A stretch of DNA of 44,743 bases from Jiangella ureilytica. GTDB taxonomy: Bacteria; Actinomycetota; Actinomycetes; Jiangellales; Jiangellaceae. This document shows positions 1 through 44,743 of this stretch, one piece after another (positions within the stretch are counted from its first letter, which is position 1; each line of letters begins with the position of its first letter). The notes under the pieces are model-generated. The model worked only from the letters and a program-made list of their open reading frames with translations, did no database searches and was not told the origin of the DNA. Both the position numbers and the translations under genes were made by a program. The stretch covers positions 1 through 44,743 of the forward strand of contig NZ_SMKL01000050.1 in the NCBI RefSeq assembly GCF_004348545.1. The letters are read 5' to 3'.

Positions 1-79
1 GTGCCCGCCCGTAGGGTGGGACTCCCTCCCGGCCACACCCCGCCCGGCCGGGAGGGAGTCCCACCCTACGGGCGGGCAC
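1..79. repeat. Perfect 34-bp inverted repeat (cruciform-type element)
   Basis: Bases 1-34 are the exact reverse complement of bases 46-79, separated by an 11-base loop. The outer part of each arm contains GTGCCCGCCCGTAGGGTGGG, and the same 20 bases recur at 6829-6848. The element lies in the reading frame of the dehydrogenase and supplies its only visible start codons. It resembles a mobile extragenic palindrome. As RNA it would be an extremely stable hairpin. Confidence 0.9.
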
Positions 80-1011
80 CGACAGCCGCCGTCGACGACG
101 CGGCGGCTCTCTCGGGCCCGGGCACGGCCCGCCCGGGCCCGGTCGGCGTCGTCGGGACGGGGCGCATGGGCGCGGCCATGGCCGGGCGGCTGCGCGCGGC
201 CGGCCTCGACGTCGTGCTGTGGAACCGCTCGCCCGCGCGGGCGGCCGGGGTGGCGGCGGACATCGACGCCCGCGCCGTCGACACCGCGCGCGAGGCGGCC
301 GCCGCCGGCCCTGTCGTGCTGGTGTCACTGGCCGACGACGCCGCCTGCCGGGCCGCCTACGAGGGGCCCGACGGCGTCGCCGCGGGAGCCGGGCCCGGCA
401 CCGTCGTCGCCGACACCAGCACCGTGGCGCCGCAGACCGCGATCGACCTGGCCGCCCTGGTTCGCGCACGCGCGGGCGGCTCGATGCTGGACACCCCGGT
501 CTCCGGCAGCGTGCCGGTGGTCGAGCGCGGCGAGCTGACCATCATGGCCGGCGGCGAGGCCGCCGACCTCGACCGCGCCCGCCCCGTGCTCGACGTGCTG
601 GCCAGGCAGATCTTCCACGTCGGCGACCACGGCGCCGGCGCGACCATGAAGCTGGCGGTCAACGCGCTGGTCCACTCGCTGAACCAGGCCGTCGCCGAGG
701 CTCTGGTGCTGGCCGAGCGGTCCGGCGTCGACCGCGCCGCCGCCTACGAGGTCTTCGCCGGCAGCGTCGCCGGCGGGCCGTTCGTGCAGTACAAGCGGGC
801 GGCGTTCGAGCGGCCCGAGGACACTCCGGTCGCGTTCCGGCTCGACCTCGTCGCCAAGGACCTCGACCTCATCCTCGACCTCGCCGCCCGGGCCGGCGCC
901 CCGATGCCGCAGGCCGTCACCAACCGCAGGGCCGTCGCCGATGCCGTCGCCGCCGGGCTGGGCGACGAGGACATGAGTGCGATCGCGCGGTTCCTGCGCG
1001 GCAGCAGCTGA
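1..1011 (+). CDS. NAD(P)-dependent 3-hydroxyisobutyrate dehydrogenase-like oxidoreductase
   Basis: This is a beta-hydroxyacid dehydrogenase of the 6-phosphogluconate/3-hydroxyisobutyrate family, which oxidises short 3-hydroxy acids with NAD(P). The Rossmann motif GVVGTGRMG lies at about residues 49-57. The substrate-loop signature DTPVSGSVPVVERGELTIMAGG (about 164-185) and the catalytic-lysine region GAGATMKLAVNAL (about 212-224) follow, so the enzyme core is complete. The start is uncertain. The only in-frame start codons before the Rossmann motif are GTG at 1 and GTG at 16, both inside a perfect inverted repeat, and the frame is open at the window edge. About 48 residues of low-complexity Pro/Gly/Arg sequence therefore precede a core that normally begins within a few residues of Met. 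It ends in TGA and no co-transcribed gene follows. The family is certain; the substrate is unknown. Confidence 0.88.
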   Translation: MPARRVGLPPGHTPPGREGVPPYGRAPTAAVDDAAALSGPGTARPGPVGVVGTGRMGAAMAGRLRAAGLDVVLWNRSPARAAGVAADIDARAVDTAREAAAAGPVVLVSLADDAACRAAYEGPDGVAAGAGPGTVVADTSTVAPQTAIDLAALVRARAGGSMLDTPVSGSVPVVERGELTIMAGGEAADLDRARPVLDVLARQIFHVGDHGAGATMKLAVNALVHSLNQAVAEALVLAERSGVDRAAAYEVFAGSVAGGPFVQYKRAAFERPEDTPVAFRLDLVAKDLDLILDLAARAGAPMPQAVTNRRAVADAVAAGLGDEDMSAIARFLRGSS

Positions 1012-1335
1012 CCGGCCCGCGCCTGATCACGGCACAGCCTCCCCCGACCCGCCGCCGGGGCCGACCCGCTGGAAGCCGCCCAGGTAGGCGAGCACGCGCG
1101 AGGTGACGAAGCCACCGTCGGAGATCCCGACCGTGGCCGCCGCCCGCGCCGGAATGACCACGTTCACCACCCGATTCCCTGCCACACCAGGCCTGCAGGC
1201 CTCGTGAACCAGGAGACGTCCTCGTGACGTGCCCGGCGGACGGCGAACGGCGAACGGCGCCGCTCGCTCCGTCAAGGGCGCGCTACTGCGGCCAGAGCAG
1301 CAGTGACCCGCCCTTCACGACGCTGAGCCCGGGGC

Positions 1336-1444
1336 TCGTCCTGGTCCCTCGTCACTCCTGGTCTCACGTCACGTCCTCGTCCCCCGTCACGTCCTCGTCC
1401 CACGTCACGTCCTGGTCACGTCACGTCCTGGTCCCCCGTCACGC
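1336..1444. repeat. 18-bp tandem repeat, imperfect
   Basis: The consensus unit is CACGTCCTSGTCCCMCGT. Two adjacent full units are followed by truncated and variant copies such as CACGTCCTGGT and CACGT, then another full unit. The tract is roughly 105 bp and lies 170-280 bp beyond the ilvD stop codon. It is a minisatellite whose copy number probably varies between strains. Confidence 0.8.
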
Positions 1445-1515
1445 CGGACGCCGCCTCCGCGCCGAGAGCCGTGACACCGAACCTGGACGCAGACCGCGCG
1501 CCAACCGCCCAACCC

Positions 1516-1587
1516 CCGCGTCCCCTGATGGCTGCCGGTTCTCAGACCGCGGGCGCGCGGGTCAGAGAACGGGCAGCAGGGACGCGG
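1516..1587. repeat. Palindromic repeat element downstream of ilvD
   Basis: The left arm contains CTGCCGGTTCTCAGACC and the right arm GGTCAGAGAACGGGCAG, with two mismatches over 17 bases. Flanking CCGCGTCCC/GGGACGCGG-like blocks extend the stem. The same two distinguishable arms occur in the element at 44519-44670, so both belong to one repeat family. It lies 30-100 bp after the ilvD stop and may act as its terminator. Confidence 0.7.
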
Positions 1588-1616
1588 AACCCAGCCCGAC
1601 GGACGGCCCGTCCGCG

Positions 1617-3308
1617 TCAGTCGCAGACGGCCCCGTTGGCGGCCGAGCCGACCAGCTTGGCGTACTTCGCCAGCACGCCGCGCTGGTGCTTGGGCGCCGG
1701 CGGCGTCCACGCGGCCCGGCGGCGGGCGAGCTCGTCGTCGTCGACCAGCAACTCGAGGGTGCGGGCGGCGAGGTCGAGGCGGATGCGGTCGCCGTCGCGC
1801 ACGAACGCGATGGGCCCGCCGTCGACCGCCTCGGGTGCCACGTGGCCGATGCACGGCCCCGTCGTGCCGCCGGAGAACCGGCCGTCGGTGACCAGCAGGA
1901 CGTCCTTGCCCAGGCCCGCGCCCTTGATGGCACCGGTGACGGCGAGCATCTCGCGCATGCCGGGGCCGCCCTTGGGGCCCTCGTAGCGGATGACGATGAC
2001 GTCGTTCTTCTCGAGCGTGTCGTTCTCGACGGCGTCCATGGCACCGCGCTCGCCGTCGAACACCTTGGCGGTGCCCTCGAAGACGGCGGTGTCGAAGCCT
2101 GCGGACTTGACGACGGCGCCCTCGGGGGCCAGCGAGCCGCGCAGGATCGTCAGGCCGCCGGTCTGGTGGATCGGGTTGCTCATCGCGTGGATGATCTTTC
2201 CGTCGACGTCGGGCGGCGCGATGTCGGCGAGGTTCTCGGCCAGCGTCTTTCCGGTGACGGTGAGCGCGTCGCCGTGCATGAGGCCGGCGTCGAGCAGTGC
2301 TTTCATGATGACCGGCACGCCGCCGACGCGGTCGACGTCGGTCATGACGTACCGGCCGAACGGCTTCACGTCGGCCAGGTGCGGGACCTTGTCGCCGATG
2401 CGGTTGAAGTCGTCGAGCTCGAGCTTCACGCCCGCCTCGTGCGCGATGGCCATGAGGTGCAGGACGGCGTTGGTGGAGCCGCCGACCGCCATGACGACGG
2501 CGATGGCGTTCTCGAACGCCTCCTTCGTCATGATGTCGCGGGTGGTGATGCCCAGGCGGAGCAGGTTGACGACGGCTTCGCCGGACTTGCGGGCGTAGCC
2601 GTCGCGGCGGCGGTCGACGGCGGGCGGCGCGGCGCTGCCGGGCAGCGACATGCCGAGCGCCTCGGCCGCGCTGGCCATGGTGTTGGCGGTGTACATGCCG
2701 CCGCACGCGCCCTCGCCCGGGCAGATGGCCCGCTCGATCTCGTCGACCTCTTCGCGGGTGATGAGGCCGCGGGCGCAGGCGCCGACCGCCTCGAACGCGT
2801 CGATGATCGTCACCTCGCGGTCACCGACCCGCCCGGGCAGGATCGACCCGGCGTACAGGAACGTGGCGGCGACGTCGAGGCGTGCGGCCGCCATGAGCAT
2901 GGCCGGCGCCGACTTGTCGCAGCCGGCCAGCAGGACGGCGCCGTCGAGCCGCTCGGCGCCGAACACCGTCTCGACGGAGTCGGCGATGACCTCGCGCGAC
3001 ACGAGCGAGTAGTGCATGCCCTCGTGGCCCATGGAGATGCCGTCGGACACCGAGATGGTGCCGAACTCCATGGGGAACCCGCCGCCGGCGTGTACCCCTT
3101 CCTTCGACGCCTTGGCGAGGCGGTCGAGGGACAGGTTGCACGGGGTGATCTCGTTCCAGGACGAGGCGACCCCGATCTGCGGCTTCTCCCAGTCGTCGTC
3201 GGTCATGCCGACGGCGCGGAGCATCCCGCGGGCGGCGGCACGTTCGAGACCGTCGGTGACCGCCCGGGAGTGTGGCTTCAGGTCCGGCTTCGAGGGTGTC
3301 ACGGTCAT
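1617..3308 (-). CDS. ilvD: Dihydroxy-acid dehydratase IlvD
   Basis: IlvD dehydrates 2,3-dihydroxy-isovalerate and 2,3-dihydroxy-3-methylvalerate to the 2-keto acids, the third common step of valine and isoleucine synthesis in the cytoplasm. The protein is 563 residues, normal for the family. The three iron-sulfur cysteines are visible: C57 in TPCNLS, C130 in AGCDKS and C202 in [26 protein letters not shown] near the C-terminus is the conserved active-site region. The start ATG (3306-3308) overlaps the stop of the upstream alpha/beta hydrolase as ATGA, so translation is probably coupled to that damaged gene. A palindromic element follows the stop. Function is highly certain. Confidence 0.97.
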
Positions 3309-4215
3309 GCGGACACGCTAGTCCCGTCGTCCGGCAGGAAACGCACGAGGTCCGAGATCCGGACACGACGCTCGCGGGGTGGACAGGCGACGAGCCGCGC
3401 GATGTGACGGGCCAGGGCGGCCGGCTGGTCGAGCGGGACGAGCGTGCGGCTGTCCGCGACGGTGACGTAGCGGCCGTCGGCGAAGCAGGCGGCCAGCCGG
3501 CTCGCGTGCTCCGGCGGCATGACCCGGTCCTCGCCCGCCCACACCACCAGCGCCGGGCCGTGGAACGCGGCGAGGTGGGCGGCCGCGGCCGTGAGGTCGG
3601 TGTCCGGGATCGCGCGGACGAACGCGGTGAGGTCGCGGCGCACACCGCGGCTGGTGCGCAGCGGCCGGAACCAGTCGTCGAGCAGGTCACGCGGGATCGG
3701 CCGCTTCGCCATCCACCCCCAGGTGACCGGCAGCCGTGCGGCCAGGGGCAGCCGCATCGAGTGCGCCGCCAGCGCCAGCCCGCCGGGAACCCGGGCCGCG
3801 GCGGCGGAGACGCGTCCGGGCAGGCCGGGCGGGAGGTTCTCGAACGCCTCACAGGAGACGAGGACGACCCGGCCGACGCGGGCTCCGTCCGCCCCCTCGG
3901 CGAGCAAGAGCTGCGCGAGCGCGCCGCCGGTGTCGGCACCGACCAGCGGACGTCGTTCAGGCCGAGGCGGTCGAGGAACTCGCCGACCAGGCGGGCGACG
4001 CCGCGCGGGGTGAGGTCGGCACCGTCGCGCATGGGGGTCCGGTGCGCGCCGAGCGGCAGCGTCGGGACCACGCAGCGGTGCGACCCCTCGAGCAGCGGCA
4101 CGACGCGGCGCCAGAGACCGCCGTCCATGTGCAGCCCGTGCAGCAGGACCAGCGGCGGGCCGTCGCCGCGGTCGTCGTAGTCGATGGGACCGGCCGAGAA
4201 CTCGATGGTCGCCAT
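3305..4215 (-). pseudogene. Alpha/beta hydrolase interrupted by a -1 frameshift
   Basis: Two reading frames together make one alpha/beta hydrolase of about 300 residues. The N-terminal part starts at ATG 4213-4215 behind an AGGAG ribosome site and carries the oxyanion-loop motif LVLLHGLHMDGGLWRRVVPLL. Around 3944-3952 the frame slips. One added base would restore the expected nucleophile elbow LVGADTGGALAQLLLAEG, whose Asp is the usual nucleophile position in GxDTGG hydrolases. The C-terminal part, to 3305, keeps the ALVVWAGEDRVMPPEHA acid region. The stop overlaps the ilvD start (ATGA). The gene is divergent from a TetR gene across two operators and is its likely target. It may be a true pseudogene or a one-base sequencing error. 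Confidence 0.8.
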
Positions 4216-4237
4216 TCCGGGTCTCCTCGCGAGCGAT

Positions 4238-4277
4238 GTAATCACTTGATTATGCGCTACAGTAATCATATGATTAC
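4238..4277. promoter_or_regulatory. Two TetR operators in the divergent promoter
   Basis: A perfect 16-bp palindrome GTAATCATATGATTAC (4262-4277) and a near-perfect copy GTAATCACTTGATTAT (4238-4253) are centred 24 bp apart. The consensus is GTAATCANNTGATTAC. The second site covers the start codon of the TetR gene, and the first lies just upstream of the hydrolase start. Binding by the TetR dimer would repress both divergent transcripts. Confidence 0.85.
4258..4272 (+). promoter_or_regulatory. Leaderless -10 element of the TetR operon
   Basis: TACAGT at 4258-4263 fits the actinobacterial -10 consensus TANNNT. It ends seven positions before the A of ATG 4270, so transcription would begin at or next to the start codon. 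No Shine-Dalgarno sequence precedes this ATG. Confidence 0.5.
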
Positions 4278-4878
4278 GGACGGCGCAAGCACCAAGGACC
4301 GGCTGCTCGCCGAGGGCATGCGGCTGTTCGCGCTGCAGGGGTTCCGGGCCACGACGGTCGGCCAGATCGAGGCGGCGGCCGGGCTGCAGCCGCGGCGCGG
4401 CGCGCTCTACCGGCACTTCCCCAGCAAGGAGGCGCTGCTCGACGAGGCCGTGCGGCGGCATCTCGACTCCGTCCGCGCCCGGCGCACCGAGGTGGTCCGC
4501 GGCGAGGTCGCCGACGTGTACGACGAGGCGCTGGCGCTCGGCCGCTACGTCCTCGACGAGCTCGCGTCGCAGCGGGCCGTCGTCGACGTCTTCGAGCACG
4601 AGGGCGATCGCGTCGCCGAGCAGCGCGACGCCTTCCGGGAACAGGTCTCCGACGCCGGCTACCGCGTCATGGCCGAGGCGCTGCGGCGCTGGATCGGCGG
4701 CGACCCGGCGCCCGGGTTCGACGTCGACGGCGCCGCGGTCCTGCTGCTGGGCGCGCTGATCAACGTGCACCGGTCCACGTGGACGTTCGCCGGAGCGCCC
4801 CTGGGGCTGGACGAGGCACGGATACTGGCGGCATGGTCCCTGCAGTGCGTGACGGTGGTGGCGGCGGCGCGGTCCTGA
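4270..4878 (+). CDS. TetR/AcrR-family transcriptional repressor
   Basis: The 202-residue protein has an N-terminal helix-turn-helix at about residues 8-55 (TKDRLLAEGMRLFALQGFRATTVGQIEAAAG, then GALYRHFPSKEALLDEAV). A helical ligand-binding domain follows, as is usual for TetR dimers. I chose ATG 4270, inside the perfect operator palindrome. ATG 4252 is a longer alternative, but neither has a ribosome site. The gene is divergent from the frameshifted hydrolase and heads an operon: its 3' end overlaps the AraC gene, which is joined by ATGA and GTGA overlaps to an NTF2-like and an SDR gene. It probably represses itself and the hydrolase-ilvD transcript. The inducer is unknown. Confidence 0.92.
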   Translation: MITDGASTKDRLLAEGMRLFALQGFRATTVGQIEAAAGLQPRRGALYRHFPSKEALLDEAVRRHLDSVRARRTEVVRGEVADVYDEALALGRYVLDELASQRAVVDVFEHEGDRVAEQRDAFREQVSDAGYRVMAEALRRWIGGDPAPGFDVDGAAVLLLGALINVHRSTWTFAGAPLGLDEARILAAWSLQCVTVVAAARS

Positions 4879-5732
4879 CGGCGCGCCGGTCGGAGCTGCG
4901 CTGGCCGGGGCTGCGGTCGGTGTACTGCTGGCAGCCGCCGACAGGGCGGGTCGGGGTCAGCGAGCCACAGCAGATCGGGGTCTCGTTCGCGGAGCACCGC
5001 GGCGTGGTCGCCGAGTCCGGCGGGCACGGCGACCGGTTCGACATCCGGCCCGGCGACGTGTTCGCCAACGGCCGGTCGCGGGTGTACTGGAGCGAGGTCG
5101 TGCGCCCCGACGAGCTGGTCGAGATGTACCCGGGCGACGACCTGCTGCGGGCCGCGGCCGGGTCGTCGCGGACGCCCGAGATCGAGCCGCTGCGGGGTGT
5201 GCGCGACGCCGTCGTGCTGGGGGCGGCGTCGATCCTCAAGCGGGCGCACGTCGGCGCCGCGTACGTCGACACCGTCCGCGCCAGCGCCCTCGCCCACCGG
5301 CTGGCCGAGCACGTCGTCGGACACTATGCGGGCATCGCGCCGCCTCGCCGGGCACTCGCCGGGCGGCTGGACCGCGTGCTGCTGGACCGGGTCGCCGACG
5401 TGGTCGAGACGCGGCTGGGCGACCCGCTCACCGTCGACGACCTCGCCGCGGCCGCGACGCTGAGCCCGTTCCACTTCGCCCGCGCGTTCAAGGCGACCAC
5501 CGGCCTGGCGCCACACGAGTACGTCACGTCGCGGCGCATGGAACGGGCCAAGTCGCTGCTGCTGAACGGGCGGCTGAGCGTCCCCCAGGTCGCCTACTCC
5601 GTCGGGCTGTCCAACCTCAGCCACTTCCGGCGGCAGTTCCGCCGTCACACCGGCTATCTGCCGTCGCAGCTGAGAACCGCAGGATCGGACCCTCCCGGCG
5701 ACGGTGTCGGCGCGGCAGGATCGGCGGCATGA
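4833..5732 (+). CDS. AraC-family transcriptional regulator
   Basis: The C-terminal third contains the paired helix-turn-helix motifs of AraC proteins: LTVDDLAAAATLSPFHFARAFKATTGLAPHEYV and LSVPQVAYSVGLSNLSHFRRQFRRHTGYLPSQLR. The N-terminal part is a poorly conserved sensor region (RFDIRPGDVFANG). ATG 4833 gives 299 residues and overlaps the TetR gene by about 46 bases; GTG 4845 and an ATG at 4779 are alternatives, none with a strong ribosome site. The stop overlaps the next start as ATGA. Two regulators of different families in one operon is slightly unusual and suggests layered control of the SDR and NTF2-like enzymes. Confidence 0.88.
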   Translation: MVPAVRDGGGGGAVLTARRSELRWPGLRSVYCWQPPTGRVGVSEPQQIGVSFAEHRGVVAESGGHGDRFDIRPGDVFANGRSRVYWSEVVRPDELVEMYPGDDLLRAAAGSSRTPEIEPLRGVRDAVVLGAASILKRAHVGAAYVDTVRASALAHRLAEHVVGHYAGIAPPRRALAGRLDRVLLDRVADVVETRLGDPLTVDDLAAAATLSPFHFARAFKATTGLAPHEYVTSRRMERAKSLLLNGRLSVPQVAYSVGLSNLSHFRRQFRRHTGYLPSQLRTAGSDPPGDGVGAAGSAA

Positions 5733-6079
5733 ACGATCCGGTCACCGCGCTGCTGCACGCCGTCGACACGCTGGACTGGGACGGCGTGCTGGCCGTCCTG
5801 GCCGACGAGGTGCGACTCGACTACACCTCGCTGTGGGGCGGGTCGGCCGAGACGGTGGCCGCCGCCGACGTGGTCGCGCGCTGGCGCGGGCTGCTGCCCG
5901 GCTTCGACGCGACGCAGCACCTCACCGGCCCCGTGCTCGTCTCTCCCGGCGGCCGCTGCACGACGACCGTGCGCGCCTACCACCGCATCGTCGACGGCGA
6001 CCGCTCCGGCACGTGGCTGGTCGCCGGCCGCTACGACATCCGGGTCGACGACGGCGCGGGCGGCCGGGTCGCGGCGTGA
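5729..6079 (+). CDS. SnoaL/NTF2-like small protein
   Basis: This 116-residue protein has the NTF2-like/SnoaL cone-fold pattern: an N-terminal helix pair (VTALLHAVDTLDWDGVLAVLADEVRLDYTSLWGG), the WRGLLPGFDATQHLTGPVLV segment and a TTVRAYHRIVDGDRSGTWLVAGRYDIRV sheet. Members are hydroxylases, cyclases, isomerases or simple ligand binders. Its start overlaps the AraC stop (ATGA) and its stop overlaps the SDR start (GTGA), so the proteins are made together. A supporting or enzymatic role beside the SDR is likely; the substrate is unknown. Confidence 0.8.
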   Translation: MNDPVTALLHAVDTLDWDGVLAVLADEVRLDYTSLWGGSAETVAAADVVARWRGLLPGFDATQHLTGPVLVSPGGRCTTTVRAYHRIVDGDRSGTWLVAGRYDIRVDDGAGGRVAA

Positions 6080-6780
6080 CCGACGGGGCCGCCGCCGTCG
6101 CCGTCGTCACCGGGGGCAACCGCGGGATCGGGCGTGAGGTCGGCCGTCAGCTCGCCGCCCGCGGGCACACCGTCGTGCTGACGGCCCGCGACCTCGCGGC
6201 CGCCGAGTCGGCGGCGCGCGGAATGGCGGGGCCGGGTGCCGTCGTCCCGTACCGGCTCGACGTCACCAGCGCCGCCGACGCCGACGCGCTGGCGGGCTTT
6301 CTCCGCGCCGAGTACGGGCGGCTCGACGTGCTGGTCAACAACGCGGCGATCCACTACGACACCTGGCAGCGCGCGGCCACCGCCGACCTCGACGTCGTCC
6401 GCGAGGCCGCCGAGACCAACGTCTACGGGCCCTGGCGGCTGGCGACGACGCTGCTGCCGCTGCTGCGGGCGAGCGCGCACCCGCGGATCGTCAACGTGTC
6501 GAGCGAGGGCGGGTCGCTCGCGAGCATGGGCGGCGGCACGCCCGCGTACAGCCTCACGAAGGCCGCGCTCAACGCCGTCACCCGGATGCTCGCCGCCGAG
6601 CTGCGCCGCGACGGGATCCTGGTCAACTCGATCTGCCCCGGCTGGGTCGTCACCGACATGGGCGGCCCGGGCGGGCGGCCGGTCGCCGACGGCGCGGCCG
6701 GCATCGTCTGGGCGGCCACCCTGCCCGACGACGGTCCGACCGGCGGCTTCTTCCGCGACGGCCGCCCCGTCCCCTGGTGA
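6076..6780 (+). CDS. Short-chain dehydrogenase/reductase (SDR)
   Basis: A classical SDR of 234 residues that reduces or oxidises a carbonyl/alcohol with NAD(P)(H). The cofactor motif TGGNRGIG is at residues 12-19, with LDV at 61-63 and NNAA at 88-91. The catalytic set is Ser142/143 (NVSSEGG), Tyr158 and Lys162 (YSLTK). The PGWVVTDMGGPGG segment is as in carbonyl reductases. Arg/Asn after the glycine motif suggests NADPH preference. The GTG start at 6076 lies in the GTGA overlap with the NTF2-like gene. It is the last gene of the TetR-AraC operon. Confidence 0.92.
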   Translation: MTDGAAAVAVVTGGNRGIGREVGRQLAARGHTVVLTARDLAAAESAARGMAGPGAVVPYRLDVTSAADADALAGFLRAEYGRLDVLVNNAAIHYDTWQRAATADLDVVREAAETNVYGPWRLATTLLPLLRASAHPRIVNVSSEGGSLASMGGGTPAYSLTKAALNAVTRMLAAELRRDGILVNSICPGWVVTDMGGPGGRPVADGAAGIVWAATLPDDGPTGGFFRDGRPVPW

Positions 6781-6828
6781 GGCCCGGCCCGCATCCCGGG
6801 TGCACGTCCCAGCGCGCGCGCTCTGTCG

Positions 6829-6872
6829 GTGCCCGCCCGTAGGGTGGGCACCCTCCCACCGGGCGGGGACCA
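6829..6872. repeat. Second copy of the GTGCCCGCCCGTAGGGTGGG repeat
   Basis: Bases 6829-6848 are identical to bases 1-20 of the window. Extended to 6851 the sequence is a quasi-palindrome beginning and ending in GTGCCC/GGGCAC. CACCCTCCCACCGGGCGGGG follows. It sits 50 bp after the SDR stop, so it could also serve as a terminator. Confidence 0.75.
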
Positions 6873-6914
6873 CCTGCCCCCGACCAGGGCCGCCGACCAG
6901 CGCCGGCACGTCCG

Positions 6915-6984
6915 TTGATCACGGAGAAGGTCGGCTCCCGGTCGGCTCCCGGCCGGCTCCACGCCCGACCTTCTCCATGATCAA
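6915..6984. repeat. 20-bp inverted repeat TTGATCACGGAGAAGGTCGG
   Basis: The left arm 6915-6934 and right arm 6965-6984 are reverse complements with one mismatch. The 30-base loop contains three tandem copies of a GTCGGCTCCCG-like unit. It lies between the SDR and the Tat-exported protein gene and contains no open frame of note. It looks like a dispersed intergenic palindrome or a terminator. Confidence 0.75.
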
Positions 6985-7068
6985 CCGGAATCGCGAGCGT
7001 GATCGGTCGCCGCCGACTTCACCGGACGTTCACGCCGTCGCTGGGGCGGCGTGGGTACGGTGCGCCGC

Positions 7069-8106
7069 ATGACCGATGCGTACCGTCCGTCCCGTCCGTC
7101 CCGTCGTTCCTTCGTCGCCGGTTCGCTGGCCGGCCTCGGCCTCGCCTCTCTCGGGGGTGCGACGACGGCGTCGGCGTCGCCCCGGCCGCCGCGGATCCTC
7201 GTCGCCACCAACGAGCCGTGGGGCACCTACCACGTGCGGCCGCTGCTGCCGGAGATCGCCCGCCGCGGCTGGGACGTGCGCCAGCTGGTCCCCGACCTGA
7301 CCCAGATCGCACCCGGTGAGACCGTGCCCGTCGTCACCCCGGCCGACGACCCCGCGGCCGACCTGCTCGTCGTCACCGGCGCCACCGACTGGCCGGCCGA
7401 CTGCGCCGCCGCGTTCGGCCGGCACACGCCGCTGGCCGCGACGTCGCTGGCGTACCTCAACGCCACCGAGGCGCCGCGGGCGCACGAGTTCGAGCGGCGG
7501 CTGCGGCTGGTGACGTCGTCGTCGGCCGCGGAGGGCCGGTCATTCGCCGGGCACCTCGGCACCCGCCGCCGGGTCCGTGTCGTCGGCTCGCCGCAGACCG
7601 ACACGCTGCCCACCCCCGCGCCGGAAGCCGGCACCGTCCTCGTCCTCACCAGCGTCACCTACCCGGACCAGACCGGCGGCGCGGCGCCCGGGACGCAGCT
7701 GCTGCTCGACTCCGCGGCCGCGCTGGAGGCGGCCGGCAAGCACATCCTCGTCGGCCTGCACCCGCGGGAGAACCCGGCGCTGTGGAGCCGCTACGAGATC
7801 AGCCCGGTCCCGTCGCTGCAGGCGTCGGCGCGGGCCGAGGTCGCCATCGGCATCCCGGGCACGGTGTTCCCGCTGATCGCGGCCGCCGGCGTGCCCGTCG
7901 TCGGCTGCGTCGACCCGCGGCTCGTGGTCCCGGACTACCTGCTCGCCGTCTGCTCGTCGGTGATCGACACCGCGGCCGAGGCGCTGCCCGCCGTCGAGAC
8001 GGCGACCCTGCCGGCCGACCTCGAGGACGTCGTCGGCCCGATCGGCGGCTCGTCCGCGCGGCTGCTCGACTCGTGGGGCCGGGCGGCCCGTCCGAGCCGC
8101 GGCTGA
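7069..8106 (+). CDS. Tat-exported protein with GT-B-like (glycosyltransferase/CDP-glycerol transferase-like) fold
   Basis: ATG 7069 gives 345 residues. SRRSFVAGS (11-19), a hydrophobic stretch and an ASA-S site near residue 36 form a twin-arginine signal, so it is exported folded. The mature part starts with an alternating Rossmann-like pattern (RILVATNEPWGTYHVRPLLPEIARRGWDVRQLV). It later shows VGSPQTDTLP, HILVGLHPRENPALWSRYEIS and VAIGIPGTVFPLIAAAGVPVVGC, which resemble the acceptor and nucleotide-binding halves of GT-B enzymes and CDP-glycerol transferases. An exported GT-B protein is odd because nucleotide sugars are cytoplasmic, so it may be a carbohydrate binder or use another donor. 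A transcript shared with the amine oxidase 113 bp downstream is possible. The fold call is an inference from sequence pattern only. Confidence 0.6.
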   Translation: MTDAYRPSRPSRRSFVAGSLAGLGLASLGGATTASASPRPPRILVATNEPWGTYHVRPLLPEIARRGWDVRQLVPDLTQIAPGETVPVVTPADDPAADLLVVTGATDWPADCAAAFGRHTPLAATSLAYLNATEAPRAHEFERRLRLVTSSSAAEGRSFAGHLGTRRRVRVVGSPQTDTLPTPAPEAGTVLVLTSVTYPDQTGGAAPGTQLLLDSAAALEAAGKHILVGLHPRENPALWSRYEISPVPSLQASARAEVAIGIPGTVFPLIAAAGVPVVGCVDPRLVVPDYLLAVCSSVIDTAAEALPAVETATLPADLEDVVGPIGGSSARLLDSWGRAARPSRG

Positions 8107-8142
8107 CACCGTCGTCGCCCGTCGTCCGTCTGGCGTTCAGCA

Positions 8143-8167
8143 GGATTGCAATCCGACATTGCAATCC
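8143..8167. promoter_or_regulatory. Candidate operator with repeated ATTGCAATCC
   Basis: GGATTGCAATCC (8143-8154) is a perfect 12-bp palindrome. ATTGCAATCC then recurs at 8158-8167, giving a 13-bp period. It lies 65 bp upstream of the amine oxidase start and is AT-richer than its surroundings, as expected for a regulator site. Confidence 0.5.
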
Positions 8168-8231
8168 TTTTCCGACACCTCCCCGTACAGCTCCATCGAG
8201 GGTCAGTACCCCACCATCGATGGAGGCAGGC

Positions 8232-9851
8232 GTGGAGACGACAGCAGGGACGCCCGAGGGCGTGAGCCGGCGCGGGTTCCTCACCCGGGTCGGGGCGGTA
8301 GGCGGAGCGACGGCGCTCTACGGGACGATGGAGGCGCTCGGCCTGATCGCCACGCCGGCACACGCGGCGCAGGAGGCGGGCGACTTCGAGGCGCTGCGCC
8401 CCAGCGACCTCCCGGCCGCGGCGAACGGCACGAAGGTCGCGATCCTGGGCGCGGGGACGGCGGGGCTCGCGGTCGCGTACGAGCTGGGCAAGGCGGGCTA
8501 CGACTGCCACGTCATCGAGGCCCGGTCCAAGCCCGGCGGCCGGGCGCTGACCGTCCGCCGCGGCGACCGCCTCACCGACACCGACGGCGTGACCCAGGTG
8601 TGCAGGTTCGACGAGGGCCACTACTACAACGCCGGCCCTTCGCGGATCCCGAGCCACCACCTGACCATCGACTACTGCCGCGAGCTGGGCGTCGCGATCG
8701 AGCCGATGGTCAACGCCAACGCGCAGGGCCTCTACTACCACGAGAACACGCCGACGGTGAACTACGGCCCGCTGGCCGGCACCGCCGTCACGCACCGGCA
8801 GGCCAAGGCCGACGTCTACGGCTACATCTCCGAGTTGCTCGCGGCCGCCGTCGACCAGGGCGCGCTCGACGACCGGCTCACCGGCACCGACGGCCAGCGC
8901 CTGGTCGAGCTGGTCAACAGCCTGGGCGGGCTGACCGGCGGCCGGTACACCGGCAACAACCGCCGCGGCTACAGCGTCGCGCCGGGCGCCGGCAACGAGC
9001 CCGGCACCGTGGCCGGCCCGCCGCCCGCACTCTCGGACATCCTGCAGAGCCGGTTCGGCACTCGGTTCGCGACCGAGTTCGGATTCGACCAGGCCATGAT
9101 GATGTGGCAGCCGGTCGGCGGCATGGACCGGATCGCGGCCGCGCTGGCGTCGGCGATCGGCGGGCGCCGTCGCATCACCTACGACGCCCCCGTCACCGGG
9201 ATCGACAACACGTCGACCGGCGTGCGCGTCAGCTACCGCCTGAACGGCCGGATCCGCACGCTGGACGCCGACTACTGCGTCGTGACGATCCCGCCGATGG
9301 TGCTGCGGAACCTGACGACGAACTTCTCCGCCGAGACCAAGGCCGCGCTGACCGTCCCGGCCGGTGCCAACAGCGGCCGCATGGGCATCCAGTTCAAGCG
9401 CCGGTTCTGGGAGCAGGACCTGGACATCTACGGCGGCGTCACCCACACCAACATGGACATCTCCGGCATCTACTACCCGTCGTACGACTACTTCTCGCAG
9501 AAGGGCGTGCTGGTCGGCTACTACTCCGGCTCCTACACCAACCTGTCCGTGGCCGAGCGGGAGGCGCGTGCGCTGGCGCAGGGAGCGAAGATCCACGGCG
9601 ACGTGTACCACCAGGAGTTCGACAACTCGTTCTCCGTCGCGTGGCCGAAGGAGCCGTACAGCCTGGGCGCCTGGGTGAGCTGGCCCGGTGGGCGGGGCGC
9701 GGCCTACCAGCACCTGCTGCAGGCCGACGGCAACACCTACTTCGCCGGCGACCACCTGAGCTACTACACCGCCTGGCAGACCGGCGCGTTCCTGTCGGCG
9801 CGCAAGGTCGTGACCGACCTGCACACCCGGGTGGCGGCAACAGCGGCCTGA
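8232..9851 (+). CDS. Tat-exported flavin monoamine oxidase
   Basis: An FAD-dependent amine oxidase that oxidises a primary or L-amino-acid-type amine to the imine with release of peroxide. The Tat signal VSRRGFLTRVG with a hydrophobic stretch ends near PAHAA. The FAD-binding dinucleotide motif VAILGAGTAGLAVAYELGKAGYDCHVIEARSKPGGRA follows, then the YYNAGPSRIPSHH substrate-side segment. The C-terminal FAD motif is YFAGDHLSYYTAWQTGAFLSARK. GTG 8232 is preferred because GGAGG ends five bases before it; ATG 8220 is possible and adds four residues. At 539 residues it resembles actinobacterial secreted L-amino-acid/amine oxidases. A strong hairpin follows the stop. Substrate specificity cannot be read. 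Confidence 0.9.
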   Translation: METTAGTPEGVSRRGFLTRVGAVGGATALYGTMEALGLIATPAHAAQEAGDFEALRPSDLPAAANGTKVAILGAGTAGLAVAYELGKAGYDCHVIEARSKPGGRALTVRRGDRLTDTDGVTQVCRFDEGHYYNAGPSRIPSHHLTIDYCRELGVAIEPMVNANAQGLYYHENTPTVNYGPLAGTAVTHRQAKADVYGYISELLAAAVDQGALDDRLTGTDGQRLVELVNSLGGLTGGRYTGNNRRGYSVAPGAGNEPGTVAGPPPALSDILQSRFGTRFATEFGFDQAMMMWQPVGGMDRIAAALASAIGGRRRITYDAPVTGIDNTSTGVRVSYRLNGRIRTLDADYCVVTIPPMVLRNLTTNFSAETKAALTVPAGANSGRMGIQFKRRFWEQDLDIYGGVTHTNMDISGIYYPSYDYFSQKGVLVGYYSGSYTNLSVAEREARALAQGAKIHGDVYHQEFDNSFSVAWPKEPYSLGAWVSWPGGRGAAYQHLLQADGNTYFAGDHLSYYTAWQTGAFLSARKVVTDLHTRVAATAA

Positions 9852-9860
9852 CGGATCATG

Positions 9861-9898
9861 GCGCTCCTTCTACTGCCCTGGCCGTAGAAGGAGCGCCG
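9861..9898. terminator. Hairpin terminator after the amine oxidase
   Basis: GGCGCTCCTTCTAC (9861-9874) pairs perfectly with GTAGAAGGAGCGCC (9885-9898) across a 10-base loop. It begins nine bases after the stop codon. No T-run follows, as is common in actinomycetes. Confidence 0.75.
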
Positions 9899-9912
9899 TC
9901 AGCAGACGCGTA

Positions 9913-10079
9913 CTAGGGTGTGTCTCCCAAGTCCATGGCCTACTGCGCGACGCCCAGGCGGCGCCTCGCTGCGTTCTCGTCGGTCGTCATAGAACCCCGC
10001 TATGACTCCCTCCTCGGCCTTGCGAGGCATCCGCCTGGACGCCGCTCGCTACGGCCGAGACTTGGGAGACACACCCTAG
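9913..10079. mobile_element. MITE-like 167-bp hairpin element
   Basis: Terminal inverted repeats of 21 bp, perfect, beginning CTAGGGTGTGTCTCCCAAG, lie at 9913-9933 and 10059-10079. The interior is also imperfectly self-complementary (GCCCAGGCGG... against ...CCGCCTGGAC) and closes on GTCATAG/CTATGAC near 9987-10007. There is no transposase frame. The right end supplies the TAG stop codon (10076-10078, minus strand) of the neighbouring cupin gene, so the element may have inserted at or truncated that gene's 3' end. Confidence 0.8.
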
Positions 10080-10453
10080 GCGACCCCGACGGTCAGGATG
10101 AGCACGGAGTCCTGGTCGGCGACGAGGTCGTGACGCTCCGGCGGGGCGTCGACCAACTCGCCCTCGGCGACGGCGACGGCGCGCTCGCGCGTGTGCAGCG
10201 TGACGTGCCCGCGCAGGCACAGCACCGTCGCGTCGCCGGGGCTCTGGTGCTCGTTCATGCGGGTGCCGGCCGTGAGCGCGATGAGGGTCTGGCGCAGGCG
10301 CGTGCCGCTGTGCAACGTCCGGGACGCCCGGCCGGCGGTGGAGATGCGGGCTTCCTCGAGCTGGTCCGTGCCCATGGTCAGCAGCGTCATGTTGGACGGC
10401 GTACCCAGTGCTGGACTGCGGAAACGACGCCGGTGGGAGCGGGTACCGCTCAT
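10076..10453 (-). CDS. Cupin-domain protein
   Basis: A 125-residue protein with a single cupin barrel: the middle contains the first motif-like stretch TAGTRMNEHQSPGDATVLCLRGHVTLH and then AVAVAEGELVDAPPERHDLVADQDSVLILTVGVA. H65-like and H105-like histidines could bind a metal. The ATG at 10451-10453 follows a GAGGAGGG ribosome site 18 bp after the DeoR stop, so it is the last gene of the kinase-PdxA2-DeoR transcript. Its stop codon lies in the terminal repeat of the adjacent MITE-like element, so the natural C-terminus may have been replaced. A sensor or isomerase role is possible; no function is assigned. Confidence 0.75.
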   Translation of the reverse strand: MSGTRSHRRRFRSPALGTPSNMTLLTMGTDQLEEARISTAGRASRTLHSGTRLRQTLIALTAGTRMNEHQSPGDATVLCLRGHVTLHTRERAVAVAEGELVDAPPERHDLVADQDSVLILTVGVA

Positions 10454-10471
10454 GTGGGCCCTCCTCGCGGG

Positions 10472-11269
10472 TCAGGTGGCCGCGGCGACCTCGGTGCTCG
10501 TGACGATGACGTCGACGCCCGCGGCCCGGAATCGCTCGACCTCGTCGAGAGGTGCGCCGTCGTCGGTGACCAGGGTCCACGTCGCGGGCATGCGCGCCCA
10601 CGCGTGGAAGGGGCGCCGGCCGAGCTTGCTGGCATCGGCCAGAACGTACACCCGCCCGGCGCGGGCCATCATCATCTCCTTGAGGCGGGTCTGGTCGAGG
10701 TTGGCCTCGCAGATCCCGTGCTCGACGGTGACCGCGTCGGCGCCGAGGAAAGCACGGTCGGCGGTGATGCGTTCGAGCGCCGCCTCGGCGAACGGCCCGA
10801 CCAGGCCCTGGCTGATGTGCCGGAGCCGGCCGCCCAGGCACAGCACCTCGACGCCGTCGGCCTCGGCCAGCTCGTTGAGCACCGTGAGGCCGATGGTGAC
10901 GACGGTGAGGCGGTCGCGGTCGCGCAGTTCGCGCGCGAGCTGGCCGGTGGTGGTGCCGGCGTCGAGCAGGACGGTCTCGTCGGGACCGATCTGCTCGGCC
11001 GCCCACGCCGCGATGGCCTGCTTCTGCCGGAACGCCTCGCGCGAGCGCTGGCCCAGCGGCGTCTCGGGCGCGTGGCCGTGGGCCATGGCGCCACCGTAGG
11101 TGCGGGCCAGCCGGCCCTCGGACGTGAGCAGGGCGAGGTCGCGGCGGATAGTCGACTCGGTGACGCCGAAGTGCAATGCCAGCTGACCGACCCCGGCCCG
11201 CCCGTCGGTCCAGGCGAGGTCGACGATGGCCCGGCGCCGTTCGCGGGCGTTCAGCCGATCGGTCGTCAT
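10472..11269 (-). CDS. DeoR/GlpR-family sugar-phosphate-responsive repressor
   Basis: 265 residues. The N-terminal DeoR helix-turn-helix is RRRAIVDLAWTDGRAGVGQLALHFGVTESTIRRDLALLTSEGRLARTYGGA (about 11-61). The C-terminal sensor domain of the DeoR type carries DETVLLDAGTTTGQLARELRDRDRLTVVT, VLCLGG, and DRAFLGADAV with HGICEANLDQTRLKEMM. Such domains bind phosphorylated sugars. The gene lies 15 bp downstream of pdxA2 in the C4 acid-sugar operon, so a phosphorylated C4 acid is the likely effector. A palindrome in the divergent promoter (13742-13758) is a candidate binding site. Confidence 0.92.
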   Translation of the reverse strand: MTTDRLNARERRRAIVDLAWTDGRAGVGQLALHFGVTESTIRRDLALLTSEGRLARTYGGAMAHGHAPETPLGQRSREAFRQKQAIAAWAAEQIGPDETVLLDAGTTTGQLARELRDRDRLTVVTIGLTVLNELAEADGVEVLCLGGRLRHISQGLVGPFAEAALERITADRAFLGADAVTVEHGICEANLDQTRLKEMMMARAGRVYVLADASKLGRRPFHAWARMPATWTLVTDDGAPLDEVERFRAAGVDVIVTSTEVAAAT

Positions 11270-11284
11270 CCCCCACCTCGCTCG

Positions 11285-12277
11285 CTACGGGCTCGGCGCG
11301 AGCGCGGCGGCCTGGCGCAGAGCCTCGATCATGCTACCGGCGTCGGCGGTTCCGGTGCCCGCGATGTCGAACGCCGTGCCGTGGTCGACGGACGTACGGA
11401 TGACCGGCAGCCCGACGCTGATGTTCACGCCCGCCTCGAGCCCGAGCACCTTGACCGGGCCGTGCCCCTGGTCGTGGTACATGGCGACGATGAGGTCGTA
11501 GTCGCCGCGACCGGCCAGGAAGAACGCGGTGTCGGCGGGCAGCGGCCCCTGCACGTCGATGCCGTCGGCCCGGCAGCGCTCGACCGCCGGGACGATCTTC
11601 TCCGCCTCCTCGCCGCGGCCGAACAGCCCGTTCTCGCCGGCGTGCGGGTTGATGCCGCAGACGCCGAGGCGTGGGCGGGCCAGTCCGGAGTCGCGCAGGG
11701 TCGCGTCGCCGCGGCGGATGGTCCGTTCGACCAGGGCGTCGTCGATGCGCTCGATGGCGTCGACGAGCCCGATGTGCGTCGTGACATGGATGACCTTCAC
11801 GGTCGGCGTCGACAGCATCATGGACACTTCGTCGACGCCGCACAGCTCGGCGAGCAGCTCGGTGTGACCGGGGTACGGGTGGCCGCCGGCGTGCAGCGCC
11901 TCCTTGTTCAGGGGCGCGGTGCAGATGGCCTGCACGCGTCCAGCGACGGCGAGCTCGCTGGCCACCTTCACATACTGATAGGCGGCGTCACCGGCGACGG
12001 CGGACAGCACACCGAAGGGGAGGTCGGCCGGCAACAGGTCGAGATCGATCACCTCGACAGTGCCCGGCTCGAACGTGGCCTCCTCGGGCGAGTCGACCGC
12101 GCGCAGCTCGACCTCGACGCCCGTGATGCGGGCGGCGTCCTCCAGCCGGCGGAGGTCGCCTACGACCACCGGCCGGCACACCGCGCGCACCTCCGGGTCG
12201 GCGAGCGCCCGGACGACGACCTCGGGGCCGACGCCGGCGCCGTCGCCCATGGTGACGGCGACCAGTGGTGTCTTCAT
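11285..12277 (-). CDS. pdxA2: PdxA2-type 4-phospho-D-threonate/erythronate dehydrogenase
   Basis: 330 residues of the PdxA family, which oxidise a 4-phospho-3-hydroxy acid with NAD and decarboxylate it. Motifs visible are MGDGAGVGPE (10-19), NKEALH (124-129), GHTE (137-140), THI (167-169), NPHAGE (210-215) and YHDQGH (267-272). H168, H212 and H268 match the metal-binding histidines of E. coli PdxA. Its neighbour is a DUF1537 kinase, the pairing known for D-threonate catabolism (kinase then PdxA2, giving dihydroxyacetone phosphate). A vitamin-B6 role is unlikely because actinobacteria normally use PdxST. ATG 12277 has an AGGAGGA ribosome site and overlaps the kinase stop (ATGA). Confidence 0.9.
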   Translation of the reverse strand: MKTPLVAVTMGDGAGVGPEVVVRALADPEVRAVCRPVVVGDLRRLEDAARITGVEVELRAVDSPEEATFEPGTVEVIDLDLLPADLPFGVLSAVAGDAAYQYVKVASELAVAGRVQAICTAPLNKEALHAGGHPYPGHTELLAELCGVDEVSMMLSTPTVKVIHVTTHIGLVDAIERIDDALVERTIRRGDATLRDSGLARPRLGVCGINPHAGENGLFGRGEEAEKIVPAVERCRADGIDVQGPLPADTAFFLAGRGDYDLIVAMYHDQGHGPVKVLGLEAGVNISVGLPVIRTSVDHGTAFDIAGTGTADAGSMIEALRQAAALAPSP

Positions 12278-13650
12278 GTGTCCTCCTGATGCGGGCTGTG
12301 CTCGGCATGCAGATGCCATCGGGTGCTGGGAAGGCGCTGTGCGATGTGCACCAGCGTGCGCGGCCGGCCGAACGCGCCGGGCTTGGTGACGACGACGCGC
12401 CCGCCGGGCGCGGTGCTGACGACGACGCCGTCGGCCCAGGACTCGCGGACGTGCAGCTCGCCCACCCCCAGGGCGGCGAGCACGGCGCGCGCGGTCTCGC
12501 CGCCGGTGAGGACCAGCGCGGGGTGGGCGCGGGCGGCTGGCGCGACCAGCCGGGCCAGTGCGGCGACGACGCCGGGCGAGCGGGCGGCACCACGAGCGTC
12601 GGCGAGGTGGACGGCGGCGGTGCGTCCGGCAGTGCGCTCGGCGAGCTCCCGCGCCTTGTCGGCCTCGGCGTCGGCGAGCCCCGCGGGATCGAGCTCGATC
12701 ACTGTGCCGATCTGGCGTCGCAGCCAGACGAGCTGGTCGCGCGCCGGCGGCGCCGCCGTTCCGACGATGAACAGGATCGGCCCCAACGGCGGCGGTGCCG
12801 GCCCACGCGACGGCCGGATCTCGGCGAGCCGCACCTCCATGACCCCCGGGGCGTCCGACGGTGTCGTGTCCGTCGGCGTGGCCCCACCCACGCGCCGTGC
12901 CTCCGTGGCAGCAGACCCACCCACCGTCTCGGGCGCGTCCGCCGGAATCGCTCCCCCGGCGGCCGCGTACGCGCGGGCGAGGGCCTGCGCGAGCCCGGCG
13001 GAACCAGCCCATCGCAGCGTCCGGTCATTTCGGCGAAGCAGTTCGCCCGCCGCGACGATGCGGTCCAGGTCGTCCTCGGTCTCGGCGTCGCAGATCGCGA
13101 GCCGGTCGCCGTCGGCAGCGGCACGCAGCACGTCGGCCAGACCCACGGCACTCCCGCGCACCACCGTCAGGTTTACGACCGACACCGGCAGCGGCGCGAG
13201 CGCCTCTGCCACGGACGCCGGGGCCGGCCGCGGCTCGGCGGCCCAAGCGTCCGATCGCTCGAGCGGCACGCCGTCGACCCGGACCGCTCCGCCGACGACG
13301 GTCCGGCCCAGCGAGGGCAGCGCCGGGGCGACCACGAGCAGGCAACCCGGCGCACGCAGCGCACCCAGCTCGGCGGCGAGCGGGCCACGCAACGTGGAGT
13401 CGAGCTTCTTGACCACGACGCCGCCGGGCGGCAGCAGCGCGAGCGCGGCCGCGATGCCATCGGCGGCTGTCAGCGGCGTGGCGTAGCGTGAATCGGTGTC
13501 CACGGCGACCACACAGCCGCTGTCGAACACGTCGCGCGTACCGCGCACCATGCGCAGATCGACGATGCGCGGTGTGCGCGCCACGAACGCGGCCGCCGCC
13601 TCCGCCGCACCCGTCAGGTCATCGGCGAGCAGCAGCACGGGAATGTCCAC
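12274..13650 (-). CDS. Four-carbon acid sugar kinase (DUF1537 family)
   Basis: 458 residues with both conserved halves of the family. The N-terminal substrate domain has LLADDLTGAAEAAAAF (about 7-22) and VVVKKLDSTLRGPLAAEL (about 98-115). The C-terminal nucleotide domain has ALVLTGGETARAVLAALG and GRVVVTKPGAFGRPRTLVHI. DUF1537 kinases phosphorylate O4 of C4 acids such as D-threonate, L-threonate or D-erythronate; which one cannot be read here. It is the first gene of the minus-strand operon kinase-pdxA2-deoR-cupin and is divergent from the importer. The linker around residues 230-275 is Thr/Ala/Pro-rich and longer than usual. Confidence 0.92.
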   Translation of the reverse strand: MDIPVLLLADDLTGAAEAAAAFVARTPRIVDLRMVRGTRDVFDSGCVVAVDTDSRYATPLTAADGIAAALALLPPGGVVVKKLDSTLRGPLAAELGALRAPGCLLVVAPALPSLGRTVVGGAVRVDGVPLERSDAWAAEPRPAPASVAEALAPLPVSVVNLTVVRGSAVGLADVLRAAADGDRLAICDAETEDDLDRIVAAGELLRRNDRTLRWAGSAGLAQALARAYAAAGGAIPADAPETVGGSAATEARRVGGATPTDTTPSDAPGVMEVRLAEIRPSRGPAPPPLGPILFIVGTAAPPARDQLVWLRRQIGTVIELDPAGLADAEADKARELAERTAGRTAAVHLADARGAARSPGVVAALARLVAPAARAHPALVLTGGETARAVLAALGVGELHVRESWADGVVVSTAPGGRVVVTKPGAFGRPRTLVHIAQRLPSTRWHLHAEHSPHQEDT

Positions 13651-13741
13651 TGAACGCTCTCCTTCCTGCGCAGATGCGACGATTCACCACCGATCGGGGA
13701 CTCGGGCCGACTCATCTCGGCGAGAGTGAACGCTACGTTAC

Positions 13742-13758
13742 TTGCGCGTTTCGCGCAA
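13742..13758. promoter_or_regulatory. Candidate DeoR operator
   Basis: TTGCGCG-TTT-CGCGCAA is a perfect 7-bp inverted repeat in the 156-bp gap between the divergent kinase and importer operons. It sits 49 bp before the importer's first start codon. Placement suits a regulator controlling both directions; assignment to the DeoR protein is inference. Confidence 0.55.
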
Positions 13759-13806
13759 AGATGCGAATGTGATCCGCACGACTCCCGCAGACCTCCGGAG
13801 GTGACG

Positions 13807-15390
13807 ATGGACGGCAGCGCACGGCAGCGCCGCGGCCTGAGCCGGCGCGACCTGTTGCGGGCCGGTTTCGCGGCCGGCACCGGGCTCGCGCTGGGTCCGG
13901 TGCTCGCGGCCTGTGCCGGACCGACCGGCACGTCCGGCGCCGGCACCCTGACACTGGCGCTGAACCGGTCGTTGGTCAGCCTGGACAACAAGCTCAACCA
14001 GTTCGACGCGCACGTCACCGTCCAGCGGGCGGTGCGGCAAGCGCTCACCCGCATCGGCGACGGTCTGCGGGCCGAACCCGTACTGGCCGAGAGCTTCGAG
14101 CTCGTCTCCCCCACCGCTTGGAGAGTGCGGCTCCGGCCCCAGGCCGTGTACTCCGACGGCACGCCGGTCGCGGTGGCCGACGTCGTCGCGGCGCTCGACA
14201 TGTACCAGCAGGTCGACGCCTCGTTCGTCGGCAACCAGTTCCCCGAGTGGCCGGTGGTGCAGCAGCTCGACGAGCACACGTTCGACCTCGTCACGCAGCG
14301 GCCGTTGGTCGGCCTCGACGCCCTCATGAGCAACATCCTCGTCACTCCGGCGGCGGCCAACCTGCCCGAGGAGTTGTCCGACGGTGTCGGCAGCGGCCCG
14401 TACGTGGTCACCCAGGCCAACCGCGGCACCGGCGACTACACGCTCAGCGCCAACCGCGACTACTGGGGTCCGGCGCCCGGCGTCGAGCAGGTGCGCATCC
14501 GGTTCCTGCCCGAGGAGACCAGCCGGGTGCTGGCATTGCGCAGCGGCGAGGTCGACGTCATCGACTCCATCTCCCCCGACTCCGCGGAGCAGCTCGACGG
14601 CTTGCCCGGCATCAGCCTGCTGCAGGCCGAGGGCACCCGCCTGGTGCAACTCTTCTACAACTTCCGCAAGCCGCCCGAGCATCCGTTGTCCAAGGCGTCG
14701 GTGCGGCAGGCGCTGAGCCTGGCCATCGATGGTCAGAGCATCGTGCGCGACGTCCTGCTCGACAGCGTCACCCCCACCAACGGCGTAGTGCCGCTCAGCC
14801 TCGACGGCGCGGTCGAGGTCGGCCGGTTCGAGTTCGACCCGCGCAAGGCCCGGCAGCTGCTCGACGCCGAGGGGGTCGACGACCTCGAGCTCACGGTCAT
14901 CTGGGAGTCCGGCGAGTTCGCCTCCGACGCGTATGTCATGGAGGCGATCGCGCAGATGCTCGGCGACATCGGCGTGCGGGTGCACTTACGCCAGTTCGAG
15001 CCCGGCGGCGACCTCCCCACCTGGCGGCAGGGGCGCGGCGGCGACTTCGACCTCATCGGCAACGGCTACGGCAACCAGACCGGCCTGGCGCTCACCAGCC
15101 TGCAGGGCCTGTTCGCCGGCACGCCCGAGATGGAGAAGACCGGCGACGCGTTCATGGGGTTCGTCTACGACGACATCGCCTCCGGCATCACGGCGGCGGC
15201 GGCCGAGACCGACGACCAGCGCCGATCCACGCTGCTCGAGGACGTGCAGCAGTCCATCTGGGACCTCTGGCCGGCCATGTGGGCGTTCACCCAGGACGTC
15301 CTCCTCGCCCACCGCGACGTCGTGAGCGGCCTCGATCTGCTGCCCATCAACTCCTACGACCTCGCCGCCGTGCGGCTCGAGGAGGGATGA
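13807..15390 (+). CDS. ABC transporter substrate-binding lipoprotein (peptide/opine/glycoside type, SBP_bac_5)
   Basis: 527 residues. The signal has SRRDLL at 12-17 and the lipobox LAAC ending at Cys36, so it is a Tat-type lipoprotein anchored outside the membrane. The mature protein follows the family-5 plan: SFELVSPTAWRVRLRPQAVYSDGTPVAVADVVAAL, VGSGPYVVTQANRGTGDYTLSANRDYWG and KASVRQALSLAIDGQSIV. Family 5 proteins carry oligopeptides but also oligosaccharides and glycosides. ATG 13807 follows GGAGGTG. Its stop overlaps the first permease (ATGA). The neighbouring glycosidase and acid-sugar enzymes suggest a carbohydrate ligand. Confidence 0.92.
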   Translation: MDGSARQRRGLSRRDLLRAGFAAGTGLALGPVLAACAGPTGTSGAGTLTLALNRSLVSLDNKLNQFDAHVTVQRAVRQALTRIGDGLRAEPVLAESFELVSPTAWRVRLRPQAVYSDGTPVAVADVVAALDMYQQVDASFVGNQFPEWPVVQQLDEHTFDLVTQRPLVGLDALMSNILVTPAAANLPEELSDGVGSGPYVVTQANRGTGDYTLSANRDYWGPAPGVEQVRIRFLPEETSRVLALRSGEVDVIDSISPDSAEQLDGLPGISLLQAEGTRLVQLFYNFRKPPEHPLSKASVRQALSLAIDGQSIVRDVLLDSVTPTNGVVPLSLDGAVEVGRFEFDPRKARQLLDAEGVDDLELTVIWESGEFASDAYVMEAIAQMLGDIGVRVHLRQFEPGGDLPTWRQGRGGDFDLIGNGYGNQTGLALTSLQGLFAGTPEMEKTGDAFMGFVYDDIASGITAAAAETDDQRRSTLLEDVQQSIWDLWPAMWAFTQDVLLAHRDVVSGLDLLPINSYDLAAVRLEEG

Positions 15391-16328
15391 CCATGGCCCG
15401 CTATCTGGCGCTGCGGGTGGCGCAGAGCCTGCTCACCGTCTTCCTCATCGTCTCGACGGTGTTCGTGCTGGTCCGGCTCGCCCCCGGCGACCCCGCCGCG
15501 GCCATCGGCGGGCCCACGGCGACGACCGCCGATCTCCAGGCCATCCGCGATGAGCTCGGCCTGGTCGGCTCGATCCCGTCGCAGTACTGGCATTTCGTCA
15601 CCGGGCTGCTTCAGGGCGACGTCGGCCTCTCGTACTCCTTCCGCGAACCGGCGCTCGACGTCGTGCTCGAGCGACTGCCCTACACCATCACGCTGGCAGG
15701 GGCAGCCACCGTGCTCACGGCCCTCATCGCCATCCCGCTCGGCATCTTCACCGCTCGCCGGGCCAACAGCAGCTGGGACGTCGGCGCCAACATCGGCACC
15801 ATCGCCGGGCAGTCCATGCCGGAGTTCTGGACCGGCATCATGCTGCTCACGCTGCTCGCCGTGGTGGTGCCGGTCTTCCCGGCGTCCGGGTTCACCTCGT
15901 GGTCGGGGCTGGTGCTGCCCGCGGTCACCATCGCGCTGCTGCAGATCGCGCTGATCTCCCGGCTGGTGCACCGCGAGATGGCCAGCAACCTCGCCGCCCC
16001 GTACATGACGGTGGCACGGTCGCGCGGCGTGGCGGAGCGGGCGCTGACGTGGCGGTACGCGTTCTCCAACTCCTCCATCGCGGTCGTCACTGCGCTCGGC
16101 ACCCGGTTCGCGGCGATGCTCAACGGCGTCGTCGTGGTCGAGGTGGTGTTCGCCTGGCCGGGCATCGGCTCTCTGGTGGTCCGGGCGCTCGAGACCCGCG
16201 ACTACCCGCTCATCCAGGCGACCGTGCTGGTGACCAGCCTGCTGGCCATCGGCGTGCAACTCCTCGTCGACCTCCTGTACCCGCTGTTCGATCCGCGGGT
16301 GCGCGTCGGAAAGGCGGTGTCGCGATGA
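15387..16328 (+). CDS. ABC transporter permease, DppB/OppB type
   Basis: 313 residues. An N-terminal membrane helix (LRVAQSLLTVFLIVSTVFVLVRL) precedes the LAPGDPAAAIGG motif typical of DppB, and then five more helices. The ATPase-contact loop is YMTVARSRGVAERALTWRYAFSNSSIAVVTALG (EAA loop). The C-terminus ends LLYPLFDPRVR as in this subfamily. It forms the membrane channel with the second permease. The start overlaps the binding-protein stop, and its own stop overlaps the next start; both are ATGA. Confidence 0.94.
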   Translation: MTMARYLALRVAQSLLTVFLIVSTVFVLVRLAPGDPAAAIGGPTATTADLQAIRDELGLVGSIPSQYWHFVTGLLQGDVGLSYSFREPALDVVLERLPYTITLAGAATVLTALIAIPLGIFTARRANSSWDVGANIGTIAGQSMPEFWTGIMLLTLLAVVVPVFPASGFTSWSGLVLPAVTIALLQIALISRLVHREMASNLAAPYMTVARSRGVAERALTWRYAFSNSSIAVVTALGTRFAAMLNGVVVVEVVFAWPGIGSLVVRALETRDYPLIQATVLVTSLLAIGVQLLVDLLYPLFDPRVRVGKAVSR

Positions 16329-17233
16329 CGACGCGGACACAGGCCGCCCGGCCCAGTGCGGTCACGGCCGACCGGCTCCGGGCCTCGGCTGCGGCGCTGC
16401 AGCGGCGGGCCAGCCGGCTCAAGATCGTGCTGGGTGCGGTGCTGACCGGCATCGTGGTCGTGCCGATCCTGCTGGCGAACGTGCTGCCGCTGCCCGACCC
16501 GCTCGAGCAGGACCTTTCACAGCGCCGGCTGCCGCCGTTCACCGACGGTCACCTGTTCGGCACCGACCAGCTGGGCCGCGACCTGCTGTCGCGCGTTCTG
16601 CACGGCGGTCAGGTGTCTCTGACCATCGGCGTGCTGGCGGTGGTGGTCTCCGGCGTGGTCGGCGTCATCGCCGGCGCGGCCGCGGGCTATTACGGCCGCT
16701 GGGTCGACTCTGTCGTCTCGCGGCTGCTGGAAGCCCAGATGTCGGTGCCGCTGCTGCTCCTGCTGCTGCTCGTGGTCGCCCTGTTCGGGCCGTCCATCAC
16801 CGTCATCACACTGGTCATCGCGTTCGCGCAGTGGCCCGAGCCGGCCCGGCTGACCCGGGCGATGGTGCTGGTCGAGCGCGAGAAGCCCTACGTCGCCTCG
16901 GCCCGGGTGCTCGGCCTGCGACACGCAGCGGTGCTCCTGCGCCACGTGGTGCCGAACATCATCAACCAGGTCGTCGTGGTCATGCTGCTGCTCCTGGCAC
17001 AGGCCGTGCTGCTCGAGAGCGCACTGAGCTTCCTCGGCGCCGGCGTCGAGCGGCCGCACCCGACGTGGGGCCGCATCATCGCCGACGGCCAGGGCTACAT
17101 CACCACCTCGTGGTGGCTGGTCACCCTCACCGGCCTGGTCATCGTGCTCCTGGTGGTCGGCGTCAACCTCCTCGGCGACGGGCTGCGCGACCGCGTTGGC
17201 CGGTCCCGGCCGGCGAAGGGAGAGTCGCAATGA
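16325..17233 (+). CDS. ABC transporter permease, DppC/OppC type
   Basis: 302 residues. An N-terminal hydrophilic extension of about 30 residues precedes the first helix (IVLGAVLTGIVVVPILLANVL). The DppC signature HLFGTDQLGRDLLSRVLHGGQVSLTIG follows near residues 78-104. The EAA loop is YVASARVLGLRHAAVLLRHVVPNIINQ, and SALSFLGAGVERPHPTWGRII is the conserved late segment. ATGA overlaps link it to both neighbours, so stoichiometric synthesis with the first permease and the ATPases is likely. Confidence 0.94.
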   Translation: MTTRTQAARPSAVTADRLRASAAALQRRASRLKIVLGAVLTGIVVVPILLANVLPLPDPLEQDLSQRRLPPFTDGHLFGTDQLGRDLLSRVLHGGQVSLTIGVLAVVVSGVVGVIAGAAAGYYGRWVDSVVSRLLEAQMSVPLLLLLLLVVALFGPSITVITLVIAFAQWPEPARLTRAMVLVEREKPYVASARVLGLRHAAVLLRHVVPNIINQVVVVMLLLLAQAVLLESALSFLGAGVERPHPTWGRIIADGQGYITTSWWLVTLTGLVIVLLVVGVNLLGDGLRDRVGRSRPAKGESQ

Positions 17234-18036
17234 CACTGCTCGACGTCCAGGACCTGCAGGTCGAACTCATGACGGCCGGTGGGGTCGTCCGCGCGGTCGA
17301 CGGCGTCTCGTTCACCGTCGGCCGGTCCGAGACCGTCACACTCATCGGCGAGTCCGGCAGCGGCAAGTCGACCACCGCCATGGCGGTGCAGGCACTGCTG
17401 CCGCGCAACCTCGCGGTCGTGTCCGGGCGCTGTCTCATCGACGGCGTCGACGTGGTCGCCCGGCCCAAGGAGGCGGCGCGGCTGCGCGGCCGCACGATCG
17501 CGATGATCCCCCAGGATCCGATGACGGCGCTCAGCCCGGTGGCCACCGTCGGCCGGCAGCTCGGCGAGGTGCTGGCCCGCAAGGATCCCGGGCTGTCCCG
17601 CACCGCCCGTCGTCACCACGCCGCCGACCTCCTCGACTCGGTCCGCATCACCGAGCCGCGGCGCCGGCTCGACGCCTACCCGCATCAGCTGTCCGGCGGC
17701 ATGCTGCAGCGAGTGCTCATCGCCATGGCGCTGGCCATCGACCCGCACCTCCTGGTCGCCGACGAGCCCACCAGCGCGCTCGACGTCACGGTGCAGGCCG
17801 GCATCCTCGACCTGCTCATGGACCTGCAGGACCGCACCTCGGCGGGCATCCTCATGATCACCCACGACATCGGCGTGGCCCGGCTGGTCAGCGACCGCGT
17901 ACACGTCATGCGCGACGGCCGGTTCGTCGAGAGCGGCGAGGTCGAGACCGTCGTCGGCGCGCCGACACACGACTACACCCGCCGGCTGCTCGACGCCGTA
18001 CCGAAGCTGGGCACCTGGGATGGAGACGTCGCATGA
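17230..18036 (+). CDS. ABC transporter ATPase, DppD/OppD type
   Basis: 268 residues. Walker A GESGSGKST is near residues 40-48, the Q-loop IPQDPMTALSP follows, the signature is LSGGMLQRVLIA, Walker B is LLVADEPTSALD and the switch is ITHDIG. The signature has Met in place of the usual Gln after LSGG. DppD proteins usually extend beyond 300 residues with a C-terminal region; this one ends soon after HDYTRRLLDAVPKLG, so it is a short form. It hydrolyses ATP to drive uptake together with the next gene. Confidence 0.93.
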   Translation: MTLLDVQDLQVELMTAGGVVRAVDGVSFTVGRSETVTLIGESGSGKSTTAMAVQALLPRNLAVVSGRCLIDGVDVVARPKEAARLRGRTIAMIPQDPMTALSPVATVGRQLGEVLARKDPGLSRTARRHHAADLLDSVRITEPRRRLDAYPHQLSGGMLQRVLIAMALAIDPHLLVADEPTSALDVTVQAGILDLLMDLQDRTSAGILMITHDIGVARLVSDRVHVMRDGRFVESGEVETVVGAPTHDYTRRLLDAVPKLGTWDGDVA

Positions 18037-18863
18037 CCGAACCGCTGCTCTCGGTGCGTGACCTCACCGTCGAGTTCACCACCCACGGCCACCGCAACCG
18101 GGTCGTCGACGGCGTGAGCTTCGACCTCGATGCGGGCCGCACGCTGGCCGTCGTCGGCGAGTCCGGCTGCGGCAAGTCCACGCTCGCCCGCACGCTGGTC
18201 CGGCTCGAGACCCCGGCCGCCGGCTCCATCCGGTACGCGGGCCGCGATCTCGCGACGCTCGGCGAGAAGGAGCTGCGACCCGTCCGCGGTGACCTCCAGA
18301 TGATCTTCCAGGACCCGTACGGCTCACTGGACCCACACCTCACCGCCGCCGGCATCGTCGCCGAGCCGCTGCGGCTGCGCGGCGTCAGCGGCCGCGGCGA
18401 GCGGCGCAAGCTGGCCGTCGAGCTACTCGAACGGGTCGGGCTGACACGCGAGCAGGCCGACCGCCGGCCATCGGAGTTCTCCGGCGGGCAGCGTCAGCGC
18501 ATCGGCATCGCCCGGGCGCTGGCCAGCCGGCCCAAGGTCCTCATCTGCGACGAGGCCACCAGCGCGCTCGACGTCTCGGTGCAGGCGCAGGTGCTCGACC
18601 TCTTGCGCGAGCTGCAGGAACAGGAGGGCATCGCGTACCTGTTCATCTCACACAACCTCGGCGTGGTCCGCGAGATCAGCCAAGAGATCGCCGTCATGTC
18701 ACAGGGCCGGTTCGTGGAGCAGGGGCCGACCGAGCAGGTGCTGAGCCGGCCGCGGCACGACTACACCCGCCAGCTGCGCCGCGCGGCGCTCGACCCGGCG
18801 CTCATCACCGGTCGCAAGCCGCGGCTCTTCGCCCCAGCGACCAGCGCGGGAGCCGTCTCGTGA
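18033..18863 (+). CDS. ABC transporter ATPase, DppF/OppF type
   Basis: 276 residues with Walker A GESGCGKST, Q-loop FQDPYGSLDPHLT, signature FSGGQRQRIGIA, Walker B LICDEATSALDVS and switch ISHNLG. The FQDPYGSLDP form is typical of OppF/DppF. The start overlaps the preceding ATPase (ATGA), completing the five-gene importer. The last 15 bases, including the stop codon, are repeated exactly 62 bp downstream at the ribosome site and start of the next gene. Confidence 0.94.
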   Translation: MTEPLLSVRDLTVEFTTHGHRNRVVDGVSFDLDAGRTLAVVGESGCGKSTLARTLVRLETPAAGSIRYAGRDLATLGEKELRPVRGDLQMIFQDPYGSLDPHLTAAGIVAEPLRLRGVSGRGERRKLAVELLERVGLTREQADRRPSEFSGGQRQRIGIARALASRPKVLICDEATSALDVSVQAQVLDLLRELQEQEGIAYLFISHNLGVVREISQEIAVMSQGRFVEQGPTEQVLSRPRHDYTRQLRRAALDPALITGRKPRLFAPATSAGAVS

Positions 18864-18925
18864 CCCGCGCACGGCGCCCGGTCCGGCCGGGCACGTCCGT
18901 CACCACCACAGGAGCCGTCTCGTGA
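18849..18925. repeat. 15-bp direct repeat at a gene junction
   Basis: GGAGCCGTCTCGTGA occurs at 18849-18863, where TGA is the ATPase stop, and at 18911-18925, where GGAG is the ribosome site and GTG the start of the aldo/keto reductase. The 47 bases between show no feature. It looks like a small duplication that supplied or copied a translation start. Confidence 0.7.
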
Positions 18926-19869
18926 GGGTCCCCCGCGCCGTCCTCGGCACCATGACGTTCGGCGACACCGTCGACCACGACACCGCGGCCGGCCTGCTCG
19001 ACCTCGCCCACGACGCGGGCGTCACCGAGATCGACACCGCCAATGCCTATGCCGGCGGGGCGACCGAGGACCTGCTCGGCGAGCTGCTGGCGCGGCGGCC
19101 GGGCCGGTTCAGCGTCGCGACGAAGGCCGGCATCGCGCATCCTGACGCCGGCGACGCGGCGCCGCTGTCACCGCGGGCCATCAGGGCAAGCCTCGAGGGA
19201 AGCCTGCGCCGGCTCCGGCTCGACCACGTCGACCTGTTCTACCTGCACCAGCCCGATCCCGCGACACCGTTGGCCGACACCGTCACCGAAGTCGCGGCGC
19301 TGGCTGGCAAGGGGCTCATCGGCCGGGTCGGCGTCTCCAACTTCGCCGCGTGGCAGATCGTCGAGCTGAGGCAGCTGTTCGCCGCGGCAGGGGTGCCGGG
19401 TCCGGTGGTCGCGCAGCAGCTCTACAACCTCGTGGCCCGCCGCATCGACGACGAGTATGTGGCGTTCGCGCTGGCCAGCGGCATCGAGACCATGGTCTAC
19501 AACCCGCTCGGCGGCGGCCTGCTGTCCGGCCGCTACACCTTCGAGGCCGCGCCCGCCGAGGGTCGCTTCGCGACGTCGCGGCTCTCGCCCATGTACCGCC
19601 AGCGCTACTGGGACCCACGGATGTTCGAGGCGGTCGGCGCGCTGTCGGCCATCGCCGCCGACGCCGGGGTGTCGCTGCCGGAGCTCGCCCTGCGCTGGCT
19701 CGTGTCGCGGCCAGTCGTCGGATCGGTGCTGCTCGGGGCGTCGAGGCCGGCGCAGCTGACGGCCAACCTCGAGGCTCTGGCCCGCGGCCCGCTGCCCGCC
19801 GAAGTGGTCGAGCGCTGCGACGATGTGGGCCGGCAGCTGCGCGGTCCCATGCCCGCCTACAACCGCTGA
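18922..19869 (+). CDS. Aldo/keto reductase
   Basis: 315 residues with the AKR barrel order: MTFGDTVDHDTAAGLLDLAHDAGVTEIDTANAYAGGATEDLLGELL contains the catalytic Asp and Tyr of the tetrad (DTANAY). FSVATKAG carries the Lys, and LDHVDLFYLHQPD the His. C-terminal LGASRPAQLTANLEAL is the NADPH phosphate-binding segment. GTG 18922 lies eight bases after GGAG. It sits 58 bp after the importer ATPase and 19 bp before the aldolase, in the same direction, so it probably acts on the imported sugar or a breakdown aldehyde or ketone. The substrate is unknown. Confidence 0.92.
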   Translation: MRVPRAVLGTMTFGDTVDHDTAAGLLDLAHDAGVTEIDTANAYAGGATEDLLGELLARRPGRFSVATKAGIAHPDAGDAAPLSPRAIRASLEGSLRRLRLDHVDLFYLHQPDPATPLADTVTEVAALAGKGLIGRVGVSNFAAWQIVELRQLFAAAGVPGPVVAQQLYNLVARRIDDEYVAFALASGIETMVYNPLGGGLLSGRYTFEAAPAEGRFATSRLSPMYRQRYWDPRMFEAVGALSAIAADAGVSLPELALRWLVSRPVVGSVLLGASRPAQLTANLEALARGPLPAEVVERCDDVGRQLRGPMPAYNR

Positions 19870-19888
19870 GAGTCTGGAGTCCCGCACC

Positions 19889-20659
19889 GTGAGCACCTCC
19901 CCCGCCTTCGAGGCCGTCGAACGCATCCGCCGCCGCAAGCGCTCCGTCGGCTACTGGATCGCCACCGACAACCCCGTCGGCACCGAGCGCATTGCCCGGG
20001 TCGGCTACGACTACGTCGGCATCGACGCCCAGCACGGCCTCATCGACTACAAGGGCTGGCTGGCCGCGCTCCTGGCCATCGAGGCCGGCGGGCGCAGCGC
20101 GGGCCTGGTGCGGGTCCCGTCCAACGACCTCACCTACATCGGCCAGGCACTCGACGCCGGCGCACACGGCGTCATCGTCCCGCTGGTCGACACCGCCGAG
20201 CAGGCGGCCGCGGCGGTGCGGTCCTGCCGCTACCCGCCCGAGGGCGGGCGCAGCTACGGCCCCATGCGGGCGGGCTTGCGCATCGGCCCCGCACCGGCCG
20301 AGACCAATGCACACGTGCTGTGCGCGGTCATGATCGAGACGCTGACCGCGCTCGACAACCTCGAGGCCATCGCGGCAACGCCCGGGCTCGACGGCATCTA
20401 CGTCGGGCCGTCCGACCTCACCCTGGCGCTCGGCGGCGCGTCGTCCACCGACCCCGCCTACGCCGATACGCTCGACGAAGCGTGCGGCCGGGTCTGTGCG
20501 GCGGCCGCCGAGCGAAGCATCGCGGCCGGCATCCACTGTCCCGACGGCGCGACTGCGAATCGCCGGCTGGCGCAGGGGTTCACGTTCGCGACGGTCAGCT
20601 CCGACCTCGTGCACCTCGAGCAGGCCGCCGCGGCACACCTGGCGGCGGCGCAAGGCTGA
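19889..20659 (+). CDS. HpcH/HpaI-family aldolase (class II, 2-keto-3-deoxy acid type)
   Basis: 256 residues of the metal-dependent HpcH/HpaI family, which split 4-hydroxy-2-keto acids to pyruvate and an aldehyde. Visible motifs are VGYDYVGIDAQHGLIDY with the catalytic-type His, GLVRVPSNDLTYIGQALDAGAHGVIVPLVDTAEQA, CAVMIETLTALDNLEAI with the metal-ligand Glu, and DGIYVGPSDLTLALG with the metal-ligand Asp. The GTG start follows CTGGAG. Relatives act on 2-keto-3-deoxy-rhamnonate or 4-hydroxy-2-oxoheptanedioate. Here it fits a sugar-acid pathway downstream of the glycosidase, but the substrate is not readable. Confidence 0.92.
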   Translation: MSTSPAFEAVERIRRRKRSVGYWIATDNPVGTERIARVGYDYVGIDAQHGLIDYKGWLAALLAIEAGGRSAGLVRVPSNDLTYIGQALDAGAHGVIVPLVDTAEQAAAAVRSCRYPPEGGRSYGPMRAGLRIGPAPAETNAHVLCAVMIETLTALDNLEAIAATPGLDGIYVGPSDLTLALGGASSTDPAYADTLDEACGRVCAAAAERSIAAGIHCPDGATANRRLAQGFTFATVSSDLVHLEQAAAAHLAAAQG

Positions 20660-20663
20660 CGTC

Positions 20664-22814
20664 ATGGAGTCGATCGACGATGCGCTGGCCACCGGACGAC
20701 GTGGGCTGCGCACCCGCCCCGGCACGTTGCTGCTCGGCCCCACCGGCGCCCGCCTCTGGGCCGACTACCTCGAGCAGCGGCCCGGCTTCGTCGGCGCGAT
20801 CGACCTCGTGCACAAGCTCAACATCCCGATGCTGTTCACCGTCGCAGGCGTCGAGCTGCCGGAACCATGGGAGGCGCACTGGCGGCCCAGCCGGCTGACG
20901 GTGTCAGCGGCGGGCGGTGCGGGCGCGAAGGTGGCGTTCGCCGAGGACAAGTTCGTCACCTGGGACGACTGCGCGGTGTCGCGGCAGGTGTGGACGAACC
21001 GGAGCGCCGAGCCGGTGACCCTGCGGCTCGAGGTCGACCGCTCCTGGATCGACGGCGACGGTTTCGGCTCGCGGCGGGTCGAACGACACGGGTTCACGGT
21101 GCTCACGCTGGTGCGCCCCTCCCACCCGGCGCTGTGGGACGGCCTCCTCGTCGGCCCCGGTCAGCGGGTCGAGTTGGTGGTCGCGGCGGCGCTCGGGCTG
21201 TCCGAGACCGAGACCCGCGACGACCTCGAGCGACGCCTCGACGATGTTCTGGCCACAGGCCCGGCCACAGGCCCGACGAGACCGCGGGCTGACGCCGTCG
21301 TCGATCGCCAGGAGCGCGAGTACCAACAGTGGTTCGACACCGTGCCGTCGTTCACCTGCAGCGACCCGGTGCTGACCCGCCTGTGGGCGTACCGGTGGTT
21401 CCTGCTGCGGCACAACCTCGCCGTGCCCGGGGTCGGCGGGCTGCGCGACTCGCTGTTCTACGAAGGCCGCGCGCACAAGATGACCAAGTCGCCGTGGGAC
21501 CCCGGCGGCTGGGAATTCAGCAAGCTCATCCCGCTGTCCAGCCCCATGCACCTGCTCGAGGCGCGCTGGCATCCAGACCCGTCGCTCGGCGCCGGGCTGT
21601 GGCGCACGCTGCGGGCGGCCCAGGGCGACGACGGGCTTTACCGCAGCCGCACGGTCGCCAGCGAGTTCCACGCCTACGCCAACTTCCTCGGCTGGGCGAG
21701 CTACCAGTACGCCCTCGTCCACCGCGACACCGACGGCGCTGCGGAGATGCTGGCCTCGCTGGCAGCGCAGGTCCGCGGCGAGCGGCTGAAGCTCGCCACC
21801 GGCGGCGACGAGCTTCCGATCGAGACCGAGCACATCCTCACCGGCAAGGAGTACCAGCCAAGCTACTGGGCATTCCACGACTGGCCCGCCGACCCGCGCG
21901 ACCGGTCCGGCTACACACCGCTCAAGCGGGTCGACCGCGCCGTCTACCACCACCTCAACGCGCGCGGCGTGGCCGGCCTGGCGCGGCTGCTGGGGGCAAT
22001 CGAGCCGAAAGCCGACGAGTTCGACGCGCTCGCCGGCACCGTGGCGGCGCAGGTGCTGGCCAAGCAGTGGGATTCCGCCACGGGGTTCTTCTACGACCTG
22101 CACCACGCCACCGACCAGAAGGCCATGGTCCGCAACGTCGTCGGGTTCTACCCGTACTGGGCCGGCATCACCGGCGCGGAGCACCTGCCCGGCCTCGAGT
22201 CGGCCCTGCGACTCTTCGACACGGGTGCGCCACTGCCGTCCACCTCGCCCGGCTCGCCCGTCTACAGCCCCATCGGCGACTGGCGCGGAGTGTTCGTCAA
22301 GGGCCGCAACGGCTGCTCGTGGAACGGCCCCACCTGGCCCTACACCAACGGCGTGGTCATCGACGGCGTCGGCGCGACCAGCCGCCGGTTCGGCCATCGC
22401 TACGACGCCGAGTTCGGCCGGCTGCTGCGCTCGTACGCCCTGCTGCACTTCCAGCAGCGCGACGGCCGCACCCCGTATCTCGTCGAGCACTATGACAGCG
22501 AGACCGGCGAACCCATCAGCGACGAGGTCGACTACCTGCATTCTTACGTCATCGACCTCGTCGTCCGCTACGTCGCCGGCCTCGAGCCCGGCACCGATGG
22601 CTCCACCGTGACGGTCGACCCCCTCGACATCGGGCTGGACCGGTTCGCGCTCACCGGGGCGCGCATCGCCGGGCACGCCGTCGACATCGCCTACGACCGC
22701 GCCGACGGGCTGCGGGTGTCCGTCGACGGCATGCTGGTCGCCGCAGCGCCGGGGCTCAGCCCGCTGACCGTGCCGCTGGGTCCGCCCGCGCCTCGGCCGT
22801 CGACGCCGCGATGA
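20664..22814 (+). CDS. Glycoside hydrolase of the MGH1/GH63-like (alpha/alpha)6-barrel type
   Basis: 716 residues without a signal peptide, hence cytoplasmic. The N-terminal 220 residues form a beta-sandwich-like domain (TLLLGPTGARLWADYLEQRPGFVGAIDLVHKLN). The rest is an (alpha/alpha)6 barrel with DSLFYEGRAHKMTKSPWDPGGWEFSKLIPLSS, ASEFHAYANFLGWASYQYAL, GFYPYWAGITG, NGCSWNGPTWPYTNGVVIDGV and VDYLHSYVIDLVVRYVAGLEP. These resemble mannosylglycerate-hydrolase-like and amylo-alpha-1,6-glucosidase-related enzymes. I do not assign catalytic acids. It is the last gene of the importer operon, starting 4 bp after the aldolase stop. Its 3' end overlaps the convergent LysR-esterase gene by 59 bases. The C-terminal 20 residues are Pro-rich. 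Confidence 0.8.
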   Translation: MESIDDALATGRRGLRTRPGTLLLGPTGARLWADYLEQRPGFVGAIDLVHKLNIPMLFTVAGVELPEPWEAHWRPSRLTVSAAGGAGAKVAFAEDKFVTWDDCAVSRQVWTNRSAEPVTLRLEVDRSWIDGDGFGSRRVERHGFTVLTLVRPSHPALWDGLLVGPGQRVELVVAAALGLSETETRDDLERRLDDVLATGPATGPTRPRADAVVDRQEREYQQWFDTVPSFTCSDPVLTRLWAYRWFLLRHNLAVPGVGGLRDSLFYEGRAHKMTKSPWDPGGWEFSKLIPLSSPMHLLEARWHPDPSLGAGLWRTLRAAQGDDGLYRSRTVASEFHAYANFLGWASYQYALVHRDTDGAAEMLASLAAQVRGERLKLATGGDELPIETEHILTGKEYQPSYWAFHDWPADPRDRSGYTPLKRVDRAVYHHLNARGVAGLARLLGAIEPKADEFDALAGTVAAQVLAKQWDSATGFFYDLHHATDQKAMVRNVVGFYPYWAGITGAEHLPGLESALRLFDTGAPLPSTSPGSPVYSPIGDWRGVFVKGRNGCSWNGPTWPYTNGVVIDGVGATSRRFGHRYDAEFGRLLRSYALLHFQQRDGRTPYLVEHYDSETGEPISDEVDYLHSYVIDLVVRYVAGLEPGTDGSTVTVDPLDIGLDRFALTGARIAGHAVDIAYDRADGLRVSVDGMLVAAAPGLSPLTVPLGPPAPRPSTPR

Positions 22815-23973
22815 ACTCCGCGGCCCGTTCCAGCGCCTCGGCCGCCTCGGGCAGGAACGACCAGTACAGGTGGAACACGTGCGTCGACACCGGGTACAGC
22901 TCCAGCCGCGCGTCGACACCTGCCGCCGTCGCGCGGTCGACCAGGGCCCGGCACTCCGGCAGCGCCGGCTCGCCGGTGGCCGCCTGGACGAGCAGGGGCG
23001 GCAGCCCGGCGAGGTCGGCGTAGAGCGGGTTGACCAGCGGGTCGTCAGCCGGATGACCGTCGAGGTAGATGCCCGCGAACCGCTCGGTGAGATCGACGAT
23101 CCCCATGGGCTGCGGCTCCGAGTGGTCGCGGACGACCCGGCAGGTGAGGTCGACGCCGGGGCTGAGCAGCACGACCCGGCCGGGCAGCGGCGCTCCGTCG
23201 GCCCGCAGCCGCAGCAGCGCCGACATCGCCAGCCCGCCGCCGGTCGAGTCGCCGCACAGCGTCAGCGCCGCCGGGTCGTGCCGCTCGGCCAGCCAGGTGT
23301 ACGCGGCCACGACGTCGTCGGCGGCGGCCGGGAACGGATGCTCGGGCGCCAGCCGGTAGTCGGGCACCAGCACGGTCGCGCTGGCCGCGACCGCCAGCGC
23401 GCCGGCGAGCGGCCGATACCCGTACGCCGATCCCACCACGTAACCGCCGCCGTGAACGTGCAGGATCGACGGCAGCTCGCCGTGGTCGCGGCCGAACGCC
23501 AGTGACGGCACTCCCCCGGCCGTGACGGGGCGCATCTCGATGCCCGCCGGGGTGGGGAACTGGGCACTGAGCTGCTCGTTCGCCGCCCGGAACGCGTCGA
23601 GGTCGTCGACCGACTCGGCCAGCGGCCGCAGCAGCCGCTCGACCCGCTCGTAGGTCTCGCCGCCGACCGACCGCGTGACCTGCACGGCGTCGTCGAGGTC
23701 GGCGAGCACGGTCTTCACGCGGTCGAGCAGCGCCTCACCGGCCAGCGTCAGCTCCACCCGCTGGGTCGTGCGGCGGAGCAGGTCGACGCGGAGCAGCTTC
23801 TCGAGCGAGCTGATCTGCCGGCTCAGCGCCGGCTGCGACAGGTAGAGCCGCTCCGCCGCCCGGCTGAAGTTCAGCTCCTGCGCGACGGCGACGAACGCTC
23901 GCAGGTGCCGCAGCTCGATCGCCTCAGGGGCGTGCGGAAGCTCGATCAGCCGGCCGCGGGGCTCGTTGTCCAT
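22756..23973 (-). CDS. LysR-type HTH fused to a hormone-sensitive-lipase-type esterase
   Basis: 405 residues in one uninterrupted frame. Residues about 20-80 are a full LysR winged helix-turn-helix (LRHLRAFVAVAQELNFSRAAERLYLSQPALSRQISSLEKLLRVDLLRRTTQRVELTLAG), followed by the usual long linker helix to about 100. The normal periplasmic-binding-like sensor is absent. Instead, residues about 110-395 form an HSL (alpha/beta-hydrolase-3) esterase: oxyanion motif HGGG 174-177, DYRLAPEHPFPAAADD 205-220, nucleophile S243 in GDSTGGG, E335 in GEPALPE where Asp is usual, and H365. The triad S243-E335-H365 therefore looks intact. ATG 23973 starts upstream of the HTH. It is divergent from a degenerate esterase and an MFS exporter. 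Likely a regulator whose sensor is an esterase that binds or cleaves the signal. Confidence 0.88.
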   Translation of the reverse strand: MDNEPRGRLIELPHAPEAIELRHLRAFVAVAQELNFSRAAERLYLSQPALSRQISSLEKLLRVDLLRRTTQRVELTLAGEALLDRVKTVLADLDDAVQVTRSVGGETYERVERLLRPLAESVDDLDAFRAANEQLSAQFPTPAGIEMRPVTAGGVPSLAFGRDHGELPSILHVHGGGYVVGSAYGYRPLAGALAVAASATVLVPDYRLAPEHPFPAAADDVVAAYTWLAERHDPAALTLCGDSTGGGLAMSALLRLRADGAPLPGRVVLLSPGVDLTCRVVRDHSEPQPMGIVDLTERFAGIYLDGHPADDPLVNPLYADLAGLPPLLVQAATGEPALPECRALVDRATAAGVDARLELYPVSTHVFHLYWSFLPEAAEALERAAEFIAASTAEARADPAARSAG

Positions 23974-24011
23974 GACCCGAGTATGGCCTAGATCGGGCCG
24001 GCCGGCTCATG

Positions 24012-24042
24012 CCGTTCGTGCATGACGTTCATGCATGAACGG
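24012..24042. promoter_or_regulatory. Nested palindromes in the LysR-esterase/pseudo-esterase divergent promoter
   Basis: GTTCATGCATGAAC (24027-24040) is a perfect 14-bp palindrome. An overlapping larger inverted repeat pairs CCGTTCGTGCA (24012-24022) with TGCATGAACGG (24032-24042) with one mismatch. The site lies 39 bp from the LysR-esterase start and 39 bp from the facing gene's start. LysR proteins bind such dyads between divergent genes, so this is the likely operator. Confidence 0.65.
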
Positions 24043-24081
24043 TCTTTCCCTGCAGGTCAGGGACGGTGCCAAGGTGACGCC

Positions 24082-24681
24082 ATGAGCACGTTCCACACCT
24101 TGACGCCCTGTGCGGCGGGCTACGCGACCCTCGTGCTGCGCGGTCCCGACGGGCCGGTGTACAGCAAGGTCCGCTGGCCGCGGCCGCCCGTCCTCGACCC
24201 GGTCGACGCGCCGGAGCAGCCCTACCCGGTCACCGTGGTCGTGTCCCCGCGGTCCGGCGCGACGCCGCCGGCGGACACGCTGGCGTGCTCGTTCGCGGCC
24301 GCCGGCTCGCTGGTGCTGTCGCTGACGGTGCCGATCGACCCGGCCGGCCAACCGGCCGGCCACCCGGGCGGCGGCCGGAGCGGCGACGCGGGGGGCGACA
24401 GGCGCGGCGACCCGGGCGGCGACGCCGCGGCCGCCGTCGGCGCCGTCCGGACCGCGATCGAGTGGATCGCCGACCACGCCCGCGAGCTCGACGGCGACCC
24501 GCGCCGGCTGACGCTCGTCGGCCAGGCCGGCGTCACCGGGCTAGTCGCCGACGTCGCCGCCACGGCCGAGGAGAACGGCGGGCCGGCGATCGGCCAGCTC
24601 CTGCTGCTCCGCACGGGGCCCGATCCGCCGCCGTCCGCGACCGTCACCCGCCTCGTCCCACCATCCGAACGGAGACCGTGA
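24082..24681 (+). CDS. Degenerate alpha/beta-hydrolase-3-like protein lacking the nucleophile
   Basis: 199 residues; ATG 24082 is preceded by AAGGTGA. The layout follows the front half of an HSL-type esterase: the YPVTVVVSPRSGA segment (48-60) stands where the HGGG oxyanion motif should be. AAAAVGAVRTAIEWIADHARELDGDPRRLTLVGQAGVTGLVADVA (115-159) matches the region around the nucleophile elbow, but GDSAGG is replaced by G147-Q-A-G-V, so Ser is Ala149. The catalytic acid and His half is missing. A Gly/Asp/Arg-rich insert lies at about 88-114. It is followed two bases later by an MFS exporter. It is probably non-catalytic: a binding protein or a decaying gene. The relationship is my pattern reading. 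Confidence 0.6.
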   Translation: MSTFHTLTPCAAGYATLVLRGPDGPVYSKVRWPRPPVLDPVDAPEQPYPVTVVVSPRSGATPPADTLACSFAAAGSLVLSLTVPIDPAGQPAGHPGGGRSGDAGGDRRGDPGGDAAAAVGAVRTAIEWIADHARELDGDPRRLTLVGQAGVTGLVADVAATAEENGGPAIGQLLLLRTGPDPPPSATVTRLVPPSERRP

Positions 24682-24683
24682 TC

Positions 24684-26216
24684 ATGAGCATCGAACTCGA
24701 CCCGGCGACCCAGGCGGCCCCGGCGCCGCCCAGGGCCGGGCGCAAGGCCTGGCTCGGGCTCGCCGTCCTGGCGATGCCGACGCTGCTGCTGTCGCTGGAC
24801 ATCAGCGTGCTGTACCTCGCACTGCCGGCGCTCAGCGCCGACCTCGGCGTCACGTCGACGCAGCAGCTGTGGATCAGCGACATCTACTCGTTCATGATCG
24901 CCGGGTTCCTGGTGGTCATGGGTTCGCTCGGTGACCGGGTCGGACGACGGCGGCTGCTGCTGGTCGGCGGCGCGGCGTTCGCGGCCTGCTCGGTGCTGGC
25001 GGCGTACGCGTCCAGCCCGGAGATGTTGATCGTCAGTCGGGCGCTGCTGGGCATCGCGGGCGCCACCCTGATGCCGTCGACCATGGCGCTCATCCGGACG
25101 CTGTTCCCCGACCCGGCGCAGATGGCGGTCGCGCTGAGCATCTGGTTCTCGTGCTTCATGGGCGGGATGACCATCGGGCCGCTGGTCGGCGGCGTCCTGC
25201 TGGAGCACTTCTGGTGGGGCTCGGCGTTCCTCCTGGGAGTGCCGGTGATGCTGCTTCTGCTGGTGCTCGGTCCATCGCTGCTGCCGGAGCACCGCGAGAC
25301 CACGGCGCCGGGCCGGCTCGACCTGGTGAGCGCCGGGCTCTGCGTCGCGGCGATCCTGCCGGTGATCTACGGGCTCAAGGAGTTGGCGCGTGACGGCGCC
25401 GGCGTGGGTGCTGTGCTGTCGATGGCTGCCGGGCTGGCCCTCGGGGTCGCGTTCATCCGTCGGCAGCGGCGGCTCGCCGACCCGCTGCTCGACCTGCGGC
25501 TGTTCGCGAACCGCCGGTTCACCGTCTCGCTGGGCGCGTTCCTGCTCACCGGCGTCGTCATGGCCGGCGTCTCGTTCGCCGCAGCGCAGTACCTGCAGCT
25601 CGTGGTCGGGCTGTCGCCGCTCGAGGCCGGGCTCTGGCTGATCCCGCAGAACGTGGGCATGGTCGCGGCGACGCTGACGGCGCCGCGGCTGCTGCAGCGG
25701 TACCAGGCCGCCGACCTGCTGGCCGGCGGGCTGGCCGTGGCCGGAGCGGGGCTGCTGCTGCTCACCCAGGCCGGCACGGACTCACTGGCCCTGCAGGTGA
25801 CGGCGATGACGGTGGCGGCGGCCGGCATCGGCGTGCCGATGGCCGTCGTGACGAACCTGATCCTCGCCGCGGCGCCGCCGGAGCGGGCCGGGTCGGCGGC
25901 GTCGCTGTCGGAGACCGCAGGCGAGTTCGGCATCGCCCTGGGCATCGCCTCGCTCGGCAGCGTCACGGTCGCCGTCTACGGCGGGCGCATCGGCGAGCTG
26001 CTCCCGTCGGGCACGCCGGAGCCGCTGGCCGCCGCGGCGCACGAGAGCCTCGCGGCGACTGCGACGGCCACGGCTTCCGCCGGTGGGGCGGGCGCTGGGG
26101 TTCTCGAGGCCGCTCAAGTCGCGTTCACCAGCGGGTTCATCGTCGTCAGCGGCATCGGCGGCGCGGTGCTGCTGCTGGTCGCCGTCGTCGCCCGGGCCGG
26201 GTTGCGCGCGAGGTGA
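24684..26216 (+). CDS. MFS transporter, DHA2 (14-helix) drug exporter type
   Basis: 510 residues. Helix 1 LAVLAMPTLLLSLDISVLYLALPAL carries the LDxSVxxxALP motif C-like pattern of DHA2 exporters. The loop 2-3 motif A is GSLGDRVGRRRLLLVGG. About 14 membrane segments can be counted, including GFIVVSGIGGAVLLLVAVVARAG at the end. SmvA/LfrA-like proton antiporters expel cationic drugs and dyes. ATG 24684 is preferred with GGAG upstream; GTG 24678 overlaps the previous stop. Being co-transcribed with the degenerate esterase and divergent from the LysR-esterase, it is the most likely regulated target. Confidence 0.92.
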   Translation: MSIELDPATQAAPAPPRAGRKAWLGLAVLAMPTLLLSLDISVLYLALPALSADLGVTSTQQLWISDIYSFMIAGFLVVMGSLGDRVGRRRLLLVGGAAFAACSVLAAYASSPEMLIVSRALLGIAGATLMPSTMALIRTLFPDPAQMAVALSIWFSCFMGGMTIGPLVGGVLLEHFWWGSAFLLGVPVMLLLLVLGPSLLPEHRETTAPGRLDLVSAGLCVAAILPVIYGLKELARDGAGVGAVLSMAAGLALGVAFIRRQRRLADPLLDLRLFANRRFTVSLGAFLLTGVVMAGVSFAAAQYLQLVVGLSPLEAGLWLIPQNVGMVAATLTAPRLLQRYQAADLLAGGLAVAGAGLLLLTQAGTDSLALQVTAMTVAAAGIGVPMAVVTNLILAAAPPERAGSAASLSETAGEFGIALGIASLGSVTVAVYGGRIGELLPSGTPEPLAAAAHESLAATATATASAGGAGAGVLEAAQVAFTSGFIVVSGIGGAVLLLVAVVARAGLRAR

Positions 26217-26255
26217 GCTGACGCCGTCGTCGATCAGGTCGTCGGTCCCGGGGTG

Positions 26256-27215
26256 TCAGGCTCCGGGGCCGACGACGACGTTGGCGAGCGGCTCGCCGGC
26301 GGCGAGGTGGGTGAGCTGCGACTGCACGAGCCGCCGGGCCCGCGGGTGGAACGCCGACGACAGGCCGCCGACGTGCGGCGAGATCAGCGCGCCGGGCAGC
26401 GTCCAGAGCGGGTGGCCGGGCGGCAGCGGCTCGGGCTCGGTGACGTCCATGGCGGCGCGGAGGCGACCGGCCGACACCTCGGCGACGAGCGCGTCGGTGT
26501 CGACGATCGGCCCGCGCGCGACGTTGACCAGCACCGCGCCGTCGCGCATCTTCGCGAGGAAGCCCGCGTCGACCATGCCGCGCGTCTCGTCGGTCAGCGG
26601 CAGGATGAGGATGACGACGTCGGCCCGGCCGAGCAGCTCCGGCAGCGAGTCGAACCCGGCGACGCCCTCGCGCGCGGTGCGGGCGACCTTGAGGACGTCG
26701 CACTCGAACGGCTGCAGCCGCGCTTCGATGGCCCGGCCGATGGCGCCGTAGCCGACGATGAGCACCGTCCGGTCGGCGAGGGAGTCGTACCAGCCCTGCA
26801 GCCACTCGCCCGTCGGCGCGGCCCGGACGAACGCCGGGATGTCGCGAAGCGTCGCCAGCGTCAGCGTGACCGCGAGCTCGGCCGTGCTGGCGTCGTGCAC
26901 GCCGCGCGCGTTGCAGAGCGTGAGGCCGTCGCGCAGGTGCGGCAGCACGTGCTCGTAGCCGGCGGTCAGCGTCTGGACGGCGCGCAGCTTGGGCATCCGC
27001 TCGATCAGCTCGGTGGCCGGCGCGGAGAAGCCGTACGGGATGACGTAGTACTCGACCCGCTCCAGCACGTCTCGCGGCGGGATGTCCGAGGTGTCGTTGC
27101 TGGTCAACATGTCGGGCCCGGAGATCACCGTCGGCTCGCCGGCCCAGACGTGCACGTCGAGCCCGGCCGGCAGCGCCAGCGAGTCCGCGGGGAACGGGAT
27201 GAGGACGTCCACCAT
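26256..27215 (-). CDS. D-isomer 2-hydroxyacid dehydrogenase
   Basis: 319 residues that reduce 2-keto acids or oxidise D-2-hydroxy acids with NAD(P). The cofactor motif GYGAIG is at 155-160. The catalytic set is R234 (NVARGPI), E262 (in TEPEPLP) and H281 (SPHVGG), all in the expected order. The N-terminal catalytic half contains LRAVQTLTAGYEHV and CNARGVHDASTAE. It is convergent with the MFS gene and divergent from the PQQ-type dehydrogenase, apparently single. The substrate is not determinable; phosphoglycerate is unlikely because there is no C-terminal ACT domain. Confidence 0.93.
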   Translation of the reverse strand: MVDVLIPFPADSLALPAGLDVHVWAGEPTVISGPDMLTSNDTSDIPPRDVLERVEYYVIPYGFSAPATELIERMPKLRAVQTLTAGYEHVLPHLRDGLTLCNARGVHDASTAELAVTLTLATLRDIPAFVRAAPTGEWLQGWYDSLADRTVLIVGYGAIGRAIEARLQPFECDVLKVARTAREGVAGFDSLPELLGRADVVILILPLTDETRGMVDAGFLAKMRDGAVLVNVARGPIVDTDALVAEVSAGRLRAAMDVTEPEPLPPGHPLWTLPGALISPHVGGLSSAFHPRARRLVQSQLTHLAAGEPLANVVVGPGA

Positions 27216-27256
27216 GGTCCTCGAACCTACCCCTCCGTGCGTGACACGATGGGCCG

Positions 27257-28447
27257 GTGTCCATCCGGCGGATGATCATCGTCGTCGCGGCCCTGGCCGT
27301 GGTGGGTGCGTCCTGCTCGGACTCGTCGTCAGACGGCGCGTCGCCGACGGGGTCCGCGTCCGAGCCGTCGTCCGGTGCGCCGACGTCGGGTGCCCCGTCG
27401 CCGTCGTTGTCGCCGGGAACGCCGCCGGCGCCGTCGTCCCCCGTCGCCCTGCCCGGGCCGGTGACGCCGTCGGCCGTGGAAGAGATCGTGACGGGGCTGG
27501 CCGCGCCGTGGAGCATCGCGTTCGTGCCCGGCGCCGAGGGGCAGGCGCTGGTGACGCAGCGCGACGAGGGCACGATCGTGCTGGTCGACGCCGGCGGCAC
27601 GGTGACTCCCGTAGGGTCGGTGCCCGGTGTCGACGGGAGCGGCGAGGGTGGGCTGCTGGGGCTGGCGTTCGACCCTGCCGCCCCTGGTGAGCTGTACGTC
27701 TACGCGACCATGGGGTCGCAGAACGTGGTGCAGCGGACGACGTACGCGGACGGTGTGCTGGGGTCGTTCTCGGTGGTGCTGGATGGGATCCCGGCAGGCA
27801 CCCGGCACGACGGCGGGCGGCTCGCGTTCGGGCCCGACGGGATGCTGTACATCTCGACCGGCGAGGGCGGGGTGCCGGAGGACGCGCAGGACCTCGACAA
27901 CCTGGGCGGGAAGATCCTGCGGATCACGCCCGCGGGCGACGTGCCGCCGGACAACCCGTTCGACGGGTCGCCCATCTGGACCTACGGCCACCGCAACGTC
28001 GAGGGCCTCGCCTTCGACGACGACGGCCGGCTGTGGGCGTCGGAGTTCGGCGACCGGTCGGCGGACGAGGTCAACCTGATCTCGCCGGGTGAGAACTACG
28101 GGTGGCCGTTCGTCGAGGGCATCGGCGGCGCGCCCGACTACACCGACCCCGTCGTCGAATGGCGCCCCACCTCCGAGGCCTCGCCGAGCGGGCTCGCGTA
28201 CGTGCGCGACACGCTGTTCGTGGCCGCGTTGCGGGGTGAGCGATTGTGGCAGGTGCCGCTCGCGGCAGACGGGTCGGGCTCGGTTTCGGCGGGTGAGCCG
28301 GCGGAGTTCGTGACCGACTACGGGCGGCTGCGTGACGCCGTCGTCGCACCCGACGGGACGCTCTGGGTGCTGACGAACAACACCGACGGGCGCGGCTCGG
28401 CTCGCGACGGCGACGATCGGATCCTGCGGCTGACGCTGACGCCGTAG
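27257..28447 (+). CDS. PQQ-dependent glucose/sorbosone dehydrogenase-like lipoprotein
   Basis: 396 residues. The lipobox VGASC ends at about residue 20, followed by about 50 residues of Ser/Pro/Gly linker, so it is tethered outside the membrane. The six-bladed propeller of the GDH-B/sorbosone family shows GLAAPWSIAFVPG, GEGGLLGLAFDP, HDGGRLAFGPDGMLYISTGEGG, LDNLGGKILRITPAGD, WTYGHRNVEGLAFDDDGRLWASEFGD and NLISPGENYGWPFVEG. These carry the usual catalytic His and PQQ/calcium residues. The start is GTG 27257. It would oxidise aldose sugars if PQQ is available. No PQQ biosynthesis gene is in the window. Confidence 0.9.
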   Translation: MSIRRMIIVVAALAVVGASCSDSSSDGASPTGSASEPSSGAPTSGAPSPSLSPGTPPAPSSPVALPGPVTPSAVEEIVTGLAAPWSIAFVPGAEGQALVTQRDEGTIVLVDAGGTVTPVGSVPGVDGSGEGGLLGLAFDPAAPGELYVYATMGSQNVVQRTTYADGVLGSFSVVLDGIPAGTRHDGGRLAFGPDGMLYISTGEGGVPEDAQDLDNLGGKILRITPAGDVPPDNPFDGSPIWTYGHRNVEGLAFDDDGRLWASEFGDRSADEVNLISPGENYGWPFVEGIGGAPDYTDPVVEWRPTSEASPSGLAYVRDTLFVAALRGERLWQVPLAADGSGSVSAGEPAEFVTDYGRLRDAVVAPDGTLWVLTNNTDGRGSARDGDDRILRLTLTP

Positions 28448-28573
28448 GTTCTTTCCGCTGGTCGAAGGCCATTTCGGGCGTAGTGGGTCAGGGTGGTCCC
28501 CGGTCCCGGAATCAGGGGACGATCGTCACCGAGACGGAGCCTTCGGAGATCGATTCGGTTCTAGCGTGGAGGC

Positions 28574-29389
28574 ATGTCCAACGAGACTCGGTCCGTTCCT
28601 CCCGCTGCGCCGGCCGGCCGCCGGTTGCCCGTGCGGCGTGGCCTGTCGTTCGCCGCTCTGGGCGCCACGGCGTTCGCCGGGCTGACCGCGCTGTCGTGGA
28701 TCACGAACTCGCACGACACGGTGAGAATCGAGGAGCGCATCGACCGCGTCGAGATCGACGTCTCGTCGGGCCGCGTCGAGATCGTCGGATCGTCGTCGGG
28801 CGAGACGCGGCTGGACTTCTCGGTGAAGTCGGGCTGGAGCCGCGACGGCGGCATCGACCACGCGGTGGTCGGCCGGACGCTGCAGGTGACGGGCGGCTGC
28901 GACTCGGGGATGATCCTCGGCATCTGGTGCGAGTCCGACGTGACCATCACCGTGCCGTCGTCCGCGGTGGTGACGGCGGACGCGTCGGCGGGGACACTGG
29001 TGGTGTCGGGCCTCTCCGGCGACACGGCCTTGGAGTCCGATGCGGGGTCGATCACGGTGACCGACCAGCGGGGTGCGCTGACGGCGCACTCCGATGCGGG
29101 CTCGGTGACGGTGACGGGCCTGGACACCGAGGTCGCGAAGGTGACGTCGAGCGCGGGTGCCGTGTCGGTGGCCGCGGTGTCGGCGCCGCGATCCTTGGAC
29201 GCGGAGTCCAGCGCCGGGTCGGTGCACGTGTCGGTGCCGTCCGGGGTGGCGTACGACGTCGAGACCGATTCCGCCGTGGGCCGCGAGGTCGTCGCGGTCG
29301 AGACCCGCTCGGGCGCGCAACATGAGATCCGCGCCTTCTCCTCCGCCGGCGAGGTCTCGGTGGTGCCCGGTCCCGGTTCCGATGGTTGA
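28574..29389 (+). CDS. DUF4097-like membrane-anchored beta-repeat protein
   Basis: 271 residues. An N-terminal membrane anchor (GLSFAALGATAFAGLTALSWI, about 23-43) precedes repeats of short beta-strands with the recurring pattern S-x-A-G-S-V-x-V: ASAGTLVVSGLSG, SDAGSITVTDQRG, SDAGSVTVTGLD, SSAGAVSVAAV, SSAGSVHVSVP, SSAGEVSVVPG. This right-handed stacked repeat is typical of DUF4097/putative adhesin proteins, often in operons with stress or regulatory genes. Here it stands alone, with GTGGAGG just before ATG 28574. Its stop codon lies within a strong terminator hairpin. Role unknown. Confidence 0.85.
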   Translation: MSNETRSVPPAAPAGRRLPVRRGLSFAALGATAFAGLTALSWITNSHDTVRIEERIDRVEIDVSSGRVEIVGSSSGETRLDFSVKSGWSRDGGIDHAVVGRTLQVTGGCDSGMILGIWCESDVTITVPSSAVVTADASAGTLVVSGLSGDTALESDAGSITVTDQRGALTAHSDAGSVTVTGLDTEVAKVTSSAGAVSVAAVSAPRSLDAESSAGSVHVSVPSGVAYDVETDSAVGREVVAVETRSGAQHEIRAFSSAGEVSVVPGPGSDG

Positions 29390-29427
29390 GGGAATGGTGC
29401 CGCCCTGGCGACACCGATCCCTCAACC
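29384..29427. terminator. Bidirectional terminator hairpin
   Basis: GGTTGAGGGA (29384-29393) pairs with TCCCTCAACC (29418-29427). Inner GGTG/CACC and CGCC/GGCG pairs extend the stem almost to the centre. It includes the stop codon of the DUF4097-like gene and lies just before the stop of the convergent gene. Confidence 0.8.
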
Positions 29428-29440
29428 AATCTTCGGCGCC

Positions 29441-30403
29441 TCAGCTGGTCTCGATGACCTGGCGCTCCCCGATTCTCACTCGTGCTACTGCGGTGGGCTC
29501 GGGTGGTTCGAGCGTTCCTTCGGCTCCGGTGGACGCAGTCCAGGTGGCGGTCCAGTTCGCGGTCGCGGTGACGGTGTAGGCGGTCCCCGGCTGGCCGGCG
29601 CTGGTCTGCGTGTAGCTGTGGCCGCAGGTCGGTGACGGGCGGACGCCGAGGCTCGGCCGGTACGGGTCGCCGGGCTCGGCGCACGTGACTGTGTGACCGT
29701 CGCCCATGTCCCAGGTGACGTTCTCGACCTCGGCCGTGACGGTGACCGAGACGCCGCCGACTGTGGCTGCCTCCTGAACCGGTCCCCAGGTGGTCGGGCC
29801 GGCGTTGGTCACCCACATCCACACGGGCGCGCCGACCAGCCCCATGCTCTGCGGGTCGGTCTCGAGCGGTCGTGGCGCGAGCCCCACCTCGAGCGCTTCG
29901 AACGACATGCCGTCGAGGATCTGCTGGGCAACCACTTCCGGATCGACGACGATCACCGGCTGCTCCCACGGCCCCTCCGCCAGCCACATCAGCCCTCGAT
30001 CGCCCCAAGCGAATGAGCCGACTGACCAACTTGCCGCGAGCTTCCGCCACTCGAACATCCACCCCTGATCTGCGGGTCCGGCCCAGTACCCGAGGTAGCT
30101 GAGGTCACCGTCAGGCGGCCTGTATCGCTCGTTAGAAACCGGTGCCAACGGCATCAGGTATCGATCCAAACCCGCATCAAACACGAAGCCGTCAATCTCA
30201 CAGGGCACATTCACGAGCGCTGGATCACCTTGATCGCAACCAGTCTCTATGTCGCCAGGTGGCTCACCGTCCTCCTCGCAGAAGGCACCGTTCCATAGGG
30301 TCCCCGGCAGACAACTCGTCGCCCGTTCGCGAACTAGCAGGGCTTCCGGCCCAAATGACAACAGCGCGAGTGCCATCAGTACGGCCGTTTGGGGCATCAG
30401 CAC
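29441..30403 (-). CDS. Exported protein with C-terminal PKD-like domain
   Basis: 320 residues. A short hydrophobic N-terminus (MLMPQTAVLMALALLSFGPEALL) suggests export. The middle has SYLGYWAGPADQGWMFEWRKLAASWSVGSFAWGDRGLMWLAEGPWEQPVIVVDPEVVAQQILDGM. The C-terminal half, EVENVTWDMGDGHTVTCAEPGDPYRPSLGVRPSPTCGHSYTQTSAGQPGTAYTVTATANWTATWT, has the W-D-x-GDG pattern and beta-sandwich spacing of a PKD domain. Six cysteines suggest disulfides. It overlaps the preceding lipoprotein gene by seven bases. Such PKD proteins occur widely in actinobacteria with unknown function. Confidence 0.75.
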   Translation of the reverse strand: MLMPQTAVLMALALLSFGPEALLVRERATSCLPGTLWNGAFCEEDGEPPGDIETGCDQGDPALVNVPCEIDGFVFDAGLDRYLMPLAPVSNERYRPPDGDLSYLGYWAGPADQGWMFEWRKLAASWSVGSFAWGDRGLMWLAEGPWEQPVIVVDPEVVAQQILDGMSFEALEVGLAPRPLETDPQSMGLVGAPVWMWVTNAGPTTWGPVQEAATVGGVSVTVTAEVENVTWDMGDGHTVTCAEPGDPYRPSLGVRPSPTCGHSYTQTSAGQPGTAYTVTATANWTATWTASTGAEGTLEPPEPTAVARVRIGERQVIETS

Positions 30404-31023
30404 GGCTCATCCAGAGCAACCACGATTCGCCCCAGATACCAACCCGGCTCGTCGGTGCCAGATTCGTGATGCGCCGCAGGTGCGTAGCTCCACGACATCT
30501 GCCAGCGCTGATGGCTTGGCGGTACCGCCGGCAATTGTGCTGTGGCGCCAAGGTAGTCCACATAGTCCAGTTGAGACATATCCAAGCACCCCACCGACGT
30601 CGCTTCGTGAACGCCATGGTCGGTAACGTCGTAGTCCAACTTGAGCACCTCATGGTTGGCAACAGAGGTGCTGCCGATCTGTTCGATCTCAGATGACCGC
30701 CATGCCGCGATCCAGTTCGCAAGGTCTGCGTTGGCTGCACCTTCAACGTTCCACTGACCGACTAGTTCGGCATTCCAGCCAGGCGTGCCGCCGTAGTCGC
30801 TGGCGTTGGCTTTGAAGTCGTCCCATGAGGTGATGAGTTCCTCGAAGGTCGCCCGGATCTCGGCCTCAGCCTGCTGCTCCGCAGTGAGAGCGGGCGGAGC
30901 GGTGATCGCAGGGTCCGTCGTCGGCGCGGGCGAGGGCGAAGGTTCCGAGCCACCGCCACCACAAGCAACAAGAACCACCACGACCACCGCCACCACCGCC
31001 GTCGCGCGATGAGCCGCGAACAT
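30397..31023 (-). CDS. Lipoprotein of unknown function
   Basis: 208 residues. The lipobox LVAC follows a valine-rich signal (ATAVVAVVVVVLVAC), then a Ser/Pro/Thr linker and a globular domain (AEAEIRATFEELITSWDDFKANASDYGGTPGWNAELVGQW ... GWYLGRIVVALDEPC). ATG 31021-31023 is chosen because GGAGGT ends eight bases before it; the longer start at 31044 lacks a site. It is followed in the same operon by the PKD-like protein. A 5-bp microsatellite lies in its leader. I do not recognise a function. The base composition of this gene pair is visibly less GC-rich than its neighbours, which suggests acquisition. Confidence 0.8.
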   Translation of the reverse strand: MFAAHRATAVVAVVVVVLVACGGGGSEPSPSPAPTTDPAITAPPALTAEQQAEAEIRATFEELITSWDDFKANASDYGGTPGWNAELVGQWNVEGAANADLANWIAAWRSSEIEQIGSTSVANHEVLKLDYDVTDHGVHEATSVGCLDMSQLDYVDYLGATAQLPAVPPSHQRWQMSWSYAPAAHHESGTDEPGWYLGRIVVALDEPC

Positions 31024-31060
31024 CACCTGAACCTCCGCCATCACGTGCCGAGCGAGCCGA

Positions 31061-31104
31061 GCCGGGCCGGGCCGGGCCGGGCCGGGCCGGGCCGGGCCGG
31101 GCCG
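31061..31104. repeat. GCCGG pentanucleotide microsatellite
   Basis: Eight complete tandem GCCGG units plus a partial one, 38 bases upstream of the lipoprotein start codon on the minus strand. A -10-like TAAGAT (minus strand, 31108-31113) lies just beyond it, so the tract would form the 5' leader of the transcript. Unit number is likely to vary by slippage. Confidence 0.85.
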
Positions 31105-31203
31105 ATGATCTTACGCACTCCGCGCAAGCCCACCTGTCATCTATAGGTGCTTTCCGAACCCCGAACGTGACAGCCACCCTGGCACCGACCGTAAGTCGAT
31201 GGA

Positions 31204-31218
31204 TAAGATGCTCATATG
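31204..31218 (+). promoter_or_regulatory. Leaderless -10 promoter of the toxin-antitoxin operon
   Basis: TAAGAT (31204-31209) matches TANNNT and ends seven positions before the A of ATG 31216. No Shine-Dalgarno sequence precedes the ATG, so the transcript probably begins at the start codon. Confidence 0.55.
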
Positions 31219-31452
31219 GCCAAGGAGAAGATGACCGTCACCCTCGACCCATCGACCCTGGCCGATGTCGATGCCGACGCACGGCAGGCGGGGCTGAACC
31301 GCTCGGAGTTCGTCGAGCGGGCGCTGCGGCGCGAGCACTACCGCCGCCTCCTCGACCGCGCCGGGCGACCCGCGCACCCCACCCCGAACGCACCCGCGGA
31401 AAGCGACCAGCAGCTGCGTGACCTGCTCGCCTGGCAGCGCAATCCGTCGTGA
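31216..31452 (+). CDS. Ribbon-helix-helix antitoxin
   Basis: 78 residues. The N-terminal 45 residues (KMTVTLDPSTLADVDADARQAGLNRSEFVERALRREHYRRLL) are a typical RHH DNA-binding fold: a short beta-strand, then two helices with the NRSEFVERAL turn. The C-terminal tail (HPTPNAPAESDQQLRDLLAWQR) is probably disordered until it binds the toxin. The stop overlaps the next start as GTGA, the usual antitoxin-first arrangement. It likely represses its own promoter. Confidence 0.85.
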   Translation: MAKEKMTVTLDPSTLADVDADARQAGLNRSEFVERALRREHYRRLLDRAGRPAHPTPNAPAESDQQLRDLLAWQRNPS

Positions 31453-31733
31453 ATCCGGGTGAGGTCTGGCGGCTCGAGGACGGGTCGCTGCGGATCGTGC
31501 TGAGCAACGCGATCTACAACACCAGCCAGCTCAACCAGGTGATCACCGCGGTGGTCGGACCGCCGCCGGAGCAGTTCGAGCCGTTCGCCGTCGCCACCGA
31601 CGCGGGCACCGTCTTCGCCGATCGCGTCGCCATGCATCCGCGGCACTGGCTCACCCAGCATGTCGCCACCATCAGCGTGCGACAGCTCGCCGACACCCGC
31701 CGGCACCTCACCTTCCTCCTGCACGACGACTGA
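31449..31733 (+). CDS. Putative PemK/MazF-like toxin
   Basis: 94 residues beginning NPGEVWRLEDGSLRIVLSNAIYNTSQLNQVITAVVG. This follows the opening strands of MazF/PemK ribonucleases (GEVW..., a variable loop, VLVxSN..N, then a hydrophobic strand). The later part (HPRHWLTQHVATISVRQLADTRRHLTFLL) fits the last helix region. The usual catalytic Arg region is not conserved by eye, so activity may differ. The GTG start lies in a GTGA overlap with the RHH antitoxin gene, which supports a type II toxin-antitoxin pair. Confidence 0.65.
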   Translation: MNPGEVWRLEDGSLRIVLSNAIYNTSQLNQVITAVVGPPPEQFEPFAVATDAGTVFADRVAMHPRHWLTQHVATISVRQLADTRRHLTFLLHDD

Positions 31734-31798
31734 CGAGGAGCGACGACGGCGTCAGCCGGCAGCGCATCGCGGGTCCCCACGCGAAACCCGACGCCCTC

Positions 31799-31844
31799 TT
31801 GACCGTCGACAGCTAACGGTTATAGTCAAGGCTAACGGTTATAG
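31799..31844 (+). promoter_or_regulatory. PadR operon promoter with paired operator repeats
   Basis: TTGACC (31799-31804) and TATAGT (31821-31826) are spaced by 16 bases, a good -35/-10 pair. GCTAACGGTTATAG occurs twice, at 31812-31825 and 31831-31844, a 19-bp period. The first copy overlaps the -10 and the second lies between it and the GGAGG ribosome site. Binding of PadR there would block its own operon. Confidence 0.75.
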
Positions 31845-31853
31845 GGAGGTCCG

Positions 31854-32399
31854 ATGCAGCAGGAAGTGGTTCTCGCGCTGCTGGCGAAGGAGCCGTCGCA
31901 CGGCTACCAGCTGCGCGCCCGGCTGCGGCAGGCGCTCGGCCCGGTCGGCGAGGCGATGAACGCCGGTCAGGTCTACGTCGTCCTCACCCGGCTCGAGAAG
32001 GCCGGCCTCGTCACCACCGAGCGCCCCGAGCGTCCGAACCCGGCCAAGACGGCCAAGGACCCCGCCGACCGCAAGACCTACGTTCTCACCCCGCAGGGCC
32101 AGCAGCGCGTCGCCGAGTGGCTGACCGAGGTGAGCTGGCCCAAGCCCGATCTCGCCGAGTTCCACCTCAAGCTGGTCGCCGCGGCGGCCGCGGGGCTCGC
32201 CGACCCGCTCGGCATCGTCGACACCCAGCGGCGCGAGCTGCTGCGCCGGCTGCGTGAAGCGCAGCGGGCCGCGATGGCCGAGCCCGACGGCTCCGACGCC
32301 GCCCTGCTGCTGGAGGGCATCGTCCTCCGGCTCCAGGCCGACCTGCGCTGGCTCGAGGCGTGCGAACGCAGCTGGACGACCCGAAGGAGCACGTCGTGA
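31854..32399 (+). CDS. PadR-family transcriptional repressor
   Basis: 181 residues. The winged helix-turn-helix is VVLALLAKEPSHGYQLRARLRQALGPVGEAMNAGQVYVVLTRLEKAGLVTTERPERPNPAKTAKDPADRKTYVLTPQGQQRVAEWL, with the family's GYQL and GQVYVVLTRLEKAGLV motifs. The C-terminal dimerisation helices are RELLRRLREAQRAAM and LRLQADLRWLEACERSW. ATG 31854 follows GGGAGGT. The stop overlaps the ABC ATPase start as GTGA. PadR proteins of this class control linked ABC exporters and sense the exported drug. Confidence 0.93.
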   Translation: MQQEVVLALLAKEPSHGYQLRARLRQALGPVGEAMNAGQVYVVLTRLEKAGLVTTERPERPNPAKTAKDPADRKTYVLTPQGQQRVAEWLTEVSWPKPDLAEFHLKLVAAAAAGLADPLGIVDTQRRELLRRLREAQRAAMAEPDGSDAALLLEGIVLRLQADLRWLEACERSWTTRRSTS

Positions 32400-33142
32400 C
32401 CACCGCTGAACCACGCCTCGCCCTCGCCACCCGGGGGCTGACGAAGACCTACGGCGACGGCGAGAGCCTCGTCCGCGCCGTCGACGCCGTCGACCTCGAG
32501 GTCGCGCGGGGCGAGACGGTCGCCGTCATGGGACCCAGCGGCTGCGGGAAGTCGACGCTGCTGCACCTGGTCGGCGGCCTCGACCGGCCGAGTTCGGGTG
32601 AGATCGACCTGGCCGGGCGCCGCATCGACCGGCTCGGCGAGCGGGCGCTGGCGCGGCTCCGCCGCACCGACGTCGGCTTCGTCTTCCAGGCCTTCCATCT
32701 GATGGACGAGCTCACCGTCGTCGAGAACGTCGAGCTCCCCGCCCTGCTCGCCGGGCATTCCCCGCGCCGGGCGAGGGCGCGCGCCATGGCGCTGCTGGAT
32801 CGCGTCGGCGTCGAGCACAAGGCCGGCAGCCTGCCCACCGCGCTCTCCGGCGGCCAGCGCCAGCGCGTCGCCGTCGCCCGCGCGCTGAGCAACGAGCCGG
32901 TCCTCGTCCTCGCCGACGAGCCCACCGGCAATCTCGACAGCGCGGCCACCCTCGACGTGCTGCGGCTGTTCGAGGAGCTGCACGAGTCCGGCCAGACGCT
33001 GGTCATCGTCACGCACGACGAGCGCATCGCGGCGACGGCGGACCGGCTCATCACGATGCGCGACGGCGCATTCGTCGACGAGACCCGCCTGACCGGCGGC
33101 ACGAGCGGGCGCCTCGGCGCGCTCGCCGGGTTCGAGAGCTGA
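32396..33142 (+). CDS. ABC transporter ATPase, MacB/LolD-like
   Basis: 248 residues. Walker A GPSGCGKST, Q-loop FVFQAFHLMDELTVVENVELP, signature LSGGQRQRVAVA, Walker B VLVLADEPTGNLD and switch VTHDE. FQxFxLxxxLTVxENVxLP and DEPTGNLD are hallmarks of ATPases that pair with FtsX-type permeases. The start is GTG 32396 in the GTGA overlap with padR, and the permease begins 5 bp after the stop. It powers a mechanotransmission-type exporter. Confidence 0.95.
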   Translation: MTTAEPRLALATRGLTKTYGDGESLVRAVDAVDLEVARGETVAVMGPSGCGKSTLLHLVGGLDRPSSGEIDLAGRRIDRLGERALARLRRTDVGFVFQAFHLMDELTVVENVELPALLAGHSPRRARARAMALLDRVGVEHKAGSLPTALSGGQRQRVAVARALSNEPVLVLADEPTGNLDSAATLDVLRLFEELHESGQTLVIVTHDERIAATADRLITMRDGAFVDETRLTGGTSGRLGALAGFES

Positions 33143-33147
33143 CGGCG

Positions 33148-35019
33148 ATGGGCCGGCTTCTCCTGGTGGCCCGGCTGGCCGCCCGCGACCTGCGACGGCG
33201 TCCGGCCGAGGCCGCGCTGCTGCTGCTCGCCATCGCCGCCGCGACGACGACGCTGACCCTCGGCCTGGTGATGCACGGCGTCGCCGGCGACCCCTACCAG
33301 CGCACCCGCGAGGCGACGTCCGGCCCCGACATCGTGGCCAGCGTCGCACTGAACCCCTTCACCGGCGCGGCGGCCGACCCCGCCCCGCTCGAGGACCTGG
33401 CCGGCGCCGACGGCGTCACCGCCGGCAGCGGCCCGTTCCCGGTCGCCGGCTCCGAGATCGAGGTGGGCGGCCAGACGGCGGACGTGCAGCTCATCGGGCG
33501 CTCGGTCGAGCCGGCCGACGTCGACCAGCCGGCCGTCACGGACGGCGACTGGCTCCGCGACGGCGCCGTCGTGGTCGAGGCCGCCTTCGCCGGCGCGCTC
33601 GGCATCGAGGCCGGCGACACCGTCACGCTCGACGGCGAGACCGTCGAGGTCGCGGGCGTCGCCGTCACCGCTGCCATGACGCCGTACCCGTGGTCGAACT
33701 GCCTCGTTCTGTGCGCCCCGTTCCGCGACGACGACGGCGAGGGTGAGGGCGCGGCGGGTGGCGGCCCCGCACGGCCCGAGCCCCAGGTCGAGTCCCTCAC
33801 CGACCCCGGGCTGGTCTGGGTCATGGAGGACGAGCTGACGGCGTTCGCCTCGTCGCCCGACGCGCTGTCCTACGTCACGTATCTGCAGCTCGACGACCCC
33901 GACTCCGCTCAGGCCTTCGCCGATGCCCGACAGCCGCAGGGACCCGGCGACGAGGACAAGCCGTTCCTCGAGCCGTGGCAGCACATCGTCGAGCAGGTCA
34001 CCCACGTCGAGCGCAACGCGCAGCGGGTGCTGCTGACCGGCGGCTGGCTGCTCGGCATCCTGGCCGTGGCCAGCGTCGCCGTCCTCGTCGGCGGCCGCAT
34101 GGCGGACCAGACCCGGCGGGTCGGGCTGCTGAAGGCGGTCGGCGGCACGCCGGCCCTGGTCGCCGCCGTCCTGCTCGCCGAGTACGTCGTCGTCGCCCTC
34201 GTCGCGTCGGCCGCCGGGCTGGTCGGCGGGCGGCTCGCGGCGCCGGCGATCACGGACCGGGCGGCGGGCCTGCTCGGCGGCGCGGCCGCCCCGTCGCTGA
34301 CCGCCGGCGCCGTGCTGACGGTGACGGCGGTCGCGCTGGGCGTGGCCGTGCTCGCGACGTTCGTCCCGGCGATCCGCGCGGCCCGCACCAGCACAGTCGC
34401 CGCCCTGAACGAGTCCGCCCGGCCGCCCCGCCGGGTCGGCTGGCTGGTCGCGCTCTCGTCCCGGCTGCCGGTCGTGCTGCTCATCGCGCTGCGGGTGGCC
34501 GGACGGCGGCCGCGGCGGGCCCTGCTCGGAGTCGCCAGTGTCACCGTCACCGTCAGCGGCCTCGTCGCCGCACTCGCCGCCCATGCGGAGCTCGATGCCC
34601 AGCTGGCCGCCAACCCGGACCCGCGGATGGAGCGGCTGGGCGACGTGCTCGTCGTCATCACCGTCACGCTGGTCGCGCTGGCCGCCGTCAACACCGTCGT
34701 CAGCACCTGGGCGACCGTGCTCGACGTGCGGCACGCGTCGGCGGTCACCCGGGCGCTCGGCGCCACTCCGGCACAGCTCAGCGCCGGCCTGTCGCTCGCG
34801 CAGGTGGTGCCGGCGTTCGCCGGCGCCGTCCTGGGCTCGATCGGCGGACCGCTGCTCTACGACGCGGTCGACCAGGAGGACGTGGTCATGCCGCCGGGGT
34901 GGTGGCTGGTCGCCGTGGTCGCCGGCGTCGTGGTCGCGGTGTCCGTGCTGACGCTGGTTCCGGCGCGGCTCGCCGCCCGCCGTCCGGTCGCCCCGATCCT
35001 GCAGGCGGAGACGGCCTGA
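33148..35019 (+). CDS. FtsX-family ABC permease
   Basis: 623 residues. An N-terminal helix (AEAALLLLAIAAATTTLTLGLVMHGV) is followed by a large extracytoplasmic domain (about 45-275) and a first FtsX domain (LLGILAVASVAVLVGGRMADQTRRVGLLKAVGGTPALVAAVLLAEYVVVALVASAAGLVGGRLAA). A linker and second FtsX domain come last (TLVALAAVNTVVSTWATVLDVRHASAVTRALGATPAQLSAGLSLAQVVPAFAGAVLG). RxxGLLKAVGGTP and TRALGATPAQL are the coupling helices that contact the ATPase. It is the last gene of the PadR operon. The exported substrate is unknown. Confidence 0.93.
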   Translation: MGRLLLVARLAARDLRRRPAEAALLLLAIAAATTTLTLGLVMHGVAGDPYQRTREATSGPDIVASVALNPFTGAAADPAPLEDLAGADGVTAGSGPFPVAGSEIEVGGQTADVQLIGRSVEPADVDQPAVTDGDWLRDGAVVVEAAFAGALGIEAGDTVTLDGETVEVAGVAVTAAMTPYPWSNCLVLCAPFRDDDGEGEGAAGGGPARPEPQVESLTDPGLVWVMEDELTAFASSPDALSYVTYLQLDDPDSAQAFADARQPQGPGDEDKPFLEPWQHIVEQVTHVERNAQRVLLTGGWLLGILAVASVAVLVGGRMADQTRRVGLLKAVGGTPALVAAVLLAEYVVVALVASAAGLVGGRLAAPAITDRAAGLLGGAAAPSLTAGAVLTVTAVALGVAVLATFVPAIRAARTSTVAALNESARPPRRVGWLVALSSRLPVVLLIALRVAGRRPRRALLGVASVTVTVSGLVAALAAHAELDAQLAANPDPRMERLGDVLVVITVTLVALAAVNTVVSTWATVLDVRHASAVTRALGATPAQLSAGLSLAQVVPAFAGAVLGSIGGPLLYDAVDQEDVVMPPGWWLVAVVAGVVVAVSVLTLVPARLAARRPVAPILQAETA

Positions 35020-35021
35020 CC

Positions 35022-35078
35022 GGCGGGGGCCGCGGCCCCGCCGCCCCGCTTCAGCCGGGCGGGGCCCGGGGCGCCCCG
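35022..35078. terminator. GC-rich double hairpin between convergent genes
   Basis: GGCGGGG (35022-35028) pairs with CCCCGCC (35036-35042), and a second GGCGGGG...CCCCGCC stem follows by 35078. GCCCCGCYTCAGC occurs twice. The FtsX stop is just before it and the ACT-protein stop just after, so it probably ends both transcripts. Confidence 0.6.
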
Positions 35079-35080
35079 CC

Positions 35081-35467
35081 TCAGCGGACGACGTCGCCGA
35101 GCACCGCCCGCGCGGCGTCGTGGTCGTCGACGCACAGCACGCCGACGAACTGCGCGTCGGACACCCGCACCGGCAGGAACACCTCGACGTTCACCCCGGC
35201 GTCGGCCAGCGTGCGGAACGTGGCGGCGCCGGCGCCGGGAGCGTTCTTGAGGCGCACCGTCAGCGCGTCCCGCTCCCGGGCGTCGAACCCGGCGTCCTGC
35301 AGCGCCGTCCGCGCCGCCGACTCGTCGTCGGCGATGAACGCGACCGTGCCGGTGTCGCCGCGCGCGACGCCGCAGATGACCAGGTTGACGCCGCGCGCCG
35401 CCATGACCTCACACAGGTCGGCGAGTCGTCCGGGCTGGTTCTCGAACTCGACGGTGAAGGCGCTCAT
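35081..35467 (-). CDS. Tandem ACT-domain amino-acid-binding protein
   Basis: 128 residues made of two ACT-like halves: FTVEFENQPGRLADLCEVMAARGVNLVICGVARGDTGTVAFIADDESAARTALQDAG (about 4-60), then ALTVRLKNAPGAGAATFRTLADAGVNVEVFLPVRVSDAQFVGVLCVDDHDAARAVL. NxPGRLA and the Gly before the helix are typical ligand-contact positions. Free-standing ACT proteins sense amino acids or modulate enzymes. ATG 35467 is chosen for the AGGAGG eight bases upstream; GTG 35476 is in frame but overlaps that site. It stands alone. Confidence 0.9.
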   Translation of the reverse strand: MSAFTVEFENQPGRLADLCEVMAARGVNLVICGVARGDTGTVAFIADDESAARTALQDAGFDARERDALTVRLKNAPGAGAATFRTLADAGVNVEVFLPVRVSDAQFVGVLCVDDHDAARAVLGDVVR

Positions 35468-35607
35468 GGCGCTCACCTCCTACGACAGGAGCCCTCGCCG
35501 CCCAACGTACTCCCGTCTGCCGCTCCTCGACCGCGCCAGACCGTGCCTCTCGCCCATGCGACGCCGGCGTCCGCTGGCCAGCGGGATCATCCCCACAGCG
35601 TCACTGC

Positions 35608-36066
35608 TCAGCGACCGCAGCGGTCCACACGCTCCCAGGGCCAGGCGGTGGCGAGCCAGCTCGCGACAGCGTCGGCCAGTGGCACGTCCAAGCCCGATCT
35701 GTCGGCCCGCACCCAGGACCGCACCCTGACGTCCCACTCGTCGGAGGCCGAGGGATACATGTAGACGCAGCCGATGACGTCGTCGTCGCCCGGGTCGAGG
35801 ACCGTGAAGGTGAAACCGGCGCGCCGCGTGAAGTCGTCGGCGTGGCGGCGAAGGTCGGCGAGGTTCTCCTCGAGCGTCATGCCATTGCTGGGTGGCCAGT
35901 TGCCGTGGGGATAGCCAGGCGTGGAGCGTATGTGCTCGATGCTCGACATCCAGGCGGCATGGTCCGCGTGATTGTGTTGCGGCCCCAGCGGTTCGAGGTG
36001 GAACTGGTCGGTGGCGAGTGACGTCGGCGGCTCGAAGCCGACAGGCACGAACTGTTCCGATGTCAT
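35608..36066 (-). CDS. GNAT-family N-acetyltransferase
   Basis: 152 residues from ATG 36066. The profile is LEPLGPQHNHADHAAWMSSIEHIRSTPG, then NLADLRRHADDFTRRAGFTFTVLDPGDDDVIGCVYMYPSASDEWDVRVRSWVRADRSGLDVPLADAVASWL. GCVYMYP is the strand before the acetyl-CoA site, and the R-A-D-x-S-G-L-D-x-P-L helix start is the (degenerate) pyrophosphate loop. It transfers acetyl from acetyl-CoA to an unknown acceptor. There is no obvious ribosome site, and a start three residues upstream is possible. Gene neighbours give no hint. Confidence 0.85.
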   Translation of the reverse strand: MTSEQFVPVGFEPPTSLATDQFHLEPLGPQHNHADHAAWMSSIEHIRSTPGYPHGNWPPSNGMTLEENLADLRRHADDFTRRAGFTFTVLDPGDDDVIGCVYMYPSASDEWDVRVRSWVRADRSGLDVPLADAVASWLATAWPWERVDRCGR

Positions 36067-36274
36067 GACCGGGACCATACCGGGCGGGCCAGACCTCCGG
36101 CACTCGAGCGTCTCGGCGGCATGCCGAAGGCCGATGCCTTCTGTTCCGCAGCTGAGCGCGCTCGGCAGGCGGCATGACCCTTGTCCGGTCGCACCACTCG
36201 TTGCGCGGATCGCGACACGACAGGCAGTTCGCGGATGCATCCGGATGCGGCAGCAGGAGGGTGCGACGCCCGGG

Positions 36275-36634
36275 TCAGGAGGGCTGTGGCCCTATGCCAC
36301 CGACGCGAGCCGCCTCGAAGCCGGCCGTGTCGGGTGCGGTCTCCTTGAGCTCCACGAACAGGATGTGCGTGGGAGTGCCGCCGATGTTTTCGCCGTGATG
36401 GCCTTGAGCCGGCAGCCAACCGACCGCACCCGCCTCCAGTTCCACCTCCCGCACAACGTCGCCCGACACCAGACGCCTGCGAAAGGCACTCAACGTGTAC
36501 ATGATGCTGTCCGGGTGCTGATGCGGAGTCGTCTTGTCGCCCGGCTGATCCGAGTACTCGAGCACTCGAACCCGCTCGTTCTCGAAGACAACCTTGTAGT
36601 ACTCCGGATTGCTGGCAACGGGATCGAGGGTCAT
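36275..36634 (-). CDS. Cupin-domain protein
   Basis: 119 residues with a single conserved cupin. Motif 1 is PGDKTTPHQHPDSIMYTLSAFRRRLVSGD, with the two metal-type His in HQHPD. Motif 2 is ELEAGAVGWLPAQGHHGENIGGTPTHILFVELK. It belongs with small cytoplasmic beta-barrel proteins that bind metals or act as dioxygenases or sensors. The ATG at 36632-36634 precedes DPVASNPEYYKVVFENERVRVLEY, a common family opening. It is preceded by a 190-bp gap holding a hairpin. No partner gene is evident. Confidence 0.88.
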   Translation of the reverse strand: MTLDPVASNPEYYKVVFENERVRVLEYSDQPGDKTTPHQHPDSIMYTLSAFRRRLVSGDVVREVELEAGAVGWLPAQGHHGENIGGTPTHILFVELKETAPDTAGFEAARVGGIGPQPS

Positions 36635-36736
36635 ACAGGCAGCATGCCAGCTCAGCGGCCCCGTGCGGACCTCGCCGGACCTGCGCGATCACGCGAAGCC
36701 GACCAGGCCGGGTTCCATGGGACTCGAAGCCCCGAC

Positions 36737-36772
36737 GGGACCATCCCCCGCGTGCGGGGGAATGAGAGCACG
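36737..36772. other. Solitary hairpin resembling a type I-E CRISPR repeat
   Basis: CCCCCGCGTGCGGGGG forms a strong stem. On the minus strand the flanks read GTGCTC at one end and GGATGGTCCC at the other, as in many actinobacterial type I-E repeats, but with five extra bases after GTGCTC. Only one copy exists and no cas genes are near. It may simply be the terminator of the LLM oxidoreductase. Confidence 0.35.
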
Positions 36773-36826
36773 CACCTTCCGAGCTGCGGCGATCGTGAGC
36801 TGCAGCCCGACTGGGTCGGTTCATGC

Positions 36827-37675
36827 TCAGCCGATGGAGCGCAGCCGCGGGAGCAGCTCGGCGACGGCGTTCGCCTGGGCTTCGGCGGAGCCGGGGCGGG
36901 TGATGACGATGATGTCGTCGGCGCCGACGGCGGCGAACTCCTCGACCCGCGCCAGGATGTCGGCGGGGTCGTCGCCGAGACGCAACTGCATGGTCCGCCG
37001 GATGGCCGCCGGGTCGCGGCCCACGTCACCACAGTGAGCATCCAACACGCCGGACAGCTCGGCGAACTCCGCCGGCTCGACGCCGGTGGCGTTCCAGGCG
37101 TCGGCGTAGAGGGCGGTGATGCGCAGCGTCCGCTTGCGCCCGCTGCCGCCGATCCAGATGGGCGGGTACGGCGACTGGACCGGCTTCGGCTCGGCGACGG
37201 CGTCCTGCACCTGGTAGTGCGCACCGGAGAAGGTGGTCCGCGGCTGCGTCCACAGCGACCGGATGATCTGGCAGGCCTCCTCGAGCCGGTCGAGCCGCTC
37301 CCCCGCGGTCCCGAACTCGAGCCCGAACATCGTGTGCTCGTACTCCGCCCACGCCGCGCCGAGACCGAACTCGAGCCGTCCGGCGGACAGGTGGTCGACG
37401 GTGGTGGCGATCTTGGCGAGCACGCCCGGGTGCCGGTACGTGTTGCCGGTGACCATGCAGCCGATGCGCACCCGCGTCGTCGCCTCGGCCATGGCCGCGA
37501 GCAGCGCCCAGGCGTCGAAGATGTCGCCGTCGGGCTCGCCGCCGATGGTGGCGAAGTGGTCCATGTTCCACACGTGGTCGAAGCCCGACTCGTCGGCGAC
37601 CCGCCAGACCGCGCGGTACTCGTCGATGGGGGCCTGCTGGCTCAGCTTCAGTCCGTAGCGCACGTCGTCAGTCAA
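36827..37675 (-). CDS. LLM-class (F420/FMN-dependent) flavin oxidoreductase
   Basis: 282 residues with a luciferase-like barrel: YGLKLSQQAPIDEYRAVWRVADESGFDHVWNMDHF, TRVRIGCMVTGNTYRHPGVLAKIATTVDHLSAGRLEFGLGAAWAEYEHTMFG, PPIWIGGSGRKRTLRITALYADAWNATG. This is the usual F420-dependent subgroup arrangement in actinobacteria, reducing or oxidising an unknown small molecule. The start is TTG 37675 or GTG 37663; neither has a clear ribosome site. It begins 10 bp after the FMO-like gene's stop, so the two are probably one transcript. Confidence 0.88.
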   Translation of the reverse strand: MTDDVRYGLKLSQQAPIDEYRAVWRVADESGFDHVWNMDHFATIGGEPDGDIFDAWALLAAMAEATTRVRIGCMVTGNTYRHPGVLAKIATTVDHLSAGRLEFGLGAAWAEYEHTMFGLEFGTAGERLDRLEEACQIIRSLWTQPRTTFSGAHYQVQDAVAEPKPVQSPYPPIWIGGSGRKRTLRITALYADAWNATGVEPAEFAELSGVLDAHCGDVGRDPAAIRRTMQLRLGDDPADILARVEEFAAVGADDIIVITRPGSAEAQANAVAELLPRLRSIG

Positions 37676-37685
37676 CCACGCGCCG

Positions 37686-38744
37686 TCAGGCCGCTGCCGG
37701 CACCCGCGCCAGGAACTCCCTGATCTCCACGGCGGCGTCGCGGCCGGCCCGGTTGGCGCCGACGGTGCTGGCGGACGGCCCGTAGCCGACCAGGTGGATC
37801 CGCGGGTCGCGCACCACGCGGGTGCCGTCCATGCGCACCCCGCCACCCGGCTCGCGCAGGCCCAGCGGCGTCAGGTGACCCAGCGCCGCCCGGTACCCGG
37901 TCGCCCACACGATCACGTCGGCCTCGACCACCGTCCCGTCGGCGAACCACACCCCGGACGGCACCAGGCGCGCGAACATCGGCCGCCGGTTCAGCACGCC
38001 CTTCTCCATCGCCTCGCGCACGACGTCGGTGTAGCCGAGCCCGGTGACCGCGACGACGCTGAGCGGCGGCAGACCGGCCCGCACCCGCTCCTCGACGTCG
38101 GCGATGATCGAGCGGCCGACCTCGGGCGAGAAGTCGCCGTAGCGGAACTCCGGCGGCCGGCGCGTCACCCACGTCACCGAGGCCGCGACGTCGCCGATCT
38201 CGGAGAGCACGTGCGCCGCCGAGTGCCCGCCGCCGACGACGACCACCCGCCGGCCCGCGAACGACGACGGCCCGCGGTACTCCGACGAGTGCAGCTGGCG
38301 CCCCCGGAACTCCCTGGCGCCGGGGTAGTACGGCCAGTGCGGACGGGTCCAGGTGCCGGTCGCGTTGGCGACCACCCGCGCCGTCCACCTCGCGCCGTTC
38401 GACGCGGCCACCCGCAGCCGCCCGTCGTCGAGCGACTCGACCGAGGTCACCCGCACGGGCCGCAGCACGGGCAGCTCGAAGCGGCGCTCGTAGCCGGCGT
38501 AGTACTCGGCGACCACCCCGGACGCCGGCCGCGCGTCCTCGCCCGGCTCCGGCACCCGATGCGCGCCGGGAAGGTCGAAGACGCCGTGCACCTTGGCCAT
38601 GGTCAGGGTCGGCGGCCGCGACGCCCACGCCCCGCCCGCGGCCGGCGCCCCGTCCAGCACGACGAAGTCGACCCCCAGCCGCCGCAGGTGGTACGCCGTC
38701 GACAACCCGGCCTGGCCGGCTCCGATCACGACGACGTCAGTCAC
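37686..38744 (-). CDS. FAD-dependent flavoprotein monooxygenase-like oxidoreductase
   Basis: 352 residues. The FAD motif VVVIGAGQAGLSTAYHLRRLGVDFVVLD starts at residue 4. The NADPH-binding motif VVVVGGGHSAAHVLSEI is at about 167. The ATG motif VIVWATGYRA precedes the C-terminal HLVGYGPSASTVGANRAGRDAA helix that closes the FAD site. It is the compact ArsO/Trk-like relative of flavin monooxygenases, without FxGxxxHxxxW in the strict form. The start is GTG 38744. The stop leads into the LLM oxidoreductase. It may couple flavin chemistry with that gene; the substrate is unknown. Confidence 0.9.
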   Translation of the reverse strand: MTDVVVIGAGQAGLSTAYHLRRLGVDFVVLDGAPAAGGAWASRPPTLTMAKVHGVFDLPGAHRVPEPGEDARPASGVVAEYYAGYERRFELPVLRPVRVTSVESLDDGRLRVAASNGARWTARVVANATGTWTRPHWPYYPGAREFRGRQLHSSEYRGPSSFAGRRVVVVGGGHSAAHVLSEIGDVAASVTWVTRRPPEFRYGDFSPEVGRSIIADVEERVRAGLPPLSVVAVTGLGYTDVVREAMEKGVLNRRPMFARLVPSGVWFADGTVVEADVIVWATGYRAALGHLTPLGLREPGGGVRMDGTRVVRDPRIHLVGYGPSASTVGANRAGRDAAVEIREFLARVPAAA

Positions 38745-38783
38745 ATCTGTGTGAACGACGGCGGCAGCTGCGGTCTTCCCCGA

Positions 38784-39545
38784 CTACCGCAGGGCGTCGA
38801 GCACGGAGGCGACGTTGAACCAGACGGCCCCTCCCACGACGGCGGCGAACGTGAGCAGCCACACGGCGCCGGGCACGAACGAGCGCCGGCCCATCAGGTA
38901 CGCGTCGGACGCCTCGACGCCGCGCCCGCTCGTGTGCGCCCGCACGACCGCCCACAGCCCGCGCACCGCGCCCACCGTCAGCAGCCAGGCGAATCCGTAG
39001 ACGACGACGGTGCACAGCCAGGCCGACCCGTACCACCCGACCAGGCCGAACGCGATCCCCGTCGTCAGCACCACGGCGACGGTCAGCAGGCTGCGCGAGA
39101 GCAGGAACACCAGCGCCAGGCAGAGCACGAGGATGCCGAGTGCCAGCCGGGCCCAGCCGTGTGTGGCCGCCCACACCAGCGCCCATCCGACCACGGCCGG
39201 CGCCGGATAGCCCCACCACATGGTCCAGAGCGTGCCCGGCGTGCTGTGCGACCAGAAGTTCGTCGCGCCGGACAGGTCGCCGCGCACCGTCACCCCGCGC
39301 AGCCGGAACCCCGCCGTCAGGGCCGCGACCACGTGCCCCAGCTCGTGCACGATGGTGACCGGGTAGCCGGCGAACCGCCAGGCCGGCCCGTACACCGCCA
39401 GGACGACGCCGGCGAGCGCGAACCCCAGCACCACGGACGACGGCATCGTCGCCAGCGTCTCGTCGACCCGGACGTTCGCGAACCAGTCGCGCACCCCGTT
39501 CGCCGCCCCGTCCGCCGTCCCGCCGCCGGACCCCGACTCAGCCAT
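38784..39545 (-). CDS. M50-type membrane zinc metalloprotease
   Basis: 253 residues with about six membrane segments. The zinc motif HELGH is at residues 67-71, at the end of the second hydrophobic segment (VTIVHELGHVVAALTAGFRLRGVTVRGDLSGATNF). The site-2-protease second motif (NxxPxxxLDG) is not obvious; an SGATNFWSHSTPGTLWTMWWGYPAPAVVG segment follows instead. M50B-like proteins of this size are widespread in actinobacteria. The ATG at 39543-39545 or GTG at 39546-39548 are both usable. It is divergent from the membrane protein at 39649. Confidence 0.85.
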   Translation of the reverse strand: MAESGSGGGTADGAANGVRDWFANVRVDETLATMPSSVVLGFALAGVVLAVYGPAWRFAGYPVTIVHELGHVVAALTAGFRLRGVTVRGDLSGATNFWSHSTPGTLWTMWWGYPAPAVVGWALVWAATHGWARLALGILVLCLALVFLLSRSLLTVAVVLTTGIAFGLVGWYGSAWLCTVVVYGFAWLLTVGAVRGLWAVVRAHTSGRGVEASDAYLMGRRSFVPGAVWLLTFAAVVGGAVWFNVASVLDALR

Positions 39546-39648
39546 CACCGCCCGACCCTAACCGACGATTCCCGATACCCTTCATCGGTGCGGTCCCGGG
39601 CTCCGGGGCCTCGCAGCACTCTCCGCTGGGGGCACGGAGGACATCCAG

Positions 39649-40755
39649 GTGCGGACCGCACGCGAACACAGCCGTCTGGCGAAGGGCGCTCTCGCCGGCG
39701 CCGTCGTCCTCGGCGGCGTGCTGGGCTGGCAGGTCTACGGCGTGTGGGCCGGGTCCGGCACGGTGGAGCACGCGCCGCGCCTGCTGATCGTCCTCGCGAC
39801 GTCGGGCGGCGACCGCCCCTACGAGATCCACGCCGACGTCCGGGTCGACGACCTCGACGGCGACCTGTCGTTCGTCTTCTACGGCCAGGGCGACGGCCTG
39901 GCCGATGAGTGGGCGTACGTCCCGATCGACGTCCAGGTCACGTTCGCGAGCAGCGGGATCGACGCACCGATCACCTGCGGGCCGGACGGCGAGCACGCGG
40001 CCGGCGCGGGCTTCGACGAGCTCTCCGCCGGTGCGAAGTGGGCGGTTCAGGTCGACCTCGTCAGCGACCGCCGGTCGGCTCTCAACTACCGCGAGGACGA
40101 CGGGGTCACCGTCGACACGGCGGCCGGCGACGGCGACGGCGGCCCGCAGCCGCCGGGCGAGAACCCGGCCGACGACGTCCCCGCCCCCGAGTCGGCCGAC
40201 TACCAGGTGTTCAGCAGCACCCTCGCCCTCCTGACCGAGAACAACTCCACGACGAGCCGCTGGTTCGACGGCGAGTCCGGCGTGGTCTGGGCGGAGCAGT
40301 GCACCATCCCCAGGGACTACGTCTGGCGCAGCTCGAAGAACTCGCTGTACGAGCTGGCGGCACGCGAGACGTTCCTGATGCCGCAGGTCAACGTCGTCGC
40401 GCAAGCCGGCGACGACCTCGTGCACCAGACCGGCCTCGTGGCCGACACCAGCGTCGCGCGCGAGTCGGGGCGCGATGTCCTCACGTCCTATCCGCCGTTC
40501 ACCGTCGGCTACGAGGGTTGGTTCACGACGGTCACCGCGCAGCGCAGCGGCACCAAGCTGCTGTTCACCGAGCAGCCGGTGCTGATCCTCGAGAACCGCG
40601 ACGCCGCACAGCGCAAGGAGCTGGTGCTCCTGCTGTACGGCGTCGCGGCCGGAGCCGCGGGCTCCCTGCTGGTCGCGGCCGTGTCGCACCTGACCGCGGC
40701 GCGCGCGGCCGCGGCGCGCGAGCGCGAGCGACCTACTGCAGCCGCTCCAGGATGA
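39649..40755 (+). CDS. Membrane protein of unknown function with extracytoplasmic domain
   Basis: 368 residues from GTG 39649. A membrane helix at about 12-33 ([24 protein letters not shown]) is followed by a 280-residue, probably extracytoplasmic beta-rich domain ([56 protein letters not shown] ... [10 protein letters not shown]). An acidic Gly/Asp/Pro loop lies near 160-185. A C-terminal helix ([24 protein letters not shown]) completes it. No family is recognised. Its last 23 bases overlap the convergent gatB 3' end. Confidence 0.75.
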
Positions 40756-42229
40756 GCGCGCGCGCCCGCTTGGCGTCGGCCTGACCCTTGGTGGCCTTCA
40801 TGATCGCGCCGATCAGCGCGCCCACCGCGCCGAGGTTGCCGCCACGGATCTTCTCGGCGACGTCGGGCTGGGCGGCGATGGCGTCGTCGACGGCGGCACC
40901 GAGGGCGGCGTCGTCGTTCACGAGCACGAGCCCGCGCGCCGCCACGACCTCGTCAGGGGTGCCCTCGCCGGCCAGCACGCCCTCGACCACCTGGCGGGCC
41001 AGCTTGTCGTTCAAGGAGCCCTCGGCGATCAGCGCCTCGACGCGGGTGACGTCGGCCACGGAGATCCCCGCGTCCTCCAGCGACACGCCGCGCTCGTTGG
41101 CGACCCGGGCGACCTCGCCGAGCCACCACTTCTTGGCGCCTCCCGCCGACGCGCCCTCGGCGACGGTGTCGAACACCAGTGACAGCGCGCCGGCGTTGAC
41201 GACATCGCGCATCTCGAGGTCGGTGAAGCCCCACGCCTCCTGCAGCCGCGCCCGTCGCACCGCCGGCGGCTCCGGCAGCGTGGCCCGCAGCTCGTCGACC
41301 CACTCGCGGGCCGGCGCGATGGGGACGAGGTCGGGCTCGGGGAAGTACCGGTAGTCCTCGGCCTCCTCCTTGACGCGTCCCGAGGTGGTCTCGCCGGTGT
41401 CCTCGTGCCAGTGCCGGGTCTCTTGGACGATGGTGCCACCCGACGAGATGACGGCGGCCTGCCGGCGGATCTCGTACGTGACCGCGCGCTCGACCGACCG
41501 CAGCGAGTTGACGTTCTTCGTCTCGGTCCGCGTGCCGAAGGGCGCGTCCGGGAGCCGCAGCGACACGTTGGCGTCGCAGCGCATCTGGCCCAGCTCCATG
41601 CGCGCCTCGGAGACGCCGAGCGCGCGGATCAGCTCGCGCAGCTCGGTGACGTAGGCGCGGGCGACGGCGGGCGCCACCTCGGCCGGCACTTCGATGGGCT
41701 TGGTGACGATCTCGATGAGCGGGATGCCGGACCGGTTGTAGTCGAGCAGCGAGTGCGAGGCGCCGTGGATGCGGCCGGTGGCGCCGCCGACGTGCAGCGA
41801 CTTGCCGGTGTCCTCTTCCATGTGCGCCCGCTCGATGCCGATGCGGTACTCGACGCCGTCGACGGTGACGTCCATGTACCCGTCGAAGGCGATGGGCTCG
41901 TCGTACTGCGACGTCTGGAAGTTCTTCGGCATGTCCGGATAGAAGTAGTTCTTCCGGGCGAATCGGCACCACTCGGCGATGCTGCAGTTCAACGCCAGCC
42001 CGATGCGGATGGCCGACTCGACGGCGATCTTGTTGACCACCGGCAGCGACCCGGGCAGGCCGAGGCACGTCGGGCAGGTCTGCGAGTTCGGCTCCGCGCC
42101 GAACGCCGTCGAGCAGCCGCAGAACATCTTCGTGGCGGTGCCGAGCTCGACGTGCACCTCCATGCCCATGACGGGCTCGTACGTCGCGATGGCCTCGTCG
42201 AACGAGGGCAGCGCGGTGGTCACCGTCAT
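40733..42229 (-). CDS. gatB: Aspartyl/glutamyl-tRNA amidotransferase subunit B
   Basis: 498 residues, full length. GatB binds the misacylated Asp-tRNA(Asn)/Glu-tRNA(Gln) and activates it for amidation by ammonia from GatA. The conserved opening [50 protein letters not shown] has the CxC...CxxC zinc cysteines. It then has [26 protein letters not shown] and [15 protein letters not shown]. The C-terminal GatB/Yqey domain ([31 protein letters not shown]) is present. The start overlaps the small upstream gene (ATGA). It is translated after gatC, gatA and that gene. Confidence 0.98.
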
Positions 42230-42447
42230 TCGTCGTCCTTCAGCTCGACCAGTGGCTTGTTCTCGTCCTGCGCCTGACGGAGCTCGCGCACGATGATCGC
42301 GATGGTGATGGCCACGGACAGGATGCTGAGGACGGCGTCGACCATCCGCAGCTTGTCGCCCTCGCGGCGCGCTCTGGTCAGGCTGCGCGCGGCGCCCACG
42401 GCGCCCATGGCCGATCCCCCGAACTTGGCCAGGTACTTGACGTTCAT
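42226..42447 (-). CDS. Small single-span membrane protein between gatA and gatB
   Basis: 73 residues: [73 protein letters not shown] in outline, with one membrane helix at about 36-54 flanked by a basic N-side and a charged C-side. Its ATG shares the A of the gatA stop (TGATG). Its stop overlaps the gatB start (ATGA), so it is locked into the gat operon by translational coupling on both sides. No function is recognised; the frame has the codon usage of its neighbours. Confidence 0.8.
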
Positions 42448-43973
42448 CAGTGGATCCCCTCCAACGCGGGTGCCTGTTCCAGCAACGTTCCCCCCCATTG
42501 CGCGGCGTATGCGCTCTCGACCGCCGCCCCCACCAGGTACAGGCGGTCGTCGGCCAGGACCGGCGCCATGACGTGCAGGCCCACGGGGAGGCCGTCCTCG
42601 TCGGCCAGCCCGACCGGGAACGACGCCGACGCGTTGCCGGCGAGGTTGCTGGGGATGGTGCACAGGTCGTTCATGTACATGGCCAGCGGGTCGTCGACCT
42701 TCTCGCCGATGGGGAACGCCGTGGTGGGCGTCGTCGGCGAGACCAGAACGTCGACCTGCGCGAAAGCGGCCTCGAAGTCGCGCGCGATGAGCGTGCGGAC
42801 CTTCTGCGCCTGGCCGTAGTAGGCGTCGTAGTAACCCGAGGACAGCGCGTACGTGCCGAGCATGATGCGCCGCTTCGCCTCGGCCCCGAACCCGGCGCCG
42901 CGGGTCAGGCTCATGACCTCTTCGGCGCTGCGGCTGCCGTCGTCGCCGACACGCAGGCCGTAGCGCATGGCGTCGAACCGGGCCAGGTTCGACGACACCT
43001 CGCTCGGCAGGATCAGGTAGTACGCCGCGAGGCCGTAGGTGAAGTGCGGGCAGGACACCTCGACGACCTCGGCGCCCAGCTTCGACAGCAGCGCGACGGC
43101 GTCGTTGAACCGCGCCTCGACGCCGGCCTGGTAGCCCTCGCCGCCGAGCTCCTTGACGACGCCGACGCGCAGGCCGGTGAGGTCGCCCTCGGCCCCGCGC
43201 CGGGCGGCGCCGACGACGTCGGGCACCGGCTGGGCGATGCTGGTGGAGTCCAGCGGGTCGTGACCGGCGATGACGGTGTGCAGCAGCGCGGCGTCGAGCA
43301 CCGTCCGGGCGCACGGGCCGGCCTGGTCGAGGCTGGACGCGCAGGCGATGAGACCGTAGCGGCTCACCCCCCCGTACGTGGGCTTGATGCCGACGGTGCC
43401 CGTGACGGCTGCCGGCTGGCGGATCGAGCCGCCGGTGTCGGTGCCGATGGCCAGCGGCGCCTCGAACGCGGCCAGCGCCGCGGCGCTGCCGCCGCCGGAG
43501 CCGCCCGGGATGCGGGTGAGGTCCCACGGGTTGCGCGTGGTGCCGAACGCCGAGTTCTCCGTCGACGAGCCCATGGCGAACTCGTCGAGGTTCGTCTTGC
43601 CGAGGATGACGATGCCGGCCTCGCGCATGCGCGTGGTGATGGTGGCGTCGTACGGCGGCCGCCAGCCCTCGAGGATCTTCGACCCGGCCGTGGTCGGCAT
43701 GTCCGCGGTGACGATGACGTCCTTGAGCGCCAGGGGGACGCCGGCCAGCGGGCCCAGCTCGTCGCCTTCGGCGCGCCTCTGGTCGACGACGGCGGCAGCT
43801 GCCAGCGCGCTCTCGGCGTCGACGTGCAGGAACGCGTGCACACCGGCCTCGGCGGTGCCGTCGACCTCGGCGATGCGGTCGAGGTGTGCCTGGGCGACCT
43901 CGACGGCGCTGACCTCGCCCTGCTTGATGGCGGCCGCGAGCTCGGAGGCTTTCGCGCGGGTGAGACTGTTCAT
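42447..43973 (-). CDS. gatA: Aspartyl/glutamyl-tRNA amidotransferase subunit A
   Basis: 508 residues. GatA releases ammonia from glutamine or asparagine for the transamidation. The amidase signature is complete: K84 (PLALKDV), S159 ([16 protein letters not shown]) and the nucleophile S183 ([13 protein letters not shown]). These form the Ser-cisSer-Lys triad. [12 protein letters not shown] and [13 protein letters not shown] are the typical late motifs. The ATG at 43971-43973 lies 5 bp after the gatC stop. Presence of the complex implies indirect synthesis of Gln-tRNA and/or Asn-tRNA. Confidence 0.98.
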
Positions 43974-43978
43974 GCCGG

Positions 43979-44278
43979 TCACCCCTCCTCTCCGAGGATC
44001 TGCGGCACCCGGAACCGGCCGTCCTCGGCGGCGGGCGCGGCGCCCAGGACGGCCTCGGCCGGCAGGCACACCTTCGGCTCGTCCTCGCGGAACACGTTGG
44101 TCAGCGGCAGCGCGTGCGAGGTCGGCGGGATGTCGTCGGCCGCGACCTCGGTGACCTGCGCGACCGCACCGAGGATCTGATCGAGCTGGCCGGCCAGATG
44201 GTCCAGCTCGTCGGGGGCGAGGTCGAGGCGAGCGAGGCGCGCCAGGTGCGCGACCTCCTCGCGACTGATCGAGGGCAT
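43979..44278 (-). CDS. gatC: Aspartyl/glutamyl-tRNA amidotransferase subunit C
   Basis: 99 residues, the normal size. GatC stabilises GatA and GatB. Typical sequence is [68 protein letters not shown]. The ATG at 44276-44278 is chosen because it gives the family's usual start and GGAG lies six bases before it; the in-frame ATG four codons upstream is less likely. It heads the operon gatC-gatA-small protein-gatB. Confidence 0.97.
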
Positions 44279-44402
44279 GGCGAACTCCATGGTCGGGGAA
44301 CGCACCCGATCCTATGGCGACGGCGACCGTGCTCGCTCACCACCCGCCGATCATCTCCAAGCACGGGTCGGCCGGGCTCCTCGCCGAGTCGTTCGGGGGT
44401 GG

Positions 44403-44457
44403 TGAGGTGGGCTCCGTCCCCCCTGCTGCCCATTCTCTTAGCCCCGGCCACCCGCCT
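44403..44457. repeat. Solo arm of the palindromic repeat family
   Basis: This is a direct copy of 44509-44565, sharing GAGGTGGGCTCC, then CTGCCCATTCTCTTA, then CACCCGCCT with a few differences. It lacks the partner arm, so it is half of the element. Confidence 0.75.
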
Positions 44458-44518
44458 ACCGCCGCTCTTCGCCGGATGGTTCGCCGGGGTGATGGGGTTC
44501 GCCGGGTGATGAGGTGGG

Positions 44519-44670
44519 CTCCCCGTCCCCCTTGCTGCCCATTCTCTTAACCCCGGGCACCCGCCTCAAGTCCGCGCGCTCTGTGCTTGCGCGCCGCCGA
44601 GGTCGGGGCGCTTGGACTTGACCCGGGCACCCGGGGCCTAAGAACGGGCAGCTATCAGGGGGACGGGGAG
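44519..44670. repeat. Large imperfect inverted-repeat element
   Basis: The left arm 44519-44573 and right arm 44614-44670 are reverse complements with gaps and mismatches. They share blocks CTCCCCGTCCCCC, CTGCCC-TTCT-TTA, CCCCGGG and TCAAGTCC/GGACTTGA; the last is perfect. The two arms differ in the same way as the two arms of the 1516-1587 element (CTGATRGCTGCC versus TTGCTGCC), so both derive from one family. Confidence 0.75.
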
Positions 44671-44743
44671 ACCCTGGGCACGCCTCACCGCTTCGCGTGC
44701 CCGTTTCGTCCCGGTTCGCCGGGCTGTGCACCGCGATGATCAT

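What the first reader, a model, noticed from the sequence alone, without database searches (positions are those of the whole stretch)
22756..23973. LysR DNA-binding domain fused to a complete HSL-type esterase
One frame encodes a LysR winged helix-turn-helix and linker helix (20-100), then an alpha/beta hydrolase in place of the usual LysR sensor domain. The esterase keeps HGGG (174-177), GDSTGG with S243, and H365; the acid is E335 instead of Asp. Known knowledge: HSL-fold proteins became hormone receptors in plants (GID1). Inference: this is a one-component regulator that senses, and perhaps destroys, an ester or lactone signal. It faces an exporter gene, which would be its target.
Basis: partly seen in the sequence, partly recalled or inferred. 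Interest (0 to 1): 0.85.

Follow-up and report, generated by a model that had tools for sequence, protein, structure and literature searches.

The report
LysR regulator with built-in esterase
Some soil actinobacteria carry a gene switch whose usual sensing part has been replaced by a complete ester-cutting enzyme, so the switch may both detect and destroy its own signal; it often sits back to back with a small, apparently inactive half-copy of such an enzyme.

Summary
ORF 22756-23973(-), 405 aa, is one protein: LysR HTH_1 (21-80) plus a complete HSL-type esterase (about 113-390) in place of the LysR sensor domain, from a Jiangella genome. I found 19 full-length fusions: Jiangella 3, Kribbella 5, Nocardia 7, one more from the order of Nocardia, Solirubrobacterales 3. 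Their esterase halves form one clade (100/100) in a tree with 57 stand-alone HSL rows. All 19 keep HGGG, the nucleophile Ser, an acid and His, so catalysis is probably under selection. E335 is not odd: Glu is the acid in 45 of 53 stand-alone relatives.

(1) The gene first faced is not the exporter but a 199-aa Ser-less half-HSL (24082-24681), present in 14 of 19 loci; high-scoring copies in 128 Nocardia and 38 Kribbella genomes occur only in fusion carriers. The MFS gene starts 2 bp after its stop. (2) The divergent gap holds a shared 48-bp element (strong in 15 of 19 loci) with a T-N11-A box; its core is found nowhere else in the genome.

Best reading: a local one-component regulator that senses, and probably hydrolyses, an ester or lactone and controls a detoxification/efflux operon. 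Ligand, turnover and the half-HSL's role are inferred.

The parts
22756..23973 (-). LysR-HSL fusion gene, 405 aa (stop codon included)
23734..23913 (-). HTH_1 winged helix-turn-helix, residues 21-80
   Evidence: Pfam E 1.5e-22; helices 21-34, 39-46, 48-61 in the model
23614..23745 (-). Linker helix, residues 77-120, one continuous helix in the model leading to the HSL cap helix 125-137
   Evidence: pLDDT under 50 at residues 102-105
22804..23637 (-). HSL-type alpha/beta hydrolase domain, about residues 113-390: HGGG 174-177, S243, E335, H365, W371-S372-F373 signature
   Evidence: Abhydrolase_3 170-368; EstD11 113-388 E 2e-57; Foldseek best 7at0; catalytic residues in 19 of 19
24005..24052 (+). 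Conserved 48-bp element of the divergent region, shared strongly by 15 of 19 fusion loci
   Evidence: score 33 of 44 here; maximum of 1900 shuffles 27; consensus composed from the same rows
24010..24022 (+). T-N11-A (TGC-N7-GCA) LysR-type box
   Evidence: T-N11-A at this place in 17 of 19 loci, TGC-N7-GCA in 13 of 19
24012..24042 (.). Imperfect dyad CCGTTCGTGCATGA-cgt-TCATGCATGAACGG, 13 of 14 pairs; its core occurs nowhere else in the 6.35-Mb draft genome at up to 3 mismatches
24082..24681 (+). Companion gene, 199 aa: N-terminal half of an HSL fold, nucleophile motif reads GQAGV (no Ser), no acid/His part; start codon chosen by me
24684..26216 (+). MFS exporter (DHA2 type), 510 aa, ATG 2 bp after the companion stop
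   Evidence: MFS_1 E 5e-45; best NCBIfam models QepA 409 bits (cut-off 1075) and LfrA 395 bits (cut-off 825), both below cut-off; start seen

Best explanation
The gene encodes a one-component transcription regulator in which the LysR DNA-binding domain and linker helix have been joined, probably once in evolution, to a complete HSL-type esterase that replaced the LysR sensor domain. It binds the conserved T-N11-A/dyad element between itself and a divergent operon and controls that operon (and probably itself). An ester or lactone enters the HSL pocket; occupancy, acyl-enzyme formation or turnover changes the arrangement of the HSL domains and hence of the linker helices and wHTH pair; hydrolysis then ends the signal. 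The operon supplies detoxification: in Jiangella an MFS exporter, in Nocardia an FAD monooxygenase or a RibD_C protein. The first operon gene in 14 of 19 loci is a Ser-less half-HSL, which I take to be a partner or antagonist of the regulator's HSL domain or a ligand buffer. Shown by sequence: the fusion, one clade of its HSL half, the kept catalytic residues, the companion, the conserved element, the gene order. Inferred: DNA binding at that element, the ligand class, hydrolysis, the conformational switch, the companion's role.
For: Two-domain architecture in one frame; 19 fused homologues; one HSL clade 100/100; catalytic residues 19 of 19; fusion dN/dS 0.14-0.41 in 6 pairs; 48-bp element strong in 15 of 19 loci, in 13 of those 30-42 bp from the fusion start, T-N11-A box 17 of 19; window dyad 13/14 against shuffle maximum 12, Solirub_G516 14/14 against 11; site unique in the genome, as for a local regulator; divergent operons with efflux or oxidoreductase genes in several lineages; companion in 14 of 19 loci and, in 128 Nocardia and 38 Kribbella genomes, high-scoring in 8 genomes, all 8 fusion carriers.
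Against: No experiment. The dyad exceeds its shuffle maximum in only 2 of 19 loci; 9 of 19 have a best dyad of 9/14 or less, the shuffle median. Krib_catac lacks the element and Noc_concava, Noc_G675 and Noc_G677 do not exceed the shuffle maximum. The companion is missing in 5 of 19 loci. The operon differs among lineages, so no single target function is fixed. The HTH tree does not resolve a single origin (support 60). The domain junction is among the least certain inner parts of the model.
Confidence: 0.6

Rival explanations
1. The HSL domain is only a receptor: it binds a ligand as GID1 or a strigolactone-type receptor does (recalled), and hydrolysis is slow, single-turnover or irrelevant.
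For: HSL folds are known receptors in plants (recalled; GID1 chains appear among the distant PDB matches of the companion profile). A fusion-specific W-S-F motif right behind the catalytic His (18, 18 and 19 of 19 against 0%, 6% and 8% of 53 stand-alone HSLs) suggests a changed, perhaps signalling, surface.
Against: HGGG, Ser, acid and His are kept in 19 of 19 at identities down to 49%; a pure receptor would be expected to lose some.
Confidence: 0.22
2. Enzyme first: the protein is an esterase that represses its own gene and the divergent operon through the HTH (trigger-enzyme type), with no true ligand-driven allostery.
For: Complete esterase related to EstD11; divergent operons with oxidoreductase genes would fit a catabolic role.
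Against: The linker helix and a LysR-type box are present as in sensing LTTRs; a substrate-independent repressor would gain little from a fused enzyme.
Confidence: 0.13
3. About the companion only: it is the decaying remnant of the esterase gene that an ancestral LysR regulated divergently, or a leader ORF that couples translation of the cargo gene, and has no role in the switch.
For: Separate LysR genes divergent from full-length HSL-type genes exist in Pantoea and Ruegeria; companion length varies 136-199 aa and it is absent in 5 of 19 loci; companion dN/dS reaches 0.86 in one of 6 pairs; companion stop and MFS start are 2 bp apart.
Against: Open frame kept in 14 loci of Jiangella, Kribbella, Nocardia, G1236 and Solirubrobacterales, with the start 107-120 bp from the fusion start in 13 of 14; third-position excess in 6 of 7 pairs; dN/dS 0.24-0.47 in the other 5 pairs.
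Confidence: 0.35
4. Artefact: two adjacent genes joined by a sequencing or gene-calling error.
For: None found.
Against: One open frame spanning both domains in 19 genomes, with conserved residues on both sides of the junction.
Confidence: 0.01

Closest known systems
LysR-type transcriptional regulators (LTTR, PF00126)
   Same: N-terminal HTH_1, long linker helix, divergent promoter, T-N11-A box
   Different: The PBP-II type substrate domain is absent and replaced by an esterase. PMC5882156 (passages seen) counts 24 kinds of companion domain on LysR proteins in 761 genomes, mainly PBP II; the word hydrolase does not occur in its main text, and its supplements were not seen.
Bacterial hormone-sensitive lipases, family IV (EstD11, E40, EstE5 group)
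   Same: Fold, HGGG, GxSxG, Glu/Asp, His; Glu as acid also in EstD04 (PMC10385968, passages seen)
   Different: Fused to a DNA-binding domain; fusion-specific WSF motif; acid is Asp in 17 of 19 fusions but Glu in 45 of 53 stand-alone relatives
GID1 gibberellin receptor (recalled)
   Same: HSL-fold protein as a small-molecule receptor
   Different: The fusion keeps the catalytic His and is itself a transcription factor; no DELLA-type partner known
BzdR, an enzyme-derived regulator (PMC3602430; only the start of its abstract seen in a listing)
   Same: Model for a regulator that evolved by joining a DNA-binding domain to an enzyme
   Different: Different HTH family and enzyme fold (recalled)
Divergent LysR / HSL gene pairs in Pantoea and Ruegeria
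   Same: LysR and HSL-type hydrolase encoded back to back
   Different: Two separate proteins; a plausible ancestral arrangement only

Membership tests
LysR-type transcriptional regulator | N-terminal HTH_1 wHTH | tested here: met
   PF00126 E 1.5e-22, residues 21-80
LysR-type transcriptional regulator | Long linker (dimerisation) helix after the wHTH | tested here: met
   Helix 77-120 in the predicted model only, pLDDT under 50 at 102-105
LysR-type transcriptional regulator | C-terminal periplasmic-binding-protein-like effector domain | tested here: not met
   Only hydrolase models match there
LysR-type transcriptional regulator | T-N11-A box upstream, between divergent genes | tested here: met
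   17 of 19 loci, 15 of the 15 strong ones; binding itself untested
LysR-type transcriptional regulator | Dimer/tetramer on DNA | not testable with these tools
   no complex prediction or assay available
Bacterial HSL (family IV) esterase | HGGG oxyanion motif, GxSxG Ser, Asp/Glu, His | tested here: met
   19 of 19 fusions (18 of them also)
Bacterial HSL (family IV) esterase | HSL fold with cap | tested here: met
   Foldseek 7at0 E 5e-25, TM 0.85 on the target length; helix 125-137 before the core
Bacterial HSL (family IV) esterase | Ester hydrolysis | not testable with these tools
   needs protein
GID1-type catalytically dead HSL receptor | Loss of the catalytic His (recalled) | tested here: not met
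   H365 kept in 19 of 19
Companion as an active HSL | Nucleophile Ser plus acid and His | tested here: not met
   No Ser at the aligned nucleophile position in any of 14, read by eye from the alignment; Abhydrolase_3 matches only profile positions 46-109 and 18-99 of 210 in the two members whose tables were seen

The most novel reading that the evidence does not exclude
A horizontally moving two-gene signalling module: a self-limiting transcription factor that hydrolyses its own inducer on the DNA-bound molecule, held in check or sharpened by a dedicated Ser-less half-esterase encoded across the operator, with interchangeable detoxification genes behind it.
Probability: 0.25. Interest if true: 0.85.

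Novelty: new variant of a known kind. Interest (0 to 1): 0.7.

Why it matters
LysR proteins are among the largest groups of bacterial regulators and mostly sense through a periplasmic-binding-protein-like domain (PMC5882156, passages). A conserved, apparently catalytically intact esterase in that place would be a switch that can time itself by destroying its signal, and would offer a ready-made ester/lactone biosensor. The linked half-esterase raises a testable question about pseudo-enzymes as partners of sensor enzymes.

Tried and rejected
Reading E335 as an unusual acid: rejected, since Glu is the rule in the stand-alone group (45 of 53). Exporter as the universal target: rejected; an MFS gene follows the companion only in Jiangella and two Kribbella loci, and near Solirub_G874 a further MFS lies upstream on the fusion's own strand. 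Split homologues: none among the 19 closest; the plasmid hits in Pantoea proved to be separate genes, as did L083 and L090. Companion as a copy of the fused HSL: not favoured, because its profile matches Est2-type esterases best while the fused domain matches EstD11 best; no tree was made of this. A perfect dyad as the general operator: not supported outside 2 of 19 loci. Literature: nine searches on regulator-hydrolase fusions listed no paper describing a LysR-HSL fusion; searches returned nothing at all, the phrase 'alpha beta hydrolase' probably misses the usual spelling with a slash, and the library lacks most subscription journals, so this is weak evidence of absence.

The phylum, class, order and genus samples overlap, and the large ones scored only 4-7 candidates per genome (14), so 19 is a lower bound. 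G1236 may itself be a Nocardia, since no names are given. The fusion start codon of Solirub_G517 is probably set too far upstream. The 48-bp consensus was composed from the rows it then scored. The companion profile contains the sequences it found, and companion starts were chosen by me. The W-S-F comparison used 53 of 57 stand-alone rows, identical ones dropped.
Full report
Observation. The ORF at 22756-23973 on the minus strand is open for 405 codons. Pfam finds HTH_1 at 21-80 and Abhydrolase_3 at 170-368, and lists no LysR substrate domain. The nearest solved structure by sequence is the HSL esterase EstD11 over residues 113-388 (E 2e-57). HGGG 174-177, S243, E335 and H365 are all present. 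The AlphaFold model (6 sequences, mean pLDDT 75, pTM 0.68) shows a wHTH, one helix 77-120, a helix 125-137 and an alpha/beta hydrolase; pLDDT is below 50 at 1-16, 102-105, 285-290 and 396-405. Foldseek aligns it best to EstD11.

Host. The same-genus genome G006 has a contig of the same length, with the match at the same place, as a Jiangella asiatica contig, so the window is from Jiangella.

Distribution. In Jiangella the fusion is in 3 of 12 genomes (own plus 11). Elsewhere: genus of Kribbella catacumbae 5 of 38, genus of Nocardia concava 7 of 128, one new genome, G1236, among 249 of the order of N. concava, and 3 of 232 in the order of a Solirubrobacterales MAG. The scan of genome contigs gave full-length matches in J. 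asiatica, K. catacumbae, N. concava and two Solirubrobacterales MAGs; the other 75 of the 80 loci kept match one half only. Samples of 396 phylum genomes and 393 class genomes added none beyond Jiangella and G1116, which has the same coordinates as G628. All 19 are single open frames over both halves. I aligned 18 as whole proteins and all 19 HSL domains: HGGG, the GxSxG Ser and the His are kept in 19 of 19; the acid is Asp in 17 and Glu in 2.

Origin. In a tree of 76 HSL-domain rows (72 different; 19 fusions, 57 stand-alone rows) the fusions form one side of a branch with support 100/100. The 96-column HTH tree (100 rows) is compatible with one origin but does not show it (support 60). Krib_catac groups with the three Jiangella sequences (100/99) away from the other Kribbella, and Solirub_G874 with Kribbella (90/91, below the tool's star), which together with the patchy distribution suggests horizontal transfer. 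Three residues just behind the catalytic His, W371, S372 and F373, are in 18, 18 and 19 of 19 fusions but in 0%, 6% and 8% of 53 stand-alone HSLs. Two near stand-alone HSLs that I checked, L184 and L185, have no LysR HTH hit in 11 kb.

Companion. Directly divergent from the fusion lies 24082-24681, 199 aa. Its own Abhydrolase_3 match is weak (E 1.9e-4, 21.7 bits against Pfam's cut-off 25), but homologous small ORFs lie at the same place in 14 of 19 loci. In 13 of these the start that I chose is 107-120 bp from the fusion start; in Solirub_G517 it is 58. All 14 match Abhydrolase_3 at E 0.01 or better, the best at 2.3e-14. A profile of them matches residues 53-185 of Est2, the N-terminal half that includes the nucleophile elbow. 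None has Ser at the nucleophile position, by eye. The two Solirubrobacterales copies run somewhat further than the others. The window copy models as that half (mean pLDDT 71, 4 sequences), and Foldseek returns HSL esterases (best E 1.1e-7). Codon-position differences are highest at the third position in 6 of 7 pairs; the exception is window against J. asiatica (60, 48, 57). Companion dN/dS is 0.24-0.47 in 5 of 6 pairs and 0.86 in the sixth; the fusion's is 0.14-0.41. In 128 Nocardia genomes four score 5e-56 or better, all fusion carriers, and the next best is 4e-29. In 38 Kribbella genomes four score 1e-51 or better, all carriers, and the next is 1.5e-24. These profiles contain the sequences they found. 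The five loci without a companion are Krib_catac, Noc_concava, Noc_G675, Noc_G677 and Solirub_G874.

Operator. In 15 of 19 loci a 48-bp element scores 31-42 of 44, against a maximum of 27 in 1900 shuffles; Noc_G677 27, Noc_G675 26, Noc_concava 25 and Krib_catac 20 do not exceed it, and the consensus came from these rows. A T-N11-A box sits at the same place in 17 of 19, TGC-N7-GCA in 13 of 19. The window carries a 13/14 dyad (200 base shuffles: maximum 12) and Solirub_G516 a 14/14 dyad (maximum 11); the other 17 do not exceed their shuffle maxima. With up to 3 mismatches the site core is found in the 6.35-Mb draft genome only here, once on each strand because it is nearly palindromic; the backward control gave 0.

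Operon. The companion stop ends at 24681 and the MFS ATG is at 24684. The MFS gene lies behind the companion in the three Jiangella loci and, as a homologous MFS, in Krib_G528 and Krib_G556. Four Nocardia loci share one gene family there; one member was scanned with Pfam (FAD_binding_3) and two with NCBIfam, where they match the tetracycline-destructase model at 294.5 and 270.3 bits, below its cut-off of 550, and the PRK05868 and PRK07588 models better, also below cut-off. RibD_C proteins are divergent from the fusion in Noc_G675 and Noc_G677 and follow the companion in Myc_G1236; the similar ORF of Noc_concava was not scanned; in Krib_catac RibD_C lies downstream, convergent.

Mechanism. Shown by sequence: the fusion, its conservation, the kept catalytic residues, the companion and the shared element. 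Inferred: binding of the element, an ester or lactone as ligand, a switch passed through the linker helix, hydrolysis as the off-step, and the companion as partner or antagonist. Divergent pairs of separate LysR and full-length HSL-type genes (Pantoea; Ruegeria) suggest an ancestor in which LysR governed a facing esterase gene; a second esterase then replaced its sensor and the facing one lost its catalytic parts. That history is a hypothesis.

Literature. Nine searches listed no description of such a protein in the library held. PMC5882156 (passages) reports 24 companion-domain kinds on LysR regulators, so swapped sensors as such are known; PMC10385968 (passages) gives Glu as the catalytic acid of EstD04, an HSL esterase 41% identical to EstD11.

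Noticed in passing
window 22756-22814: The fusion gene and the convergent MGH1-like glycoside hydrolase ORF (ending 22814) overlap tail to tail by 59 bp.
   Followed up: no
window 23980-23984 and equivalents: AGTAT (ATACT on the fusion strand) lies within 25 bp of the fusion start in 11 of 19 loci; it could be a -10 element of a nearly leaderless transcript.
   Followed up: partly
L151 (Pantoea agglomerans plasmid) and L090 (Ruegeria): Separate LysR genes face full-length HSL-type genes divergently; a possible ancestral arrangement.
   Followed up: partly
L176, L178-L180 (Nocardia): The operon across the operator holds an FAD monooxygenase-like gene family in four loci; the two scanned are related to, but below the cut-off of, the tetracycline destructase model.
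   Followed up: no
L172-L175 (Kribbella): Genes of one cluster lie directly downstream of the fusion in the four Kribbella loci that have the companion; the two of L172 are acyl-CoA dehydrogenases, another candidate for co-function.
   Followed up: no
window 29441-31000: G+C drops to 0.62 at 30001-31000 and GC3 of the ORF 29441-30403 is 0.78 while most other called ORFs have 0.87-0.98; possibly acquired DNA.
   Followed up: no
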